This document shows, piece by piece, positions 1 through 64,000 of a stretch of 64,000 nucleotides of DNA. The DNA comes from Azoarcus indigens (GTDB lineage: Bacteria > Pseudomonadota > Gammaproteobacteria > Burkholderiales > Rhodocyclaceae). The stretch lies in the NCBI RefSeq assembly GCF_004361735.1, contig NZ_SNVV01000010.1, forward strand, positions 62,001 to 126,000, written 5' to 3'. Position 1 is the stretch's first letter. Each line of letters starts with the position of its first letter. Below the pieces are notes generated by a model that searched no databases, had not been told where the DNA came from, and was given only the letters and a program-made list of their open reading frames with translations. A program made the translations under genes and the position numbers.

Positions 1-60
1 TGAAGCATCGGCCGGGAGGGACCCGGTCTTGTACCAAGTAACTTTAAGGATTAGGGCAAT

Positions 61-264
61 ATGGCAACTGGCACTGTTAAGTGGTTCAATGATTCCAAGG
101 GCTTCGGCTTCATTACCCCTGACGATGGCAGCGAAGACCTGTTCGCGCACTTCTCGGCCATCAACATGAGCGGCTTCAAGACCCTGAAGGAAGGCGAGAA
201 GGTTTCCTTCGAGGTCACGCAGGGGCCCAAGGGCAAGCAGGCTTCCAACATCCAGAAGGCCTGA
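61..264 (+). CDS. cspA: Cold-shock protein, CspA family
   Basis: A 67-residue single cold-shock domain that binds single-stranded RNA or DNA and acts as an RNA chaperone in the cytoplasm. Both RNA-binding motifs are visible: RNP1 as KGFGFI (about residues 14-19) and RNP2 as DLFAHF (about 26-31). The length is exactly that of the family. The ATG is preceded by an AAGGA ribosome site near 46-50. The promoter lies off the left edge, so cold-inducible leader control cannot be judged. The gene ends before a long bidirectional terminator shared with rpmG. It could be a constitutive Csp paralogue; the family call is firm. Confidence 0.97.
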
Positions 265-302
265 TCGTCTCGGCGGGGCCGTCGCTTACAGGCAACGGTC
301 TG

Positions 303-354
303 CCAGAAAAAGCAGAAGGCCGCCGGGGAACCGGCGGCCTTCTGCTTTTTCTGG
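303..354. terminator. Perfect 24-bp bidirectional terminator between cspA and rpmG
   Basis: Two 24-nt arms (303-326 and 331-354) are perfectly complementary and close on a GGAA tetraloop. Each arm carries a GC core flanked by an A5 or T5 tract, so the hairpin can terminate transcription from both sides of this convergent gene pair. Seen directly in the sequence; function is inferred. Confidence 0.9.
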
Positions 355-385
355 AGTGCGTACGGCCGATGCCGTAGGTGTTACG

Positions 386-404
386 GGGCGGGCTGGGCCC
401 GCCC
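386..404. terminator. GC hairpin just downstream of rpmG
   Basis: An 8-bp stem, GGGCGGGC with GCCCGCCC, closes on a 3-nt loop directly after the rpmG stop on the minus strand. No T-tract follows, so it is more likely an mRNA 3' stabiliser or pause hairpin ahead of the stronger 303-354 terminator. Confidence 0.45.
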
Positions 405-412
405 GGTGCTGC

Positions 413-580
413 TTACTTCAGTTTGACTTCCTTGTACGGCACGTGCTTGCGAGCAACCGGGTCATACTTGTTGAACTCGAGCTTACCCGGGGTGGTGCGC
501 TTGTTCTTAGAGGTCGTGTAGAAATGACCGGTGCCGGCAGTGGATTCCAGCTTGATCTTTTCGCGGATGCCTTTGGCCAT
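413..580 (-). CDS. rpmG: 50S ribosomal protein L33
   Basis: A 55-residue protein beginning [13 protein letters not shown] and ending KEVKLK, the typical L33 length and pattern with the FYTTSKNKR segment. It is a component of the large ribosomal subunit near the E site. The zinc-binding CxxC pairs of the C+ type are absent, so this is the zinc-independent C- form. It lies 42 nt downstream of rpmB in the same direction, the usual rpmBG operon. The start was chosen at the ATG giving the canonical MAKG N terminus. Confidence 0.96.
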
Positions 581-622
581 GGCTTTCTCCGTTCTGTTCG
601 GTACGGCGGGGTGGACCCGCGG

Positions 623-859
623 TTACAGCTTCTCGCCGCGGGCGCGAAGCTCGGCAACGACGACGTCGATGCCTTTCTTGTCGATGGTGCGCAGACCCGC
701 GTTGGAAACGCGCAGGCGGATCCAGCGGTTTTCGCTCTCGCTCCAGAACCGGCGGTTTTGCAGGTTGGGCAGGAAGCGGCGCTTGGTTTTGTTGTTGGCG
801 TGGGAAACGTGATTTCCCACCATCGGTGCTTTACCGGTCACTTGGCAGACGCGAGCCAT
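623..859 (-). CDS. rpmB: 50S ribosomal protein L28
   Basis: A 78-residue L28, beginning [12 protein letters not shown] and carrying the conserved [15 protein letters not shown] and NLQNRRFW segments. It is a structural protein of the large ribosomal subunit. An in-frame upstream extension to about 1060 exists but does not resemble L28; the ATG at 859 gives the family's conserved N terminus and length. It is the first gene of the rpmB-rpmG pair. One early cysteine (CQVTGK) is present but the second zinc pair is missing, again the zinc-free form. Confidence 0.96.
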
Positions 860-977
860 ACGATGCTCCAGGGGAATTCGGATTGCGAAAAGCGTTCGAA
901 TATACCGTAGGTGACTAGGCAAAAGCAAGACCTTGAACGAGCATGCCTCATGCCCGGGCAGGGGAGCCGAACCGGAT

Positions 978-1661
978 TCACCTGCGTAGCAGTCCGTGCT
1001 CGGCGAAAGAGTAGGGGCGACCATGGGCTGGGATAATGAAATGGTCCAGAACCCGGACATCCACCAGCCCGAGCGCGTCCGTGAGCGTGCGGGTGAGTAC
1101 CTGGTCAGCGGTGCTCGGTTCGGCGGCCCCCGAGGGGTGATTGTGGGCGAGGATGACCGCCGCGGCGTTGCGGGACAGGGCGAGCTTCACTACCTCGCGG
1201 GGATAAACGCTGGTCTGCGTCAGCGTTCCCCTGAAGAGATCCACCGCTTCGATCAGGCTGTGACGGGCGTCCAGCAGTAGCACGCAGAAGGTCTCATGGG
1301 GAAGGTGACCCAGCCGCAGTTGCAGCCACTCGCGCACTGCAGCGGGCGAGTCGAAGATGTCACGCTCGCTGAGGCGTTCGCTGAGGGCGCGGCGGGCCAG
1401 TTCCATCACCGCCTGCAGTTGGGCATACTTCGCCAGCCCCATGCCGGGGATGGCCGAGAACTCTTCGGCGCCGGCCGCGCAGAGGCGGGTCAGCGTGCCG
1501 AAATGGGCGATGAGGTCGCGGGCCAGGTCCACCGCACTGCGGCCTTTCACTCCGACGCGCAGGAACAGCGCGAGCAGTTCTGCATCCGACAGGGCGTCCG
1601 GGCCGCGGCTGAGTAGTTTTTCCCGCGGTCTTTCTGTTTCGGGCCAGTCCGTGATCGCCAT
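978..1661 (-). CDS. radC: RadC family JAB-domain protein
   Basis: A 227-residue RadC-like protein. The N terminus (about 1-95) is a helix-hairpin-helix-type region with [14 protein letters not shown]. The C-terminal MPN/JAB domain has the metal motif: E156, H173-x-H175, S183 and D186 (HNHPSG...S..D). Despite the name, a DNA-repair role is unproven; the fold is that of a zinc metalloprotease-like domain. The gene diverges from coaBC with only 43 bp between the two start codons, so their promoters must overlap. Length and motifs are normal for the family. Confidence 0.93.
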
Positions 1662-1704
1662 CGCCTTATCCTGTTTGGGTACAACCCGATTTTAGCTGAA
1701 TGTC

Positions 1705-2916
1705 ATGATTGATCTGCAAGGCAAGAAACTGGTGCTGGGAGTGACCGGCGGCGTGGCGGCCTACAAGGCGGCGGAATTGGTGCGTCTGCTGGGCAAGGCC
1801 GGCGCCGAGGTACACGTGGTGCTGACCGAGGCTGGCGCGCATTTTGTCGGCGCGCCGACCTTTCAGGCCCTGTCCGGCAATCCGGTGTGGACCGACCTGT
1901 GGGACGTCCGCATGGACAACGGCATGGCACACATCGATCTCAGCCGCGACGCGGACGCGATCCTGGTGGCGCCGGCGACGGCAGACTTCATCGCCAAGCT
2001 GGCGCAGGGACGGGCGGACGACCTGCTTTCCACCCTGTGTCTGGCACGCGACTGTCCGCTGCTGCTGGCGCCGGCGATGAACCGGCAGATGTGGGAGCAC
2101 CCGGCAACCCGCCGCAACGCCGACACCGTCGCCGCCGACGGCGCGGTGCTGTTCGGCCCCGCCGCGGGCGACCAGGCCTGCGGCGAGATCGGCATGGGGC
2201 GCATGGAGGAGCCGGAGGCGTTGCTGGAACGCACGCTTGCCTTTTTCACGCCGAAGCAACTGGCGGGGCGCAAGGTGGTGCTGACTGCCGGCCCCACCTT
2301 CGAGGCGATAGACCCGGTGCGTGGGATTACCAACAGCAGCTCCGGCAAGATGGGCTATGCGCTGGCCCGCGCCTGTATTCGCGCCGGGGCCGAGGTGATA
2401 CTGGTCAGCGGGCCGGTGGCGCTGCCAGTACCGCCTGGCGCGCGGCGGGTGCCGGTGGCGAGCGCGCTGCAGATGCGCGATGCGGTGCTGGCGGCATTGC
2501 CGGGCACGGACGTCTTCATCGGTGTGGCCGCGGTAGCGGATTACCGGCCGGCGGAGTCGGCCGAGCACAAGATCAAGAAATCCGCAGTCGACCGCAGCCT
2601 GGCGCTGACGCCCAATCCGGACATCCTGGCCGAAGTCGCCGCGCTGCCGGATGCGCCCTTCTGCGTCGGCTTCGCCGCCGAGAGCCGCGATCTCGACACT
2701 TATGCCGAAGGCAAGCGCCGCAACAAGAAGCTGCCGCTGCTGGTCGGCAACCTGGTGGGCGATGGCCTGGGCGGCGACGACAACACCATCATCCTGTATG
2801 ACGATGCTGGCCGCCATCCGCTGCCGCGGGCGCCCAAGGCTGAGTTGGCGCAGCACATCGTCACCCACCTTGCTGCCTTGCTGGATGCGCGCGCCGCGTC
2901 CGGCAAGGTGGTCTGA
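1705..2916 (+). CDS. coaBC: Bifunctional phosphopantothenoylcysteine decarboxylase / phosphopantothenate-cysteine ligase
   Basis: A 403-residue fusion catalysing two consecutive steps of coenzyme A synthesis. The N-terminal CoaC flavoprotein half has GVTGGVAAYKA, the active-site His76 (AHIDL), PAMN at 123-126 and the substrate-recognition flap with Cys159 (ACGEIGMGRM). The CoaB half starts near 187 with TAGPTFEAIDPVR, NSSSGKMG (210-217) and the KIKK segment. All key residues are present. The gene is followed after 18 bp by dut, the common coaBC-dut pairing, and is probably co-transcribed with it. Confidence 0.97.
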   Translation: MIDLQGKKLVLGVTGGVAAYKAAELVRLLGKAGAEVHVVLTEAGAHFVGAPTFQALSGNPVWTDLWDVRMDNGMAHIDLSRDADAILVAPATADFIAKLAQGRADDLLSTLCLARDCPLLLAPAMNRQMWEHPATRRNADTVAADGAVLFGPAAGDQACGEIGMGRMEEPEALLERTLAFFTPKQLAGRKVVLTAGPTFEAIDPVRGITNSSSGKMGYALARACIRAGAEVILVSGPVALPVPPGARRVPVASALQMRDAVLAALPGTDVFIGVAAVADYRPAESAEHKIKKSAVDRSLALTPNPDILAEVAALPDAPFCVGFAAESRDLDTYAEGKRRNKKLPLLVGNLVGDGLGGDDNTIILYDDAGRHPLPRAPKAELAQHIVTHLAALLDARAASGKVV

Positions 2917-2934
2917 CGCAACCAAGGAACCCAA

Positions 2935-3384
2935 ATGCATCGCATCGACGTCAAGCTTCTCGACCCCCGCCTCAAGTCGCATCCGCCGGCCTACGCTACG
3001 GCCGGTTCCGCCGGACTGGACCTGAGGGCCTGTCTGGATGCGCCGGTGGTGCTGCACCCGGGCGAGACTACGCTGGTCCCGAGCGGCCTGGCCATCCACC
3101 TGGCCGATCCCGGGCTGGCGGCGATGGTGCTGCCGCGTTCCGGCCTGGGACACAAGCACGGCATCGTGCTCGGCAACCTCGTCGGCTTGATCGATTCGGA
3201 CTACCAGGGCCAGATCTTCGTCTCGGTGTGGAACCGCGGCCGGGACGCCTTCACCATCCAGCCGATGGAGCGCATCGCTCAGCTGGTGGTGGTGCCGGTG
3301 CTGCAGGTGGGGTTCAACGTCGTCGATGACTTTGCGGCGAGCGACCGAGGCGCCGGTGGATTCGGCAGCACCGGCAAGCACTGA
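2935..3384 (+). CDS. dut: Deoxyuridine 5'-triphosphate nucleotidohydrolase (dUTPase)
   Basis: A 149-residue trimeric dUTPase that hydrolyses dUTP to dUMP, keeping uracil out of DNA and supplying dTMP precursor. The five motifs are in order: [22 protein letters not shown] (with the catalytic Asp), ERIAQLVV and the C-terminal [10 protein letters not shown] arm that closes over the nucleotide. Length is standard. It sits in an apparent coaBC-dut-NUDIX operon; the NUDIX gene either overlaps its 3' end or starts directly after its stop. Confidence 0.97.
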
Positions 3385-3814
3385 GGTGCGGCGGCACGCC
3401 GGGATCCCGACCGGCGTCCATGTCGTCTGCGAACGGGGAGGCCGGGTATTGCTGATGCGCCGCGCCGGCACCGGCTTCTTCGATGGCCTCTACAGCCTGC
3501 CTGGCGGGCATGTGGAGGAGGGCGAGTCGGTGCGGGCCGCGGCGGCGCGGGAGCTGGCCGAGGAGACGGGCCTGAGGGTGCAGGCGGGGGCGCTGGAGTG
3601 GCTGGGCGTGGTGCATCGCCGCTCCGACAGCAACCGCATCGATTTCTTCCTGCGCGCCCGCGAATGGCAGGGCGAAGCGCAGATCCTGGAGCCGGACAAG
3701 TGCGACCGCTTGGTCTGGTGCGACGCGGCCGCAGTGCCGGCGGAAACCGTGCCTTATGTGCGTGTCGCGTTGAGCCAGCCGCAGGCGCCGTGGATGCTGG
3801 AGCTGGGCTGGTAG
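3326..3814 (+). CDS. NUDIX hydrolase
   Basis: A MutT-like pyrophosphohydrolase, up to 162 residues. The Nudix box reads [10 protein letters not shown]...RELAEETGL, matching Gx5Ex7REUxEExGU, so metal-dependent catalysis is expected. Substrate is unknown. Two starts are possible: ATG 3326, overlapping dut by 59 bp, or GTG 3386, just after the dut stop. The domain proper begins near [19 protein letters not shown], after the GTG, so the shorter form loses nothing essential. Neither start has a strong ribosome site. It is probably translationally coupled to dut, and housecleaning of nucleotides is a plausible role. Confidence 0.9.
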
Positions 3815-3842
3815 GTGCTGCCCGGGCGGCGGGATGAAGCAG

Positions 3843-3866
3843 AAGGGCCGGCAATTGCCGGCCCTT
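3843..3866. terminator. Bidirectional terminator between the NUDIX gene and fccB
   Basis: A perfect 24-nt palindrome (arms 3843-3854 and 3855-3866) with a GC core bounded by AA and TT lies between the convergent NUDIX and fccB genes. No long T-tract is present. Termination is inferred from position and stem strength. Confidence 0.65.
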
Positions 3867-3901
3867 GCCACGTCTGTCGTGCGCCTGGAGCAGCCTGCAG
3901 G

Positions 3902-5179
3902 TCAGCCCAGCATGTCCGCCCAGATGTTGCGCGCCCAGGACAGCGCGTATTCCCCTTCCAGCTCGCTGGCTGCGGTTGATACGCCGCCTGCGCCGGCAAC
4001 CGGCACCGGCTGTTTCTTCTCTGCGTCGTACTGGTGCACCGAGGCGATGTGGATCACCCGCTTGGCATCGACGAAGCTGTAGCAGGTGTTCATCACCACT
4101 GGTGCCGGGTTGGGCGCCTCGCCAGCGAGCAGGTTGAGAATGGCGGCGGTGGCGACCTTGGCATGCTGGTTGGCCATGTGGCCGGACTTCGGCATGGCCG
4201 GGCCGGGGAACAGTGCGTCGCCTAGCACGTGCACGCCGGGAACGCCCTTGGCCTCGTAGCTCAGCCAGTCGATCTCCACCCACCGCTCATTGAGCAGCGG
4301 CAGGCCGGCGTTGCGGGCGATGTCGCCGGCGCGCATCGGCGGGATCACGTTCAGCACGTCGGCGTGGATCCTGTCGAACTCCAGCTCCGCCGTCAGGCTG
4401 GCGGCATCCACGCTGCGCAGCTCGCTGTTCGGGTGGTACTCCAGCAGCGCGCCGTACTCGGCGAAGGCGGCGGTGAACAGCGCTTTCTTGGACTGGATCT
4501 CCGGGTTGGCGTCGAACACCAGCACCTTGGATTTGGGTTTGTTGCGGCGCAGGTAGTCGGCCACCACACTGGCGCGCTCGTAGGGGCCGGGCGGGCAGCG
4601 GTAGGGCGTCTGGGGGATGTGCATGGCGAAGACGCCGCCGTCTGGCATGGCTTCCAGTTGCTGGCGCAGCAGCACCGTCTGGCGGCCGGCTTTCCAGGCG
4701 TGGGGAATGCGCTCCTGCTGGCCGTCCAGGCCGGCGACCGCGCCGGGAATGAAGTCGACGCCAGGGGAGAGCACCAGGCGGTCGTAGCTCAGCGTACCGC
4801 TGGCGGAGGTATGGACCTGGCGGCTGGTGGTATCGATGCGGGTGACTTCGTCCTGCACCAACCTCACGCCCCAGCGGCTGCGCAGGGTGTCGTAGCCCAC
4901 CGTGATGTCGCCCATCTGCTTCACGCCGCCCACCACCAGGTTGGAGATGGGGCAGGAGATGAACACCGGGTTGCGCTCCACCAGGGTGACGGCGACGGTG
5001 CCCTGGCTCCACATGCGCAGGTATTTGGCGGCGGTGGCGCCGCCGTAGCCGCCGCCGACGATGACTACATGGCCCGCATTGCGGCTGCCACCGCCGGCGC
5101 AGGCGGAGAGGCCCGCCAGCATCGTGCTTCCGGCGGCCAGCGCGGCGGCGGACTTGATGAAGTTGCGTCTGCTCGACAT
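3902..5179 (-). CDS. fccB: Flavocytochrome c sulfide dehydrogenase, flavoprotein subunit
   Basis: A 425-residue periplasmic FAD protein that oxidises sulfide, passing electrons to its cytochrome partner. It has a twin-arginine signal (SRRNFIK, residues 3-9), a dinucleotide fold VGGGYGGA at 41-48, Cys76 in SCPISN (the position of the covalent FAD cysteine), and Cys195 with Cys366 at the positions of the redox-active disulfide of FccB. The C terminus matches the FCSD flavin-binding domain. The signal also holds a lipobox-like LSAC ending at Cys27. The start at 5179 is chosen for the Tat signal. It follows the cytochrome gene after 14 bp. Confidence 0.94.
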   Translation of the reverse strand: MSSRRNFIKSAAALAAGSTMLAGLSACAGGGSRNAGHVVIVGGGYGGATAAKYLRMWSQGTVAVTLVERNPVFISCPISNLVVGGVKQMGDITVGYDTLRSRWGVRLVQDEVTRIDTTSRQVHTSASGTLSYDRLVLSPGVDFIPGAVAGLDGQQERIPHAWKAGRQTVLLRQQLEAMPDGGVFAMHIPQTPYRCPPGPYERASVVADYLRRNKPKSKVLVFDANPEIQSKKALFTAAFAEYGALLEYHPNSELRSVDAASLTAELEFDRIHADVLNVIPPMRAGDIARNAGLPLLNERWVEIDWLSYEAKGVPGVHVLGDALFPGPAMPKSGHMANQHAKVATAAILNLLAGEAPNPAPVVMNTCYSFVDAKRVIHIASVHQYDAEKKQPVPVAGAGGVSTAASELEGEYALSWARNIWADMLG

Positions 5180-5193
5180 GGCTGCGCTCCGGA

Positions 5194-5493
5194 TCAGTGG
5201 CGGGTGGAGAGGTGATCGACGATCAGTGCGATCTGCTCGTCGGAATAGCCCTTGGCGATCTGGTGCATGATCGTCGCCGGCCGTTTGCCCGCCTTGAAAT
5301 CCTGCATCTTCTGCAGCAGTTCGGCGCGGGATTGTCCGGCCAGCCGCGGCATCGCGCCGGTGCTGGCGCCTTCGGTGCCGTGGCAGCTGGCACAGGTGGC
5401 GGCGAGGTTGCGCGCCAGCTGCGGGTCCTGCGCCCGGGCGGCGGTCGCGGCCAGGACGCAGAGCGCGGCGCCCAGCATGGTATGAAGCTTCAT
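5194..5493 (-). CDS. fccA: Monoheme cytochrome c subunit, FccA-like
   Basis: A 99-residue secreted class I cytochrome c: signal peptide to about residue 21 (ARAQ), heme motif CASCH at 34-38, and a Met-containing C-terminal region (ATIMHQIAKGY) for the sixth ligand. It lies immediately upstream of fccB and so is the likely electron acceptor subunit of sulfide dehydrogenase. The classical FccA of purple sulfur bacteria is diheme; this is the short single-heme version found in some other sulfur oxidisers. It is the first gene of the fcc transcript, diverging from sox. Confidence 0.88.
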   Translation of the reverse strand: MKLHTMLGAALCVLAATAARAQDPQLARNLAATCASCHGTEGASTGAMPRLAGQSRAELLQKMQDFKAGKRPATIMHQIAKGYSDEQIALIVDHLSTRH

Positions 5494-5645
5494 CGGTCTC
5501 TCCTGGTTCTCCTGGGTTTGGGGGCGCGCAACGATGGGCTGCGAGTATATCCCGGCGGAATGAGCGGATCGGGCCGCGGGCTCGCCGGCCTGCCTCCGAC
5601 AAGATGGGGTGGGCAGGCGTTCTCGGCCGCCGCGCGTCGCGGCGC

Positions 5646-5687
5646 CGCCAAGGGATATGCGCGTCTGTCCTGGCTATGCCCTTGGCG
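5646..5687. promoter_or_regulatory. Inverted repeat in the fcc-sox divergent intergenic region
   Basis: The 353-bp gap 5494-5846 separates divergent fccAB and soxYZAXB. It holds a 9-nt inverted repeat, CGCCAAGGG at 5646-5654 and CCCTTGGCG at 5679-5687, spaced by 24 nt, which could be a regulator site or a leader hairpin. A TAAAAT at 5762-5767 may be a -10 box for sox, without a well-placed -35. No gene is visible in the gap. Confidence 0.4.
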
Positions 5688-5846
5688 TGGATTCTCCGGG
5701 TTTGCCACGCCGCACGGAGGGCGAGCCGGGCGTATTGGAAAAATAGCTCGCGGCGCTAAGGTAAAATGTGCGGTTTCGCGTTCCAAGCCGCTGCGCTGTA
5801 GCCCCGGGCGGGTAAGGGAAAACGCGTTCATGAACAGGAGAAGCAG

Positions 5847-6314
5847 ATGGACCACAAGCGCAGGGATACCCTGAAGGCGGGCGGCGGGCTGGGCATTTTC
5901 GGCCTGCTGGTCGCGGCTGGCCTGATCAAGCCGGAACTGGCCGAAGCGGCCTGGAACAAGAGCGCCTTCGAGGCCAAGAACCTGGAAAGTGCGCTGGCGG
6001 CGCTGGGTGCCGGCAAGCCGGGCGACAGTGCGGATGTGCAGCTGAACACGCCGGACATCGCCGAGAACGGCGCGGTGGTGCCGGTGGGCGTGATCAGCAA
6101 GCTGCCCAACACCGAGCAGATCGCCATCCTGATCGAGAAGAACCCCAATCTGCTGGCGGCCAAGTTCGAGATTCCCGCCGGTACCGCGGCCGAAGTGCAG
6201 ACCCGGGTGAAGATGGGCCAGACCTCCGACATCTACGCGGTGGTGAAGGCGGACGGCAAGTTCTACGTTACCAAGAAGGAAGTGAAGGTCACCCTCGGCG
6301 GCTGCGGCGGCTGA
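5847..6314 (+). CDS. soxY: Thiosulfate oxidation carrier protein SoxY
   Basis: A 155-residue periplasmic carrier on which Sox intermediates are covalently held. It has a twin-arginine signal (HKRRDTLKAGGG) and, decisively, the C-terminal GGCGG swinging arm whose cysteine carries the sulfur substrate. An AGGAG-like site precedes the ATG. It is first in the soxYZAXB order and pairs with SoxZ, 21 bp downstream, as a heterodimer. The Tat signal fits export of a folded SoxYZ complex. Confidence 0.97.
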   Translation: MDHKRRDTLKAGGGLGIFGLLVAAGLIKPELAEAAWNKSAFEAKNLESALAALGAGKPGDSADVQLNTPDIAENGAVVPVGVISKLPNTEQIAILIEKNPNLLAAKFEIPAGTAAEVQTRVKMGQTSDIYAVVKADGKFYVTKKEVKVTLGGCGG

Positions 6315-6335
6315 ACCGGGCACAGGAGAAAGAGA

Positions 6336-6647
6336 ATGGCAAACCCGATGCGTATCCGCGCCGCGGTGAAGGATGGCTTTACCGAAGTGCGCGTGCTCAT
6401 GTCCCACGTCATGGAAACCGGCCAGCGCAAGGATTCCAGCGGCGCGCTGGTGCCGGCCCACTTCATCACCGAGCTCACCGCCAAGCACAACGACAAGGTG
6501 GTGCTGTCGGCCCAGTTCGGCCCCTCGGTGTCCACCAACCCCTACCTGTCCTTCAAGTTCGAGGGCGGGGCCAAGGGCGACAAGATCGTCGTCAGCTGGG
6601 TGGACAACAAGGGCGACAGCCGCAGCGACGAAGCCCAGATCGCCTGA
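6336..6647 (+). CDS. soxZ: Thiosulfate oxidation carrier complex protein SoxZ
   Basis: A 103-residue partner of SoxY, with no signal of its own, so it would be exported bound to SoxY. Family features are the N-terminal PMRIRAAVKDG and the immunoglobulin-like pattern with VRVLMSHVMETGQRKD and VVSWVDNKGDS. A clear AGGAGAAAG ribosome site lies before the ATG. Position between soxY and soxA is the standard one. Confidence 0.96.
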   Translation: MANPMRIRAAVKDGFTEVRVLMSHVMETGQRKDSSGALVPAHFITELTAKHNDKVVLSAQFGPSVSTNPYLSFKFEGGAKGDKIVVSWVDNKGDSRSDEAQIA

Positions 6648-6738
6648 CGGGGCCGCGTGCCGGGCCTCGCCGGCCACGCCGCGGGCCCTTGGCGGTCCGC
6701 TCAAAACCAGACCAATCATCCGTCCCCGGAGACGCAGC

Positions 6739-7533
6739 ATGAGAAAGACCCTGGGCATGGCCGCGCTGGCGGCGATGCTGGCGGGCGGCGCACAGGCGCA
6801 ATCCACCGCCGATGAGATCGCCAAGTACCGCGAGATGATCGCTGACGGCAACCCTGCCGAACTGTTCGAGATGGAAGGCGAAAGCCTGTGGAAGACGCCG
6901 CGCGGGCCGAAGAAGGCCACGCTGGAGCAATGCGACCTTGGCCAGGGGCCGGGCGTGGTGGATGGCGCTTTCGCCCGGATGCCGCGCTATTTCGCCGATA
7001 CCGGCCGGGTGCAGGACCTCGAATCCCGCCTGCTCACCTGCATGGAAACCCTGCAGGGCATTCCCGCCTCCGCGGTGGTGGACGGCGACTGGAACAAGGG
7101 CGAGCGCAAGACCATGGATGCGCTGGCGGCCTACGTCGTCACCCATTCCCGTGGCCAGAAAATCCAGCTGGACCTCGCCAATCCCCAGACCCGCCGCATG
7201 TACGAGCTGGGCAAGCGCGCCTTCCACTACCGCAGCGGGCCGATGGACTTCTCCTGTGCCACCTGCCACGGCGAGGACGGCAAACGCATCCGCCTGCAGG
7301 ATCTGCCCAACCTCACCCACAAGGAAGGCGCCATCGCCGCCTGGGGCAGCTGGCCGGCCTACCGGGTGTCCAATAGCCAGTTCTGGACCATGCAGCACCG
7401 CCTCAACGACTGCTTCCGCCAGCAGCGCACCGCCGAGCCGGTGTTCGCCTCCGAAGTGACGGTGGCGCTGTCGGTCTACATGGCGGCCACCGCCCAGGGC
7501 GGCGTGCTGCAAACCCCTGGACTGAAGCGTTGA
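6739..7533 (+). CDS. soxA: Sulfur oxidation c-type cytochrome SoxA
   Basis: A 264-residue secreted cytochrome that with SoxX attaches thiosulfate to the SoxY cysteine. Signal peptide to about residue 20 (AQA). A single heme motif, CATCH, is at 173-177, and Cys225 in NDCFRQQ matches the conserved cysteine heme ligand of the active site. The N-terminal half keeps Cys65 and Cys101 but no second CxxCH, so this is the monoheme SoxA type. The start at 6739 is chosen for the signal peptide; the reading frame is open further upstream without homology. Confidence 0.96.
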   Translation: MRKTLGMAALAAMLAGGAQAQSTADEIAKYREMIADGNPAELFEMEGESLWKTPRGPKKATLEQCDLGQGPGVVDGAFARMPRYFADTGRVQDLESRLLTCMETLQGIPASAVVDGDWNKGERKTMDALAAYVVTHSRGQKIQLDLANPQTRRMYELGKRAFHYRSGPMDFSCATCHGEDGKRIRLQDLPNLTHKEGAIAAWGSWPAYRVSNSQFWTMQHRLNDCFRQQRTAEPVFASEVTVALSVYMAATAQGGVLQTPGLKR

Positions 7534-7543
7534 GGTGCCCACG

Positions 7544-8161
7544 ATGAAAGCTGTTTCCATCCTGCGGCCGGCGCTTGCCGCCCTGCTGGCCGCCACCGCC
7601 GGCCTGAGCGCCGCCGCCGGCGAAGACTACGACGCGCAGGTGCGCGAGATGATGCAGTCCTCCTTCAAGGAGAACGGCATCGCCAGCAAGTACCGCCAGC
7701 TTCAGCTGGACTTCCAGAAAACCTGTTCCGCGCTGGTGCCGCCGTCGGCGGAAGCCATGCGGCAGATCGAAGCCGAGCAGATGCAGACGGTGCGCTGGCC
7801 GGCCGACGGCAAGTTCTTCGGCGACTGGAAGGAGGGCGAGAAGATCGCCCAGAGTGGCCGCGGCCTCACCTGGACGGACAAGGCCGGCGAGAGCAACGGC
7901 GGCGGCTGCTACAACTGCCACCAGCTGGCGCCGCAGGAACTCTCCTTCGGCACCATAGGCCCCAGCCTGCACCGCTACGGCAAGCTGCGCGGCAGCGACG
8001 AAGGCATGGTCAAGTACACCTGGGGCAAGCTGTGGAACGCCAAGGCCTACAACGCCTGCTCGCAGATGCCGCGCATGGGCGACGCCCATATCCTCAGCGA
8101 AGCCCAGATCAAGCATGTGATGGCCTACCTGTTCGACCCGGCCTCGCCGGTCAACCAGTAG
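7544..8161 (+). CDS. soxX: Sulfur oxidation c-type cytochrome SoxX
   Basis: A 205-residue secreted monoheme cytochrome, partner of SoxA. Signal peptide to about residue 25, heme motif CYNCH at 122-126, and a methionine-containing SQMPRMG segment near 173-179 for the distal ligand. The ATG at 7544 lies 10 bp after the soxA stop; a GTG 9 nt upstream is also in frame. The domain is preceded by a roughly 100-residue N-terminal region, as in longer SoxX variants. A strong intrinsic terminator follows directly. Confidence 0.95.
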   Translation: MKAVSILRPALAALLAATAGLSAAAGEDYDAQVREMMQSSFKENGIASKYRQLQLDFQKTCSALVPPSAEAMRQIEAEQMQTVRWPADGKFFGDWKEGEKIAQSGRGLTWTDKAGESNGGGCYNCHQLAPQELSFGTIGPSLHRYGKLRGSDEGMVKYTWGKLWNAKAYNACSQMPRMGDAHILSEAQIKHVMAYLFDPASPVNQ

Positions 8162-8175
8162 GCTGCCCGGCCAGC

Positions 8176-8207
8176 GGCGGCGCTTCTCGCGGAGCGCCGC
8201 CTTTTTT
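8176..8207 (+). terminator. Intrinsic terminator between soxX and soxB
   Basis: A 9-bp stem, GGCGGCGCT (8176-8184) with AGCGCCGCC (8193-8201), is followed by six T residues. This is a textbook terminator 14 nt after the soxX stop, yet soxB lies downstream on the same strand. soxB should then depend on read-through or on its own promoter in the 54 bp that follow. Confidence 0.88.
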
Positions 8208-8261
8208 CATTCCCGTTCTTCTGCTGTGGCCGATGCCGGCCGCAGCCCGCGGAGCCCGCCC

Positions 8262-9983
8262 ATGTCCATGCATCGCCGAGAATTCCTGCAACTGCTGGCG
8301 GTGGCCGCCGCCGGGGGGCTGGCCCTGCACAACGGCAGGGCGGAGGCGGCGCGGGCCGGCGAGGTTTTCTACGATCTGCCGCGCTTCGGCAACGTCAGCC
8401 TGCTGCACATGACGGACTGCCACGCCCAGCTGCTGCCGCTGCATTTCCGCGAGCCTTCGGTGAACCTGGGCGTCGGCGCCATGGCTGGGCAGGTGCCGCA
8501 CCTGGTGGGCGAGCACCTGCTCAGGCGCTTCGGCATTCCGCCGGGCAGCGCCGAGGCTCACGCCTTCACCTGCCTGGACTTCACCGAGGCGGCGCGCAAC
8601 TACGGCAAGGTCGGCGGCTTCGCCCAGCTCGCCACCCTGGTCAAGCGCCTGAAGGCGAGCCGGCCCGGCGCGCTGCTGCTGGATGGCGGCGACACCTGGC
8701 AGGGCTCCGCCACCGCGCTGTGGACCCGCGCCCAGGACATGGTGGACGCCGCCAAGCTGCTGGGCGTGGACCTGATGACGCTGCACTGGGAATCCACTTA
8801 CGGCGCGGAGCGCGTCAAGGAAGTGGAGGAGAAGGACTTCGCCGGCCGCATCGACATCGTGGCGCAGAACGTGCGCACCACCGATTTCGAAGACCCGGTG
8901 TTCAAACCCTATGTGATCCGCGAGATCAACCGGGTGCCGGTGGCCATCATCGGCCAGGCCTTTCCCTACACCCCCATCGCCAATCCGCGCTGGCTCACGC
9001 CGGAGTGGAGCTTCGGCATCCAGGAACAGGGCCTGCAGCAGGCGGTGGAGCAGGCGCGCGCAGAGGGCGCCCAGGTGGTCGTGTTGCTGTCGCACAACGG
9101 CATGGATGTGGACCTCAAGCTGGCCTCGCGTGTCAGCGGCATCGACGCCATCTTCGGCGGTCACACCCACGACGGCGTGCCGGCGCCGGTGGTGGTGGCC
9201 AACCCCGGCGGCCGCACGCTGGTGACCAACGCCGGCTCCAACGGCAAGTTCCTTGGCGTGATGGACTTCGAGGTGAAGGACGGCCGGGTGGCGGACTTCC
9301 GCTACCGCCTGTTGCCGGTGTTCGCCGATCTGCTGCCGGCGGATGCCGAAATGGCCGCCTTCATCCAGCGGGTGCGCGCGCCCTTCGCCGAGCGCCTGGC
9401 TGAACCGCTGGCGCTCACCGAGGGCCTGCTCTATCGCCGCGGCAACTTCAACGGCTCCTGGGACCAGCTGCTGCTGGACGCGCTGATGGCGGAGAAGGAG
9501 GCGGAGATCGCCTTCTCGCCCGGCTTCCGCTGGGGCACCACGCTGCTGCCGGGCGAAACCCTGACCATGGAGCAGCTGATGGACCAGACCGCCATCACCT
9601 ATCCCTGGACCACGGTGACGCGCATGAGCGGCGCGACGATCAAGACGGTGCTGGAAGACGTCTGCGACAACCTTTTCAACCCCGATCCCTACTACCAGCA
9701 GGGCGGCGACATGGTGCGGGTGGGCGGGCTGCAGTACGCCTGCGAGCCGGCCGCGGCCATGGGCCGGCGCATCAGCGACATGCGCCTGAACGGCAGGCCG
9801 CTGGAAGCGGACAAGCTCTACACCGTGGCCGGCTGGGCCCCGGTGGCGGAAGAGGCGAGGGATGCCGGCGAGCCGGTGTGGGAAGTGGTGGCGCGCTACC
9901 TGCGCGGGCGCAGAGTGGTGCCGCTGGCCACGCCGGCCCAGCCGGTGCTGAAGGGCGTGGCGGGCAATCCCGGCTTGATCTGA
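8262..9983 (+). CDS. soxB: Thiosulfohydrolase SoxB
   Basis: A 573-residue periplasmic enzyme of the 5'-nucleotidase/calcineurin-like fold that hydrolyses the terminal sulfonate from SoxY. The N terminus has a twin-arginine signal, HRREFLQLLAVAAAGG. Metal-site motifs appear in order: MTDCHAQ, GGDTWQG, SHNGMD and GGHTHDG; the C-terminal nucleotidase domain follows. Length is typical. The start is chosen at the ATG giving the Tat signal; an in-frame GTG lies 36 nt upstream. soxC and soxD do not follow, so oxidation of the sulfane sulfur is not encoded here. Confidence 0.96.
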   Translation: MSMHRREFLQLLAVAAAGGLALHNGRAEAARAGEVFYDLPRFGNVSLLHMTDCHAQLLPLHFREPSVNLGVGAMAGQVPHLVGEHLLRRFGIPPGSAEAHAFTCLDFTEAARNYGKVGGFAQLATLVKRLKASRPGALLLDGGDTWQGSATALWTRAQDMVDAAKLLGVDLMTLHWESTYGAERVKEVEEKDFAGRIDIVAQNVRTTDFEDPVFKPYVIREINRVPVAIIGQAFPYTPIANPRWLTPEWSFGIQEQGLQQAVEQARAEGAQVVVLLSHNGMDVDLKLASRVSGIDAIFGGHTHDGVPAPVVVANPGGRTLVTNAGSNGKFLGVMDFEVKDGRVADFRYRLLPVFADLLPADAEMAAFIQRVRAPFAERLAEPLALTEGLLYRRGNFNGSWDQLLLDALMAEKEAEIAFSPGFRWGTTLLPGETLTMEQLMDQTAITYPWTTVTRMSGATIKTVLEDVCDNLFNPDPYYQQGGDMVRVGGLQYACEPAAAMGRRISDMRLNGRPLEADKLYTVAGWAPVAEEARDAGEPVWEVVARYLRGRRVVPLATPAQPVLKGVAGNPGLI

Positions 9984-10011
9984 GAACGGCCGGCCAGACG
10001 AGCCGGCGGCT

Positions 10012-11781
10012 TCACTCCGCCGGCAGCGGCCGCCGGCGCGGGAAGAGGTTGCAGAAGCGCAGCTCCACCGGATAGGGGAAGAAGTCCTCCACATAGCCGC
10101 TGCGTATCTTGTCTTGCGCCGCGCGCCAGAAATCCGGCTGCAGCAGGTCGGCGTGGTGCTTGAGGAAGGCTTTGCGCACCCGCGGCTGGCCGAGCAGGAA
10201 GGTGGCGAACTCCTCCGGGAACACGTCCATCGGCCCGGCGGTGTACCAGGGCTCGCCGGACAGCTCCATCTCTTCGTAGGGGGCCGGCGGAATGCGGCGG
10301 AAGCGCATGCTGGTCATGTACTCGATCTCGTCGTAGTCGTAGAACACGACGCGGCCGTAGCGGGTGACGCCGAAGTTCTTCCACAGCATGTCGCCGGGGA
10401 AGATGTTGGCGATGGCCAGTTCGCGGATGGCGTTGCCGTACTCGCGCACCGCATGCTCCACCTCCTCGTCGCTGGCCTGCTCCAGGTAGAGGTTGAGCGG
10501 CGTCATCCGGCGTTCGATGTAGAGGTGCTTGATGACCAGGCTGTCGCCCTCGATCTCGAAGCAGGAGGGCGCCAGCTGGCGCAGCTCCTCCAGCAACTCC
10601 GGGTGGAAGCGCGACAGCGGCAGCGCCGCGTAGGAAAACTCCAGCGTGTCCGCCATGCGGCCCACCCGGTCCACCTGCTTCACCAGCAGGTACTTGCGCT
10701 TCACCGTGGCGCGATCGACGTTCTTGGTGCTGCCGAACACATCCTTGATCACCTTGAACACATAGGGGTAGGAGGGCAGCGTGAACACCAGCATCACCAG
10801 TCCGCGTATGCCGGGCGCGACGATGAACTGGTCGTTGGAATGGCGCAGGTGGGCGAGCAGGTCGCGGAAGAACATCGTCTTGCCCTGCTTGCCCAGGCCC
10901 AGCATGGTGTAGAGCTCGCTGCGCGGCTTGTTGGGCATGATGGAGCGCAGGAACTGCACGTAGCCGGACGGCACCTCCATGTCCACCATGAAGTAGGCGC
11001 GCGACAGCGAGAACAGCACCGAAATGCGCCAGGCCTCCAGCAGCACCGCATCGATGTAGAGCAGGCCCTGGGCGTTGTGCCGCACCGCCAGGGTGAAGGG
11101 GTATTCCTGGTAGCCGTTGATGGCCTTGCCGATGATGTAGGCCGTCTTGTTGCGGTAGAAGGCGGCGTACAGCACCTGCAGCTGGCAGTTCACCTCCATC
11201 TTCGGCCAGTGGCCCAGGTGCTGGTGGGCGGCGCGCAGGATGTGGCGGATGTCCCGCTCCAGGTCCTCGAAGGGGCGCTGCCAGTCGAAGTCCTCGACGA
11301 TGTCCCGCAGCGTGCCGGCCAGGCCGCGGTCGCGCGGGTAGTAGCTGGAATACACCGGCGGGTAGGACTCGATGTACTCGGTGGAGGCGGCCGGGCGGGC
11401 GAACAGGTAGTCGTTGTTGAAATAGGTGCGGTGCAGGATGCGGCAGCACACCGAGTTGAAGAAGCTCTCCGCCAGTTCCGGCTGCTTGTGCTTGATCAGC
11501 ATGGCGATGAAGTGGTGCTTCACCTGCTGCCAGGTGGCGTCGTCCACCGAATCGGCATGGAACTCGCGGTGCAGGCGCTGCACCGTCTCGTCCACCCGGT
11601 CGTCGTAGAACTGCACCCGCTCGCGCACCGCGTCCAGCTGGGCCTGCCATTCGGCGCCCTCGAAGAATTCCTTGGCCCGCCGCGAGGTCTCGCGAAAGAT
11701 GCGGTAGTGCTTGTTGAAACCCTCGACGAGGGCCTGGGCGATCGCGAGCGACACCGGGCTGTTCCTGTAGGGCGCGTCCAT
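10012..11781 (-). CDS. aceK: Isocitrate dehydrogenase kinase/phosphatase
   Basis: A 589-residue bifunctional enzyme that phosphorylates and dephosphorylates Icd, diverting isocitrate into the glyoxylate shunt. Visible family segments include the N-terminal regulatory helices (EGFNKHYRIFRETSRRAKEFFE), the nucleotide-binding APGIRGLVM stretch, the lysine segment VFKVIKDVFGS and the catalytic-loop region PGDMLWKNFGV followed by VFYDYDEIEYM. The ATG at 11781 follows an AGGGGA ribosome site and matches family length; another ATG at 11838 adds 19 unmatched residues. Its target Icd is encoded 2.5 kb away. Confidence 0.96.
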   Translation of the reverse strand: MDAPYRNSPVSLAIAQALVEGFNKHYRIFRETSRRAKEFFEGAEWQAQLDAVRERVQFYDDRVDETVQRLHREFHADSVDDATWQQVKHHFIAMLIKHKQPELAESFFNSVCCRILHRTYFNNDYLFARPAASTEYIESYPPVYSSYYPRDRGLAGTLRDIVEDFDWQRPFEDLERDIRHILRAAHQHLGHWPKMEVNCQLQVLYAAFYRNKTAYIIGKAINGYQEYPFTLAVRHNAQGLLYIDAVLLEAWRISVLFSLSRAYFMVDMEVPSGYVQFLRSIMPNKPRSELYTMLGLGKQGKTMFFRDLLAHLRHSNDQFIVAPGIRGLVMLVFTLPSYPYVFKVIKDVFGSTKNVDRATVKRKYLLVKQVDRVGRMADTLEFSYAALPLSRFHPELLEELRQLAPSCFEIEGDSLVIKHLYIERRMTPLNLYLEQASDEEVEHAVREYGNAIRELAIANIFPGDMLWKNFGVTRYGRVVFYDYDEIEYMTSMRFRRIPPAPYEEMELSGEPWYTAGPMDVFPEEFATFLLGQPRVRKAFLKHHADLLQPDFWRAAQDKIRSGYVEDFFPYPVELRFCNLFPRRRPLPAE

Positions 11782-12328
11782 CTCGGCTTTCCCCTGGCGG
11801 CAATGCGCACAGGATACCCAGCCGGAAGGCGCTGGCAACAGCCGGCGCGAGAGGCCCTGTTCGCTTGCCTGCGGGCGTGCTTGAAAGGCCGGGCGGACGA
11901 ACGGAGGGCGCGGCCCGGCCGGTGCGTGGCGGGGCTGGGCGGAGGCCGCTTACCGGAGGAAAAACAAGGGCTTGATGGCTCCAGTCGGTGCATTTTTTGA
12001 TACCCGGCTCGGCAAGTCTTATATCTTTTATCTTCTGTATTTTTTCATATTGTGAAAGCCTGTTTTACTTCTGGCGTGCACGCCGGGTCGCGGCGCTATA
12101 ATGCGGCGCTCGAAAAGTCGGTTGGGAGTCGCGAGGCACCGCGGAGGCAGACAAGCCGCGGGCGTGCCGGAAGTGGCTGCGCACAGGGCGGGAGACAGTC
12201 GCGGGTGAGCGCGCTCTCCATGCCGGGCCCGCGTTCCCCATGTCTTTCGACGCGCTGGCGCCTCGGGCCACCGCCCGTCCGCGCCATCGTTCGATCAGCG
12301 CACCCAGACCATGAGGGAGAAACAAGCA
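11782..12328. promoter_or_regulatory. Divergent control region between aceK and monomeric Idh
   Basis: This 547-bp non-coding stretch includes an unusually AT-rich block (about 11990-12060) in an otherwise GC-rich window. A consensus -10 box, TATAAT, lies at 12097-12102 on the plus strand, without a good -35 at 17 bp, which suggests an activated promoter. The transcript would carry a leader of about 220 nt before the Idh gene. No conserved riboswitch or gene is recognised. Confidence 0.5.
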
Positions 12329-14563
<2,235 letters not shown>

Positions 14564-14613
14564 TACCTTGCAGCGATGACCGGGATGGGCGGGCGCCCAT
14601 CCTGTCGCACCAG

Positions 14614-14640
14614 AACGCCGGGCGGGTCCCGGCGTTTTTC
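14614..14640 (+). terminator. Terminator after monomeric Idh
   Basis: A 9-bp stem, AACGCCGGG (14614-14622) with CCCGGCGTT (14628-14636), runs into a T5-C-T4 tract. A second 8-bp hairpin (14583-14590 with 14595-14602) lies just before it. Together they should separate the two isocitrate dehydrogenase transcripts. Confidence 0.88.
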
Positions 14641-14838
14641 TTTTCCGCTTCCCTGGGCCCTTGCCCGGGTTTCCCCCCGCCTCAGCCGCGCCGGTGTTTC
14701 ATGGATAATCGAAACGCAGTCCGGTCAAGGCGGCTCCGGCCGATCAATAACAGCATCCTGCCCAGGGATAGACATCGCCGGCCGGCGGTCGCAAAGGCAA
14801 ATCCGTTTGTCCAACGCGCACACCAGGAGGGGGCAGCA

Positions 14839-16083
<1,245 letters not shown>

Positions 16084-16109
16084 AACGCGCCCGGGCGGCG
16101 CAAACCGGC

Positions 16110-16133
16110 AAGGCCGCCGCCCAGGGCGGCCTT
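16110..16133 (+). terminator. Terminator after icd
   Basis: A 9-bp stem, AAGGCCGCC (16110-16118) with GGCGGCCTT (16125-16133), closes on a 6-nt loop and is followed by CTTCTTC. It lies between icd and the convergent symporter gene. Confidence 0.75.
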
Positions 16134-16159
16134 CTTCATTGCGCCGGCGGAAAGTGAAA

Positions 16160-16184
16160 AGCCCCGCCGGTGGCCGGCGGGGCT
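16160..16184 (-). terminator. Terminator after the symporter gene (minus strand)
   Basis: An 11-bp stem (16160-16170 with 16174-16184) closes on TGG. On the minus strand it runs into TTTTC and more T residues, giving an intrinsic terminator for the symporter transcript. Confidence 0.8.
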
Positions 16185-16208
16185 GTGCTCAGGGCAAGCC
16201 TGCGGGTA

Positions 16209-17996
16209 TCAGTGGCTGTGGGCGAGCCCCGAGCCTCGCGGCGTGCGGATGTCCTCCACCATGTGCTGGATGTGGTCCGGGCACGGCGCGGTGAGCTTGG
16301 ACACCACCAAGGCGACCACCACGTTGAGGATGGCGCCCACCATGCCTATCCCCTCGGGCGAGATGCCGAACAGCCAGTTGGCCGGAATGTTCTCCGCCAT
16401 CGGCGTGATGAAGATGCCCTTGAAGTAGAGGATGTAGCCGAAGGTGAAGCCCAGGCCGACGAGCATGCCGCTGATCGCGCCTTCCTTGTTCATCGTCTTG
16501 CTGAAGATGCCCAGCAGGATGGTGGGGAAGAGCGAGGCGCAGGCAAGGCCGAAGGCGAAGGCCACCACCTGGGCGACGAACCCTGGCGGGTTGTAGCCGA
16601 GGTAGCCGGCAATCATCACCGCCACTGCGGCGGCCAGGCGTCCCGCCAGCAGTTCGGACTTCTCCGAGATCCTGGGCATGAATACGCCTTTGAGCAGATC
16701 GTGGGAGATTGCCGCCGAGATCACCAGCAGCAGCCCCGCCGCGGTAGACAGCGCGGCGGCGATGCCGCCCGCCGCCACCAGCGCAATCACCCAGTTCGGC
16801 AGGCCGGCGACTTCGGGGTTGGCGAGCACCATGATGTCATTATCCACGGTGAGCTCGTTGCCCTTCCAGCCTGCGGCCTCCGCCCGGGCGGTGAAGTCGG
16901 CGCTGGTGTTCTTGTCGTTGTAGTACTGGATTCGGCCATCGCCGTTCTTGTCCTGGAACTTCAGCAGGCCGGTCTGCTCCCAGCGCCGCATCCAGTCCGG
17001 CCGGGCCTCATAGAGCAGCGCGGAATCGGTGGCGAAGAGGTCGCCCCCGCTGGCGGTGACCGCACTATTCACCGTGGCATGGACGTTGTACCTGGCCATT
17101 GCGCCCACCGCCGGCGCGGTGGTGTAGAGGATGGCGATGAAGACCAGCGCCCAGCCGGCGGAAGAGCGCGCGTCCTTCACCTTGGGCACGGTGAAGAAGC
17201 GCACGATCACATGGGGCAGGCCGGCGGTGCCCGCCATCAGTGCGAAGGTGATGGCGAAGATGTTGATCGTCGACATGCTGGACGAGGTGTAGGCGGCGAA
17301 GCCCAGGTCCTGCACCACAGCGTCCAGCTTCTGCAGGAAGGGTTCGCCACTTGCCACCGTGCCGCCCAGCCCCAGTTGCGGAATGGGATTGCCGGTGATC
17401 TGCAACGCGATGAAGGCCGCCGGAATGGTGTAGGCAAAGATCAGCACCACGTACTGAGCCACCTGGGTATAGGTGATGCCCTTCATGCCGCCCAGCACCG
17501 CGTAGAAGAACACTAGCCCCATGCCCACCATCAGGCCGGTGACGATGTCCACCTCCAGGAAGCGGGAGAACACGATGCCAACGCCGCGCATCTGCCCCGC
17601 CACATAGGTGAAGGAGATGAAGATGAGGCAGATCACCGCGACGATGCGGGCGGTACGCGAGTAATAGCGGTCGCCTATGAACTCCGGCACGGTGAATTTG
17701 CCGAATTTGCGCAGATAGGGCGCAAGCAGCACCGCCAGCAGCACATAGCCGCCGGTCCAGCCCATCAGGTAGACCGAGCCGCCGTAGCCGAGGAAGGCGA
17801 TGAGACCGGCCATCGAGATGAAGGACGCGGCGGACATCCAGTCGGCCGCCGTCGCCATGCCGTTCACCACGGGGTGCACGCCGCCGCCGGCAACATAGAA
17901 CTCGCCGGTACTGGCCGCGCGGGCCCAGATGGCGACGCCGATGTAGAGGGCGAAGGACAGGCCGACGACGATGTATGTGAGCAGTTTCAGGTCCAT
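16209..17996 (-). CDS. Sodium:solute symporter (SSS family), DUF4212-partnered type
   Basis: A 595-residue inner-membrane permease with the SSS core: AADWMSAASFISMAGLIAFLGYGG, LAPYLRKFGKFTVPEFIGDRYYS in separate segments, about 13 membrane helices. It resembles ActP-like acetate/organic-acid symporters and the large subunit of two-component SSS systems that work with a small DUF4212 protein. A large extracytoplasmic insert (about 303-400) holds an EF-hand-like loop at 349-360 (DKNGDGRIQYYN). The gene follows the small-subunit gene after 13 bp. Substrate is not determined; acetate or another small carboxylate is a guess from the family. Confidence 0.9.
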   Translation of the reverse strand: MDLKLLTYIVVGLSFALYIGVAIWARAASTGEFYVAGGGVHPVVNGMATAADWMSAASFISMAGLIAFLGYGGSVYLMGWTGGYVLLAVLLAPYLRKFGKFTVPEFIGDRYYSRTARIVAVICLIFISFTYVAGQMRGVGIVFSRFLEVDIVTGLMVGMGLVFFYAVLGGMKGITYTQVAQYVVLIFAYTIPAAFIALQITGNPIPQLGLGGTVASGEPFLQKLDAVVQDLGFAAYTSSSMSTINIFAITFALMAGTAGLPHVIVRFFTVPKVKDARSSAGWALVFIAILYTTAPAVGAMARYNVHATVNSAVTASGGDLFATDSALLYEARPDWMRRWEQTGLLKFQDKNGDGRIQYYNDKNTSADFTARAEAAGWKGNELTVDNDIMVLANPEVAGLPNWVIALVAAGGIAAALSTAAGLLLVISAAISHDLLKGVFMPRISEKSELLAGRLAAAVAVMIAGYLGYNPPGFVAQVVAFAFGLACASLFPTILLGIFSKTMNKEGAISGMLVGLGFTFGYILYFKGIFITPMAENIPANWLFGISPEGIGMVGAILNVVVALVVSKLTAPCPDHIQHMVEDIRTPRGSGLAHSH

Positions 17997-18009
17997 GTGC
18001 CTATTCCCC

Positions 18010-18270
18010 TCAGTCTTCGTGGACGTCGTGTTCGCGGTCGAGCTTGTTCATGCGCGCCGCATACCAGAAGATCAGCACCAGGAAGGCGTAGATCGAGCCC
18101 TGCTGGGCGAACCAGAAGCCGAGCGGATAACCGCCGAGGTGGATGCCATCGAGAATCGGCCGCAGCAGGATGCCGAAGCCATAGGACACAACGAACCACA
18201 GGACCAGGACGGTAGTCAGCAGCCCCAGCGTTGCCCGCCAGTAAGCTGCCCCTCCATTGGGCTTTTCCAT
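18010..18270 (-). CDS. DUF4212 small membrane protein (symporter small subunit), copy 1
   Basis: An 86-residue protein with two membrane helices (LLTTVLVLWFVVSYGFGILL and an AFLVLIFWYAARM helix) around the family core LGGYPLGFWFAQQGSIYAF. DUF4212 proteins are encoded next to SSS symporters and are thought to be their small subunit. The ATG at 18270 follows AGAGGAGAC; the frame extends upstream without similarity. It precedes the symporter by 13 bp, so the two are surely co-transcribed. Promoter elements are probably in the AT-rich 18386-18440 stretch. Confidence 0.88.
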   Translation of the reverse strand: MEKPNGGAAYWRATLGLLTTVLVLWFVVSYGFGILLRPILDGIHLGGYPLGFWFAQQGSIYAFLVLIFWYAARMNKLDREHDVHED

Positions 18271-18439
18271 TGCTTGTCTCCTCTTATGCGTTTTGTCGGT
18301 GTGGAAGGCCCGTGCCGCGGCAGAGTGGCGTGGAGTCCTGTTGAACCGGTCGCAGCGGACGGACAAGCGGAGTATTGGAAGATAAAGCTTACAGCTTCCT
18401 TATAAAAATCTAATTTATAGATAGAATATTTTTATTTGA

Positions 18440-18703
18440 TTATCGTCCGTGTTCGTCTACGCCGAAGCGCTTATCCAGGCGATTCATGATCAGCACGTAA
18501 ATACCGATGATCAAAAGGTGAATCAGCGGCGTGCCTTGGGCGAAGACATAGAAGCCCAGCGGGAAGCCGAGGAAGACGATGTTGTTCAACTCGGTAGCGT
18601 AGTACCCGGGCAGGAAGGATACGAGGAACCACAGGGCGAGCAGCCCCAGCGTCAGGGCGAGGTTGCGGCGCCAGTAGGCGCGATGTCGGGCGGTCAGCGT
18701 CAT
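18440..18703 (-). CDS. DUF4212 small membrane protein, copy 2
   Basis: An 87-residue second DUF4212 protein: RAYWRRNLALTLGLLALWFLVS, then FLGFPLGFYVFAQGTPLIHLL and a basic C-terminal tail (MNRLDKRFG). It keeps the FPLGF-(W/Y)-FAQ core of copy 1 but otherwise differs strongly, so it is not a recent tandem duplication. It starts 5 bp after the stop of the EF-G-like gene with no clear ribosome site, which suggests translational coupling. About 170 bp of AT-rich DNA separates it from copy 1. No second symporter is present in the window. Confidence 0.85.
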   Translation of the reverse strand: MTLTARHRAYWRRNLALTLGLLALWFLVSFLPGYYATELNNIVFLGFPLGFYVFAQGTPLIHLLIIGIYVLIMNRLDKRFGVDEHGR

Positions 18704-18708
18704 GGTGG

Positions 18709-20757
18709 TCAGTGTTGCGGGCTGGCGCCCTTGTGGGCTTGGGCCAGGCGGTCCTGGATCTCGGTGGGGGCGGCTTCGTAGCCGGCGGCGCTGAGGGCGA
18801 ACTCGCTCTCGCCACCGCAGATGGCCTTCAGCCTGGCCTCGAAGCCGTCCAGCTCGGCCATCGGCACCCGGGCGGAGAGTGTGGTCCAGCCGGGCGCGGG
18901 GCTGTCGGTGGCGGTGAGGCGGCCGCGGCGGCCGGCGAGCTCGGCGCTCACCTCGCCGAACTGGGCGTCCGCGATCTTCACCGTCAGCTCCAGCAGCGGC
19001 TCCAGCACCTGCGGCCGGGCGGCGCGCACCGCCTCGATCAGCGCATGGCGGGCGGCGGTGACGAAGGAGACTTCGTTGGAGTCCACCGCATGGTGCTTGC
19101 CGTCGGTCACCACCACCTTGAGATCCTGCAGCGGGAAGCCGGCGTGGGCGCCTTCGGCCAGTGCCTGGCGCACGCCCTTCTCCACCGCCGGCATGAAGTG
19201 GGTGGGAATGGTGCCGCCCTTCACCTCGTCGGCCAGCTCCAGGCCGGCGCCGCGCGCCAGCGGCTCCACCCGCAGCGCCACTTCGCCGAACTGGCCGGCG
19301 CCGCCGCTCTGCTTTTTGTGGCGGTAGCGGGCTTCGGCGCTGATGCTGATGGTTTCGCGGTAAGGCACTGCCGGCGGTGCGGTATCCAGCTGCAGGCTCC
19401 AGCGGCTGGCGAGTTGTTCGAGCACGATCTGCAGATGCTGGCGGCCGAGGCCGCGTACCACGGTGTGGCGGCTGCGCGGGTCGAAGCTCACCTCCAGGCA
19501 GGGATCTTCGTCCACCAGCCGGGCCAGCGCCTCGGCCAGCTTCTGCTCGTCCGCCGGCTTGCGCGCGATCAGCGCCAGGCCGTGCACCGGCTGCGGGTAG
19601 GGCGGCGCGGCGACGTGGAAGGCGTCTTCGTCATGGGAGTCGTGCAGCACCGCGTCGCGGCGGATTTCATCCACCCGCGCCACCGCGCACAGGTCACCGG
19701 CCACGCCCAGTGGCGTTTCCACCGCGTTGCGGCCTTGCAGGCGCAGCAGGTGGGCGACCTTGAAGGGCTTGCGGCCGTCGCCGATGAAGAGCTGGGAGTT
19801 GGGCGTGATGCGGCCCTGATGGATGCGGAACAGCGCCAGCTTGCCGCGGTAGGGGTCGTTGGCGATCTGGAACACATGGGCCAGTACGTGGCCCTCGGCG
19901 CTGGCCGCGACCGCCACTGGCGTTGCAGCCACGCCTTCACCCTTGAGGAAGCGCGGCGGATTGCCTTCGGTAGGGTCGGGCATCAGCCGGCCGAGGATAT
20001 CCAGCAACTCGCGCACGCCGGCGCCGCTGCGGGCGGAGACGAAGCACACCGGCACCAGGTGGCCTTCGCGCAGGGCCTGTTCGAAGGGGGCGTGCAGCTG
20101 TTCCGGCGTCAGGCTCTCGCCCTGCTCCAGGTAGGCGGCCATCAGCGCTTCGTCCAACTCCACCACCTGGTCGACGATGGCTTCGTGGGCGGCGGTGACG
20201 CTGGAGAAGGCGGTGGCCGCGGCGGTGTCCGGGGTGAAGAAGCAGTCCACCACGCCCTGGCCATCGGCCGCCGGCAGGTTGAGCGGCAGGCATTCCGGGC
20301 CGAAGGCGGCGACGATCTCGCCCAGGGTGGCAGCGCAATCGGCGCCGGCGGTGTCCATCTTGCTGACGATGATGAGGCGGCACTTGTCCGTGGCGGCGGC
20401 CATCAGCCGGCGGCTGGCGCTGTCTACGCCGGCGCTGGCGCTGATGACGATGGCGGCGGTCTCCACCGCCGGCAGCACCGCCAGCGCGCGGCCGGCGAGA
20501 TCGGGCAGGCCGGGGGCGTCCACCAGGTTGATCCAGTGGCCGGCCCATTCCAGGTGGGCCAGGCTGGCGTTGAGCGAGTGGCCCAGCGCCTTCTCCTGTG
20601 CGTCATGGTCGGAGACGGTGTCACCGCGCTCCACGCTGCCGGCGCTGCCGATCTCCCCGCCGGCAGCGAGCAGGGCTTCCAGCAGGCTGGTCTTACCGCC
20701 GCCGGCGGGGCCGAGCAGGGCGATGTTGCGGATGTCGTGGACGGAACTGGGCGTCAT
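18709..20757 (-). CDS. Elongation factor G-like translational GTPase
   Basis: A 682-residue EF-G-type protein with all EF-G domains. P-loop GPAGGGKTS at 16-24, G3 segment DAPG at 80-83 and G4 SKMD at 132-135 are visible; domains III-V (GLGRQHLQIVLEQL, GQFGEV, LEPLLELTV) follow. The residue after the G3 DxPG is Leu84 where canonical EF-G and EF-Tu have the catalytic histidine, so it belongs to the EF-G-2-like paralogues and is not the main FusA, which should sit in the str operon elsewhere. Role is unclear. It is followed by the second DUF4212 gene. Confidence 0.9.
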   Translation of the reverse strand: MTPSSVHDIRNIALLGPAGGGKTSLLEALLAAGGEIGSAGSVERGDTVSDHDAQEKALGHSLNASLAHLEWAGHWINLVDAPGLPDLAGRALAVLPAVETAAIVISASAGVDSASRRLMAAATDKCRLIIVSKMDTAGADCAATLGEIVAAFGPECLPLNLPAADGQGVVDCFFTPDTAAATAFSSVTAAHEAIVDQVVELDEALMAAYLEQGESLTPEQLHAPFEQALREGHLVPVCFVSARSGAGVRELLDILGRLMPDPTEGNPPRFLKGEGVAATPVAVAASAEGHVLAHVFQIANDPYRGKLALFRIHQGRITPNSQLFIGDGRKPFKVAHLLRLQGRNAVETPLGVAGDLCAVARVDEIRRDAVLHDSHDEDAFHVAAPPYPQPVHGLALIARKPADEQKLAEALARLVDEDPCLEVSFDPRSRHTVVRGLGRQHLQIVLEQLASRWSLQLDTAPPAVPYRETISISAEARYRHKKQSGGAGQFGEVALRVEPLARGAGLELADEVKGGTIPTHFMPAVEKGVRQALAEGAHAGFPLQDLKVVVTDGKHHAVDSNEVSFVTAARHALIEAVRAARPQVLEPLLELTVKIADAQFGEVSAELAGRRGRLTATDSPAPGWTTLSARVPMAELDGFEARLKAICGGESEFALSAAGYEAAPTEIQDRLAQAHKGASPQH

Positions 20758-20918
20758 GGCTGGTCTCCCGACGTGCGCGTGTTTTCTGGTGAGACTTCTT
20801 GTTTATGCGCGCAGTGTCCGTCCGACGCCCCGTGCAGGCAATGTGCGGGATCAAAGTTCCGGCCGCCGGGCGGTGGCGTGCTGCGCTGCGGAAGCCGCTG
20901 GACGCGCTGGCGGGCTGC

Positions 20919-22556
20919 TCAGGCGCTCTTCAGGCCGGCCCGGCGGGTGAGCCAGATCGCCGCCAGCGGCAGCAGCAGGGTGAGCACCGCGATGGTGAGC
21001 AGCAGGCCGCCGAGTTCGCTGTAATCCGCCGGGGTGGTGACGGTGCCGGCGGCATCTTTCACCTCGCGGGTGACCACGTAAATGCGGTTGAGGTACTCGG
21101 TGGCGAGCTGGGAGGCGGACAGCGCCAGGTTGGTGAAGGAGGCCATCACCGCGAAGAAGGTGGCCTTCAGGTGCTGCGGTGCGGAATTCGCGATCCAGGC
21201 CAGCATCGGCACCATGGAAACCTGGCCCAGCGGCGATTCCAGCGCGGTGTTGGCGATGGCGATGAAGCGCGCATCCACCACGCCGCCGGTGTGGGCGGCG
21301 GTCCATTCATGCAGCCCATGGAACATGCCGATGATGGGCACCGACAGCAGCGTGGTCGCCAGCGTGAGGAAGACGACGATGTAGGCGATGGAGCGCTCGG
21401 CCATGAAGCGGCGGAACAGGAAGAGGCCGGCCAGGGTGAGGCCGCTGGTGATGAGGTCCAGCCGGGAAAGGAAGGACTGGTCGAAACCGAGCACGTCTAT
21501 CATCCACCAGGTGGCGCCGGCGCCCGGCAGCGGCATGGCGCGGAACACGAAGATGACGATGGCGGTGCCCAGCAGGGTGCGCCGCGCCGCCGGCTCCAGC
21601 TCGCCCAGCAGGCGGCGCATGAGGAAGGCGATGACGGCGAAGGAGCCGAGGAAGATGGCCTCCTGGCTGTATTCGAAGTCGGACAGGCCCAGGCTCAGCG
21701 TCAGCGTGACGAAGACCGCGCTGCCGCCCAGCACCCACCAGTTGGGCGAGGTGGTTTCTTCCGGCTCGTGCACCGCGCGGGCGATCTCCTCCTCGCTGCG
21801 GCCCAGCGCCCGCAGCCGCCGCGCCTCCCTGCGCTTGAGCCAGCCGGCGAGCAGCACGCCGCTGACCGACAGCAGCGGAATCGCCAGGGCGAACTCGTAG
21901 ATGCGCAGGTAGATCGCCACCTTCTCAGCTTCGCCCAGCCCGGCCGCGCCCTGGAACATGACGACGTTGGCGAGGGACACCAGTACGCTGCCGCCGATGA
22001 TGGCGACGCGGCCCAGCATCTGCATGGTGGTATGCATGAGGCGGATGTCCTCCGCCGGCAGCGGCTGGCCACGCTCGTCCAGCCGCGGCACCGCTTCCAC
22101 CGTCATCGCGTCGGCCACCGCATCCTGCATCACATAGCCCACCGGCGCCAGCAGGGTAGAGAGCACGAACCAGGCGCTGGCCGGCATCACTGCCTTCATC
22201 GCCTCAGGCTGGCCGAGTAGGCCGATCATGATCAGCAGGCTGGCGGCGATCAGCAGCGCGCCCAGGTAGACCAGCCCCGCCTTGTAGCGCCACAGCAGAT
22301 CCACCAGGTGGCCGATGGGCATCTTCAGCGCCCAGGGAATCACCGCCCAGAAGCCGAGGGCGGCGATGAAGGCGGCAGAGAGGTCCAGGTAGTCCTTGAT
22401 GAAGAAGGTGCCGACGATGCCGGTGAGGGTGGAGACGCCGTAGGCGCAATACACCATCAGCGGCGGCAGGTAGGACAGCCGCATCTCGCGGCCCAGCTCC
22501 AGGATGTTGCGGTCGAACCAGCGGAAGAGGGCGTTGCGGTGCTGGGCAGTGGCCAC
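20919..22556 (-). CDS. Major facilitator transporter, BT1/folate-biopterin-like
   Basis: A 545-residue polytopic inner-membrane protein with about 12-14 helices. The N-terminal half has MRLSYLPPLMVYCAYGVS and FWAVIPWALKMPIGHLVD and PVGYVMQDAVADAMTVEAVP, a pattern reminiscent of the BT1 folate/biopterin branch of the major facilitator superfamily. A charged cytoplasmic loop (about 240-272) separates the halves. No substrate-specific signature is recognised and the neighbours do not suggest one. The ATG gives a positively charged N terminus. Transporter status is firm; the subfamily is tentative. Confidence 0.7.
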   Translation of the reverse strand: MATAQHRNALFRWFDRNILELGREMRLSYLPPLMVYCAYGVSTLTGIVGTFFIKDYLDLSAAFIAALGFWAVIPWALKMPIGHLVDLLWRYKAGLVYLGALLIAASLLIMIGLLGQPEAMKAVMPASAWFVLSTLLAPVGYVMQDAVADAMTVEAVPRLDERGQPLPAEDIRLMHTTMQMLGRVAIIGGSVLVSLANVVMFQGAAGLGEAEKVAIYLRIYEFALAIPLLSVSGVLLAGWLKRREARRLRALGRSEEEIARAVHEPEETTSPNWWVLGGSAVFVTLTLSLGLSDFEYSQEAIFLGSFAVIAFLMRRLLGELEPAARRTLLGTAIVIFVFRAMPLPGAGATWWMIDVLGFDQSFLSRLDLITSGLTLAGLFLFRRFMAERSIAYIVVFLTLATTLLSVPIIGMFHGLHEWTAAHTGGVVDARFIAIANTALESPLGQVSMVPMLAWIANSAPQHLKATFFAVMASFTNLALSASQLATEYLNRIYVVTREVKDAAGTVTTPADYSELGGLLLTIAVLTLLLPLAAIWLTRRAGLKSA

Positions 22557-22601
22557 GCGGGGGCTCCTTGGGTAGCGGTCGGTCGGCGGGGTGGGGCGGG
22601 T

Positions 22602-23336
22602 TCAGCGGCCCAGCAGTCTTTCCAGCCAGGGCAGCAGCCAGGGCAGGGACACGGCGGTGAGCAGGCCGTTCAATCCCATCGCCAGCGCGGCGAAGGCGCC
22701 GGCTTGCTCGCTCACTTGGAAGGCGCGGGCGGTGCCTATGCCGTGGGAGGCGATGCCGATGGCGAAGCCACGCACCGCGTGGTCGTCGATGCGCAGCAGA
22801 CGGTAGAGGTAGCGCGCGCCGACCGCGCCCAGGATGCCGGTGGTGATCACCAGCACCGCGGTGAGCGAGGGCAGGCCGCCCAGGCTCTCCGCCACCGCCA
22901 TCGCGATCGGCGTGGTGACGCTCTTGGGCGCCAGCGACATCAGCGATTCCCGGCTGGCACCGAGCATGGCGCCGATGGCGTAGGCCGACAGCGCGGCGGT
23001 GAGCGAGCCGGCCACCAGCGCGATCACCAGCGGCCCGGCCATCGCCTTCAGCTTCGGCCACTGGGCATAGAGCGGAATCGCCAGCGCCACCGTGGCCGGG
23101 CCGAGCAGGAAGTGCACGAATTGCGCGCCGTCGAAATAGGTTTTGTACGGCATGCCGGTGACCAGCAGCAGTACGGCGATGAAGCTGACCGACAGCAGCA
23201 CCGGGTTGGCCAGCGGATGGAAGCCGGCGCGGCGGTAGAGCCAGAAGGCGGCCTGGTAGGCGAGCAGGGTGAGGGTGAGGCCGAGCAGCGGCGTGGCGGA
23301 GAGATAGACCCAGATTTCGCTGAGGCTGTGGCTCAT
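22602..23336 (-). CDS. lrgB: LrgB/CidB family membrane protein
   Basis: A 244-residue polytopic protein of the LrgB family. Core segments are PLLGLTLTLLAYQAAFWLYRR, FLLGPATVALAIPLYAQ, SLAPKSVTTPIAMAVAE and RGFAIGIASHGIGTARAF. The family works with LrgA in cell-lysis or murein-hydrolase control in Gram-positives, and in some organisms in glycolate, pyruvate or other 2-hydroxyacid export. The ATG at 23336 overlaps the lrgA stop by 4 nt, so expression is coupled. The frame is open further upstream but without homology. Confidence 0.93.
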   Translation of the reverse strand: MSHSLSEIWVYLSATPLLGLTLTLLAYQAAFWLYRRAGFHPLANPVLLSVSFIAVLLLVTGMPYKTYFDGAQFVHFLLGPATVALAIPLYAQWPKLKAMAGPLVIALVAGSLTAALSAYAIGAMLGASRESLMSLAPKSVTTPIAMAVAESLGGLPSLTAVLVITTGILGAVGARYLYRLLRIDDHAVRGFAIGIASHGIGTARAFQVSEQAGAFAALAMGLNGLLTAVSLPWLLPWLERLLGR

Positions 23337-23704
23337 GGCCGGGCCTCCCCGCCGGCGCGCGGCGTTTCCCGGCGGCGCATCAGCGCGCGCAGCACCAGCG
23401 CGGTAACGGCGATGGCGAGGGCGGTGCTGCCCAGCAGCGCGGCGGTCAGCGGCAGCCATTCGGCGGCCAGACGGTCGCCGTAGAGCACGATGCCGGTGCC
23501 GGCGGGCACGAACAGCAGGGAGAGGTGCATCAGCAGCGTGCCGGAGGTGGTGCGCAATTCCTCGCTCGGCCCGCCGCGCAGCAGCAAGGCGAGGAAGAGC
23601 AGGCCCATGCCGATCACCGGGCCGGGAATGGGCAGCGCCAGCGCGCGGGCGATCACTTCGCCTATCAATTGGAACAACAGCAGCAGGGTGAGGGCGCCTA
23701 ACAT
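23333..23704 (-). CDS. lrgA: LrgA/CidA family holin-like protein
   Basis: A 123-residue membrane protein with about four helices. The family pattern is clear: FQLIGEVIARALALPIPGPVIGMGLLF and HLSLLFVPAGTGIVLY. It is the usual partner of LrgB, with which it shares an ATGA overlap. Holin-like or carboxylate-transport roles are both reported for the family; this sequence does not decide between them. It is the first gene of the pair, and its promoter should lie in the 195-bp gap 23705-23899. Confidence 0.93.
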   Translation of the reverse strand: MLGALTLLLLFQLIGEVIARALALPIPGPVIGMGLLFLALLLRGGPSEELRTTSGTLLMHLSLLFVPAGTGIVLYGDRLAAEWLPLTAALLGSTALAIAVTALVLRALMRRRETPRAGGEARP

Positions 23705-23899
23705 GGTCTATCTCGCTTTTCTCGCCCCGGCGGCGGGAGGTTCGCCGGGGTAAGCGAGCATAGCCGATGCAGTGGCGGATGCTGCAGCACGGAATCGCCG
23801 CAAGCCGGCGGATTGCATCGCTTGCAGCCTCGAGCCTCCCGTTTCAGGCGGGCGATTCCCGGCCGGCGGCGCCGGGCCGGGCGTACCAACTCAGCAGCG

Positions 23900-24838
23900 T
23901 CAGATCAGCAACACATGCCCCGCGGTGCGTACCGCGATGCCCGCCACTGCGCCCAGCGCGGCCGGCTTCCACACCGCCGCCACCCGCCGGCCGGCGGACA
24001 TCATGATGGCCACGCCGGCCACGTCCAGCGGATGGGTGAGGAAGCCGGCGCTGTGGTTCAGCGTGGCGACGGTGGTGGTGCCGCTCTTCAGCATCTCGTC
24101 CATCACGCCCATCATCGCGGTGCCGCCGGCGATGTACTTGGTAAGGCTGAGCAGGATCAGCGCCGGGTCTATGCCCAGCAGCGCCAGCAGCGGCGTCAGC
24201 ACATCCTTGATTGCATCGATGGCGCCGGTGGCGCGCAGCGCCATCACCGCGACCAGCGCCAGCACCAGCATAGGAATGGCACCCACCGCGATCTTGAAGG
24301 CCTCGGCGCCGGCGCGGTTGATCACGTCCAGCACGCCCTTGGCGCTGTCTGCCACGTGGTGGTGCAGGGTTTCGTCCACCGTGCCCTCGGCGGTGGACAG
24401 GCGGCGGCCGAAGCCGTGGTAGGTGGCGGCTGCGGCCACCAGCCCGCCGAGCACCGACAGCAGCAGGGTGAGGCCGAACTGCAGGCCCATGGCGGCCATC
24501 GGGAAGGTGACGTTGGCCTGCGCCATCGCCATCACCATCGCCAATGTGGCGGCGAGGTGGCGGTCGGAGGCGCCGCGGCTTTCCATCATGGTCAGCGTGG
24601 CCACCGGCGCGGCGAAGCTGACGAAGTTGATCTGCAGCGCGGCGAATACCCCCAGGCCGGTGAGGCCGGCGGGGCGCAGCAGGGGGGCAACGCGGGCGAC
24701 CAGCCAGTCGAGCACGCCCTTCGCCTCCAGCAGCCGCATCAGCGACAGCATCACCACCATCACCGGCAGCAGCACGAAGAGGGAGAGTTCGATGGCCGAA
24801 CGGCCGGCGCGCAGGATGATGTCGGTCAGCAGGTCCAT
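23900..24838 (-). CDS. Nucleoside-recognition (Gate domain) membrane protein
   Basis: A 312-residue integral membrane protein with two Gate-type repeats: residues about 15-100 (SLFVLLPVMVVMLSLMRL, LQINFVSFAAPVATLTMME) and about 180-290 (AFKIAVGAIPMLVLALVAVM, SLTKYIAGGTAMMGVM). This architecture resembles SpmA/SpmB and nucleoside-transporter gate domains. Transport or sensing is likely but the substrate is unknown. It lies 124 bp downstream of a small membrane protein gene on the same strand and may share its promoter. Confidence 0.8.
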   Translation of the reverse strand: MDLLTDIILRAGRSAIELSLFVLLPVMVVMLSLMRLLEAKGVLDWLVARVAPLLRPAGLTGLGVFAALQINFVSFAAPVATLTMMESRGASDRHLAATLAMVMAMAQANVTFPMAAMGLQFGLTLLLSVLGGLVAAAATYHGFGRRLSTAEGTVDETLHHHVADSAKGVLDVINRAGAEAFKIAVGAIPMLVLALVAVMALRATGAIDAIKDVLTPLLALLGIDPALILLSLTKYIAGGTAMMGVMDEMLKSGTTTVATLNHSAGFLTHPLDVAGVAIMMSAGRRVAAVWKPAALGAVAGIAVRTAGHVLLI

Positions 24839-24962
24839 GCGGCCTTGTTGTTCTTTTGCGGAGCAGCAGATGCTAACCGCAGGGCGGCTTCAAGGCGAGC
24901 CGGCTGCGCGGGCAACGGCGTACCCGCGGCGCGGCGTGCCCTTGCGATGCGGGGAGGCGGGC

Positions 24963-25163
24963 TCAGTCGTCCTTGCGGTGCTCGTCGTCGTCCACCGGAG
25001 CAGGCACCGTCGGGGCGCCCAGCGTTACCGTGATCAGCATCAGCAGCATCGGCGCGAGGGTGAGTGCGAAGGCTTCGAAACTGCGCATGCCGAAACCGAT
25101 GACAAGCGGCAGCACCAGCACGCCACAGGCCAGGAATTCGGTAATTTTGCTCCAGCGGTCCAT
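24963..25163 (-). CDS. Small two-helix membrane protein
   Basis: A 66-residue protein with two hydrophobic helices (about 9-25 and 31-47) and a charged tail (DDDEHRKDD). I do not recognise the family. It is kept because of an excellent ribosome site (AGGAGAACC) before the ATG and its position upstream of the Gate-domain gene, which it may assist. The tail is rich in Asp, His and Lys, suggesting a cytoplasmic or metal-contacting end, but this is only composition. Confidence 0.65.
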   Translation of the reverse strand: MDRWSKITEFLACGVLVLPLVIGFGMRSFEAFALTLAPMLLMLITVTLGAPTVPAPVDDDEHRKDD

Positions 25164-25297
25164 AACGGTTCTCCTGTCGGGATCCTATCTTCTTATGCCC
25201 TCTATGACTTTCCGGCAGTCGCCGCCGGCTGCCCGAGGGGCTTTGTGCAATGCACAAATACGGCTGTAGCTTAGACCGCCTGCCCGGTGTGCGCCCG

Positions 25298-25311
25298 TGT
25301 GGAATTCCACA
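25298..25311. promoter_or_regulatory. Perfect 14-nt palindrome in the 25164-25608 gap
   Basis: The 445-bp gap between the small membrane protein gene and the esterase gene holds TGTGGAATTCCACA, a perfect palindrome typical of a dimeric regulator site, and a short CCGGTG/CACCGG hairpin at 25449-25463. The genes on either side diverge, so either could be controlled. No protein is visible in the gap. Confidence 0.45.
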
Positions 25312-25608
25312 ATAAGGCGTAGCGGAAAGCGGCAGCCCTACTGCTTCTTCCTGCAAGCGGCCTGCCCGAGTGGAGCGGGGGAAGGCTTGCCGCCCTCGCC
25401 CGGTCCCAGGCAGTGCAAGGCTAAAGGATGAGTGACTGTGAAAGCGCGCCGGTGTTGCACCGGAGGCGTAGAACTTTCACCCCTTCAGCTCAATTGCATT
25501 CCCCAAAGCGGGCGGCGAAATCCAGACGAATGGATGAAGTGCCTTGCTCACCGCAGCCCCTCAAACTATGTTTCCAGCATCTTTTGCGGTGCAACAAGGA
25601 GACGTGGA

Positions 25609-27168
25609 ATGAAGACCAACCCGCATGCCCGGGCGCTTTCCGGGCTGGCCCTGATATGGCTGCTGGGCAGCGCTGCCGCCGGCGCGGCAGAGCCGCTGCC
25701 GGCCTTGAACCTCGACCTCGGCCAGACCACCGTGTCCGGCATTTCCTCCGGCGCTTTCATGGCGGTGCAATTCGGTACCGCGCATTCGGCGACCGTCGCC
25801 GGCGTGGCCGCCACCGCAGGCGGGCCCTATTTCTGCGCCGGGCAGGATTCCTGGGCGGGGGCAGGGGTGGGCCGTGCCATCGCCCGTTGCATGCAGGGCG
25901 ATCCCAGCTATCCGGCGGTACCCATCACCGCCACCGACCTGTCGCAGATGAGCGCCGCGGTGCGTGCCTGGGGGGCGCGCGGGCTGATAGATGACAGCGC
26001 CAACCTGGCGCGCCAGCGGGTGTGGATCTTCCACGGCTACAACGACGGCATCGTCAAGCGGCCGGTGAGCGATGCGCTGCAGAGCTGGTACGGCGGCTTC
26101 GTGCCGGCCGGCCAGATCTTCTACAAGGACGAGTTGCGTGCGGCCCATGCGCAGATTTCCGCCAGCTGCGCGGTGAGCGGCAATGGTGCCGCGATGGCCG
26201 AGGGGGCCAGTTGCAACCCCTGCGCCATCACCGGCGGCAACTTCATCAATCAGTGCCCGGCCGCCAGCGCATCCGGCAGTGCCGCCTACGATGCCGCCGG
26301 TGTGGCGCTGCAACTCTTCTACGGCCCGCTGCAGCGCACCGCCAGCGGCAGCCTGGGTGGCCAGGTGGTGGCCTTCGACCAGCGGCCCTACATCCAGCGG
26401 GACGGCGGCTCGCTGCCGGCCATCCGCGCCTCGATGGCCGATGGCGGCTACCTCTACCTGCCGGCCGCCTGCGCCGCCGGCCAGCCTTGCCGGCTGCATG
26501 TGGCCTTCCACGGCTGCCAGCAGCAGTCCGGCAACATCGGCACCGCCTTCGTCACTGGCGCTGGCTTCAACGAATGGGCGGATGCCAACCGCATCGTGGT
26601 GCTCTACCCGCAGACAGCCGCCACCACCGCGGTGCCGCTCACGCCCTTCAACCCGCAGGGCTGCTGGGACTGGTGGGGCTACGGCGATTTCGGCTATCAG
26701 GCCGCCGGCCACTATGCGACCAAGGACGGCACCCAGATCGCCGCCATCTGGCGCATGGTGCAGCGGCTGGCGAGCGGCGGCAGCGCGACAGTGGGCGTCA
26801 GCCCCACCACGGTGCCGGCCTTGCAGGTGCTGGATGCCTCCGCCAGCCAGGTCGCGCTGGCGTGGCCGCCGGTGGCCGGCGCCGCTGGCTACCGGCTCTA
26901 CCGTGGCACCGGAGCGGACGGCCCGCTGCAGCCGCTGACGGCCACGCCGGTGGACGGGCCCTCCTGGGTGGATGGCGGCCTCACGCCGCAGTCCAGCTAT
27001 CGCTACCAACTGCGGCCGGTGGACAGCAACGGCACCGAGGGCAGCCCCTCCGCCACGGTGACGTTGAGTACCGGGCAGACGGCGCCGGCTTGCGATCCCT
27101 ACTTCTCGCTGGCGCAGGACACGGTGGTGGACCGCAACAACCGGCCGACGACCAAGGTCTGCCCCTGA
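25609..27168 (+). CDS. Secreted PHB depolymerase family esterase with fibronectin III domain
   Basis: A 519-residue exported esterase. Signal peptide to about residue 27. The lipase box is GISSG at 44-48 with Ser46 as nucleophile; the oxyanion-type HGCQQQ segment lies far downstream (about 303-308), the order described for type 2 catalytic domains of poly(3-hydroxybutyrate) depolymerases. A fibronectin type III module follows (about 402-490), then a short cysteine-containing tail. No recognisable PHB-binding domain is seen, so the substrate could be soluble oligomers or periplasmic polymer. The ATG at 25609 follows AAGGAGACG. Confidence 0.88.
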   Translation: MKTNPHARALSGLALIWLLGSAAAGAAEPLPALNLDLGQTTVSGISSGAFMAVQFGTAHSATVAGVAATAGGPYFCAGQDSWAGAGVGRAIARCMQGDPSYPAVPITATDLSQMSAAVRAWGARGLIDDSANLARQRVWIFHGYNDGIVKRPVSDALQSWYGGFVPAGQIFYKDELRAAHAQISASCAVSGNGAAMAEGASCNPCAITGGNFINQCPAASASGSAAYDAAGVALQLFYGPLQRTASGSLGGQVVAFDQRPYIQRDGGSLPAIRASMADGGYLYLPAACAAGQPCRLHVAFHGCQQQSGNIGTAFVTGAGFNEWADANRIVVLYPQTAATTAVPLTPFNPQGCWDWWGYGDFGYQAAGHYATKDGTQIAAIWRMVQRLASGGSATVGVSPTTVPALQVLDASASQVALAWPPVAGAAGYRLYRGTGADGPLQPLTATPVDGPSWVDGGLTPQSSYRYQLRPVDSNGTEGSPSATVTLSTGQTAPACDPYFSLAQDTVVDRNNRPTTKVCP

Positions 27169-27219
27169 GGCGCGCGCAGCCGGGCGGAGCCGAGCCTGCG
27201 GCCACGGCTGCACCGTGCA

Positions 27220-27262
27220 GGGGCGGCGCCGGGGGGAGGAGGGGCCGTCCCGGCGCCGCCCC
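27220..27262. terminator. Long GC hairpin after the esterase gene
   Basis: Perfect 14-nt arms (27220-27233 and 27249-27262) enclose a 15-nt loop between convergent genes. No T-tract follows, so it may act as a pause or mRNA stabiliser; termination is inferred. Confidence 0.55.
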
Positions 27263-27288
27263 CTCCACCGGAGCCCCGTCCCCGGCGC

Positions 27289-27609
27289 TCAAGGCCGCCG
27301 TCGATGGTACTGGGCGACCAGAACCTGGATCTTGAGCCGGATGATGTCCGCCAGCATTCGCATCTTCCTGTCGTGCTCCTGATGCGCGACGTCGTAGATC
27401 TGTTTCTTCAGCGCTTCGTTGCCGTCCTTGGGCAGGCTGAGGGACCACTCGGTGAAGAAGGCGTCATAGCTGTCCACCGTCTTGATGAGCTCGAAGCGGA
27501 GCTTCTCCCGCTCCTTTTCCGGAATGGTGCTCAGGGCCGCGTCGATGACGGCTTCGAGGTCAGAACGCTTCTGTTGATTCTGGAGGGGAAACTGGATGAC
27601 TTCGGACAT
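27289..27609 (-). CDS. Hypothetical helical protein
   Basis: A 106-residue soluble, highly charged protein that is predicted mostly helical (VIDAALSTIPEKEREKLRFELIKTV, KKQIYDVAHQEHDRKMRMLADIIRLK in parts). I do not recognise its family. There is no signal or membrane segment. It is convergent with the esterase gene and unrelated in strand to it. An AGAGGCG stretch precedes the ATG. Codon use and a composition unlike its GC-rich shadows support a real gene. Confidence 0.7.
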   Translation of the reverse strand: MSEVIQFPLQNQQKRSDLEAVIDAALSTIPEKEREKLRFELIKTVDSYDAFFTEWSLSLPKDGNEALKKQIYDVAHQEHDRKMRMLADIIRLKIQVLVAQYHRRRP

Positions 27610-27913
27610 GGGCGCCTCTGGCCTAGCGTGTAAGCAGGATGGAGGCCTGAATCAATTTTCGCGCCAATCCGTAAGTTGCTGATTCTTCAATCCGGGCACT
27701 GCGTCCCCGTGCCATTTGCGACAAATGCCGCAGGCCTTCTCCCTCCGCTCCAGCTCCGGAAATGCCGGATGACGCCGCGCCGCCGGCTTTGTGCCTGCCG
27801 CCCATCCCGGGGCAACATGGGCCTTGGCCCGCGGGCGCAAAAAAGGGCGCACCCTTTGCCGGGTGCGCCCTTCGTTCCACGCCGGCCCGCTCGCGTGGGC
27901 CGGACCCAGGCTC
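27610..27913. other. Gap without a convincing gene upstream of the aceB terminator
   Basis: Only short overlapping open frames without recognisable features are present, some with an apparent CRKWHG or LARKLIQASILL segment that I cannot place. The right part is the aceB terminator. The left part should hold the promoter of the minus-strand hypothetical gene. Confidence 0.4.
27843..27872 (-). terminator. Terminator after malate synthase (minus strand)
   Basis: Perfect 12-nt arms (27843-27854 and 27861-27872) enclose TTTGCC. On the minus strand the stem runs into a T-tract, giving a strong intrinsic terminator 41 nt after the aceB stop. Confidence 0.9.
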
Positions 27914-29518
27914 TCACTCCATTGCTTCGTACAGCGGCAGGGTGAGGAACTCGGGGAAGTTGGCCGACAGGCTCATTTCCTCGAAGATCGCCGCCGCCTG
28001 GTCGTAGGTCTCGGTCTTCTCGCCGGCGGCGGTCACGGTGGCCTTCACCTTGGCCAGCTCTTCTGGAATCATCGCCCGCACCATCTCGGCGGTGACCTTG
28101 CGGCCATCGTCCAGCTTGCCCTTGGGGCTTACCACCCACTGCCAGATCTGGGAGCGGCTGATTTCGGCGGTGGCGGCGTCTTCCATCAGGTTGTGGATGG
28201 GCACGCAGCCGTTGCCGGCCAGCCAGCTGCCGAGGTAGTGGATGCCGACGTTGATGTTGTTGCGCACGCCGGCTTCGGTGATGGGCTGTTCCGGCTGGAA
28301 GTTCATCCAGTCCTTCGGGCCGTAGCTGCCGCTCACCTGTTTTTCCCACTGGTTGGGCTTGTCGCCCAGCACCTTGACGAACTCTTCCATCGCGATCGGC
28401 ACCAGGCCCGGGTGCGCCACCCAGCCGCCGTCGTAGCCGTCGTTGGCGTCGCGGGTCTTGTCGTGGCGGATGCCGGCCAGCGCCTTCTCGTTGGCGACCG
28501 GGTCGCTCTTGATCGGGATCAGCGCGCTCATGCCGCCCATCGCCGGGGCGCCGCGCTTGTGGCAGGCCTGCACCAGGGCCAGCGCGTAGGAGCGCATGAA
28601 GGGCACTTCCATCGTGATGGCGCCACGGTTGGCCAGGCAGAAGTCCTTGTTGTTCTTGAACTTCTTGATGCAGGAGAAGATGTAGTCCCAGCGCCCGGCG
28701 TTGAGGCCGGCGGAGTGGTTGCGCAGTTCGTACAGGATCTCTTCCATTTCGAAGGTGGCGAGGATGGTTTCGACCAGCACGGTGGCCTTGATGGTGCCCT
28801 GCGGCAGGCCGATGTGGTCCTGCGCCATCACGAAGATGTCGTTCCACAGCCGGGCTTCCAGATGGGATTCCATCTTCGGCAGGTAGTAGAAGGGGCCGGC
28901 GCCGCGGGCGATCTGCTCCTTGGCGTTGTGGAAGAACACCAGCGCGAAGTCGAAGATGCCGCCGGAGACGCGCTGGCCGTCGACCAGCACGTGCTTCTCG
29001 TCCAGGTGCCAGCCGCGCGGGCGGATCTGCAGGGTGGCGATCTTGTCGTTGAGCTTGTAGACCTTGCCGGCCTCGTTGGTGTAGCTGATCTCGCGGCGGA
29101 TCGCGTCGTAGAGGTTCACCTGGCCCTGGATCTGGTTGTACCAGTTGGGGCTGTTGGAATCTTCGAAGTCGGTCATGTAGGAATCAGCGCCGGAGTTGTA
29201 GGCGTTGATGATCATCTTGCGCTCGACCGGGCCGGTGATCTCCACCCGGCGGCACTCCAGCGCCTTCGGCAGCGGCGCCACCTTCCAGTCGCCTTCGCGG
29301 ATGTGCTTGGTTTCCGGCAGGAAGTCGGGCAGCTCGCCGGCGTCGATGCGGGCCTGGCGGGCGACGCGGGCCTTCAGCAGTTCCTGGCGGCGCGGCTCGA
29401 AGGCGCGGTGCAGCTTGGCGACGAGTTCCAGCGCGTCGCGGCTCAGGATCTGGTCGAAGCGGGGATGCAGCGGGGCGTTGATCTGCAGGCCTTGCGGCAG
29501 GTCCAGGGTCTGGCTCAT
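27914..29518 (-). CDS. aceB: Malate synthase A
   Basis: A 534-residue malate synthase condensing glyoxylate with acetyl-CoA, the second enzyme of the glyoxylate shunt. Typical blocks: MTDFEDSNSPNW, LQIRPRGWHLDEKH, VLVETILATFEMEEILYEL, DYIFSCIKK, and the catalytic MEDAATAEISRSQ. Length is that of the A isoform. Two ATGs lie 6 nt apart; the second (29518) has the better spacing from AAGGAG. Isocitrate lyase is not in the window, but aceK and icd are 11-15 kb away. A haloacid dehalogenase gene lies upstream on the same strand. Confidence 0.97.
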   Translation of the reverse strand: MSQTLDLPQGLQINAPLHPRFDQILSRDALELVAKLHRAFEPRRQELLKARVARQARIDAGELPDFLPETKHIREGDWKVAPLPKALECRRVEITGPVERKMIINAYNSGADSYMTDFEDSNSPNWYNQIQGQVNLYDAIRREISYTNEAGKVYKLNDKIATLQIRPRGWHLDEKHVLVDGQRVSGGIFDFALVFFHNAKEQIARGAGPFYYLPKMESHLEARLWNDIFVMAQDHIGLPQGTIKATVLVETILATFEMEEILYELRNHSAGLNAGRWDYIFSCIKKFKNNKDFCLANRGAITMEVPFMRSYALALVQACHKRGAPAMGGMSALIPIKSDPVANEKALAGIRHDKTRDANDGYDGGWVAHPGLVPIAMEEFVKVLGDKPNQWEKQVSGSYGPKDWMNFQPEQPITEAGVRNNINVGIHYLGSWLAGNGCVPIHNLMEDAATAEISRSQIWQWVVSPKGKLDDGRKVTAEMVRAMIPEELAKVKATVTAAGEKTETYDQAAAIFEEMSLSANFPEFLTLPLYEAME

Positions 29519-29608
29519 GGTCATGCTCCTTGTCGTTCCGGGTGATTCGATGTTCGGTGGCGCCGGCGGTGGCCGCCGGTGCCGCTTTGCTGTTTCAGGG
29601 CGGCGGGC

Positions 29609-30304
29609 TCAGCCCGGCCGCCGCCTGCGTATGAATTCGACGACGTCGCCCAGGCTGTCGCCGCTGCCGTGCGGGCTTACATCCAGCGCCTCGGCCGGCT
29701 GGCCGTTGCGGTTGATCCAGAAGGTGGTATAGCCGAACCAGGTGGCGCCGGCCGCATCCCACCCATTGGCGGAAACGAACAGGATCTCCCGCGCCTCGCA
29801 GCCCAGCGCCGCCGGGCCCATCGCGTAGGCGTCCGGGTGCGGCTTGTAGCGCTCCACCTTCTCTACCGACAAAACATGGTCGAACAGGCCTGCCAGCCCG
29901 GCGCTGCGCACCGAGACCTCCAGCATCTGCGGCGTGCCGTTGGAGAGGATGGCGGTGGGCACGCCCAGGGCCTTCAGCTCGCGCAGCGCCGCCGCGTTCT
30001 CCGGGAAGGGCGACAGGCAGGAATACTGGTTCAGCAACTGGGTACCGGCTGCTTCGGACATCGCCAGGCCCAGCTTGCGGGCGGCGAAATCGAGGGCGTC
30101 GCGCGTCAGCTCCCAGAACGGACGGTGGCGTCCGGCCAGGGTGCGCAGCTGCGAGTATTCGATCTGCTTCTGCCGCCACAGCGCCGCCAGCGCCTCGCCC
30201 TTGCCGGGGAAGAGCTGCTCCGCCAGCAGTCCGACGGAATAGACGTCGAACAGGGTGCCGAAGGCGTCGAAGACAACGGCTTTCAGGCGGGGCGTAGCGG
30301 TCAT
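29609..30304 (-). CDS. Haloacid dehalogenase, type II (L-2-haloacid dehalogenase-like)
   Basis: A 231-residue HAD-superfamily hydrolase. Motifs: nucleophile in VFDAFGTLFDVYS, SNGTP (motif II), KPHPDAY (motif III lysine) and SANGWDAAGA, the exact signature pattern of L-2-haloacid dehalogenases. The family converts L-2-haloacids to D-2-hydroxyacids; the product from chloroacetate would be glycolate, one oxidation from glyoxylate, which makes its place upstream of malate synthase sensible. The start may be ATG 30304 or ATG 30325. The divergent LysR gene is a candidate regulator. Confidence 0.9.
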   Translation of the reverse strand: MTATPRLKAVVFDAFGTLFDVYSVGLLAEQLFPGKGEALAALWRQKQIEYSQLRTLAGRHRPFWELTRDALDFAARKLGLAMSEAAGTQLLNQYSCLSPFPENAAALRELKALGVPTAILSNGTPQMLEVSVRSAGLAGLFDHVLSVEKVERYKPHPDAYAMGPAALGCEAREILFVSANGWDAAGATWFGYTTFWINRNGQPAEALDVSPHGSGDSLGDVVEFIRRRRPG

Positions 30305-30515
30305 GGCGATGTCCGAGCTTTGCATTGCCGGGCCTCGTGGGCCCGCCGGTTCGTTCTTGTTGGGGGCGGCGCCGGCGGCGGGAGATCGTCCCGCGGCGGT
30401 CCGCTCGTCTGGGGGTAGCGTCTCCTCTCACCCCGTATTGAGGCCTAGTCTATTGCGCACGCGTTCGATACAGAAGATGCGCTAAGATCAATTGATCTTT
30501 TACTTTTGGTACAAG

Positions 30516-31418
30516 ATGGACCATCTCAAGCAGATCGAGAGCTTCGTGAACGTCGCCACCCGCGGCAGCCTCTCCGCCGCCGCCCGGCTGGAAGGGGTGA
30601 CGCCGGCGGTGATCGGCCGCCGGCTGGACGCGCTGGAGCAGCGCCTGGGCGTGAAGCTGATGGTGCGCACCACCCGCAGCATTGCCCTCACCTTCGAGGG
30701 CAGCGCTTTCCTTGAAGACTGCCAGCGCATCCTCCACGAGCTCGCCAACGCCGAGGCCTCGGTGACCCTGGGCGGCGTCAAGGCCAGCGGCCATGTGCGC
30801 ATCTCGGCGCCGGCCGGCTTCGGCCGCCGCCATGTGGCGCCGCTGGTGCGGGAATTCCTGGAAGCGAACCCGGAGGTGAGCTGCACGCTGGACCTCACCG
30901 ACCGCCTGGTGGACCTCGCCAACGAGGGCATAGACTGCGCCATCCGCATCGGTGGCCTGGCGGATTCCAGCCTGGTGTCGGTGCGGCTGGCGGAGAACCG
31001 CCGGGTGGTGGTCGCCAGCCCCGATTACCTCGCCCGCCGCGGCGTGCCGGTGACGCCGGACGAGCTCATCCGCCACACCTGCCTGTCGCTCGGCCAGCAG
31101 CGCGGCTGGCTGTTCCGCACCGGCGACGGCGACGTGGTGGCGGTGCGGGTGAGCGGTCGGCTGGAGTGCAACGACGGTGCGGTGCTGCACGACGCCGCGC
31201 TGGCCGGCGAAGGCCTGGCCTGGCGCTCGCTATGGGAAGTGGAGGCCGACCTGCGCGCCGGCCGGCTGGTGTCGGTGCTGGACCAGTACGCCGCCCCGGT
31301 CACCGGCATCTACGCCGTCTTTCCCCAGCGCCGCCAGCTGGCGCTGCGGGTGCGGTTGCTCATCGACCATTTCAAGAACCGCTACGGCAGGGCGGATTAC
31401 TGGCGGGAGGTGGGATGA
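30516..31418 (+). CDS. LysR-type transcriptional regulator
   Basis: A 300-residue LysR regulator: winged helix-turn-helix at about 1-60 (MDHLKQIESFVNVATRGSLSAAARLEGVTPAVIGRRLDALE in sequence) and a periplasmic-binding-like effector domain from about 90. The ATG at 30516 gives the canonical N terminus; a TTG start 24 nt upstream adds 8 unmatched residues. It diverges from the dehalogenase/aceB genes across a 211-bp gap, the standard layout for a LysR controlling its neighbour. The effector may be a haloacid or glyoxylate-related acid, but that is inference. Confidence 0.92.
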   Translation: MDHLKQIESFVNVATRGSLSAAARLEGVTPAVIGRRLDALEQRLGVKLMVRTTRSIALTFEGSAFLEDCQRILHELANAEASVTLGGVKASGHVRISAPAGFGRRHVAPLVREFLEANPEVSCTLDLTDRLVDLANEGIDCAIRIGGLADSSLVSVRLAENRRVVVASPDYLARRGVPVTPDELIRHTCLSLGQQRGWLFRTGDGDVVAVRVSGRLECNDGAVLHDAALAGEGLAWRSLWEVEADLRAGRLVSVLDQYAAPVTGIYAVFPQRRQLALRVRLLIDHFKNRYGRADYWREVG

Positions 31419-31458
31419 GGGCGGCCGGGCGGCGACTGACGCCGAGCTCGCGCTTTTT

Positions 31459-31479
31459 CCTTCTCCCCGTGGGAGAAGG
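31459..31479. repeat. Hairpin of a common dispersed repeat type
   Basis: CCTTCTCCC (31459-31467) and GGGAGAAGG (31471-31479) form a hairpin, followed by a GGGCCGGGGAGAGGG-like string. Short palindromic units of this kind recur between genes in many proteobacterial genomes. It could serve as terminator for the LysR gene. Only this copy is evident here. Confidence 0.5.
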
Positions 31480-31617
31480 GCCGGGGAGAGGGTGCGCAAG
31501 CGGGCCAAGCCACGGACAGCGGATCTGCACGAAGTGCCCGTGAGGGGCTTCAGCTGCTCGAGAGCGGGGCCAGTGGCGGATGTCGTCGAGCGAGGACGGG
31601 CAGCGTGTCAGGCTCGG

Positions 31618-31648
31618 CCTGCTGCTCAGAAGATCCTGAACAGGCGCC
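31618..31648. repeat. 31-nt element, copy 1 (left of OsmC-YcaO gene)
   Basis: This 31-nt stretch matches 34220-34250 at 27 of 31 positions in the same orientation. Both begin CCTG, share TGCTCAGAAGA, and end GAACAGGCGCC; copy 2 can pair CCTGTT with AACAGG. The two copies bracket the OsmC-YcaO gene. What the element is remains unknown. Confidence 0.7.
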
Positions 31649-31696
31649 AGCGCGAGTGGCGATTTGCACTGGCGCAGTGAGACGCTTGATCCGCTC

Positions 31697-33901
31697 CTAC
31701 CCCGGCACGGCCTCCGCCTTGGCCCGTGCCTTGTGCAGCTTCTTGTAGCTGTCGATCAGGCGCTGGTGTCTGTCCAGGCCCTCGAGCTTCATGCTCGTCG
31801 GCGTCAGGCCGAAGAAGCGCACGCTGCCGTCTACCGAGCCCATCGCCGCGTCCATCCGGGCGTCGCCGAACATGCGGCGGAAGTTGGCCTCGTAGTCTGC
31901 CAGTTCCAGTTCATCGTCCAGCAGCACTTCCAGCACCACGTTCAGCGCCTGGTAGAACAAGCCGCGCTCCACGGTGTTCTCGTTGTACTGCAGGTAGGCG
32001 CCGACCAGTTCGTGCGCCGCGTCGAATTGCTTGAGGGCGAGCTGGATCAGCAGCTTGAGTTCCAGGATGGTGAGCTGGCCCCAATCGGTGTTTTCGTCGA
32101 ACTCGATGCCGATCAGGGTGATGATGTCGGTGTAATCATCCAGCTCGCTCTCTTCCAGGCGTTCGAGCAGGGCTCGCAGGGCGTCGTCGTCCAGGCGGTG
32201 CAGGTTCAGGATGTCGGCACGGAAGGACAGCGCCTTGTTGGTGTTGTCCCAGATCAGATCCTCGATGGGATAGACCTCCGAATAGCCCGGCACCAGGATG
32301 CGGCAGGCGCTTGCTCCCAGCTGGTCGTAAACCGCCATGTACACTTCCTTGCCCATGTCTTCGAGGAGGCCGAACAGCGTCGCCGCCTCCTGGGCGGTGG
32401 AATTCCCGCCGTCGCCGGAGAAATCCCATTCGACGAAGTCGTAATCCGCCTTGGCGCTGAAGAAACGCCAGGACACCACGCCGCTGGAGTCGATGAAATG
32501 CTCGACGAAATTGTTCGGTTCGGTCAGCGCATTGCTTTCAAAAGTGGGCCGGGGTAGATCGTTCAGGCCCTCGAAGCTGCGGCCCTGCAGCAATTCGGTA
32601 AGGCTGCGCTCCAGCGCCACCTCGAGGCTGGGGTGCGCGCCGAAGGAGGCGAACACGCCGCCGGTTCGCGGATTCATCAGGGTGACGCACATCACCGGGA
32701 ATGCCCCACCCAGCGAAGCGTCTTTCACCAGCACGGGGAAACCCTGTTCCTCCAGCCCCCGGATGCCCGCCAGGATGCGGGGGTATTTCATCAGCACTTC
32801 CTGCGGCACATCGGGCAGCGCAAGCTCGCCTTCCAGGATTTCGCGTTTCACCGCGCGCTCGAATATCTCCGACAGGCATTGCACCTGTGCCTCGGCCAGC
32901 GTATTGCCGGCACTCATGCCGTTGCTGAGGAAGAGGTTGTCTATGAGATTGCTCGGGAAATAAACCACTTCGCCGTCCGATTGCCGCACATAGGGCAGCG
33001 AACAGATTCCGCGCTCGATATTGCCGGAATTGGTGTCGTACAGATGCGAGCCGCGCAATTCGCCATCCGGGTTGTAAATCCGCAGGCAGTATTCATCCAG
33101 GATTTCCGCCGGCAATGCATCCTTGCGGCCTGGCTTGAACCAGCGCTCGTCCGGATAGTGGACGAAGGCCGCATTGGCAATATCCTCGCCCCAGAACTGA
33201 TCGTTGTAGAAATGATTGCAATTCATCCGCTCGATGAATTCGCCTAGCGCCGAGGCCAGCGCGCTTTCCTTGGTCGAGCCCTTGCCATTGGTGAAACACA
33301 TCGGCGAATGCGCATCGCGGATATGCAGCGACCATACATTGGGAACCAGATTGCGCCAGGAGGCGATTTCGATCTTGATCCCCAACCCTGCGAGGATTCC
33401 CGACATATTGGCGATGGTCTGCTCCAGCGGCAGATCCTTGCCCGCGATACAGGTCTTCGCTTCGCTATCCGGATTCAGCGTGAGCAAGGCCTGGGCGTCG
33501 GCATCCAGGTTTTCGACCTCCTCGATGACGAAATCCGGGCCGGTCTGCACCACTCTTTTCACCGTGCAACGATCTATGGAACGCAGGATGCCCTGGCGAT
33601 CCTTGGCGGAAATGTCCTCTGGCAGCTCGACCTGGATCTTGAAGATCTGCTTGTAGCGATCCTCCGGGTCGACGATGTTGTTCTGCGACAGGCGGATGTT
33701 CTCGGTCGGAATATTGCGGGTGACGCAATACAGCTTCACGAAGTAGGCCGCGCACAGGGCGGACGAAGCCAGAAAGTAATCGAACGGCCCTGGCGCCGAA
33801 CCATCGCCCTTGTAGCGGATGGGCTGATCGGCGATTACCGTGAAGTCATCAAATTTGGCCTCGAGGCGAAGCTTGTCGAGGAAATTGACCTTGATTTCCA
33901 T
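31697..33901 (-). CDS. OsmC-YcaO fusion protein
   Basis: A 734-residue three-part protein. Residues about 1-150 are OsmC-like with Cys50 (SALCAAYFV) and Cys112 (DRCTVKRV) at the places of the peroxidatic thiol pair. Residues about 155-560 are a YcaO domain: ATP-binding glutamates in GEFIERM (221-224) and SEIFERAVKRE (345-348). The rest is a helical C-terminal domain. YcaO enzymes activate amide carbonyls with ATP; E. coli YcaO is linked to RimO-dependent modification of ribosomal protein S12, and others make azoline peptides. No leader-binding RRE domain is seen. It diverges from pqqA. Confidence 0.92.
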   Translation of the reverse strand: MEIKVNFLDKLRLEAKFDDFTVIADQPIRYKGDGSAPGPFDYFLASSALCAAYFVKLYCVTRNIPTENIRLSQNNIVDPEDRYKQIFKIQVELPEDISAKDRQGILRSIDRCTVKRVVQTGPDFVIEEVENLDADAQALLTLNPDSEAKTCIAGKDLPLEQTIANMSGILAGLGIKIEIASWRNLVPNVWSLHIRDAHSPMCFTNGKGSTKESALASALGEFIERMNCNHFYNDQFWGEDIANAAFVHYPDERWFKPGRKDALPAEILDEYCLRIYNPDGELRGSHLYDTNSGNIERGICSLPYVRQSDGEVVYFPSNLIDNLFLSNGMSAGNTLAEAQVQCLSEIFERAVKREILEGELALPDVPQEVLMKYPRILAGIRGLEEQGFPVLVKDASLGGAFPVMCVTLMNPRTGGVFASFGAHPSLEVALERSLTELLQGRSFEGLNDLPRPTFESNALTEPNNFVEHFIDSSGVVSWRFFSAKADYDFVEWDFSGDGGNSTAQEAATLFGLLEDMGKEVYMAVYDQLGASACRILVPGYSEVYPIEDLIWDNTNKALSFRADILNLHRLDDDALRALLERLEESELDDYTDIITLIGIEFDENTDWGQLTILELKLLIQLALKQFDAAHELVGAYLQYNENTVERGLFYQALNVVLEVLLDDELELADYEANFRRMFGDARMDAAMGSVDGSVRFFGLTPTSMKLEGLDRHQRLIDSYKKLHKARAKAEAVPG

Positions 33902-34511
33902 GGGGGAATCCTGAAATGGCGTTCAACAGATCGGCCGCCATTATCTTTGAACCGCCGAGTAGCGGTTTGCAGATTCGAGCCTGACTCGAGCACGCTGCGA
34001 CCTCTGCCGCGCATCGTCGGTCCCTGCCGCGGGGGAGCGCGTCGCCCCGGACGCTCATCCTTCCGCCAGACGAGGCGGCATCCGCTTGCACTCCATCTCC
34101 CGTTGGAAAATCCGGCGGAAGAAGAACCCGTGGTAGATCGACACGTTCCGGCGCTTGGGGAAGAAGGGGGCGCGAAGGCCCCGCACCAGCCTGCAGTCGA
34201 TCTCTCTCGGCTTTCCCGGCCTGTTGCTCAGAAGACCGCGAACAGGCGCCGAGGGATGGGGGAATCGGAGCGGCCGTTGTACCGCGATGCCGCTCGGTAT
34301 CTTCCGGCCGGCCTCCCATTCCCGCGGCCGCAGCTCGTCTTCCCCCGCCTGGCGAACATCACCGTCCTTCATTCCCGAAAATCGCTAGCCCGGTTTCACG
34401 CTTTTGCGGACGCTTCCCGCCCCGGGCCACGCGCATCCTTCTGTTCGCGCCGGGGCAACCGGGCCGGCGCCGGACCAGCCAGGTCCGTCATCCACCTACA
34501 GGAGAATCGCC
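33902..34511. promoter_or_regulatory. 610-bp intergenic region between OsmC-YcaO and pqqA
   Basis: This gap separates divergent genes and must hold both promoters. It contains copy 2 of the 31-nt element and no protein I can support; a minus-strand open frame at 34055-34372 has a basic, aromatic C terminus but no recognisable domain or ribosome site. An AGGAGA site directly precedes pqqA. I could not assign -35/-10 boxes with confidence. Confidence 0.45.
34220..34250. repeat. 31-nt element, copy 2 (right of OsmC-YcaO gene)
   Basis: Second copy of the element at 31618-31648, same orientation, 27 of 31 identical. Its ends CCTGTT and AACAGG are complementary and could form a 6-bp stem. It lies in the 610-bp gap upstream of pqqA. 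Confidence 0.7.
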
Positions 34512-34586
34512 ATGAAATGGGAAACCCCGAGCGCAGTCGATTTCCGCTTCGGCTTCGAAATCACCATGTACATCGCCACCCGCTGA
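34512..34586 (+). CDS. pqqA: PQQ precursor peptide PqqA
   Basis: A 24-residue peptide, MKWETPSAVDFRFGFEITMY plus IATR, too short for usual gene callers. Glu16 and Tyr20 form the conserved ExxxY pair that PqqE cross-links to build pyrroloquinoline quinone. It has an AGGAGA ribosome site and is followed by pqqB, pqqC, pqqD and pqqE. Length and sequence match the family closely. Confidence 0.97.
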   Translation: MKWETPSAVDFRFGFEITMYIATR

Positions 34587-34593
34587 GCGACCT

Positions 34594-34623
34594 CCCGGCG
34601 GCGCGGCCAACGCTGCCGCCGGG
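34594..34623 (+). promoter_or_regulatory. Hairpin between pqqA and pqqB
   Basis: CCCGGCGGC (34594-34602) pairs with GCCGCCGGG (34615-34623) around a 12-nt loop, starting 7 nt after the pqqA stop. No T-tract follows. It probably stabilises a short pqqA mRNA or attenuates read-through, giving more precursor peptide than enzymes; that role is inference. Confidence 0.6.
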
Positions 34624-34642
34624 TCTCCGGAATCCATCCGCG

Positions 34643-35554
34643 ATGAAGATACGCATCCTCGGCGCAGCGGCCGGTGGCGGCTTTCCGCAGTGGAACTGCA
34701 ACTGCCGCAACTGCAGCGGCCTGCGCAGCGGCACGCTGCGGGCCAGGGCGCGCAGCCAGTCCTCGATCGCAGCCAGCGGCGATGGCGAGCACTGGCTGCT
34801 GGTCAACGCCTCGCCGGACGTGCTGCAGCAGTTGCGCGGCTTTCCCGCGCTGCAGCCGGGGCGGGTGCTGCGCGACAGCGCCATCGCCGCCATCCTGCTC
34901 ATCGACGCCCAGATCGACCACAGCACCGGCCTGTTGATGTTGCGCGAGCACCTGAAGCCGCATGCGCTGTGGTGCACCGCCGCGGTGCATGAAGACCTGA
35001 GCGGCGCCTACCCGCTGTTCCCTCTGCTCTCCGCCTACTGCGGGCTGGACTGGCACGAGCTGCCGCTGGCGCGGCAGGTGGCGGTGGAGGGCGTGCCGGG
35101 GCTGACGCTGTCTGCGCTGGCGCTGCACAGCAATGCGCCGCCGTATTCGCCTTACCGCGACCGCCCGCGCGAGGGCGACAACGTCGGCATCAGCCTCATC
35201 GCCGCCAACGGCCGACGGCTGTTCTACGCCCCTGGCCTGGGGGAGATGACGCCGGCGGTGTGGGCGGCGATGCGCGAGGCCGACTGCGTACTGGTGGACG
35301 GCACGCTGTGGACCGACGATGAACTCATCCGCCTCGGCGTCTCCAGCCGCAGCGCGCGGGAGATGGGCCATCTGCCGCTGTCCGGCGCCGGCGGCATGCT
35401 GGCATGGCTGGCGCGGCTGCCGGCCGGCACCCGCAAGGTGCTCATCCACATCAACAACACCAACCCGGTGCTGGACGAAGACAGCCCGGAACATGCCGAA
35501 CTCGCCGCCCGCGGGGTGGAACTGGCGTGGGACGGCATGGAGATAGACCTGTGA
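34643..35554 (+). CDS. pqqB: PQQ biosynthesis protein PqqB
   Basis: A 303-residue metallo-beta-lactamase-fold protein of PQQ synthesis, thought to hydroxylate a tyrosine-derived intermediate. Starts [19 protein letters not shown] with the family's CNCRNC cysteines; later blocks are [24 protein letters not shown] and [15 protein letters not shown]. Length is typical. The ATG at 34643 gives the conserved N terminus although the frame is open for over 1 kb upstream. It is followed by pqqC after 52 bp. Confidence 0.97.
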
Positions 35555-35606
35555 GCCGCCGCAGCGCAGCGGCCGGCCGGCGCGAGCGCCACCAAGGAGA
35601 ACGCAG

Positions 35607-36374
35607 ATGATGGATACCGCCACCCTGGCCGACCCCGCGCTGCATCAGGGCGCCGCCAGCGAAGCGCCGTTGAGCCGGGCCGCTTTCGAGGCCCGCCTGC
35701 GCGGCCATGAATCCCGTTACCACATTCATCACCCCTTCCACCGCCTGATGGCCGAGGGCCGGCTCAGCCGCGCCCAACTGCAGGGCTGGGTGGCGAACCG
35801 CTTCTATTACCAGCTCGCCATTCCGCGCAAGGACGCCGCCATCCTCGCCAACTGCCCGGACCGCGAGATCCGCCGGGAGTGGGTGCAGCGCATCCTGGAC
35901 CACGACGGCCGTGGCGACGATCCCGGCGGCATCGAGGCCTGGATCGCGCTGGCCGAGGCAGTGGGCATAGTCCGCGAGGAGTTGCTGTCGCTGCGCCGGG
36001 TGGTGCCGGCGGCGCGCTTCGCGGTGGATGCCTATGTCGAGTTTGCTCGCCGCCAGCCGTGGCAGGAGGCGGTGGCGAGCAGCCTCACCGAGCTGTTCGC
36101 GCCCCACATCCACCAGCAGCGCATCGACCTCTGGCCGGCGCACTACCCCTGGGTGAAGCCGGAAGGCCTGGCCTATTTCCGCAAGCGCCTGCAGCAGGCG
36201 CGCCGCGATGTGGACCACGGCCTCGCCTTCACGCTGGACTACTTCGGCCAGAGCCGCGCGCTGCAGGAGCGGGCGGTGGACATCCTGCGCTTCAAGCTGG
36301 ACGTGCTGTGGGCGCTGGCCGACGCCATCCTGCTCGACCAGTGCGAGATCGAGATCAAGGGGGCGAAGGCATGA
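35607..36374 (+). CDS. pqqC: Pyrroloquinoline-quinone synthase PqqC
   Basis: A 255-residue cofactorless oxidase that performs ring closure and the eight-electron oxidation yielding PQQ. Blocks: [63 protein letters not shown] and [24 protein letters not shown], all typical of the heme-oxygenase-like helical fold. The ATG follows AAGGAGAACG. Its stop overlaps the pqqD start by 4 nt. Confidence 0.97.
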
Positions 36375-36829
36375 GCGCCGCGGGTTTTCAGGCTGATGGG
36401 GAGGTGCGGCGCTGCGCGAATGCGGCGGGTGACGGCGGCGCGCCGGAGGTCGTAGCCGGCGGCGCGGGGCCGGCGCGGGAGGGCGCGCCGGGCGGAGGCA
36501 ATGCAGCCCTGTCTGCCGCGGCCTTCCTCGGGCAACCGGCGGCCACTGCGCCTTCTCCGGCAAGCGGTGCGGGCCACGCTCCGCACCTGTCGCCGCGCTT
36601 CCGCCTGCAATGGGAAGCGGCGCAGCAGGCCTGGGTGCTGCTCTACCCGGAAGGCATGGTCAGGCTCAACCACAGCGCGGCTGAGATCCTGCGCCGCTGC
36701 GACGGCAGCCGTGATGCGGCGGCGCTCACCGCCGAGCTCGAAGCCGCTTTCGACACCTGCGACCTGCAGGCGGAGGTGGCGGCCTTCCTCGCCCACGCCC
36801 GCGAGCGCGGCTGGGTGCAGGGCGGATGA
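36371..36829 (+). CDS. pqqD: PQQ biosynthesis peptide chaperone PqqD, N-terminally extended
   Basis: A 152-residue protein whose C-terminal 82 residues (from about [20 protein letters not shown]) are a standard PqqD, the chaperone that presents PqqA to PqqE. Free PqqD is usually about 90 residues; here about 68 residues rich in Ala, Gly and Pro precede it. The ATG overlaps the pqqC stop (ATGA), a strong reason to accept the long form, though an internal start cannot be excluded. pqqE follows. Confidence 0.9.
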
Positions 36830-36981
36830 GGCGGCGGGGCGGGCAGTCGCCGCCGCGCTGCTTGCCCGAATCCACCCTTGCGCCCGCCTGTCGGTCGGAC
36901 CAAGCCCGTCGCAGGTCGGACGAGCGTGGCGCCGCGGCCAGCAGGCAGCAGTTCGACCACACCGCACAGGAACCCCCGCAG

Positions 36982-38175
36982 ATGGACATGACGCCGCCCT
37001 CCCCGCCGCCCGGCCACCAGCAGCCCGGTCCGCCGCTGTGGCTGCTCGCCGAGCTCACCTACCGCTGCCCGCTGCACTGCGCCTTCTGCTACAACCCGGT
37101 GGATTTCGCCCATACCGGCGCCGAGCTGGGCACCGAAGACTGGCTGCGGGTGCTGGGTGAGGCGCGTGCCGCCGGCAGCGTGCAATGCGGCTTTTCCGGC
37201 GGCGAACCGCTGCTGCGCGACGACCTCGAAATCCTGGTCGCCGAGGCCCATCGGCTGGGCTACTACACCAATCTGCTGACCTCCGGCGTCGGCCTTACCG
37301 AGGCCAGGGCGAGGGCGCTGCGGGCCGCCGGGCTGGACCATGTCCAGCTTTCCTTCCAGGACGCCAGCCGCGAGGTGAACGACTTCCTCTCCCACACCCG
37401 CAGCTTCGACCTCAAGCGCCGGGTTGCGGCGCTGATCAAGGCCCAGGGCTGGCCGATGGTGATGAACTGCGTCATCCACCGCCTCAACATCGACCATATC
37501 GACCGCATCATCGAACTCGCCATCGAGGTCGAGGCCGAGTACCTGGAACTGGCCAACAGCCAGTACTACGCCTGGGCCCTGCACAACCGCGACCACCTGC
37601 TGCCCAGCCGCGCCCAGCTGGAGCGCGCCGAGCGCACCGTCGCCGACTATCGCGCCCGCTTGGGCGAGCGCATGCGTCTCTTCTTCGTCGTGCCGGACTA
37701 CTACGAAGGCCGGCCGAAGAAGTGCATGAACGGCTGGGGCAACGTCTTCCTCACCGTCACCCCCGACGGCACCGCGCTGCCCTGCCACACCGCCCGCATG
37801 CTGCCCGGCCTGGCCTTTCCCAACGTGCGGGAGCAGGCGGTGGCCGACATCTGGTACCGCTCCGAAGGCTTCAACCGCTACCGCGGCGATGGCTGGATGC
37901 GAGAGCCCTGCCGCCGCTGCCCGGACAAGGAAAAAGACCTCGGCGGCTGCCGCTGCCAGGCCTGGCAACTCGCCGGCGACCCCGCCGCCGCCGATCCCGC
38001 CTGCGCCCGCTCGCCGGATCACCACCGGGTGCTGGCAGCGGTGGAGCGGGCCAATCACCCGCAGCCGGCAGCCGTCGCGCCGCTGCTGTTCCGCGACCCC
38101 GCCCGCTCCCGCAGGCTGGGCCGCGCCGACCCCCGCTACCCGCCGCCCACAGGCTTGAAGCCACCCGCGCCCTAA
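36982..38175 (+). CDS. pqqE: PqqA peptide cyclase PqqE (radical SAM)
   Basis: A 397-residue radical SAM/SPASM enzyme that forms the C-C bond between Glu16 and Tyr20 of PqqA. The SAM cluster motif is C29xxxC33xxC36 (CPLHCAFC), with GFSGGEPLLRDD after it; SPASM cysteines appear in KKCMNGWG, LPCHTARM, CRRCPDKEKDLGGCRC. The ATG at 36982 follows AGGAACC; an ATG at 36826 overlapping the pqqD stop would add 52 unmatched residues. pqqF is not in the window. Confidence 0.96.
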   Translation: MDMTPPSPPPGHQQPGPPLWLLAELTYRCPLHCAFCYNPVDFAHTGAELGTEDWLRVLGEARAAGSVQCGFSGGEPLLRDDLEILVAEAHRLGYYTNLLTSGVGLTEARARALRAAGLDHVQLSFQDASREVNDFLSHTRSFDLKRRVAALIKAQGWPMVMNCVIHRLNIDHIDRIIELAIEVEAEYLELANSQYYAWALHNRDHLLPSRAQLERAERTVADYRARLGERMRLFFVVPDYYEGRPKKCMNGWGNVFLTVTPDGTALPCHTARMLPGLAFPNVREQAVADIWYRSEGFNRYRGDGWMREPCRRCPDKEKDLGGCRCQAWQLAGDPAAADPACARSPDHHRVLAAVERANHPQPAAVAPLLFRDPARSRRLGRADPRYPPPTGLKPPAP

Positions 38176-38194
38176 GGTATAGTCGGCGCCCTTC

Positions 38195-38270
<76 letters not shown>

Positions 38271-38355
38271 TAGTTTCAAGCACTTAGCTCGGCCTCGCGC
38301 CGGGCTTTTTGCAAATTCGGCCGGCTTTTTGCCGGCCGGGTGCGACTTTGGTTCA

Positions 38356-38382
38356 AACGGCCCGCTTGCTGCGGGCCGTTTT
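38356..38382 (+). terminator. Terminator downstream of tRNA-Thr
   Basis: A 10-bp stem, AACGGCCCGC (38356-38365) with GCGGGCCGTT (38371-38380), leads into TTTTCATTT. It lies 85 nt after the tRNA and would end the tRNA transcript. Confidence 0.85.
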
Positions 38383-38479
38383 CATTTCCGCTGCGGGTTT
38401 GCTCGCAGGCTGGCTCGGCGCGATGCCGGCGGACGGGTGGCTCGCGCTACCGGATGCGGCACGCCTGGGCTCTCAGGCT

Positions 38480-38644
38480 TCAGGCGTAGATGAAGCTCAG
38501 CGCCACCGCCACGCCGATCAGCAGGCAGAACAGCAAACCGGCGAGGGCCCGCAGGAGGCGGATCAGGCGGTAGCGCTTCGCCCCTTTGGTGGTGACGGCG
38601 TCCGCTGCGGCGAGAAGGGTCAGGCCTATCAGTTCGTCAGCCAT
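38480..38644 (-). CDS. Small single-helix membrane protein
   Basis: A 54-residue reading frame: MADELIGLTLLAAADAVTTK, a basic KRYRLIRLLR stretch, then one membrane helix (about LAGLLFCLLIGVAVALSFIYA). I do not recognise the family. Coding potential is supported by the amphipathic N-terminal part, positive-inside charge and a hydrophobic tail; the ribosome site is weak. It lies convergent with the tRNA and downstream of the oxygenase reductase gene. Existence is moderately likely. Confidence 0.5.
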   Translation of the reverse strand: MADELIGLTLLAAADAVTTKGAKRYRLIRLLRALAGLLFCLLIGVAVALSFIYA

Positions 38645-38765
38645 TCGGTTCCCCGGCTTCCAAGCGGCCCGGCCGGCGTGGGCGCCGGCCCGAGCTTATT
38701 CGATCCGGGTGAAGGCTAGCGGAATTCCCCGACAGTGGCACGCAGGGCGGCGGCTGCCGTGGCGC

Positions 38766-39746
38766 TCACAGGTCCAGCTCCAGCACTTCGCCACGGGCGC
38801 GGGACACGCAGATCATCATCGACTTGCCCGCTGCCCGTTCCGCCTCCGAGAGCACGTAGTCGCGGTGCTCCACCTCGCCGGCGCAGACCGCGGTTTCGCA
38901 AGTGCGGCACAGGCCTTCACGGCAGGCGCAAGGCAGCGCAAGGCCGTTTGCCTCCAGCGTTTCCAGGATGCTGAGGTGGGCGGGCACTTCCAGGGTGATG
39001 CCCTGCTGGCGCAGCACCAGCTGGAAGGGCCGGGGCCCGGCAGCAGCTTCGGCCGGGCTGGAGGCTGGTGTCTCGGCGGGGGCGGAGAACCACTCGAAGT
39101 GCAGTTGCTCCGGCACCCAGCCGGTGGCCCGCTTCCGTACCGCCTGCATCAATCCGTCCGGCCCGCAGCAGTAGAGCTGTTCTCCTTCCGCCGGCGCGGC
39201 CAGCGCGGCTTCCAGGTCCAGCGGCCGGCCGGCGTGTTCGTCGTCCGCATGCCAGCTCACCCGCTGCGGCCAGCATGCCAGCAGTTCCTGGAAGGCGGCG
39301 CGGCTGCGGCTGCGCACGCAGTAGAGTAGCGACCATTCCGCGCCCCGGGCCTCGCAGGCGTGGATCATGGCCAGCAGCGGGGTGATGCCGATGCCGCCGG
39401 CAATGAAGCGGTAGCGCGGCGCGCCGGCCTGCAGCGGAAAGTTGTTGCGCAGCGCGGTCGCCGTCAGCACATCGCCCACCCGCAGCTGCTGGTGGATGTG
39501 GCGGGAGCCGCCGCGGCTGGCCGGCGCGCGGCCGACGGCGATCAGGTAGCGCTCGCGTTCGCGGGGGTCGTTGCACAGGGAGTAGTGGCGGCGCAGGCCG
39601 CCGGGCAGCTGCAGTTCGAGGTGGGCGCCGGGCTCGAAGGGCGGCAGCGGGCCGCCCTCCGGCGCGCGCAGTTCGATGCTGACCACGTCGCGCGCCTCGG
39701 CGGTGAATTCACTCACCCGCAGCTTCAGGGGCGTATCGCAGTTCAT
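38766..39746 (-). CDS. Ferredoxin-type oxygenase reductase (VanB/phthalate dioxygenase reductase family)
   Basis: A 326-residue electron-transfer protein. An FMN domain (RHYSLCNDP) is followed by an NAD domain (GGIGITPLLAMIH, CGPDGLMQAV) and a C-terminal plant-type 2Fe-2S domain with CACREGLCRTCETAVC. This order defines class IA reductases of Rieske oxygenases. It passes NADH electrons to the oxygenase encoded 85 bp upstream. The pair resembles vanillate O-demethylase VanAB, but demethylase activity cannot be assigned. Confidence 0.93.
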   Translation of the reverse strand: MNCDTPLKLRVSEFTAEARDVVSIELRAPEGGPLPPFEPGAHLELQLPGGLRRHYSLCNDPRERERYLIAVGRAPASRGGSRHIHQQLRVGDVLTATALRNNFPLQAGAPRYRFIAGGIGITPLLAMIHACEARGAEWSLLYCVRSRSRAAFQELLACWPQRVSWHADDEHAGRPLDLEAALAAPAEGEQLYCCGPDGLMQAVRKRATGWVPEQLHFEWFSAPAETPASSPAEAAAGPRPFQLVLRQQGITLEVPAHLSILETLEANGLALPCACREGLCRTCETAVCAGEVEHRDYVLSEAERAAGKSMMICVSRARGEVLELDL

Positions 39747-39831
39747 CGGCGGGGCTTCCTGTGTGGGCGTGGCGTGCGGCCTTCTACGGCGGGAGAAAAG
39801 CCGTGGCTCCGGCTGGAGAGGGGAGGGGCGC

Positions 39832-40854
39832 TCATGCTGCCTGCTCCTCGCGGATGCGCTTGTTCATCACCCAGCGGAAGTGGGACAGCGCCGCATCCAC
39901 GCCCAGCGGCACCATGCGCACCTCCGGGTCGTGGGCCAGCATGCGGCTCTGGCCGCTGATGATGCGGCGGTCTTCCTCGAAGGCGTCCAGCAGTACCTGG
40001 TGGATGCGGCGGGTGGCTTCCGGATCGTCGATGGAGAAGTTGTGCGGCTGGGCGAAGAAGTAGTGGGTGCTGTCGGCTGTTTCCGGGGTGACGGCCTGGC
40101 AGCTGCGGAACTCGAGTGCGCCTTCGCGGCTGCCGTTGGCGCCGCCGCGGCCCACCGGCACGCTGCCGGAATCCATCAGCAGCACGCCGGGCACGAGGAA
40201 GTCGTAGTTGTTCCAGCGATCCACCGTTTCCCATTCGGGCCGCAGCTTGCGCACGAAGGGCGCCGGTTCGTCGCCCTCCAGCCCGCGGATGATGCGCACG
40301 CCGTTGGCCAGGCGCTCCACCTGCGGCTGGGCGCGGGCATAGGCCACCGAGCCGCCCACCGTCTCCGGATGCACGAAGGAGAAGTGGGAGAAGTCGCACA
40401 GGTTGTCCGCCACCTGCAGGTAGTTGGCCTGGTGCAGCATGTAGCCGGAGAGGCTGCGCCAGCCGGGGTCGTCCAGCCAGTGGGTGTCGGGCAGCAGGGC
40501 AGGGTCGGCCTTGTCCGGGTCGCCCATCCAGATCCATACCCAGCGCGAGCGTTCTTCCACCGGGTAGGCGCGCACCCGCGCCTGCGGCGGAATGTGCTCC
40601 TGCATCGGGATTTCGACGCAGCGGCCGCTGGGGTCGAACTTCAGGCCGTGGTACATGCAGCGCACGCAGTCGCCCTCCAGCCGGCCGAGGGAGAGCGGCG
40701 CGGCGCGGTGGCAGCAGCGGTTGTCCAGGGCGACGACGCGGCCGGCGGTGTCGCGGTAGAACAGGATGGGGGTGTCGAGCAGGGTGCGGCTGAACAGGCC
40801 GTCGCCGATTTCGTCGCTCCAGGCGGCGACATACCAGCAGTTCTTCAGGAACAT
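39832..40854 (-). CDS. Rieske 2Fe-2S aromatic oxygenase, VanA-like
   Basis: A 340-residue oxygenase. The Rieske site is C47-C-H49 with C66-MY-H69 (CMYHG); the mononuclear iron ligands are in NLCDFSHFSFVHPE (Asp154, His157, His162). Length and single-subunit layout are those of O-demethylases and related monooxygenases. It has an AAGGAG ribosome site. With its reductase downstream and a periplasmic binding protein upstream it forms a small catabolic unit. Substrate unknown: methoxylated or N-heterocyclic aromatics are both possible. Confidence 0.93.
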   Translation of the reverse strand: MFLKNCWYVAAWSDEIGDGLFSRTLLDTPILFYRDTAGRVVALDNRCCHRAAPLSLGRLEGDCVRCMYHGLKFDPSGRCVEIPMQEHIPPQARVRAYPVEERSRWVWIWMGDPDKADPALLPDTHWLDDPGWRSLSGYMLHQANYLQVADNLCDFSHFSFVHPETVGGSVAYARAQPQVERLANGVRIIRGLEGDEPAPFVRKLRPEWETVDRWNNYDFLVPGVLLMDSGSVPVGRGGANGSREGALEFRSCQAVTPETADSTHYFFAQPHNFSIDDPEATRRIHQVLLDAFEEDRRIISGQSRMLAHDPEVRMVPLGVDAALSHFRWVMNKRIREEQAA

Positions 40855-41032
40855 GGCGGGCTCCTTGGCAGGGATGGGAGGGAAAAGAGGGCACCCGCGG
40901 GCGTGCGGTGGCCCACCGCCAGCCGGCGCGGGCCGGCGGCGGAGCGGGGTTGCGGATGGAGAACGGGGGAAGGAGACCGGGGAAGGAGACCGGGGCGAGC
41001 CAGACCCTCACGCCGCCTTCAGGCTGCGGTCC

Positions 41033-42187
41033 TCAGTCGGCGCCCAGGTAGTGCCAGCCGCCCTGGCGCACTTCCACCAGCGCGACCGCGCGGCGGTCGT
41101 AGCCGACGTGGTCGGCGGCGGAGAGGTTCATCACGCCCTGGCTGGTCACCAGTTCGCGGGTGGCCTCCAGGCCATCGCGCAGCGCGGCGCGGAACTCCGG
41201 CGTGCCCGGCTTGTGTTTCGCCAGCGCCCGCTTGAGGCCCTCGCCGATCAGCAGGCCGGCGTCCCAGGTGTTGGCGGCGAAGATGGACATCGAACCGGCG
41301 CCGTAAGTTTTCTCATAGCGCGCGGTGACTTCGGTGGCCACCGGCCGCACCGGGTTGCTTGGCGGCAGTTGCCCGGCCACCAGCACCGGGCCGACGGCGA
41401 ACACCGCGCCCTCGGCGTCGCGCCCGGCGATGCGCAGGAAGTCCCGGTTGGCGATGCCGTAGGTCTGGTAGATGCGGCCCTTGTAGCCGCGCTCGACCAG
41501 CGTCTTCTGCGGCAGCGCGGCCGGCGTGCCGGAGGCGGCGATCAGCACCGCGTCCGGCTTGTCGGCCATCAGCTTCAGCACCTGGGAGAGCACGCTGGTG
41601 TCGGTCTGGCCGTAGCGCTCCACCGTGCTCAGGCGCAGGCCCTGCGCTTCCGCCTGCTTGCGCACCTCGTTGAGCCAGCCTTCGCCGAAGGCGTTGCTGA
41701 AGCCGATGAAGCCCAGTGTCTTCACGCCGGCGGCCTTCATATGCGCCACCGTGGCTTCCACCATCAGCGCCTCGTTCTGCACCGCCTTGAAGGACCAGCG
41801 GCGGATGTCGTCCTGCGGCGCGACGATGGCGGTGCCGCTGGCCACGCTCACCAGCGGTACGCCGGCGCGCGCCGCCGGCTCCACCATGGAGAGGGTGGAG
41901 GGCGTAGTGGAGGAGCCGATCACCACGTCCGCCTTGTGCTCCTCCACCAGCTTGCGGAAGTTCTTCACCGCCACCGTGGGGTCGGAGGCATCGTCCAGCA
42001 CGGTGTAGTCGATGCGGGTGCCGTCGATCTCCCGCGGCAGCAGTTCGATCATGTTGCGGGCCGGTGCGCCCAGCGAGGCGGCCGGGCCGGTGAGCGAGAG
42101 GGTGACGCCGACATTGACCTGCGCGAACGCCGGACAGGCGGCGGCGAGCAGGGTGAGCAACAAGCCTCTCGGAGTGCTGGGAATCAT
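41033..42187 (-). CDS. Periplasmic substrate-binding protein (branched-chain amino acid ABC type)
   Basis: A 384-residue type I periplasmic binding protein with a cleaved signal (about residues 1-22, ACPAFAQ). The LIVBP-like pattern is clear: VNVGVTLSLTGPAASLG, VIGSSTTPSTLSMVEPAARAGVPLVSVASGT, FGFSNAFGEGW-like segment and YDRRAVALVEVRQGGW. No permease or ATPase gene accompanies it, so it is an orphan or serves a transporter elsewhere. Related aromatic-acid-binding proteins exist. The ATG at 42187 follows GGAGACA. It precedes the Rieske oxygenase and diverges from a LysR gene. Confidence 0.9.
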   Translation of the reverse strand: MIPSTPRGLLLTLLAAACPAFAQVNVGVTLSLTGPAASLGAPARNMIELLPREIDGTRIDYTVLDDASDPTVAVKNFRKLVEEHKADVVIGSSTTPSTLSMVEPAARAGVPLVSVASGTAIVAPQDDIRRWSFKAVQNEALMVEATVAHMKAAGVKTLGFIGFSNAFGEGWLNEVRKQAEAQGLRLSTVERYGQTDTSVLSQVLKLMADKPDAVLIAASGTPAALPQKTLVERGYKGRIYQTYGIANRDFLRIAGRDAEGAVFAVGPVLVAGQLPPSNPVRPVATEVTARYEKTYGAGSMSIFAANTWDAGLLIGEGLKRALAKHKPGTPEFRAALRDGLEATRELVTSQGVMNLSAADHVGYDRRAVALVEVRQGGWHYLGAD

Positions 42188-42294
42188 GGTTTTTGTCTCC
42201 ATCGTTGTCGTGCCGTCTCGTGCGGACGGTTGCAGCCAAGATAGTCCCGCCACCAAAATTGGTACACAACATGGCCTCGATTAAGGTAATGAAC

Positions 42295-43206
42295 ATGATT
42301 CATAACCAGTTCGACCTCAACCTGGTGATGGTGCTGGACGCCCTGATCCGCGAGCGCAGCACCACCCGCGCGGCCGAGCAACTGGGGCTGGGGCAGAGCG
42401 CGGTGAGCCACGCCCTGGGCCGCCTGCGCCGGGCGCTGGACGATCCGCTGTTCATCAAGACCGCCGGCGGCCTCAAGCCGACGCCGCGCACCGAGGCGCT
42501 GACGCCGGCGGTGCTGCAGATGATGGAGATCGTGCGCAACGAGCTGCACAGCCAGCCGCGCTTCGACCCGGCGCGGGTGGAGCGCTGCTTCCGCTTCTGC
42601 ATGACCGACATGGGCGAGCTGGTCTTCTTGCCGCCGCTGATGGAGCGGCTGCGCCGCGAAGCGCCCCACTGCACCCTGCAGACGCTGCAGGTGCCGCAGG
42701 CGCGCATCGCCGAAACGCTGGAATCCGGCGAGGCCGACCTTGCCATCGGCTCGCTGCGCGCGATTCCGCAGGGGCTGTTCCAGCAGCAGTTGTTCACCCA
42801 TCCCTTCGTCACCATCGTCGCCACCGACGCGCCGGTGGGCGAGCGGCTGACGCTGGCGGAGTTCGAGGCGATGGACCATGTCGTCGTCTCGCTCGACGGC
42901 GGCCGTGGCTCCGCCTACGACAAGGCCATCGAGGAGCTGGGCGTGCGCCGGCGCATCTTCCTCACCACGCCGCACTTCCTGCTCATCCCGCCGCTGCTGG
43001 AGCGCCAGCCCAACCTGGTCGCCACCGTGCCGCGCGAACTGGGCACCGTGTTCGCCCGCTACAAGGTGGTGCGGGTGGTGGAGCCGCCCATCGGCCTGCC
43101 GCGCTTCGAGCTGCGCCAGCACTGGCACCCGCGCTTCCACTACGACCCCGCCAACCTGTGGCTGCGCAAGCTGGTGAAGGAGACCTTCGCGGATTATCCG
43201 GAGTGA
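42295..43206 (+). CDS. LysR-type regulator, NodD/NahR-like
   Basis: A 303-residue LysR regulator starting MIHNQFDLNLVMVLDALI, the N-terminal pattern of the NodD/NahR/NagR branch, with helix-turn-helix RSTTRAAEQLGLGQSAVSHAL at about 20-40 and an effector domain after 90. The ATG at 42295 has AAGG 8 nt upstream; earlier ATGs (42289, 42271) also exist. It diverges from the binding-protein and Rieske genes across 107 bp, so it probably controls them in response to an aromatic acid. Confidence 0.92.
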   Translation: MIHNQFDLNLVMVLDALIRERSTTRAAEQLGLGQSAVSHALGRLRRALDDPLFIKTAGGLKPTPRTEALTPAVLQMMEIVRNELHSQPRFDPARVERCFRFCMTDMGELVFLPPLMERLRREAPHCTLQTLQVPQARIAETLESGEADLAIGSLRAIPQGLFQQQLFTHPFVTIVATDAPVGERLTLAEFEAMDHVVVSLDGGRGSAYDKAIEELGVRRRIFLTTPHFLLIPPLLERQPNLVATVPRELGTVFARYKVVRVVEPPIGLPRFELRQHWHPRFHYDPANLWLRKLVKETFADYPE

Positions 43207-43264
43207 GGGGCCGGGAGTCAGGCGTCGGGCCCGGCCAAGGCGGGGCGCGCCGGCCGCCTCGCGC

Positions 43265-44635
43265 TCAAGCGGCGTGCCGCCGCTTCACCGCGCGGGTGGA
43301 CACCAGCGCCGCCGCCACCGCCAGCGCGGCGGCCAGGCCGAGGCCGATGCGCGGCGCATGTTCCGGGGTGATGCCGAGCAGCAGCGCGATGGCGGCGGAG
43401 CCGGCGGCCATGCCGGTCTGGCGGGCGGTGGCCTGCATGCCGCCGGTGGCGCCGTCGCGATGCGCAGGCGTGGAGGTGAGCAGCACCCGGTTGTTCGGCA
43501 CCTGGAAGAAGCCGAAGCCAAACCCGCTGATCGCCATGAACAGCACCACCAGGCTGGGCTGGCCCGCCAGCGGCCACAGCGCGGCGCAGGCGGCGCCCAC
43601 GGCGATGGCCAGGCCGCCGAACGCGCACAGCGCCTGCGGCGGATGGCGGTCCGCCAGGCGGCCGGACCACTGCGCCGCCACCGCCACCGTCAGCGGCCAA
43701 GCCATCATCAGCAGGCCAGTGTGCATCGGGCTCAGCCCCAACTGGTGCTGCAGGTAGAAGGGCAGGGCGATGAAGCACAGCATCTGCGAGGAGAACAGGC
43801 ACAGCGAGCCCAGCATGGCGTGGCGGAACAGGGTGTGGTCCAGCAGGTCCAGCGGCAGCAGCGGCGCTGGCTTGCCGCGCTCGCGCCGCAGCAGGCCGGC
43901 CAGGCAGAGCGCGGCGACGGCGAGCAGCCCCAGGCTGAGCCGCGGCTGCTCGGCGATGCGCTCCAGGCCGGTGATGCCCAGGCAGAACAGGCCGGCGTTC
44001 AGCACCACGCTGAGGCCGTCGATGCGGCGCGGCGCCCGCGGCCCTTCCGGAATCGCCCGCAGCAGCGTCAGCGTCAGCAGGCCGATGGGCAGGTTGATGG
44101 CGAACAGCCAGGGCCAGCCCGCCCAGGTGAGTAGCGCCGCGCCCAGCGTCGGCGCCGCCGCCGAGCCTATCGCCACGCAGAGGGCGTTGATGCCGATGCC
44201 ACGGCCGAGCTGCGCGCGGGGGTAGGTATTACGCACGATGCCGGCGCTGACGCACATGATGGCCGCCGCGCCCACGCCCTGCAACGCCCGCCCTGCCACC
44301 AGCCAGCCCAGCGTCGGTGCCAGCGCGCAGGCCAGCGAGGCCAGGGTGAATAGCGCCACGCCGGCGCCGAACACCCGCCGCAGGCCCACCCGCTCTGCCA
44401 GCGCGGCGAAGGGAAACAGCAGGGCCACCAGCGCCAGCTGGTAGGCGGTGACGATCCACACCGAACCGGCCGCGCTCACCCCCAGTGCTTCCGAGATGCT
44501 GGGCAGCGCCAGGTTGGCGATGCCGCCGTCCAGCACCGTCATGGTGATGGCGGCCAGCAGCGCGGCGATGGCCTGGTAGCGGCGGGGAAGGGGCAGGCCG
44601 TCGGCACGCGCCTGGGCCGGGGTGGAGGGCTGCAT
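43265..44635 (-). CDS. MFS transporter, DHA2/EmrB-QacA type
   Basis: A 456-residue inner-membrane protein of the 14-helix DHA2 drug:H+ antiporter branch. The motif LDGGIANLALPSI in helix 1 and WIVTAYQLALVALLFPFAALAERVG, then GRALQGVGAAAIM, are typical. Export of drugs or aromatic metabolites is likely but unproven. The ATG at 44635 is preferred over upstream in-frame starts because it gives the usual short N terminus. It is convergent with the LysR gene. Confidence 0.92.
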   Translation of the reverse strand: MQPSTPAQARADGLPLPRRYQAIAALLAAITMTVLDGGIANLALPSISEALGVSAAGSVWIVTAYQLALVALLFPFAALAERVGLRRVFGAGVALFTLASLACALAPTLGWLVAGRALQGVGAAAIMCVSAGIVRNTYPRAQLGRGIGINALCVAIGSAAAPTLGAALLTWAGWPWLFAINLPIGLLTLTLLRAIPEGPRAPRRIDGLSVVLNAGLFCLGITGLERIAEQPRLSLGLLAVAALCLAGLLRRERGKPAPLLPLDLLDHTLFRHAMLGSLCLFSSQMLCFIALPFYLQHQLGLSPMHTGLLMMAWPLTVAVAAQWSGRLADRHPPQALCAFGGLAIAVGAACAALWPLAGQPSLVVLFMAISGFGFGFFQVPNNRVLLTSTPAHRDGATGGMQATARQTGMAAGSAAIALLLGITPEHAPRIGLGLAAALAVAAALVSTRAVKRRHAA

Positions 44636-45007
44636 CGGAACGCGGGAGTCGGGCGGGAAAGGGGAAGAGGAGAGGGTGAGGGAGGCCGGCCAGGAGCTCA
44701 ACGAGGGCCCAATGAGGGGGAAGGATCATAGCGGCCTTTTCCCGGCATGGTTTTTCTGCGTGCGGGCCTAGTGGCGCGATGCTCCGCGGGTGGGGCGGGG
44801 GCGGTTGCTGCCGGGTGGGCCGGAGGCGTCTGCGCTGGCGAGCATGCTCTCGCTGGCGTCTGCCCTCATGGCGCGCTTTTTTCCAGTGTGGTTTGCATCT
44901 TTTACCCCGGCGGCCCTTCGCGCCTGATTCCGGCCTCAGGCCCGGGCTTTGCTCGGCAGCCGGCGGGCCTCGTGCCACATTCATCTGACTGGAAAAGGAG
45001 AAACGCC
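44636..45007. other. Intergenic region before the hemerythrin gene
   Basis: A 372-bp divergent gap. Only a 10-nt palindrome GAGCATGCTC (44840-44849) stands out. No protein is supported. Promoters of the exporter and hemerythrin genes should lie here, but I could not assign boxes. Confidence 0.35.
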
Positions 45008-45475
45008 ATGAACAAGTCCAGCCTGCCGACCGGCCTCAAGGAAGTCGTGGGGAGCCTGATCGACGACCACCGCAAGGTGAAGAAGCTGTTCAAGGAGTTC
45101 GAGTCGGCCAAGACCCCGGAGGAAAAGGAGGCCATCGCCCGCAGCGCCTGCATGGAGCTGAAGGTGCATACCCAACTGGAAGAGGAGCTGTTCTATCCGG
45201 CGGTGCGCAACAGCGACCCGGAGAAATTCCACGATCTGCTCGACGAGGCGGTGGTGGAGCACGCCTCGGCCAAGGACCTGATCAAGCAGCTCGACGGCAT
45301 GCACGCCGGCGACGACCTCTTCGACGCCAAGGTGACGGTGCTGGGGGAATACATCGAGCACCATGTGAAGGAAGAGGAGGAAGCGCTTTTCCCCAAGCTG
45401 ATGGAGGAGAAGCTGGACCTGCGCGACCTGGCCTCGGAGATGGAGCAGAAGCGGGCGACGCTGACGGCGCATTGA
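45008..45475 (+). CDS. Hemerythrin HHE-domain protein
   Basis: A 155-residue helical hemerythrin-like protein. Candidate di-iron ligands are His21 (DDHRKVKKLF), His54 with Glu58 (HTQLEEELFYP), His85 (VEHASA), His118 and Glu123 (HHVKEEEEALFP). Such cytoplasmic proteins bind oxygen or nitric oxide, or help repair iron-sulfur damage. The ATG follows AAAAGGAGAAACG. The gene stands alone between an exporter and a chemoreceptor. Confidence 0.9.
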   Translation: MNKSSLPTGLKEVVGSLIDDHRKVKKLFKEFESAKTPEEKEAIARSACMELKVHTQLEEELFYPAVRNSDPEKFHDLLDEAVVEHASAKDLIKQLDGMHAGDDLFDAKVTVLGEYIEHHVKEEEEALFPKLMEEKLDLRDLASEMEQKRATLTAH

Positions 45476-45896
45476 GGGGGCAGCTGCCGCTTTGGACGGC
45501 CGTTTGTGGACGTTGGCCCGTCTGGTGCCGCAGGCCGATCAAGGTGGCCCCATCAGCGGAGTTCGAGGATGGATGGCTCTTCGAAGAGAAGCTGCAGTCG
45601 GTCCGCTTCGATGTAAAGAAAGCGGGCAAAGGGCAGCTTTTTTCCGCCGGAGAGGCAGTAAGCGGCGGCCCGGTTTGCGATTCCCTGACCGTTGAAGGCG
45701 GATAAGCCGTCGGATGGTTCCATGAGCTCAACGCCATATCTGTTTTGAGTTGGATGTTACTCAAGGGGAATCATCGGACGTCAAATCATGGCGGTCCGGC
45801 TTGTCAGGGGCGATGGTCTTGCCAGCAAAAAGGGGGGCTGATCCAAGGCCCCCCTTTTTTGCCCCGCCTGGCGGTGTCGAGCGCGTTGAGTGCCCC
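45476..45896. other. Gap between the hemerythrin and chemoreceptor genes
   Basis: A 421-bp region with lower GC than its surroundings. Short open frames occur (for example 45472-45705 plus) but none shows a domain or ribosome site. The right end is the bidirectional terminator at 45827-45859. The odd base composition may mark remnant DNA. Confidence 0.35.
45827..45859. terminator. Bidirectional terminator after the chemoreceptor gene
   Basis: A 12-bp stem (45827-45838 with 45848-45859) has a GGGGGG/CCCCCC core flanked by A5 and T5, with a 9-nt loop. It ends the minus-strand chemoreceptor transcript and could also stop plus-strand transcripts. Confidence 0.9.
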
Positions 45897-47519
45897 TCAG
45901 CGCCCGCTGAGCGTAAACCGCTGCACGCTGGCGTGCAGCATCTCGGCCAGGGACTTCATGTCGGACGAGGCGCCGGACATGGAGTGGGCGGCGGCGGAGG
46001 TTTCCTCGGCCATCTGCACGATGTTCTCCACCCGGGCGGCGATGTCGCGGCCGGCGGCGGATTGCTCCTGCAGCGCGGAGGAGACGTCGTCGATGGCGCG
46101 CTGCACCGACTGCGCGTCGGCGTCGATCTCGTGGACCATGTTGCCGGCGCTGCGGGCTTCCTCCAGGCCGTCCTGCACCGCGGTGACGGCAGCCGAGAGG
46201 CGGCTGCTCATCTGCTGGGTGCCGGACTGGATGGAGGCCACCATGGCGCTGATCTCCTGGGTAGAGTGGGTGGTTTTCTCCGCCAGCTTGCGCACTTCGT
46301 CGGCCACCACGGCGAAGCCGCGGCCCTGTTCGCCGGCGCGGGCGGCTTCGATGGCGGCGTTGAGCGCCAGCAGGTTGGTCTGGTCGGCCACTTCCTTGAT
46401 GACGGTGACGATGGAGGAGATGCGCTCCGATTCGTTGCCCAGCATCTGCGCGGTTTCCGAGCTGCGGTTGATGGTCTCGGCCACGGTGTCGATGCGGTCC
46501 ACCATCTGACGGATGCTGTTGGCGCTGGTGTTGGCCTTGCTGCTGGCCACGGTGGAGGCGTCGCGCGCTTCCTGGGAGATGGCGGCGATGTGATCCACGC
46601 TGGTGGACATTTCCTCCAGCGCGGCGGCCATGGCGCTGGCGAATTCGGACTGCGCCTCGATGCTCTTGAACACCGTCTGCGAGTCGGTTTCCAGCTGGCG
46701 GGCGGCGTCGCCCACCTGGCGGGCGCCGCCGTTCACCTGGCCCAGCGCCTCGTTGAGGGCGTCGGCCATGCGGATGAAGGCGTTCTGCAGCTGGCCGACT
46801 TCGTCCGCCGAGCTGGCCTGCATGCGCACGCCGAGGTTGCCGGCGGCGAGCTGGTCGGCCACCCGCACCAGGTCGCCCACCGGCCGGGTGATGGAGCGGG
46901 TGACCAGCACCGCGCAGACGATGGCGGCCAGCGCGGCGACGGTGAAGGCGGTGAGCAGCACGACGAGGCTGGAGCGGGCGTCGGCCTTCATGTCCTGCAT
47001 TACTTGCTGGGCGCGCACGCGGACGACGTCGATGAGCTTGTTGGCGTTGTCCTGGATGGCGCCGATGAGGTGGCGGCTGTTGCCCATGCCGCTCATGACG
47101 CCGCTGCGGTCGCCCTGGTTGGCGGCGCGCACGATGTCGCTGACGTAGGGGCGCAGTGCATCCAGTGTGTCGGCGATGGCCTTGCCGGTGGCGGCGATCT
47201 CCGGTTCCGGCGCGGAGACGAAGGGCTGGGTGTCGCGGCGCAGGCCGTCCAGGGTGTCCAGCTGCTGCTGGGCGATCTTGCCGATGTCGGGCGAATCCAC
47301 CGCGCCCAGCATGTCGCGCATCTCGATGCGGTAGCGCAGCGTGCGGTAGAGGAAGTCGGTGGCGAGGCGGGAGCGGTCCAGGCCATCGCGCTCGACCACG
47401 AGCGCCTGCTTGTCGATGCTCATCGCCTTGATCCCGATGAACACGGCGGCGGCGCCGAACAGCAGCAGCACAAGGCCGAAAGCCAGCAGCAATCTCTTGC
47501 CGATCATGATGTTCTTCAA
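45897..47519 (-). CDS. Methyl-accepting chemotaxis protein
   Basis: A 540-residue chemoreceptor. A first membrane helix ([20 protein letters not shown]) precedes a periplasmic four-helix-bundle sensor, a second helix (about [21 protein letters not shown]), a HAMP domain and a long coiled-coil signalling domain with the hairpin tip [20 protein letters not shown] and [17 protein letters not shown]. The best start is TTG 47519 ([11 protein letters not shown]), placed 7 nt after AAGGAAAA; the ATG at 47507 has no ribosome site. No cheR/cheB neighbours; the ligand is unknown. Confidence 0.92.
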
Positions 47520-47849
47520 GCTGTTTTCCTTTTTTCCGTTAGGGGGGCCACCGGCGGCCGGCCTTGTCTTTTTGTGTCTCCTGCCCGGAAAACAGACCAT
47601 GGCGCCAATCGGCAATCCGCGGCATGCCTCCTAAAGCGGGAAGAAGCTTCAAGTGTGAAGTATTAGCGGCAATTTGTGGCGTGAATTAAATCGCCATGAG
47701 CGGAAGATGGGCGGATATCCGGGGGGATGCCTTGGGGCGTGCAGCAAGGGTGTGGAGGAGCGGGCGGGCCAGCCTCGGCTATCCGGTGCCGGTGGGGGAC
47801 GCGCCGCCGTCCGGCGCAGGCGCACAATGGCCGCAAAGGAGGAATCACC
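47520..47849. other. Divergent gap before the macro-domain gene
   Basis: A 330-bp gap between divergent genes. It holds the ribosome site AAAGGAGG before the macro-domain ATG. An AT-rich stretch (about 47640-47695) is a likely promoter area. No gene is seen. Confidence 0.35.
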
Positions 47850-48371
47850 ATGGCTCTCGTCCTGCGCGCTCTGCACGCCGACATCACCACGCTGGAAGTC
47901 CGCGCCATCGTCAATGCCGCCAACAGCTCGCTGCTGGGCGGCGGTGGTGTGGACGGCGCCATCCACCGCGCGGCCGGGCCGCAACTGCTGGAGGCCTGCC
48001 GCCAGATCGGCGGCTGCCCCACCGGCGAGGCCCGCATCACTGCCGGCTTCCGTCTGCCGGCGGACTATGTGATCCACACGGTAGGCCCGGTGTGGCGCGG
48101 CGGCCGCTCCGGCGAGGCCGCGCTGCTCGCCGCCTGCTACCGCAATGCGCTGGAACTGGCGGCCGCGCATGGCGCGGAGAGTATCGCCTTTCCCTCCATC
48201 AGCACCGGCGTCTACGGCTATCCGCCTGAACTGGCGGCGCCGTTGGCGATCGCCACCGTGCGCGAGCATGCAGCCCGGCAGCAGCAGGTGCGGGAAGTAT
48301 GGTTCTGCTGCTTTTCAGCGGCGGATCACCAGCGCTATCTCGCGCTGCTCGACGCGGCGGACGGCGGCTGA
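47850..48371 (+). CDS. Macro-domain protein (O-acetyl-ADP-ribose deacetylase YmdB-like)
   Basis: A 173-residue macro domain that binds ADP-ribose and likely removes it from acetyl or protein adducts. Signatures: [34 protein letters not shown] split into the adenine- and ribose-binding loops, VIHTVGPVW, and [15 protein letters not shown]. The fold covers the whole protein. The ATG follows a strong AAAGGAGGAA site. It stands alone; no sirtuin or ADP-ribosyltransferase partner is nearby. Confidence 0.95.
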
Positions 48372-48608
48372 GGCACCTTGTCGAAGCCGGCTTTCCGCCG
48401 TCCTGGCCCCTGGACCTGGCACGGATGCTGCTCCGCAACATCCAGCTGCCGACGGGCGATGGGGCGCAGACCCCGCAATCCCGCGGCGCGGGTGGCGGCC
48501 CGCTGAAGGCCGCCGGCGGGTATCGCACTCCGCCGGGGCATGGCCGCCGCGATTTGCGCGCTGATGGTGCCCGCCATCCGCCGACAACAGACGAGAGCGA
48601 GGTGCGAA

Positions 48609-48773
48609 ATGCGGTTCGAGATCCTGGAAAAAGTGGAGCGCTGGCTGCTGGGCAGCGCGGGCGAGAGCGATCAGGCCCTGCAGGCGCGCGAGGCGGAAGA
48701 CGACGAGCGTACCGCCCGCGAGCCGGAAGAACTGGACCCGGTGTACTGGCTGCCGCCGTTTCCGCCCTGCTGA
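48609..48773 (+). CDS. Small acidic hypothetical protein
   Basis: A 54-residue acidic protein, MRFEILEKVERWLLGSAGES, then a Glu/Asp/Arg-rich middle (REAEDDERTAREPEELD) and the tail PVYWLPPFPPC. I do not recognise it. A GAGGTG site lies just before the ATG, and a longer in-frame start at 48540 exists. It lies between the macro-domain and MerR genes. Real-gene status is plausible but not proven. Confidence 0.45.
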   Translation: MRFEILEKVERWLLGSAGESDQALQAREAEDDERTAREPEELDPVYWLPPFPPC

Positions 48774-49101
48774 GCTTCCAGCACCTGCGGCCGGCGTCGC
48801 CCCCGAGCCGCCGCGCTCCTCAGCCGCGCGGCAGCGCACTTTCCTGCGCGGCCCAGATAAAACCCCAGCCCGGGCCCCCGGTGCTTGCCCGGACTGCGTA
48901 GCCGCGCCTGCTCGGGTGGCGGCGTGCGCGATGCGGCCACGCCCATGTCGAAGGCTGGCCGCATCGGCAGGAAGGGCGCGGCGGTGCTCGCCGCGCCGCC
49001 AGCAGGCCGGGCCGCTGGCGGCGCGGCATGCCGGTTCTCCGGATTGCTTGCTGCGCGAGGGAGCAGGCATCCTGTGGCTTCAAGTCGACTTGAGGCCAAG
49101 C
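48774..49101. other. Non-coding stretch upstream of the MerR gene
   Basis: A 328-bp stretch with no supported gene. On the minus strand a short frame starts near 49030 (MPRRQRPGLL...) just downstream of the SoxR-like promoter, but has no recognisable domain. Confidence 0.3.
49069..49099 (-). promoter_or_regulatory. SoxR-type MerR-family operator with a 19-bp-spaced promoter
   Basis: TCAAGTCGACTTGA (49080-49093) is a perfect palindrome, and the surrounding 18 nt match the E. coli sox box (CCTCAAGTTAACTTGAGG) at 15 positions. Read on the minus strand, TTGGCC (49099-49094) and CAGGAT (49074-49069) flank it with 19 bp between, the overlong spacing typical of MerR-activated promoters. It lies 8 nt upstream of the MerR start codon, so autoregulation is also likely. 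Confidence 0.65.
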
Positions 49102-49518
49102 ATGGCTACGCTGGACATCGGTGAGGTCGCCCGCCGCGCCGGGCTGCCGACCTCCACCCTGCGCTTCTACGAAGAACGCGGCCTGATCGCCGCCACCGGC
49201 CGCAACGGCCTGCGCCGCCAGTTCGATGCTGGGGTGCTGCAGCGGCTCGCCCTCATCAGCCTCGGCCGCGCCGCCGGCTTCTCGCTGGACGAGATCGCCG
49301 CCATGCTGGGCAGCGACGGCCAGCCCACCATAGACCGCGCCCAGCTCGCCGCCCGCGCCGACGAGCTGGACCACAGCATCCGCCGCCTCACCGCCCTGCG
49401 CGACAGCCTTCGCCACGCGGCGGTGTGCCCGGCGGCCAGCCACCTGGAATGTCCGTCGTTCCAGAAGCTGCTGCGGGTGGCGGAGCGCTATCGGCCCAGG
49501 AGAAAGAGCAGGAGCTAG
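49102..49518 (+). CDS. MerR-family transcriptional regulator
   Basis: A 138-residue MerR protein: winged helix-turn-helix LDIGEVARRAGLPTSTLRFY then EERGLIAA at 4-32, followed by the dimerisation coiled coil (about 75-105). The C terminus has two cysteines (VCPAASHLECPSF) but not the four-cysteine cluster of SoxR, nor an evident CueR-type metal loop. Despite this, a SoxR-like palindrome lies directly upstream. The inducer is unknown; redox, thiol or drug sensing are all possible. Confidence 0.9.
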   Translation: MATLDIGEVARRAGLPTSTLRFYEERGLIAATGRNGLRRQFDAGVLQRLALISLGRAAGFSLDEIAAMLGSDGQPTIDRAQLAARADELDHSIRRLTALRDSLRHAAVCPAASHLECPSFQKLLRVAERYRPRRKSRS

Positions 49519-49622
49519 CGGGAGTTGCGCTGTGTCTCGCCGGAGGAACGGGCATTCGCGCGGTGGATGTGCTGACGACTCCATTGCTCGATACCCTTCT
49601 GACCACCGGAAAAGGCCGGCTC

Positions 49623-50012
49623 TTACCTGTTGCCCCACAGTGCCGTGAAATCGAACGACAGCTGCCGCTGATGCCGGATGGAGAGCAGATAGACCGTCTG
49701 TTTGCCGTGGGTATACAGCAGCAAATAGTTCGCCATCACGTATTCACGGATCTCGCCGTCCGTCGCGATTCCCTTCAGCTGCGCGGTGAGACGCTCCTGG
49801 AGTGTCACCGCTTCCACCGAGTTGCCCGGACGTTGCAGAAAAGAGCGTCCCATGGCCGGAAAGCGCTTCAAATTGGGAATGACGGTGCCGCCCAGTTCGT
49901 CCAGCAAGGTATCGAAGGCCTGGGGCGCTTCGGCGTCGGCAAGGAAGCGCTCTATTTCCTCCAGATTGCGCTCGAAGTTCGCGGTGAGTTCGACGCGGAG
50001 TACGGCGGTCAT
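49623..50012 (-). CDS. ParE/RelE-superfamily toxin
   Basis: A 129-residue protein of the RelE/ParE plasmid-stabilisation fold: VELTANFERNLEEIERFLAD, LKRFPAMGRSF, VMANYLLLYTHGKQTVYLLSIRHQRQL in separate parts. Toxins of this fold cut mRNA on the ribosome (RelE) or poison gyrase (ParE); the sequence does not settle which. It lies 15 nt downstream of its antitoxin gene. It is somewhat longer than the 90-100 residues usual for the family. Confidence 0.85.
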   Translation of the reverse strand: MTAVLRVELTANFERNLEEIERFLADAEAPQAFDTLLDELGGTVIPNLKRFPAMGRSFLQRPGNSVEAVTLQERLTAQLKGIATDGEIREYVMANYLLLYTHGKQTVYLLSIRHQRQLSFDFTALWGNR

Positions 50013-50027
50013 GGGGCGGGAGGCTGT

Positions 50028-50330
50028 TCAGCCGGCCGACTTGTTTGCGCGGCGCCGCTTCAGTGCGGCAATTGCCGTCTCCGCATCCTTTGTGCGACCT
50101 GCGGCGACGTCGGCCAAGCCCTTGCTGGCCTCGTCGAGAAGAAGCAGGTGAATGCGCTCGCGCTCGAGGCGGTGGTAGTAGTCCAGCCGCTCGGCGTCGA
50201 TCAGCGCGACATAGCTCTCGCCATTCTTGGTGATGATCTTCTCGGCACCAGCCTTCACTTGGTCGGCCAGGTCGGAGAGGTTCGCCCGGGCCTGGGAAAG
50301 CGGGATGACATCGCGGGCCGAAATGGCCAT
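50028..50330 (-). CDS. Phd/YefM-family antitoxin
   Basis: A 100-residue antitoxin. The N-terminal DNA-binding part reads VIPLSQARANLSDLADQVKAGAEKIITKNGESYVALID, the Phd/YefM pattern; the C terminus is the helical toxin-binding region. The ATG at 50330 (MAISARDV) has a ribosome site inside GGAGATCTCC; an upstream in-frame start adds 11 residues across the operator. It precedes the toxin in one transcript and should repress its own promoter at the 50345-50362 palindrome. Confidence 0.88.
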   Translation of the reverse strand: MAISARDVIPLSQARANLSDLADQVKAGAEKIITKNGESYVALIDAERLDYYHRLERERIHLLLLDEASKGLADVAAGRTKDAETAIAALKRRRANKSAG

Positions 50331-50344
50331 GGAGATCTCTCCGA

Positions 50345-50362
50345 TGTACAGAATTCTGCACA
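50345..50362. promoter_or_regulatory. Palindromic operator of the toxin-antitoxin operon
   Basis: TGTACAGAATTCTGCACA is an inverted repeat with one mismatch, 14 nt upstream of the antitoxin ATG. A second palindrome, GGAGATCTCC (50331-50340), overlaps the ribosome site. Both suit autoregulation by the antitoxin. Confidence 0.7.
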
Positions 50363-50364
50363 TA

Positions 50365-50901
50365 TTACGCGCTTGAGGGACGGCCTAACAGCCCTATGAT
50401 CTCGTCGACCACCGCGGCAATAGGCCGATCCGTCAGGACCTTGCGCGTGGGCAGCCCGGCATGGACAGGGAAGCGCACCCGGATGACTTCCTCTTCGCGT
50501 TGAGGGCTGCGTGCAAAAGGACGCTGCAATTGCCGGCGGACAACTTCGGCAACGCAGGTTTCCTGATCGAGCGAGGGCAGCAACACGAAGGTAAGTGGGC
50601 TGGCCAGGATCTGTTGGCGCAAGACGACGTAGTCAGGATGGACTTCTTCGCGGTAGGTCATGAACCCGGAAGAGAGTGTCATGACCTGTAGGGAGGAGGC
50701 ATCGTCGAGCAGTGCCCGGTAGGAGGTCACGTTCTGTCTCGCATAGGTATCGTAGCCATGGCTGGCGATGAAGATCGAGAGGTCGCCATTTCTGGCGATG
50801 AACTCGGTGTCCAGATCGACGAATGCGGTATTGAGACGTTGCGCCAAGGCAAGGCCGGTGGCGCTTTTTCCCGCGCCGCCAGGGCCTGTCAGCTGGATCA
50901 T
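50365..50901 (-). CDS. Shikimate-kinase-like P-loop protein
   Basis: A 178-residue nucleoside-kinase-fold protein: P-loop GPGGAGKS (residues 6-13), then FVDLDTEFIARNGDLSIFIASHG, which mirrors the shikimate kinase substrate motif. It is not the aroK housekeeping form, as the later arginine motifs diverge. The ATG at 50901 puts the P-loop at the usual place and follows GGGAGCAGGA; ATG 50955 adds 18 residues. It is upstream of the toxin-antitoxin pair on the same strand, with the operator between them. Substrate unknown. Confidence 0.8.
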   Translation of the reverse strand: MIQLTGPGGAGKSATGLALAQRLNTAFVDLDTEFIARNGDLSIFIASHGYDTYARQNVTSYRALLDDASSLQVMTLSSGFMTYREEVHPDYVVLRQQILASPLTFVLLPSLDQETCVAEVVRRQLQRPFARSPQREEEVIRVRFPVHAGLPTRKVLTDRPIAAVVDEIIGLLGRPSSA

Positions 50902-51051
50902 TCCTGCTCCCGGTATATGGCGGGGGCGCTCTGTGAGTCTTTTTTCCTTGTCCAACTTTGCTGACCTCAGGCAGGCGCGATCATGTCCATGCGCACGGCA
51001 TGGTGCCCCGCTTTCCCTCGCCCCTGGAAGGCGTTCAGTGCATCCGTAAGC

Positions 51052-51966
51052 TCATCTGTCGCCCAGGGCCTTCAGAACGTATTCGATGAAGACGCGCACT
51101 TTCAATGGCATGTGTCGGTTGCCGGGGTAGATCAACGAGAAGGGGCGCGAGCGCCCGGCAAATGGCGTGAGCAATTCGACGAGCGCGCCGCTCCGCAGGT
51201 CGTCCTCGACGATGAAGCGGTAGGTCTGCACCAGGCCGGCTCCCGCACGCGCCAGGGTGGCGACACCCAGCAGATCTTCGGAACAGGTGTAGCTGCCATC
51301 GGTGACGACATCGAGGTCCTGCCCGTCCTGGCGGAATGCCCAAGGCACGCGCTGGCCAGTGCTGGGCAAGACGAACTGTATGCACTCATGCCGCGCCAGA
51401 TCCTCCAGGGCAGCGGGTGTCCCGGCATGGGCCAGGTATCCCGGCGCGGCCACCACCACCAGTGGGGCATCCATCAGCTTGCGCGCGACCAGGCCCGAGT
51501 CGGGCTGCGCGCGAGCGCGCACCGCCAGGTCGAAGCCCTCCGCGGTGAAGTCGATATTGCGATTGCTCAGCTGCACGTCGATCCGCACCTGCGGGTATTG
51601 CTTGCGAAAGCCCGGAAGCAGGCGCAGCAATCCATGGTGCCCCAGCGTGGTGGGGACGCTGATGCGAACCACGCCTGCCGGCGCGGCCTGCCGCCCTGTC
51701 AGTTCGCGTTCGGCCTCAAGCAACTGGTCGAGGGCTTGCTTGCACTGCGCGAAATAGGCGCGCCCGCCGTCCGTCAGGCGGACCTTGCGCGTGTTGCGCA
51801 CGAACAGCCGCACTTGCAGACGCTCCTCCAGCCGGCCGATTGCCCGGCTGACGGCTGCCGGTGTCAGGCCCGCCTGGGCCGCGGCGCCGGTGAAGCTCTC
51901 CAGCTCCGCTGCCAGGCAGAACAGCTCGATGCTGCCGATCATCACATCGCTGAATTGCCTGGCCAT
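51052..51966 (-). CDS. LysR-type transcriptional regulator
   Basis: A 304-residue LysR regulator of the large CrgA/AaeR-like branch, with helix-turn-helix SFTGAAAQAGLTPAAVSRAI at about 24-43 and the effector domain after 90 (GVVRISVPTTLGHHGLLRLLPGF). It diverges across 102 bp from the flavodoxin-tautomerase-NTF2 genes, which it most likely controls. The ATG gives a standard N terminus. Confidence 0.93.
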   Translation of the reverse strand: MARQFSDVMIGSIELFCLAAELESFTGAAAQAGLTPAAVSRAIGRLEERLQVRLFVRNTRKVRLTDGGRAYFAQCKQALDQLLEAERELTGRQAAPAGVVRISVPTTLGHHGLLRLLPGFRKQYPQVRIDVQLSNRNIDFTAEGFDLAVRARAQPDSGLVARKLMDAPLVVVAAPGYLAHAGTPAALEDLARHECIQFVLPSTGQRVPWAFRQDGQDLDVVTDGSYTCSEDLLGVATLARAGAGLVQTYRFIVEDDLRSGALVELLTPFAGRSRPFSLIYPGNRHMPLKVRVFIEYVLKALGDR

Positions 51967-52068
51967 TTTTACCTTGTGTAATTTATGAAGTTCATCCCGC
52001 TCAGTTTATCAATCAAGGTGACGTAAATATCCTCTGACTCCTGCCAGTTCAATCAGGAGTCCATCCAA

Positions 52069-52623
52069 ATGACATCTTCCGTTTCGATCGTCTTTCATAG
52101 TGGCCATGGTCATACGGCGAAAGTCGCCCAGGCCGTAGCCGAAGGCTGCGACGCCACGCTGCTCGCCATAGACGAGCATGGCTGCCTGCCACCCGCAGGC
52201 TGGGAGCAACTGGCCGCGGCGCGCGCCATCGTGTTCGGCTCGCCCACCTACATGGGCAGCGTGAGCTGGCAGTTCAAGAAATTCATGGACGCCAGTTCGT
52301 CCGTCTGGGCAAGGCAAGGCTGGAAGGACAAGCTCGCCGCGGGTTTCACCAACAGTGCGGGCATCAACGGCGACAAGCTCGCCACGCTGCACACGTTTTT
52401 CACCCTGTCGCAGCAGCACGGCATGCTTTGGGCGGGCACCGGCATGATGCCGAGCAACGCGAAGGCGGCGCGGCGGGGTGACGTCAATTACCTGGCTTCA
52501 TTTGCGGGATTGATGACCGCCACTCCGGTGGACGCCACGCCTGACGAGATGATCGCTGGCGACCTGGACACCGCGCGGCTGTTTGGCCGGCGGATTGCCG
52601 ACGTTGTCCGTCGCATGAACTGA
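52069..52623 (+). CDS. Flavodoxin-fold NAD(P)H-dependent oxidoreductase, WrbA-like
   Basis: A 184-residue flavodoxin-like protein. The FMN phosphate loop is SIVFHSGHGHTAKVAQAV, followed by VFGSPTYMGSVSWQFKKFMD and FTNSAGINGDK, as in WrbA and related quinone reductases. It probably reduces quinones or other electrophiles with two electrons. It is the first gene of a three-gene unit with the tautomerase (10 bp downstream) and an NTF2-like protein, under the divergent LysR. Confidence 0.88.
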   Translation: MTSSVSIVFHSGHGHTAKVAQAVAEGCDATLLAIDEHGCLPPAGWEQLAAARAIVFGSPTYMGSVSWQFKKFMDASSSVWARQGWKDKLAAGFTNSAGINGDKLATLHTFFTLSQQHGMLWAGTGMMPSNAKAARRGDVNYLASFAGLMTATPVDATPDEMIAGDLDTARLFGRRIADVVRRMN

Positions 52624-52633
52624 CGAAAGCGCC

Positions 52634-52837
52634 ATGCCCTACGTGAACATCAAAGTGACGCGAGAAGGCGTCACGCGCGAGCAGAAGGCGGCGCTGATAG
52701 CCGGCGTGACGGAGCTGCTGCTCCAGGTGCTGGGAAAGAGCCCCGCGCTGACGCATGTCGTGATCGAGGAGGTGGAACTCGACAACTGGGGACTGGGCGG
52801 TTTGTCCGTTACAGCGTTCCGGGAGCAAAACCGATGA
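52634..52837 (+). CDS. 4-oxalocrotonate tautomerase family protein
   Basis: A 67-residue tautomerase-superfamily protein. Pro1 (after Met removal, PYVNIKV) is the general base; REQKAALIAGVTELLLQVLG and HVVIEEVELDNWGLGG follow the family pattern, with the usual length of about 62-70. It isomerises enol/keto forms; the real substrate is unknown. Its stop overlaps the next start by 4 nt (ATGA), so translation is coupled. Confidence 0.93.
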   Translation: MPYVNIKVTREGVTREQKAALIAGVTELLLQVLGKSPALTHVVIEEVELDNWGLGGLSVTAFREQNR

Positions 52838-53217
52838 CGACCAGAAGCGATTTTGCCGATGTGGCTGCGGTGCTCGGCGATTACTTCGCCGGCCTGCACC
52901 ACAGCGACACCGCCCTCCTGAAACGTGCGTTTCACCCCGAGGCACACTATTTCTGCGCCACCACGGGGACTTTGCAGCATCTGGACATGGCCCGGTATTT
53001 CCCCATCGTCGACAACCGGCCCTCACCGGCCAGCCAGGGGCACCCGCCGGCTGACCGCATCCTCGCCATCGAGTTTGCGGGTCCGGTCACCGCCTTCGTG
53101 AAGGCGGAATGCGCCATCCCGCCCAGGTTCTTCACCGACTTTCTGACCTTGGTCAAGCTCGGTGGCCGCTGGCAGATCATCAGCAAGGTCTTCCACTACG
53201 AGCTTGAAAACGGCTAG
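52834..53217 (+). CDS. NTF2-like protein, putative lumazine-binding type
   Basis: A 127-residue alpha+beta-barrel protein: VLGDYFAGLHHSDTALLKRAFHPEAHYF and FFTDFLTLVKLGGRWQIISKVFHYE match the Lumazine_bd_2/SnoaL-like NTF2 fold. Such proteins bind or isomerise small ligands, and many are uncharacterised. It is translationally coupled to the tautomerase. Downstream 124 bp are non-coding before the convergent cytochrome fusion. Confidence 0.85.
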   Translation: MTTRSDFADVAAVLGDYFAGLHHSDTALLKRAFHPEAHYFCATTGTLQHLDMARYFPIVDNRPSPASQGHPPADRILAIEFAGPVTAFVKAECAIPPRFFTDFLTLVKLGGRWQIISKVFHYELENG

Positions 53218-53341
53218 GAGGCGCGGAAAGCGTCCGTGCGTCAAGCGCGCAGGTTTGAGCTTGTTTCAGGGCCCTCCATCCGGGCGTCGAAGAGCGGGGG
53301 GCTGGGCGACTTCCCGCTTCACACCCCCCGGGTGCCACCGT

Positions 53342-56300
53342 TCAGTGGACGCCGCCTTTCCGCAAGCGCGCCACCGTTTCCGCCAGCCCCTGCCAGGCCG
53401 GCTTGTCCGGCGCGAAGCGGGCGCGCAGGTAGGCGCTGAGGTCGGCGATCTGGCGGTCGTCCAGGCTGGCGGCGAAGCCGGGCATGTAGCCGAGGTCGCC
53501 GTGGGCGGGGGACTGGATGCCGTGCAGGATGATCTGCACCAGGTTGTCCGGGTGCGGGCTGTGCAGGTTGCTGTTGAGCGCCAGCTCGGGTTTCACGCCG
53601 AACAGGTCCGGGCCGTTCTCCTGGTGGCAGGCGGCGCAGGCGCCGTCATAGAGGCTCTCGGCCGGGCCGGCGAGGGTGAGGGCGGCGGCCTGGGCGCGTT
53701 GTTGCAGGGCGTTGGCGTAGCCGCTGGCGGTGGCCGGGGTGGGCGCGGCCTTGGCGTGTGAGGCGAGGTAGGTGGCGATGGCGCGGATGTCGCTGTCCGG
53801 CAGGGCGGCGAGGGATTCGACCACCGGCGCCATCGGGCCGGAGGCGACGCCGTGCTGCGGCGAGTAGCCGTGGCGCAGGTAGTCGTAGAGCGCGCTCTCG
53901 GTCCACGGCACCGGGGCGTGGGAGAGGGCGTTGAGCGGCGGTGCTTCCCAGCCTTCGGCGAAGGCGCCGGCGTAGCGGTGTTCGCCGCTTTTCTCGGCGC
54001 CGAGGGCGTTGCGCGGGGTGTGGCAGGCGCCGCAGTGGCCTGCGCCTTCGACCAGGTAGGCGCCGCGGTTCCATTCGGCGGAGCGCGCCGGGTCGGGCTG
54101 GAAGGGGCTGGGGTCGTGGTACAGCAGCTTCCAGCCGGCCAGCGCCGGGCGCAGGCTGTAGGGGAAGGCCAGCCTGGTTTCCGGCGCCTTGGCCTTCACC
54201 GCCGGCTGCGCCATCAGCCAGGCGTAGAGCGCCTGCATGTCGTCGGCGCTGAGTTTGGCGTAGGCGGTGTAGGGGAAGGCGGGGTAGAGGTGGCGGCCAT
54301 CACGGTGGATGCCGTGGCGCATGGCGCGCTCGAAGGCGGCGTAGGACCAGTTGCCGATGCCGGTTTCCGGGTCGGGGGTGATGTTGGTGGTGTAGATGAT
54401 GCCGAAGGGCGTCTCCAGCGCCAGGCCGCCGGCCAGCGGCGCGCCGTCTGCGGTGGTGTGGCAGACGGCGCAGTCGCCGGCGGCGGCGACCAGTTCGCCA
54501 CGGGCGAGGGTGGCGGCGGAGTAGAGATCGGCCGCCGGTGGCGCCACCGGGGCGATGGGCGCGCGCCAGGGCAGGGCGGTGGCAAGGGTGGCGGCGGCTG
54601 CCGCAGCGGCGGCGCCCAGCCAGCCCAGCTTGCGCTTGTTGCTCGCCTTGACGGCGGCACCGTTGCGCGCTTCCAGCGCGAGGCGGATGCGCTCGGCGGT
54701 GAAGGGCGGCGCATCCAGGCGCACGCCGGTGGCGTCGTGAATGGCGTTGGCGACGGCGGCGGCGGCCGGCAGCAGGGTGGCGCCGGTGCCGGCGAGGCGG
54801 GGTTCCGGCATGGCGGGCAGGGACTGGGCGGCGGGCGGCTCGGTGCCGAGCAGGGCGGCGTTGAGCAGCGCGATTTCGCCGGGCGCGGCGGGTACGGCGG
54901 TGGCCGGCCAGTCGTCGAAAGCGGTGGCTGGCTCGGCGCTGAGCAGGCGGCCGGTGGTGTCGGCGATGGCTTGGCGCATGCCGCCGTGGTCCAGCGCGCC
55001 GGCATCGCTGCCGACGAGGACGCGGCTGACGGCGACTTCGCCGCTGCGGGGATCGACGGCGACTTCGGCCATCCAGGCGGCCCAGGCGTCCTTGTGGGCG
55101 TCGATGGCGGCGGCGTCCAGCGTGTGCTGCGGATCGTTCTCCCAGGCGGCTTCGCTGACATGGGCGCAGGCATAGCCGCGGCCGCGCAGCAGGGCATCGT
55201 CGCTGGCGGGGGCCGGGCCGGCCTGCTCGCCGAGGCGGCGCAGCAGGGTGGCGCCGCGCTCGTCCTCCAGCCGCTGCAGGCGGTATGCCAGCGGATCGGC
55301 GCCAGCGGCGCGGGCGGCTTCGTCGATGAAGGATTCCTGGGCGAAGACCTGGCCGGGCAGGCCGGGGTCGTGGGCGGCGGGCGGGCGCGGGCTGACCACG
55401 GCCGCGGTGCTGGCGAGGCGCAGGGCGGCGGCGCGGTAGGGCGGCGGCAGCACCGTGGCGGGCTGGGCGGCTTCGGCGGTCGGCGAGCCGACGCCGGCCA
55501 GGCGCAGAGCCGGCAGCAGCGGAGTCTGCGCGGGCGGCAGGGTGGTGTGGCGGTAGCTGGCGAAGCGGGCGGCGGCGTCGGGGCCGGCTTCGTCCGCTGC
55601 TTCGATGCGGCTTTCCTGCGCGCCGGCGAGGGCGGCGCTCCAGCGCAGTTCGGCTTGGCCCAGCGTGACCAGCACCGGCCGGCCCAGGCGCTGGGCGAGC
55701 AGGGCGGCGTCGGCGGCGGCGTGTTCGGTCCAGGGGCTGCGGCCGGCGGGGGCGGGCAGGCCTTGGGGGGCGAGCGCGGCGGGGTCCAGCACCTGCACCC
55801 GTGCCGGCGGCAGGCCGGTGAGGGCGGCGATCTCCAGCGTCAGGGCGCGCGGCGCGCGGGCGCGGGCCCAGAGGTGGAGTTCGCCATCCACCAGCGCGGC
55901 ACAGGCGTTGGCGCTTTCTTCCGCCAGCGGCGGCAGCGCCGGCCAGCGGTAGCTGCGGCTGAGCTTGTTCGCCGCGCTGGCGGCGGCGGTGTCGCCGTGT
56001 TCGTAGACCACGTTTTCCCGCGCCGGCAGCGGCTGCGGCGCCGGGCGGCTTTCCCAGCGCGCCTTGAGCTGGCGGGCGGCGCGGGTGGCGGCCTCGGTGG
56101 TGGTGGCGACCACGGCGACGAAATCGCCGCGCGCCACCACGTCGACCACGCCTTCAATGGCGGCGACCGAGGCCGCCTCCACCGCCAGCAGGCGGCGCGG
56201 CCGCAGGCTGGCGCCTTCGCCATCCAGTGGTGGGCGGACGACGCGGGCATGGAGCAGGCCGCTTCCGCCGACGTGCTCCGCGCTCCCGCCGGCAAAGGGG

Positions 56301-56413
56301 ATGGCCGCAATGGCGGCGCCGGGGCTGCCGGCAACGAGGGCGGATGCGGCGGTGCCCGCGTTCGCGGCGGATTCGTCCGGGGGGCTGGCCGTGGCGGGGG
56401 GCGGGGTGGTCAC
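53342..56413 (-). CDS. nicB: NicB-type protein: degenerate molybdopterin domain fused to a triheme cytochrome c
   Basis: A 1023-residue fusion. Residues about 51-582 align by eye with the molybdopterin subunit family of xanthine dehydrogenase, as in NicB of nicotinate dehydrogenase, but the segment with GHVDLGTG is absent and the central AGCYGRN..DD motif has become APAGRSPWTEH (221-231). At the C-terminal GxGE site the glutamate is Ala545. One membrane helix (about 596-615) precedes three hemes: CAVCH 648-652, CGACH 794-798, CAACH 926-930. The cytochrome part should pass electrons to the respiratory chain. GTG start 56413 is uncertain. Downstream of nicA by 143 bp. Confidence 0.85.
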   Translation of the reverse strand: MTTPPPATASPPDESAANAGTAASALVAGSPGAAIAAIPFAGGSAEHVGGSGLLHARVVRPPLDGEGASLRPRRLLAVEAASVAAIEGVVDVVARGDFVAVVATTTEAATRAARQLKARWESRPAPQPLPARENVVYEHGDTAAASAANKLSRSYRWPALPPLAEESANACAALVDGELHLWARARAPRALTLEIAALTGLPPARVQVLDPAALAPQGLPAPAGRSPWTEHAAADAALLAQRLGRPVLVTLGQAELRWSAALAGAQESRIEAADEAGPDAAARFASYRHTTLPPAQTPLLPALRLAGVGSPTAEAAQPATVLPPPYRAAALRLASTAAVVSPRPPAAHDPGLPGQVFAQESFIDEAARAAGADPLAYRLQRLEDERGATLLRRLGEQAGPAPASDDALLRGRGYACAHVSEAAWENDPQHTLDAAAIDAHKDAWAAWMAEVAVDPRSGEVAVSRVLVGSDAGALDHGGMRQAIADTTGRLLSAEPATAFDDWPATAVPAAPGEIALLNAALLGTEPPAAQSLPAMPEPRLAGTGATLLPAAAAVANAIHDATGVRLDAPPFTAERIRLALEARNGAAVKASNKRKLGWLGAAAAAAAATLATALPWRAPIAPVAPPAADLYSAATLARGELVAAAGDCAVCHTTADGAPLAGGLALETPFGIIYTTNITPDPETGIGNWSYAAFERAMRHGIHRDGRHLYPAFPYTAYAKLSADDMQALYAWLMAQPAVKAKAPETRLAFPYSLRPALAGWKLLYHDPSPFQPDPARSAEWNRGAYLVEGAGHCGACHTPRNALGAEKSGEHRYAGAFAEGWEAPPLNALSHAPVPWTESALYDYLRHGYSPQHGVASGPMAPVVESLAALPDSDIRAIATYLASHAKAAPTPATASGYANALQQRAQAAALTLAGPAESLYDGACAACHQENGPDLFGVKPELALNSNLHSPHPDNLVQIILHGIQSPAHGDLGYMPGFAASLDDRQIADLSAYLRARFAPDKPAWQGLAETVARLRKGGVH

Positions 56414-56556
56414 GGGGCGGGTTCTCTCGTCGGCGGCCGGGCGGCGTCTTTGCGCCGCGCCATTATCGTTGGGGTGTGCGGGGCTTGCTGTTGCAGGCGG
56501 GATGCGCTGCTGGCGCGGTCATCGCGGGGAACGGTATTACGCGCGCCATCGCCGGT

Positions 56557-57177
56557 TCAACCGCGGATCAGGGGGCCCGCCAGCACGGTATCCACCGTGG
56601 CTGTCGTTGCCGTTTCCGGCACTGGCGCGCGGGCTGCGTCCGCCGTCGCACAGCCGGTGGAGGCAGGGCTAGGCGCGGCGGCGGACGCACGGGCGGCGCG
56701 GCGCTGGCCTTCCAGTTCCACCGCGCGGCGGGCGGAGGCGAGGATTTCGAGGTGGGTGCCGCAGCGGCACAGGTTGCCGCGCAGCTCGCGGCGGATGTCG
56801 GCTTCGTCCGCCTCGGGTTTGCGGTTGAGCAGGGCGCGCACCGTCATGATCATGCCGTTGAGGCAGTAGCCGCACTGGGCGCCCTGGCATTCGATGAAGG
56901 CTTGCTGCACCGGGTCGGGCGCGGCGAGGTCGCCCAGGCCTTCCAGGGTGGTGATCTCGCGCTGGCCGAGGCCGCCCACCGGCAGGATGCAGGCACGCGC
57001 GGCGCGGCCATCCACCAGCACGGTACAGGCGCCGCATTCACCCAGGCCACAGCCGTACTTCGGGCCGTTGAGGCCAAGGTCGTTACGCAGGGCGTAGAGC
57101 AGCGGGGCGTCCGGGCTCAGCAGCAACTGGTGTTCGCTGCCGTTGACCCGCAGGGCGATCTGCTTTGGGGCGGACAT
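56557..57177 (-). CDS. nicA: Nicotinate dehydrogenase small (2Fe-2S) subunit NicA
   Basis: A 206-residue iron-sulfur subunit of the molybdenum hydroxylase family, taking electrons from the molybdenum centre. The first cluster motif is YGCGLGECGACTVL with a later Cys; the second is CGYCLNG...CRCGTH. The C-terminal 45 residues are an Ala/Thr-rich extension. The ATG at 57177 (MSAPKQIALRVNG) gives the family N terminus; the frame continues upstream without similarity. It lies between nicC and the cytochrome fusion on one strand. Confidence 0.93.
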   Translation of the reverse strand: MSAPKQIALRVNGSEHQLLLSPDAPLLYALRNDLGLNGPKYGCGLGECGACTVLVDGRAARACILPVGGLGQREITTLEGLGDLAAPDPVQQAFIECQGAQCGYCLNGMIMTVRALLNRKPEADEADIRRELRGNLCRCGTHLEILASARRAVELEGQRRAARASAAAPSPASTGCATADAARAPVPETATTATVDTVLAGPLIRG

Positions 57178-57278
57178 GCGGATGCGTCTCCCGGTAGAAA
57201 CGAAGGCCGGCGGCCGGTGGGCGGGCGCCGGCGTGCAGCGGGCGGCCGGCGCATCCGCCGGCCGGGCCAGGAGGCGGA

Positions 57279-58536
<1,258 letters not shown>

Positions 58537-58675
58537 CAGATGTTGCATGAAAGGCAGTCATGGTACCCGGAGTTCATTGTTAAATTCAGTGTTTACAAGG
58601 GATTCATGCACCAATTGAGGGGCGCGCCGCACGCATTCGGTGCATCTTTCGGGTGCCAGCATTTCTGCTGCAAAA

Positions 58676-58695
58676 AATAATGTATGCACTATAAT
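58676..58695 (+). promoter_or_regulatory. nicE promoter -10 box overlapping a second operator-like site
   Basis: A perfect -10, TATAAT (58690-58695), overlaps a site whose right arm CACTATA (58687-58693) is identical to that of the nicC-side palindrome; the left arm AATAATG matches 5 of 7. The -35 is weak. The leader to nicE is about 187 nt. The 445-bp gap 58437-58881 holds no gene. Confidence 0.7.
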
Positions 58696-58881
58696 CAGTC
58701 CTGCCTGGGGGATGCTTTTGCGGCATGCCCGGGCATGGAGATCGGGGCACGTTCCGGTGATTCGCGGCTGTGGCCGGCGGATGGCGGAGACGATGTAATC
58801 AGCTGTCATCCCCTGGTGGATGGCGCCAAAACCCCCGGCCCGGCGCCTGAAGCGCACTCAACCCAACAGACGGAGTCCGCA

Positions 58882-59637
58882 GTGAAGAAGACCAGCTATC
58901 GCATCGGCCAGATCGTGCCGAGCTCCAACACCACCATGGAAACCGAGATCCCGGCGATGCTGATGGCGCGCCAGGCCGTGCGCCCGGAGCGCTTCACCTT
59001 CCACTCCAGCCGCATGCGGATGAAGACGGTGAAGAAGGAAGAGTTGGCGGCGATGGATGCCGAGTCCGACCGCTGCGCAGTGGAGCTTTCCGACGCCCGC
59101 GTCGACGTGCTGGGCTACGCCTGCCTGGTGGCCATCATGTCCATGGGCAAGGGCTACCACTGCGTGTCCGAAAAGCGTTTGAAGGAACGCACCGCCGACA
59201 ACGGCGGCCTGGCCCCGGTGGTGACCAGCGCCGGGGCGCTGGTGGATGCGCTGAAGGTGATGGGCGCGAAGAAGATCGCGCTGGTGGCGCCCTACATGAA
59301 GCCGCTCACCGAACTGGTGGTGGATTACATCGCCGACCAGGGCTTCGAGGTGATCGACTACCGCGCGCTGGAAATCGCCGACAACCTGGAAGTCGGTCTG
59401 CACGACCCGGCCAGGCTGCCGGACATCGTCGCTGGCATGAACTACCAGGATGCGGACGTGATCGTGCTCTCCGCCTGCGTGCAGATGCCCTCGCTGCCGG
59501 CGGTGCCCAAGGTGGAAGCGATGACTGGCAAGCCGGTGGTCACCGCCGCCATCGCCACCACCTACGCCATGCTGAACAAGCTGGAGCTGGAGCCCTTCGT
59601 GCCGGGCGCCGGCGCGCTGCTCTCCGGCGCCTACTGA
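58882..59637 (+). CDS. nicE: Maleate isomerase NicE
   Basis: A 251-residue Asp/Glu-racemase-fold enzyme that isomerises maleate to fumarate, the last step of the nicotinate pathway. Catalytic cysteines are Cys81 (GYACLVAIMSMG) and Cys199 (VLSACVQMPSLP), one residue off the P. putida numbering. GTG at 58882 follows CGGAG and gives the family N terminus (KKTSYRIGQIVPSSNTTME). It heads nicE-nicD-nicX-nicF, diverging from nicC. Confidence 0.95.
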   Translation: MKKTSYRIGQIVPSSNTTMETEIPAMLMARQAVRPERFTFHSSRMRMKTVKKEELAAMDAESDRCAVELSDARVDVLGYACLVAIMSMGKGYHCVSEKRLKERTADNGGLAPVVTSAGALVDALKVMGAKKIALVAPYMKPLTELVVDYIADQGFEVIDYRALEIADNLEVGLHDPARLPDIVAGMNYQDADVIVLSACVQMPSLPAVPKVEAMTGKPVVTAAIATTYAMLNKLELEPFVPGAGALLSGAY

Positions 59638-59651
59638 GCGGGGGCGCAACG

Positions 59652-60473
59652 ATGAGCACCTTCCAGTACGGCGGCAACGTGTTCGCCAATGGCATCCGCC
59701 AGCACTACCTGCGCTACGGCGGCGCCGGCGAGGGCAGGGCGGCGCGTCCGCCGGTCATCATCATCCCCGGCATCACCAGCCCGGCCATCACCTGGGGCTT
59801 CGTCGGCGAGCGCTTCGGCCGGACCTACGACACCTACATCCTCGACGTGCGCGGCCGCGGCCTGTCCGAAGCCTCGGCCACGCTGAACTACAGCCTGGAC
59901 GCCCAGGCCGACGACGTGCTCGCCTTCGCCGCCGCGCTCGGCCTCAGCAACTACATCCTGGTCGGCCACTCCATGGGCGGGCGCATCGCCTTCCGCGCCG
60001 CCCGCAGCCGGCCGGCGGCGCTGGCCAAGGTGGTGGCGGTGGATCCGCCGGTGTCCGGCCCCGGCCGCCGCGCCTACCCGGCCAAGCTGCCGTGGTACGT
60101 GGATTCCATCGCGCTGGCCAGCCGCGGCACCGACAAGGAAGGCATGCGCGCCTTCTGCCCGACCTGGACCGACGAGCAACTGCAGCTGCGCGCCGAGTGG
60201 CTGCACACCTGCGACGAGCGTGCCATCCGCGAGAGCTTCGACGGCTTCCACACCGACGACATCCACCAGGATCTGCCGGAGATCACCGTGCCGGTGCTGC
60301 TGCTGCTCGCCGGCCGCGGCGACGTGGTGCTGGATGCCGACGTGGAAGAGATCCGCGGCCTGCTGCCGGACGTGCAGGCTGTGCGCGTGCCCAACGCCGG
60401 CCACATGATTCCCTGGGACGACGAAGAAGGCTTCTACCGCGCCTTCGGCGACTTCCTCGGCCAGCCGCTGTAA
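59652..60473 (+). CDS. nicD: N-formylmaleamate deformylase NicD
   Basis: A 273-residue alpha/beta hydrolase that removes the formyl group from N-formylmaleamate. The catalytic triad fits Ser107 (GHSMGG), Asp131 (VAVDPPVSG) and His251 (NAGHMIPWDD), each offset by 6 from the P. putida enzyme. ITSPAITWGF holds the oxyanion region. It starts 14 bp after nicE and precedes nicX by 102 bp. Confidence 0.94.
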   Translation: MSTFQYGGNVFANGIRQHYLRYGGAGEGRAARPPVIIIPGITSPAITWGFVGERFGRTYDTYILDVRGRGLSEASATLNYSLDAQADDVLAFAAALGLSNYILVGHSMGGRIAFRAARSRPAALAKVVAVDPPVSGPGRRAYPAKLPWYVDSIALASRGTDKEGMRAFCPTWTDEQLQLRAEWLHTCDERAIRESFDGFHTDDIHQDLPEITVPVLLLLAGRGDVVLDADVEEIRGLLPDVQAVRVPNAGHMIPWDDEEGFYRAFGDFLGQPL

Positions 60474-60575
60474 GGCCAGGGGCGCGGCGGCGCCTGTCTG
60501 CGCCGCGCCCCGCCGCTCGCCCACAAGCAAGCTCCAACTCCACCCGCCTTCCTCCAACCCCAACGGAGAACCGCC

Positions 60576-61619
60576 ATGGCAATCAGCGACCACGAACTGA
60601 TCCAGGCCTGGAAAGAAGTGCTGACGCTGTCGAAGCTGGAACCCGGCCAGACCGTCACCGTGCTCACCAGCGCCGCTACCCACCCGCAGACGCTGTCCAC
60701 CGCGCTTACCGCCGCCGCCATGCTGGGCGCGGTGGTCAACCGGCTGGACCTGCAACCGGTCAACGGCGAAAAGGCGCTGAGCCGCGATTCCCTCGCCTAC
60801 CTCGGCACCACCCCGCTCACCGGCAACAAGGCGGCCATCGCCGCGCTCAAGGCCAGCGACCTGGTGCTGGACCTGATGACCCTGCTGTTCTCGCCGGAGC
60901 AGCACGAAATCCTCGCCGCTGGCACCAAGATCCTGCTCGCCGTCGAGCCGCCGGAAGTGCTCGCCCGCATGGTGCCCACGCTGGCCGACCGCGCCCGCGT
61001 GCTGCGCGCCACCGCGAAGATCGAGAAGGCGAAGACGATGCGGGTGGTTTCCGCCGCCGGCACCGAGCTCACCTGCCCCATGGGCGAATTCCCCGCCATC
61101 GCCGAATACGGCTTCTGCGACACCCCGGGGCGCTGGGACCACTGGCCCAGCGGCTTCGCCCTCACTTGGCCGAACGAGAAGCAGACCCAGGGGACCATCG
61201 TCATCGACCGCGGCGACATCCTGCTGCCGATGAAGCGCTACGTCGCCGAGCCCATCACCATCACGGTGAAGGACGGCTTCGCCCAATCCATCACCGGCGG
61301 TGTGGATGCCGAGCTGCTGGCCGAGTACATGGAGTCCTTCAAGGATCCCGAGGCCTACGCCATTTCCCACATCGGCTGGGGCCTGCAGCCGCGTGCCAGC
61401 TGGACCACGCTGGCGCTGTACGACCGCGAAGCCACCATAGGCATGGACGCGCGCGCCTTCGAGGGCAACTTCCTGTTCTCGCTCGGCCCCAACAACGAGG
61501 CCGGCGGCAGCCGCAGCACCACCTGCCACATCGACATCCCGCTGCGCAAATGCACCGTGAGCCTGGACGGCGAAGAGGTGGTGCGCGTCGGCAAGGTGCT
61601 GGACCAGGGCCAGGAGTAA
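60576..61619 (+). CDS. nicX: 2,5-dihydroxypyridine 5,6-dioxygenase NicX
   Basis: A 347-residue extradiol-type, iron(II)-dependent ring-opening dioxygenase producing N-formylmaleamate. The iron ligands are His265 (SHIGWG), His318 and Asp320 (CHIDIPL), the same numbers as in P. putida NicX. Length also agrees. A GGAG-type site precedes the ATG. The stop is 4 nt before the nicF ATG, so the two are tightly coupled. Confidence 0.96.
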   Translation: MAISDHELIQAWKEVLTLSKLEPGQTVTVLTSAATHPQTLSTALTAAAMLGAVVNRLDLQPVNGEKALSRDSLAYLGTTPLTGNKAAIAALKASDLVLDLMTLLFSPEQHEILAAGTKILLAVEPPEVLARMVPTLADRARVLRATAKIEKAKTMRVVSAAGTELTCPMGEFPAIAEYGFCDTPGRWDHWPSGFALTWPNEKQTQGTIVIDRGDILLPMKRYVAEPITITVKDGFAQSITGGVDAELLAEYMESFKDPEAYAISHIGWGLQPRASWTTLALYDREATIGMDARAFEGNFLFSLGPNNEAGGSRSTTCHIDIPLRKCTVSLDGEEVVRVGKVLDQGQE

Positions 61620-61623
61620 GAGC

Positions 61624-62241
61624 ATGAGCGACGAAATCCGCACCTACGAGAAGCAGGGCTTTGGCAACACCCTGGAGCCCAAGCCGCCCTACGGCCTGCT
61701 CATCATCGACTTCGTGAATGGCTTCGCCGACCCGGAGGTGTTCGGCGGCGGCAACATTCCGCAGGCCATAGAACGCACCAAGGAGGCGCTGGCGCTGGCG
61801 CGCGAGCGCGGCTGGCCGGTGGCGCACAGCCGCATCGTCTTCGCCGACGACGCCGCCGACCGCAACATCTTCGCCCTCAAGGTGCCGGGCATGGCCACGC
61901 TGTCGGAAGACAACCCCAATAGCGCCATCGTCCCCGAACTGGCGCCGGCCGCCGGTGAGCTGGTGGTGCGCAAGACCGTGCCCTCCGCCTTCTTCGCCAC
62001 CGGCCTTGCGCCCTGGCTCACCCAGAAGGGCGTGCAGACCCTGCTGGTGGCCGGCTGCGTCACCAGCGGCTGCGTGCGCGCCAGCGTGGTGGATGCCATG
62101 TGCTGGGGCTTCCGCCCGCTGGTGCTGGAAGACTGCGTGGGCGACCGCGCCCTCGGCCCGCACGAAGCCAACCTGTTCGACATGCGGCAGAAGTACGCCG
62201 CGGTGATGACGCTGGACGAGGCGCGGCGGGCGATTGGGTGA
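61624..62241 (+). CDS. nicF: Maleamate amidohydrolase NicF
   Basis: A 205-residue isochorismatase-like amidase that hydrolyses maleamate to maleate and ammonia. The catalytic triad is Asp29 (LIIDFVNGF), Lys117 (VRKTVPSAF) and Cys150 (AGCVTSGCVRAS). It is the last gene of the nicEDXF unit, followed by a 253-bp gap with hairpins before the molybdopterin subunit gene. Confidence 0.95.
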   Translation: MSDEIRTYEKQGFGNTLEPKPPYGLLIIDFVNGFADPEVFGGGNIPQAIERTKEALALARERGWPVAHSRIVFADDAADRNIFALKVPGMATLSEDNPNSAIVPELAPAAGELVVRKTVPSAFFATGLAPWLTQKGVQTLLVAGCVTSGCVRASVVDAMCWGFRPLVLEDCVGDRALGPHEANLFDMRQKYAAVMTLDEARRAIG

Positions 62242-62308
62242 GTTTCGGGCTGGGGCGCCGCCTGGGTCTGGCTAACGGTTTCAGCAAACAGGGGTCGAGT
62301 TCACCTTA

Positions 62309-62336
62309 CCGTTCGGGCTGAGCGTGTCGAAGCCTC
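62309..62336. repeat. Dispersed-repeat-like sequence downstream of nicF
   Basis: A CCGTTCGGGCTGAGCGTGTC string, continuing GAAGCC, resembles a short palindromic unit (CCGTTCGGGCTGAGC..GTCGAAGCC) that I know from many proteobacterial intergenic regions. Only one copy is evident in the window. The assignment rests on recall, not on a search. Confidence 0.45.
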
Positions 62337-62355
62337 GTCGCCGGTAACGCTTCAG

Positions 62356-62382
62356 GTTTTCTGCCGCCGGGCGGCAGAAAAC
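62356..62382. terminator. Hairpin terminator after nicF
   Basis: GTTTTCTGCCG (62356-62366) pairs with CGGCAGAAAAC (62372-62382) around CCGGG, an 11-bp stem with built-in T and A tracts. It lies 114 nt after the nicF stop and before the molybdopterin gene, so it should separate the two. Confidence 0.6.
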
Positions 62383-62494
62383 GCCCCGCCCGAAACCAGC
62401 TACCCGGCTCAGGCCCGGCACTACCGCCCGGCTTCACCCCTAGAATGATCTCCCGGCCGGCTCGTTCCGGCCGCTCCTCCGGATCGCAAGCGAC

Positions 62495-64000
62495 ATGATC
62501 GAACACGGCCCCACGCCCAAGGATTTCCGCCAGGCCCTGCTGGACTCGGACGACAGCCTGCTGGTGCTGCGTCCGCCCCAGGCGGCGGCGCGGCCTGCGC
62601 CCGGGCAACCCGGCGTGGTGTCGGACTACGTGCCCGCCCTGCCGGACATCTTCATCGCGGTGCGCGGCGATGGCAGCGTGCTGGCCTTCAACGGCCACGT
62701 CGATCTCGGCACCGGCATCCGCACCGCCCTCGGCCAGCTGGTGGCGGAGGAGCTGGACGCGGAGCTCGGCCGCGTCAGCGTCATGCTCGGCCATACGGAG
62801 GCGGCGCCCAACCAGGGGCCGACCATCGCCAGCTCCACCATACAGATCAGCGCCATGCCGCTGCGCCGCGCCGCCGCCCAGGCGCGCGCCTGGCTGCTGG
62901 CGCGCGCGGCGCAGCGCCTGGGCGTGGCGGAAGAAGCGGTGGCGGTGGCGGACGGCGCCTTCTTCTGCCCGGCCGAGCCCGGCCGCCGCCTGGGCTACGC
63001 CGAGCTGCTGGCCGGCGAGCGGGTGCGGCTGGAGGTGGCGGCGGAATTCCCGCTCAAGCCCGCCAGCGCCCACAAGCTGGTCGGCCGCAGCACGCCGCGG
63101 GTGGACATCCCGGCCAAGGCCACCGGCGCGCTTACCTTCGTGCATGACATGCGCCTGCCCGGCATGCTGCACGGCCGGGTGGTGCGACCGCCCTATGCCG
63201 GCATCGACTGCGGCGATTTCGTCGGCCGCAGCCTGGTGAAGGTGGACCGCGACTCGGTGCGCGGCCTGCCGGGGCTGGTGGACGTGGTGGTGATCGGCGA
63301 CTTCGTCGGCGTCGTCGCCGAGCGCGAGGAGCAGGCCATCGCCGCGATGAAGGCGCTGAAGGTGGAATGGCGGCTGCCGGCGCTGCCGGCGCTGGACGAC
63401 GTCGAAGCCGCCATCCGCGCCATTCCGGCGGTGCGCCGGCCGCTGCGGGAAGAGGGCGACACCGATGCCGCCCTCGCCGCCGCGCCGGCGGTGCTGGCGC
63501 GCAGCTACGTCTGGCCCTACCAGATGCACGGCTCCATCGGCCCCTCCTGTGCGCTGGCCGACTACCGCGAGGGCGGGCTCACCGTCTGGTCCGGCACGCA
63601 GAACCCGCACATGCTGCGGGTGGACCTCGCCCGCCTGCTGCAGGTGGACGAGGGCGGCATCGAGGTGGTGCGGATGGAAGCCGCCGGCTGCTACGGCCGC
63701 AACTGCGCCGACGACGTGGGGGCCGACGCCGCGCTGCTGTCGCGCGCGGTCGGCCGGCCGGTGCGGGTGCAGCTGAGCCGCGAGCAGGAGCACGCCTGGG
63801 AACCCAAGGGCGCCGGCCAGCTGATGGACGTGAAGGGCGCGGTGGATGCCGCCGGCAATCTCGCCGCCTATGACTTCGTTGCCCGCTACCCCTCCAACGA
63901 TGCGCCGCTGCTGGCGCTGCTGCTCACCGGCGCCCTGGACCCCGCGCCACGCATGCTGGAGATGGGCGACCGCACCGCGGTGCCGCCCTACGCCTATCCC
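62495..64000 (+). CDS. Xanthine-dehydrogenase-family molybdopterin subunit, NicB-like (cut by window edge)
   Basis: The first 502 residues of a molybdopterin-binding large subunit, open to the right edge. Intact hallmarks include GHVDLGTG (67-74), HGRVVRPP (226-233), GPSCALADY (349-357), NPHMLR (370-375) and AGCYGRNCADD (397-407), the pattern of the nicotinate dehydrogenase/isoquinoline oxidoreductase group. It resembles the part that the cytochrome fusion has lost or let decay, so it is the best candidate for the catalytic molybdenum subunit working with NicA. The C-terminal catalytic glutamate is beyond the window. The ATG has a weak GGATCGCAAG upstream. Confidence 0.88.
   Translation, partial: MIEHGPTPKDFRQALLDSDDSLLVLRPPQAAARPAPGQPGVVSDYVPALPDIFIAVRGDGSVLAFNGHVDLGTGIRTALGQLVAEELDAELGRVSVMLGHTEAAPNQGPTIASSTIQISAMPLRRAAAQARAWLLARAAQRLGVAEEAVAVADGAFFCPAEPGRRLGYAELLAGERVRLEVAAEFPLKPASAHKLVGRSTPRVDIPAKATGALTFVHDMRLPGMLHGRVVRPPYAGIDCGDFVGRSLVKVDRDSVRGLPGLVDVVVIGDFVGVVAEREEQAIAAMKALKVEWRLPALPALDDVEAAIRAIPAVRRPLREEGDTDAALAAAPAVLARSYVWPYQMHGSIGPSCALADYREGGLTVWSGTQNPHMLRVDLARLLQVDEGGIEVVRMEAAGCYGRNCADDVGADAALLSRAVGRPVRVQLSREQEHAWEPKGAGQLMDVKGAVDAAGNLAAYDFVARYPSNDAPLLALLLTGALDPAPRMLEMGDRTAVPPYAYP

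Follow-up and report, generated by a model that had tools for sequence, protein, structure and literature searches.

A degenerate molybdenum hydroxylase domain fused to a triheme cytochrome in nicotinate gene clusters

In Pseudomonas putida, NicB is a single chain in which a complete molybdenum domain is combined with three hemes. A split system of NicA, NicB1 and NicB2 has already been named for Burkholderia gladioli, Bordetella and Delftia, and the same three genes are present in the 64,000 nucleotides of Azoarcus indigens DNA analysed here (the window). The gene order given for Delftia acidovorans Cs1-4, nicB2-nicA-nicC-nicE-nicD-nicX-nicF-nicB1, is also the order of the window. By gene order and partners (nicA, nicC and the genes that follow, nicB1) the fusion gene of the window corresponds to nicB2. 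No description of a degenerate molybdenum domain in NicB2 was found in the accessible parts of the open-licence literature (PMC10269826, PMC4572682, PMC6837509, and likewise PMC10331938, PMC5746545 and PMC9304392), and PMC5484106 contains none of the relevant terms.

The nic cluster and its fusion gene

The fusion gene is located on the minus strand (53342-56413), and immediately upstream of it is the gene of NicA, a protein of 206 amino acids starting with MSAPKQ that has two [2Fe-2S] domains (56557-57177, minus strand). The cluster further contains a nicC-like FAD monooxygenase (57279-58493, minus strand; Pfam FAD_binding_3, all NCBIfam matches under their cut-offs) and, on the plus strand, a nicE-like maleate isomerase (58684-59637; weak NCBIfam match), a nicD-like deformylase of the alpha/beta hydrolase type (59652-60473; NCBIfam matches under cut-off), a nicX-like dioxygenase (60576-61619; no NCBIfam match) and a nicF-like amidohydrolase (61624-62241; NCBIfam matches under cut-off). 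The names NicA, nicC, nicE, nicD, nicX and nicF are provisional assignments from gene order. NicB1 is encoded at 62495-64000 on the plus strand, in a frame of 755 amino acids that runs to position 64762, past the end of the window. As the original prediction had stated, this is a separate and intact molybdenum subunit within the same cluster: it is colinear with 8gy3_C (E 5e-48) and the motifs GHVDLGTG, GCYGRN and GAGE are all present, while neither a heme nor an N-terminal hydrophobic helix was seen in the protein.

The fusion protein has 1023 amino acids and consists of a degenerate molybdenum hydroxylase domain (residues 51-582; 54668-56263, minus strand, as for all features of the fusion), which lacks the N-terminal MoCoBD_2 part, followed by a hydrophobic helix and three c-type hemes. 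Both the open frame of 1023 codons and the position of an intact triheme cytochrome C-terminal to the degenerate domain had been predicted correctly. The three CxxCH motifs are at residue 648 (54458-54472) and at the computed residues 794 (54020-54034) and 926 (53624-53638). Pfam matches are to MoCoBD_1 (E 9.9e-9) and cytochrome c, and residues 606-1017 match 8gy3_A with an E-value of 5.6e-111; three CxxCH motifs and homology over about 400 residues place this part among the triheme cytochrome c subunits of the ALDH/FDH/ADH type. The helix (residues 598-614; 54572-54622) is predicted from hydropathy alone, as are all helices reported here, and is flanked by a net charge of +5 before and 0 after. 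A helix ahead of heme 1 whose N-terminal flank is the more positive one was present in all 12 fusions for which this was computed and, judged by eye, a helix of the same kind precedes heme 1 in the homologues L147-L149. The first 50 or so residues of the fusion are not conserved (dN/dS 1.37 in comparison with the homologue from genome G086), and it is uncertain at which codon translation starts.

Since a second open frame, of 1005 codons, runs antisense to the fusion, an open frame alone is weak evidence for a gene here. However, codon-level purifying selection, the heme and homology matches and the recurrence of the fusion in 15 loci indicate that the gene is real, and a chance frame was rejected because of this recurrence. 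A chimera, a frameshift or an assembly error would explain the odd architecture, and nothing else speaks for it; with the same architecture in 15 loci, a preserved neighbourhood and purifying selection, such an artefact was rejected as well.

Loss of the molybdenum motifs and the predicted fold

The domain was predicted to be a relative of molybdenum hydroxylase large subunits and not of another oxidoreductase family, and both its profile and its predicted fold agree with this: by homology and fold, the fusion belongs with the large subunits of the xanthine oxidase family, but it has neither the N-terminal segment with GHVDLGTG nor GCYGRN nor the catalytic glutamate of that family. The sequences HARVVRPP and FIDEAARAAGADPLAYRL are present and GHVDLGTG is absent, all as predicted. 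The central GCYGRN.CADD is indeed replaced by APAGRSPWTEH (residues 221-231; 55721-55753). Homology does not start at about residue 180 of the intact relative, as had been suggested, but at about residue 220 of NicB1. The glutamate of GxGE is the catalytic residue of molybdenum hydroxylases, and its predicted loss was confirmed; the alanine that was expected in its place adjoins the column, which in the window is occupied by Gly544 (54782-54784). The alanine is found in that column in the Herbaspirillum homologue. The cofactor residues were also looked for elsewhere in the fusion, but the alignment revealed none and this option was rejected.

The same losses are found in the homologues. A glutamate occupies the catalytic column in none of 15 fusions (L131 has a gap) and in all of 24 intact chains; L131 and L147 have a glutamate nearby, in a loop of unsure alignment. 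GCY is absent from all 14 assessable fusions, and the 24 intact chains all have GCYGRN and GxGE. Chains were assigned to classes by GHVDLGTG and three CxxCH motifs, and the presence of GHVDLGTG in 24/24 intact chains is thus given by construction; only the loss of the whole N-terminal segment counts as a result. This segment is missing from 14 of 14 assessable fusions, with 3-29 residues remaining ahead of NicB1 position 200.

Column counts were done with nine fusions and 20 intact chains, before L127, L131 and L147-L149 were found. Of 199 shared conserved columns, 53 are kept in none of the nine fusions. Family-conserved hydrophobic columns are retained in at least seven of the nine fusions in 37 of 72 cases and polar columns in 10 of 83 (Fisher p 1e-7). 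For 14 columns, conservation is largely confined to the fusions. At the level of the alignment, the loss of motifs and columns in the degenerate domain is thus non-random. Another idea is that the domain has retained cofactor or substrate binding or assists in supplying NicB1 with its molybdenum cofactor. Four homologues from the second order (L131, L147, L148 and L149) have kept the GR..DD of the central motif, as such a role would predict; however, with the cofactor-binding N-terminal segment gone in 14/14, no glutamate in the catalytic column of any of the 15 fusions and 53 shared columns lost throughout, we regard it as very unlikely.

The core of the molybdenum subunit fold is predicted to be kept over residues 50-585. 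The domain profile matches 5g5h_C (2.3e-26) and 8gy3_C (8.1e-19), and Pfam MoCoBD_1 is reached by four of ten degenerate domains. VIA-align superimposes the predicted domain on residues 229-771 of 8gy3_C with a Z-score of 21.6 and an rmsd of 4.6 over 436 aligned residues, and Foldseek returns the same chain with an E-value of 4.2e-21, a TM-score of 0.51 and an rmsd of 9.9, for a model that is biased towards this fold by two intact molybdenum chains among its five input sequences. The prediction of the full-length protein has a pLDDT of 41. Large subunits of molybdenum hydroxylases are often dimers, and NicB2 could take the place of one protomer in an asymmetric dimer of an active NicB1 and a dead NicB2. 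The predicted core fold would suit such a dimer, as would the presence of one fusion gene and one intact stand-alone chain in each of 15 clusters, but the conserved polar columns are mostly lost and we consider the arrangement improbable.

Recurrence of the fusion and selection on the degenerate domain

We identified 15 fusions of the same architecture, spread over two orders. The fusion of G130 is incomplete, as its contig ends within the gene, and trees and column counts were made without it; the other 14 are monophyletic with a support of 99/98. An intact stand-alone molybdenum chain and nicC are present in all 15 loci (in G130 across two contigs), and nicA is directly upstream of the fusion in all 14 loci with that side visible. 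As sister to the fusions, NicB1 and the fused chains fit equally well (AU 0.32 for both), and in the cytochrome tree the cytochromes of the fusions do not group together.

These fusions were found with the domain itself as query, which would overlook any nic cluster whose cytochrome is bare; only the search with NicX is independent of the domain. Among 399 genomes of the sampled order, eight have a close NicX and seven of these have the pair of fusion and NicB1. The fusion had been regarded as an oddity in comparison with P. putida NicB, but it is the usual form in this order. The eighth genome, G392, has two nicE-D-X-F clusters, and the 20-kb stretches around both contain no nicB1, no nicB2 and no close nicC match. 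A scan of named genomes yielded three loci, and from a plasmid search, in which the best 30 of 157 records were considered, Caballeronia insecticola (H2) was taken up. Seven more matches from the order, with frames of more than 1000 amino acids, included no molybdenum-heme fusion. The genome searches scored few candidates each (three per genome in two of them) and lower matches were partly inspected; all architecture counts are therefore lower bounds.

Seven fusions of an intact molybdenum domain to the cytochrome were also found, six in order genomes that were searched for NicX and one in G004. None of the seven loci has nicC, nicE, nicD, nicX or nicF nearby (for G004, the check for NicX and nic genes covered its 16.3-kb contig) and none of the six order genomes has a NicX at E <= 1e-60. 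The intact fused chains were therefore rejected as the local nicotinate enzyme of the order, and as immediate relatives of the nic ancestor they are less convincing than assumed. There are also two-gene forms with a free cytochrome (L096, L097 and L155), and a docking domain is thus not required by every related enzyme.

Selection was estimated as Nei-Gojobori dN/dS with codon bootstraps for one close and two distant pairs. In the closest pair, dN/dS of the domain is 0.33 (0.22-0.49; 344 codons), compared with 0.10 for the fusion's own cytochromes and 0.08 for the intact molybdenum chain; in the second pair it is 0.76 (0.64-0.96), and it is below 1 in all three. Judged by these codon comparisons, the degenerate domain is under relaxed purifying selection. 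Its most conserved segment, residues 546-582 directly before the hydrophobic helix (54668-54778), has a dN/dS of 0.06 (G130) and 0.14 (G086) with many columns kept in nine of nine fusions. Residues 351-420 (QVFAQESFIDEAARAAGADPLAYRL...; 55154-55363) also have kept columns, with a dN/dS of 0.18 in comparison with G130 and 0.60 with G086. Residues 121-350 and 471-545 are fast stretches.

The degenerate domain could also be a passive remnant and linker that erodes slowly, with the cytochrome as the one part required and the frame kept open because this part is encoded downstream. Its branches are far longer than those of the cytochrome and its dN/dS is higher, some stretches have a dN/dS of about 1 or above, there are large indels, and in the branch of Caballeronia and G412 the hammerhead motif is largely gone. 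Passive erosion is difficult to reconcile, however, with an upper bound of 0.49 in the closest pair, with values below 1 in every pair, with the strong constraint on residues 546-582, with a hydrophobic core and fusion-specific columns that are kept across lineages, and with the presence of the domain in seven of the eight genomes reached independently via NicX. We consider it rather unlikely.

A proposed docking role and comparison with known systems

It seems reasonably likely that NicB2 is an electron-transfer subunit, in which the dead molybdenum domain docks NicA and/or NicB1 to the cytochrome. The fusion would be part of a three-protein nicotinate hydroxylase: nicotinate would be hydroxylated at the molybdenum site of NicB1 and electrons would pass through NicA, with its two [2Fe-2S] clusters, to the triheme part of NicB2. 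The N-terminal half of the fusion would descend from a complete molybdenum domain, likely by duplication of a gene with both parts. One copy, without the cytochrome tail, would have become NicB1; the copy beside nicA would have lost its first ~220 residues and the molybdopterin motifs and retained the core of the fold. The domain, presumably dead in catalysis, would have been retained for docking NicA and/or NicB1 onto a cytochrome that is putatively anchored in the membrane.

Docking is the best explanation of the degenerate domain that we can offer; as the arrangement recurs across many nicotinate gene clusters, this part is probably not junk and serves to keep the enzyme together. Counting against docking, the dN/dS of 0.76, the fast stretches and the large indels also fit slow decay, and G392 has a close NicX twice and no pair. 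More tentatively, a pseudoenzyme subunit may be indispensable to nicotinate hydroxylation in at least two orders: a duplicated fused molybdenum-cytochrome gene would have given rise to a catalyst and to a dead molybdenum domain that is now an obligatory adaptor, which pairs with NicA/NicB1 in the cytosol and passes electrons to hemes across the membrane. Kinases and proteases offer familiar cases of pseudoenzyme domains that regulate or act as scaffolds, and we know of none described in molybdenum hydroxylases; a literature search on this point listed two papers, on aldehyde oxidase mutants. Where a NicB2 gene of this kind carries a molybdenum-related annotation, catalysis should not be concluded from it.

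The nicotinate dehydrogenase of Eubacterium (3hrd) acts on the same substrate and also has its molybdenum part distributed over two chains. These two chains together complete one active site, whereas here both halves are present in NicB1, and NicB2 is devoid of the motifs. In the membrane-bound aldehyde dehydrogenase of Gluconobacter oxydans (8gy3), the triheme chain 8gy3_A resembles the tail of the fusion and 8gy3_C resembles NicB1; there, however, the subunits are separate, and the cytochrome chain of 444 residues leaves no room for a molybdenum-type domain. Like P. putida NicB, the window fusion has a molybdenum-type domain, a hydrophobic helix and three hemes in one chain, but its molybdenum domain is truncated and without motifs, and it is accompanied by an intact chain that is encoded separately. 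The seven intact fused chains, which resemble P. putida NicB, are all outside nic clusters. Intact fused chains, molybdenum chains with a free cytochrome and molybdenum chains with a cytochrome joined to the degenerate domain form a natural matched set. With it, the passage of electrons from a molybdenum and iron-sulfur enzyme onto c-type hemes can be tested directly, as can the question of how much of the molybdenum domain, and which part, this requires.

The fusion gene and what its domain has lost

The NicB2-type fusion is a frame of 1023 codons at 53342-56413 (-). Residues 133-213 match the Pfam family MoCoBD_1, two cytochrome c families are also matched, and residues 606-1017 match 8gy3_A, the triheme subunit of the membrane-bound aldehyde dehydrogenase of Gluconobacter oxydans (E 5.6e-111). 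CxxCH is found at residues 648, 794 and 926; the open frame and the three intact hemes of the original prediction are both confirmed. An open frame by itself counts for little in this genome, because a frame of 1005 codons antisense to the fusion (53852-56869 (+)), probably spurious, is open too.

A nicA-like gene, itself preceded by a nicC-like gene, ends 143 bp upstream of the fusion on the same strand; the opposite strand carries nicE-, nicD-, nicX- and nicF-like genes, followed by the gene of the intact molybdenum (Mo) chain NicB1 (755 aa), which ends at 64762 in the genome contig. Almost the whole of NicB1 can be aligned with the 8gy3 Mo subunit (residues 43-743 to 49-762). We take the nic names partly from general knowledge, beside the Delftia gene order; none of the nic genes tested matched NCBIfam above its cut-offs. 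Adjoining the cluster at 52069-53217 (+) and 51052-51966 (-) are FMN-reductase/flavodoxin-like and lumazine-binding-like genes and a LysR regulator (Pfam), and two small neighbouring genes at 49623-50363 (-) resemble, by eye, a RelE/antitoxin pair.

The fusion is 37-38% identical to NicB1 across the shared part, which reaches from about NicB1 residue 220 to the end of the domain: the predicted N-terminal truncation is real, with the start at about 220 rather than 180. GHVDLGTG falls into the missing segment and is lost as predicted, and APAGRSPWTEH indeed stands where NicB1 has GCYGRN.CADD. The catalytic glutamate is also gone, replaced not by alanine but by glycine: GAGES aligns with AGTGA and the glutamate column is therefore Gly544. 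Apart from these two points, the prediction was right in substance.

The losses are shared by the other fusions. In the final alignment, GCYGRN and GxGE are present in all 24 intact chains (GHVDLGTG too, but by construction, as this motif was the sorting criterion). GCY is found in none of the 14 fusions that cover the site and glutamate occupies the catalytic column in none of 15 (the site is a gap in L131; a glutamate lies nearby in L131 and L147, within a poorly aligning loop). Where intact chains have about 200 residues, all 14 assessable fusions have 3-29. The four fusions of a second order (L131, L147, L148, L149) keep a GR..DD remnant of the central motif and are thus less decayed, indicating decay at different stages. 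In the shared part, 199 columns are conserved in 19 or more of 20 intact chains; 57 of these are still found in seven or more of nine fusions, 100 in two or fewer, and 53 in no fusion at all. None of the 54 conserved N-terminal columns survives in seven or more of the nine. Retention is higher for hydrophobic columns than for polar ones (37/72 versus 10/83, Fisher p 1e-7), and 14 columns show conservation chiefly among the fusions. Such a pattern would be expected if catalysis were lost and a core retained.

Distribution and genomic company

Within the genus, three of four genomes have the fusion, and among 297 genomes of the family it was identified only in these same three; one further genome (G004) has an intact chain of Mo domain plus triheme cytochrome. 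The order sample (399 genomes) has seven fusions (the window's genome G000, G412, G426, G495, G527, G601 and G612), the class sample (369 genomes, E <= 1e-60) one outside the order (G1044), and 120 genomes of the order of G1044 have four (G1044, G1054, G1087, G1146). With G086, G130 and two named records, Herbaspirillum sp. CF444 (L048) and Caballeronia insecticola plasmid p1 (L099/L100), there are 15 fusion loci; all counts are lower bounds, as few candidates were scored per genome and weak matches were inspected in part. Seven more matches of the order with frames over 1000 aa were checked and none is a Mo-heme fusion.

Three architectures were seen: an intact Mo-triheme chain (seven loci: L046, L089-L094), a Mo chain with a separate triheme gene (L096, L097 and also L155) and a Mo chain with the degenerate-domain fusion (15 loci). 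Among these loci, nic genes were observed beside the last architecture alone. All 15 fusion loci include nicC in the cluster (in G130 via the contig of its Mo chain), while nicC, nicE, nicD, nicX and nicF are absent from the 16 kb searched at each of the seven intact-fused-chain loci. The nic sets of some fusion loci are incomplete: nicE was missed in L088 and nicX in L149, and in L148 nicA and nicC are the only nic genes found. A nicA-like gene adjoins each of the seven intact Mo-triheme chains, which we read as NicB-like enzymes of unassigned substrate. In L155 (genome G665) the triheme, FeS and Mo genes are separate and consecutive, which makes it a three-gene relative whose cytochrome is free.

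NicX matches (E <= 1e-60) are present in 13 of the 399 order genomes, eight at 70% identity or more and five at 34-40%. Seven of the eight have the pair of intact Mo chain and fusion; the six order genomes in which an intact fused chain was identified are all outside the 13. The eighth, G392 (one contig), has two nicE-D-X-F clusters (L150, L151; nicX 78% identical); the 20 kb around each lack matches to nicB1 and nicB2 and a close match to nicC, and one has a 39% nicC relative. From this gene content, the upper pathway of G392 is different or located elsewhere, and its lower nicotinate pathway would be supplied from another source.

Fold, constraint and origin of the degenerate domain

A model of residues 1-588 (pLDDT 65.7, pTM 0.67) aligns from residue 50 to 585 with 229-771 of 8gy3_C (Z 21.6, rmsd 4.6, 436 aligned; Foldseek: E 4.2e-21, TM 0.51). 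The predicted resemblance to the fold of Mo-hydroxylase large subunits is support, not proof, because two of the five model input sequences are intact Mo chains.

Hydropathy places a hydrophobic helix at 54572-54622 (-), between domain and heme 1. In the 12 fusions and seven intact fused chains computed, this helix is more positive before than after; hydropathy shows no hydrophobic helix at the N terminus of NicB1. Since c-type hemes are attached outside the cytoplasm and the helix lies between them and the domain, a cytosolic location of the domain is probable, on the side expected for NicA and NicB1. This topology, a single hydrophobic helix that is positive on its N side, with the Mo-type domain ahead of it and the hemes behind it, is puzzling: if the helix spans the membrane, a cytosolic FeS protein must deliver electrons to hemes on the far side.

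Between G000 and G130, dN/dS is 0.33 for the domain (0.22-0.49; 344 codons), 0.10 for the fusion cytochromes, 0.083 for the intact Mo chain and 0.28 for NicA; between G000 and G086 the values are 0.76 (0.64-0.96), 0.34, 0.22 and 0.31; between G426 and G495 they are 0.41 (0.32-0.51), 0.12 and 0.21, with NicA left out. Within the domain, residues 546-582, directly before the hydrophobic helix, have 0.06 (G130) and 0.14 (G086), residues 351-420 have 0.18 and 0.60, and residues 226-350 and 471-545 range from 0.33 to 1.46. Constraint is thus uneven: the domain is relaxed, yet not free. The originally proposed docking scaffold, linking NicA and a separate Mo subunit to the triheme cytochrome, would be a plausible and somewhat favoured role.

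In the domain tree the fusions form one clade on long branches (99/98 with 14 rows, 100/100 with eight). A sister relationship to NicB1 and one to the intact fused chains fit equally (AU p 0.32 either way). In the cytochrome tree, a 100/100 branch divides the two free cytochromes from the fusions and fused chains, but the fusion cytochromes are not recovered as a single group. From its position beside nicA, the fusion seems to occupy the original nicB site, NicB1 then being the relocated copy.

Relation to described nicotinate hydroxylases

A split nicotinate hydroxylase has been named for B. gladioli and Bordetella (PMC10269826) and for Delftia acidovorans Cs1-4 (PMC4572682). The parts of these two papers available to us make no mention of a degenerate Mo domain in the split system; as far as they show, the system is known and its dead domain so far unremarked. 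To a specialist, finding a pseudoenzyme domain conserved within a Mo hydroxylase would be surprising, but the parts list was already known. As far as seen in PMC4572682, one source of the nic names used here, the nic gene order of Delftia is identical to that of the window.
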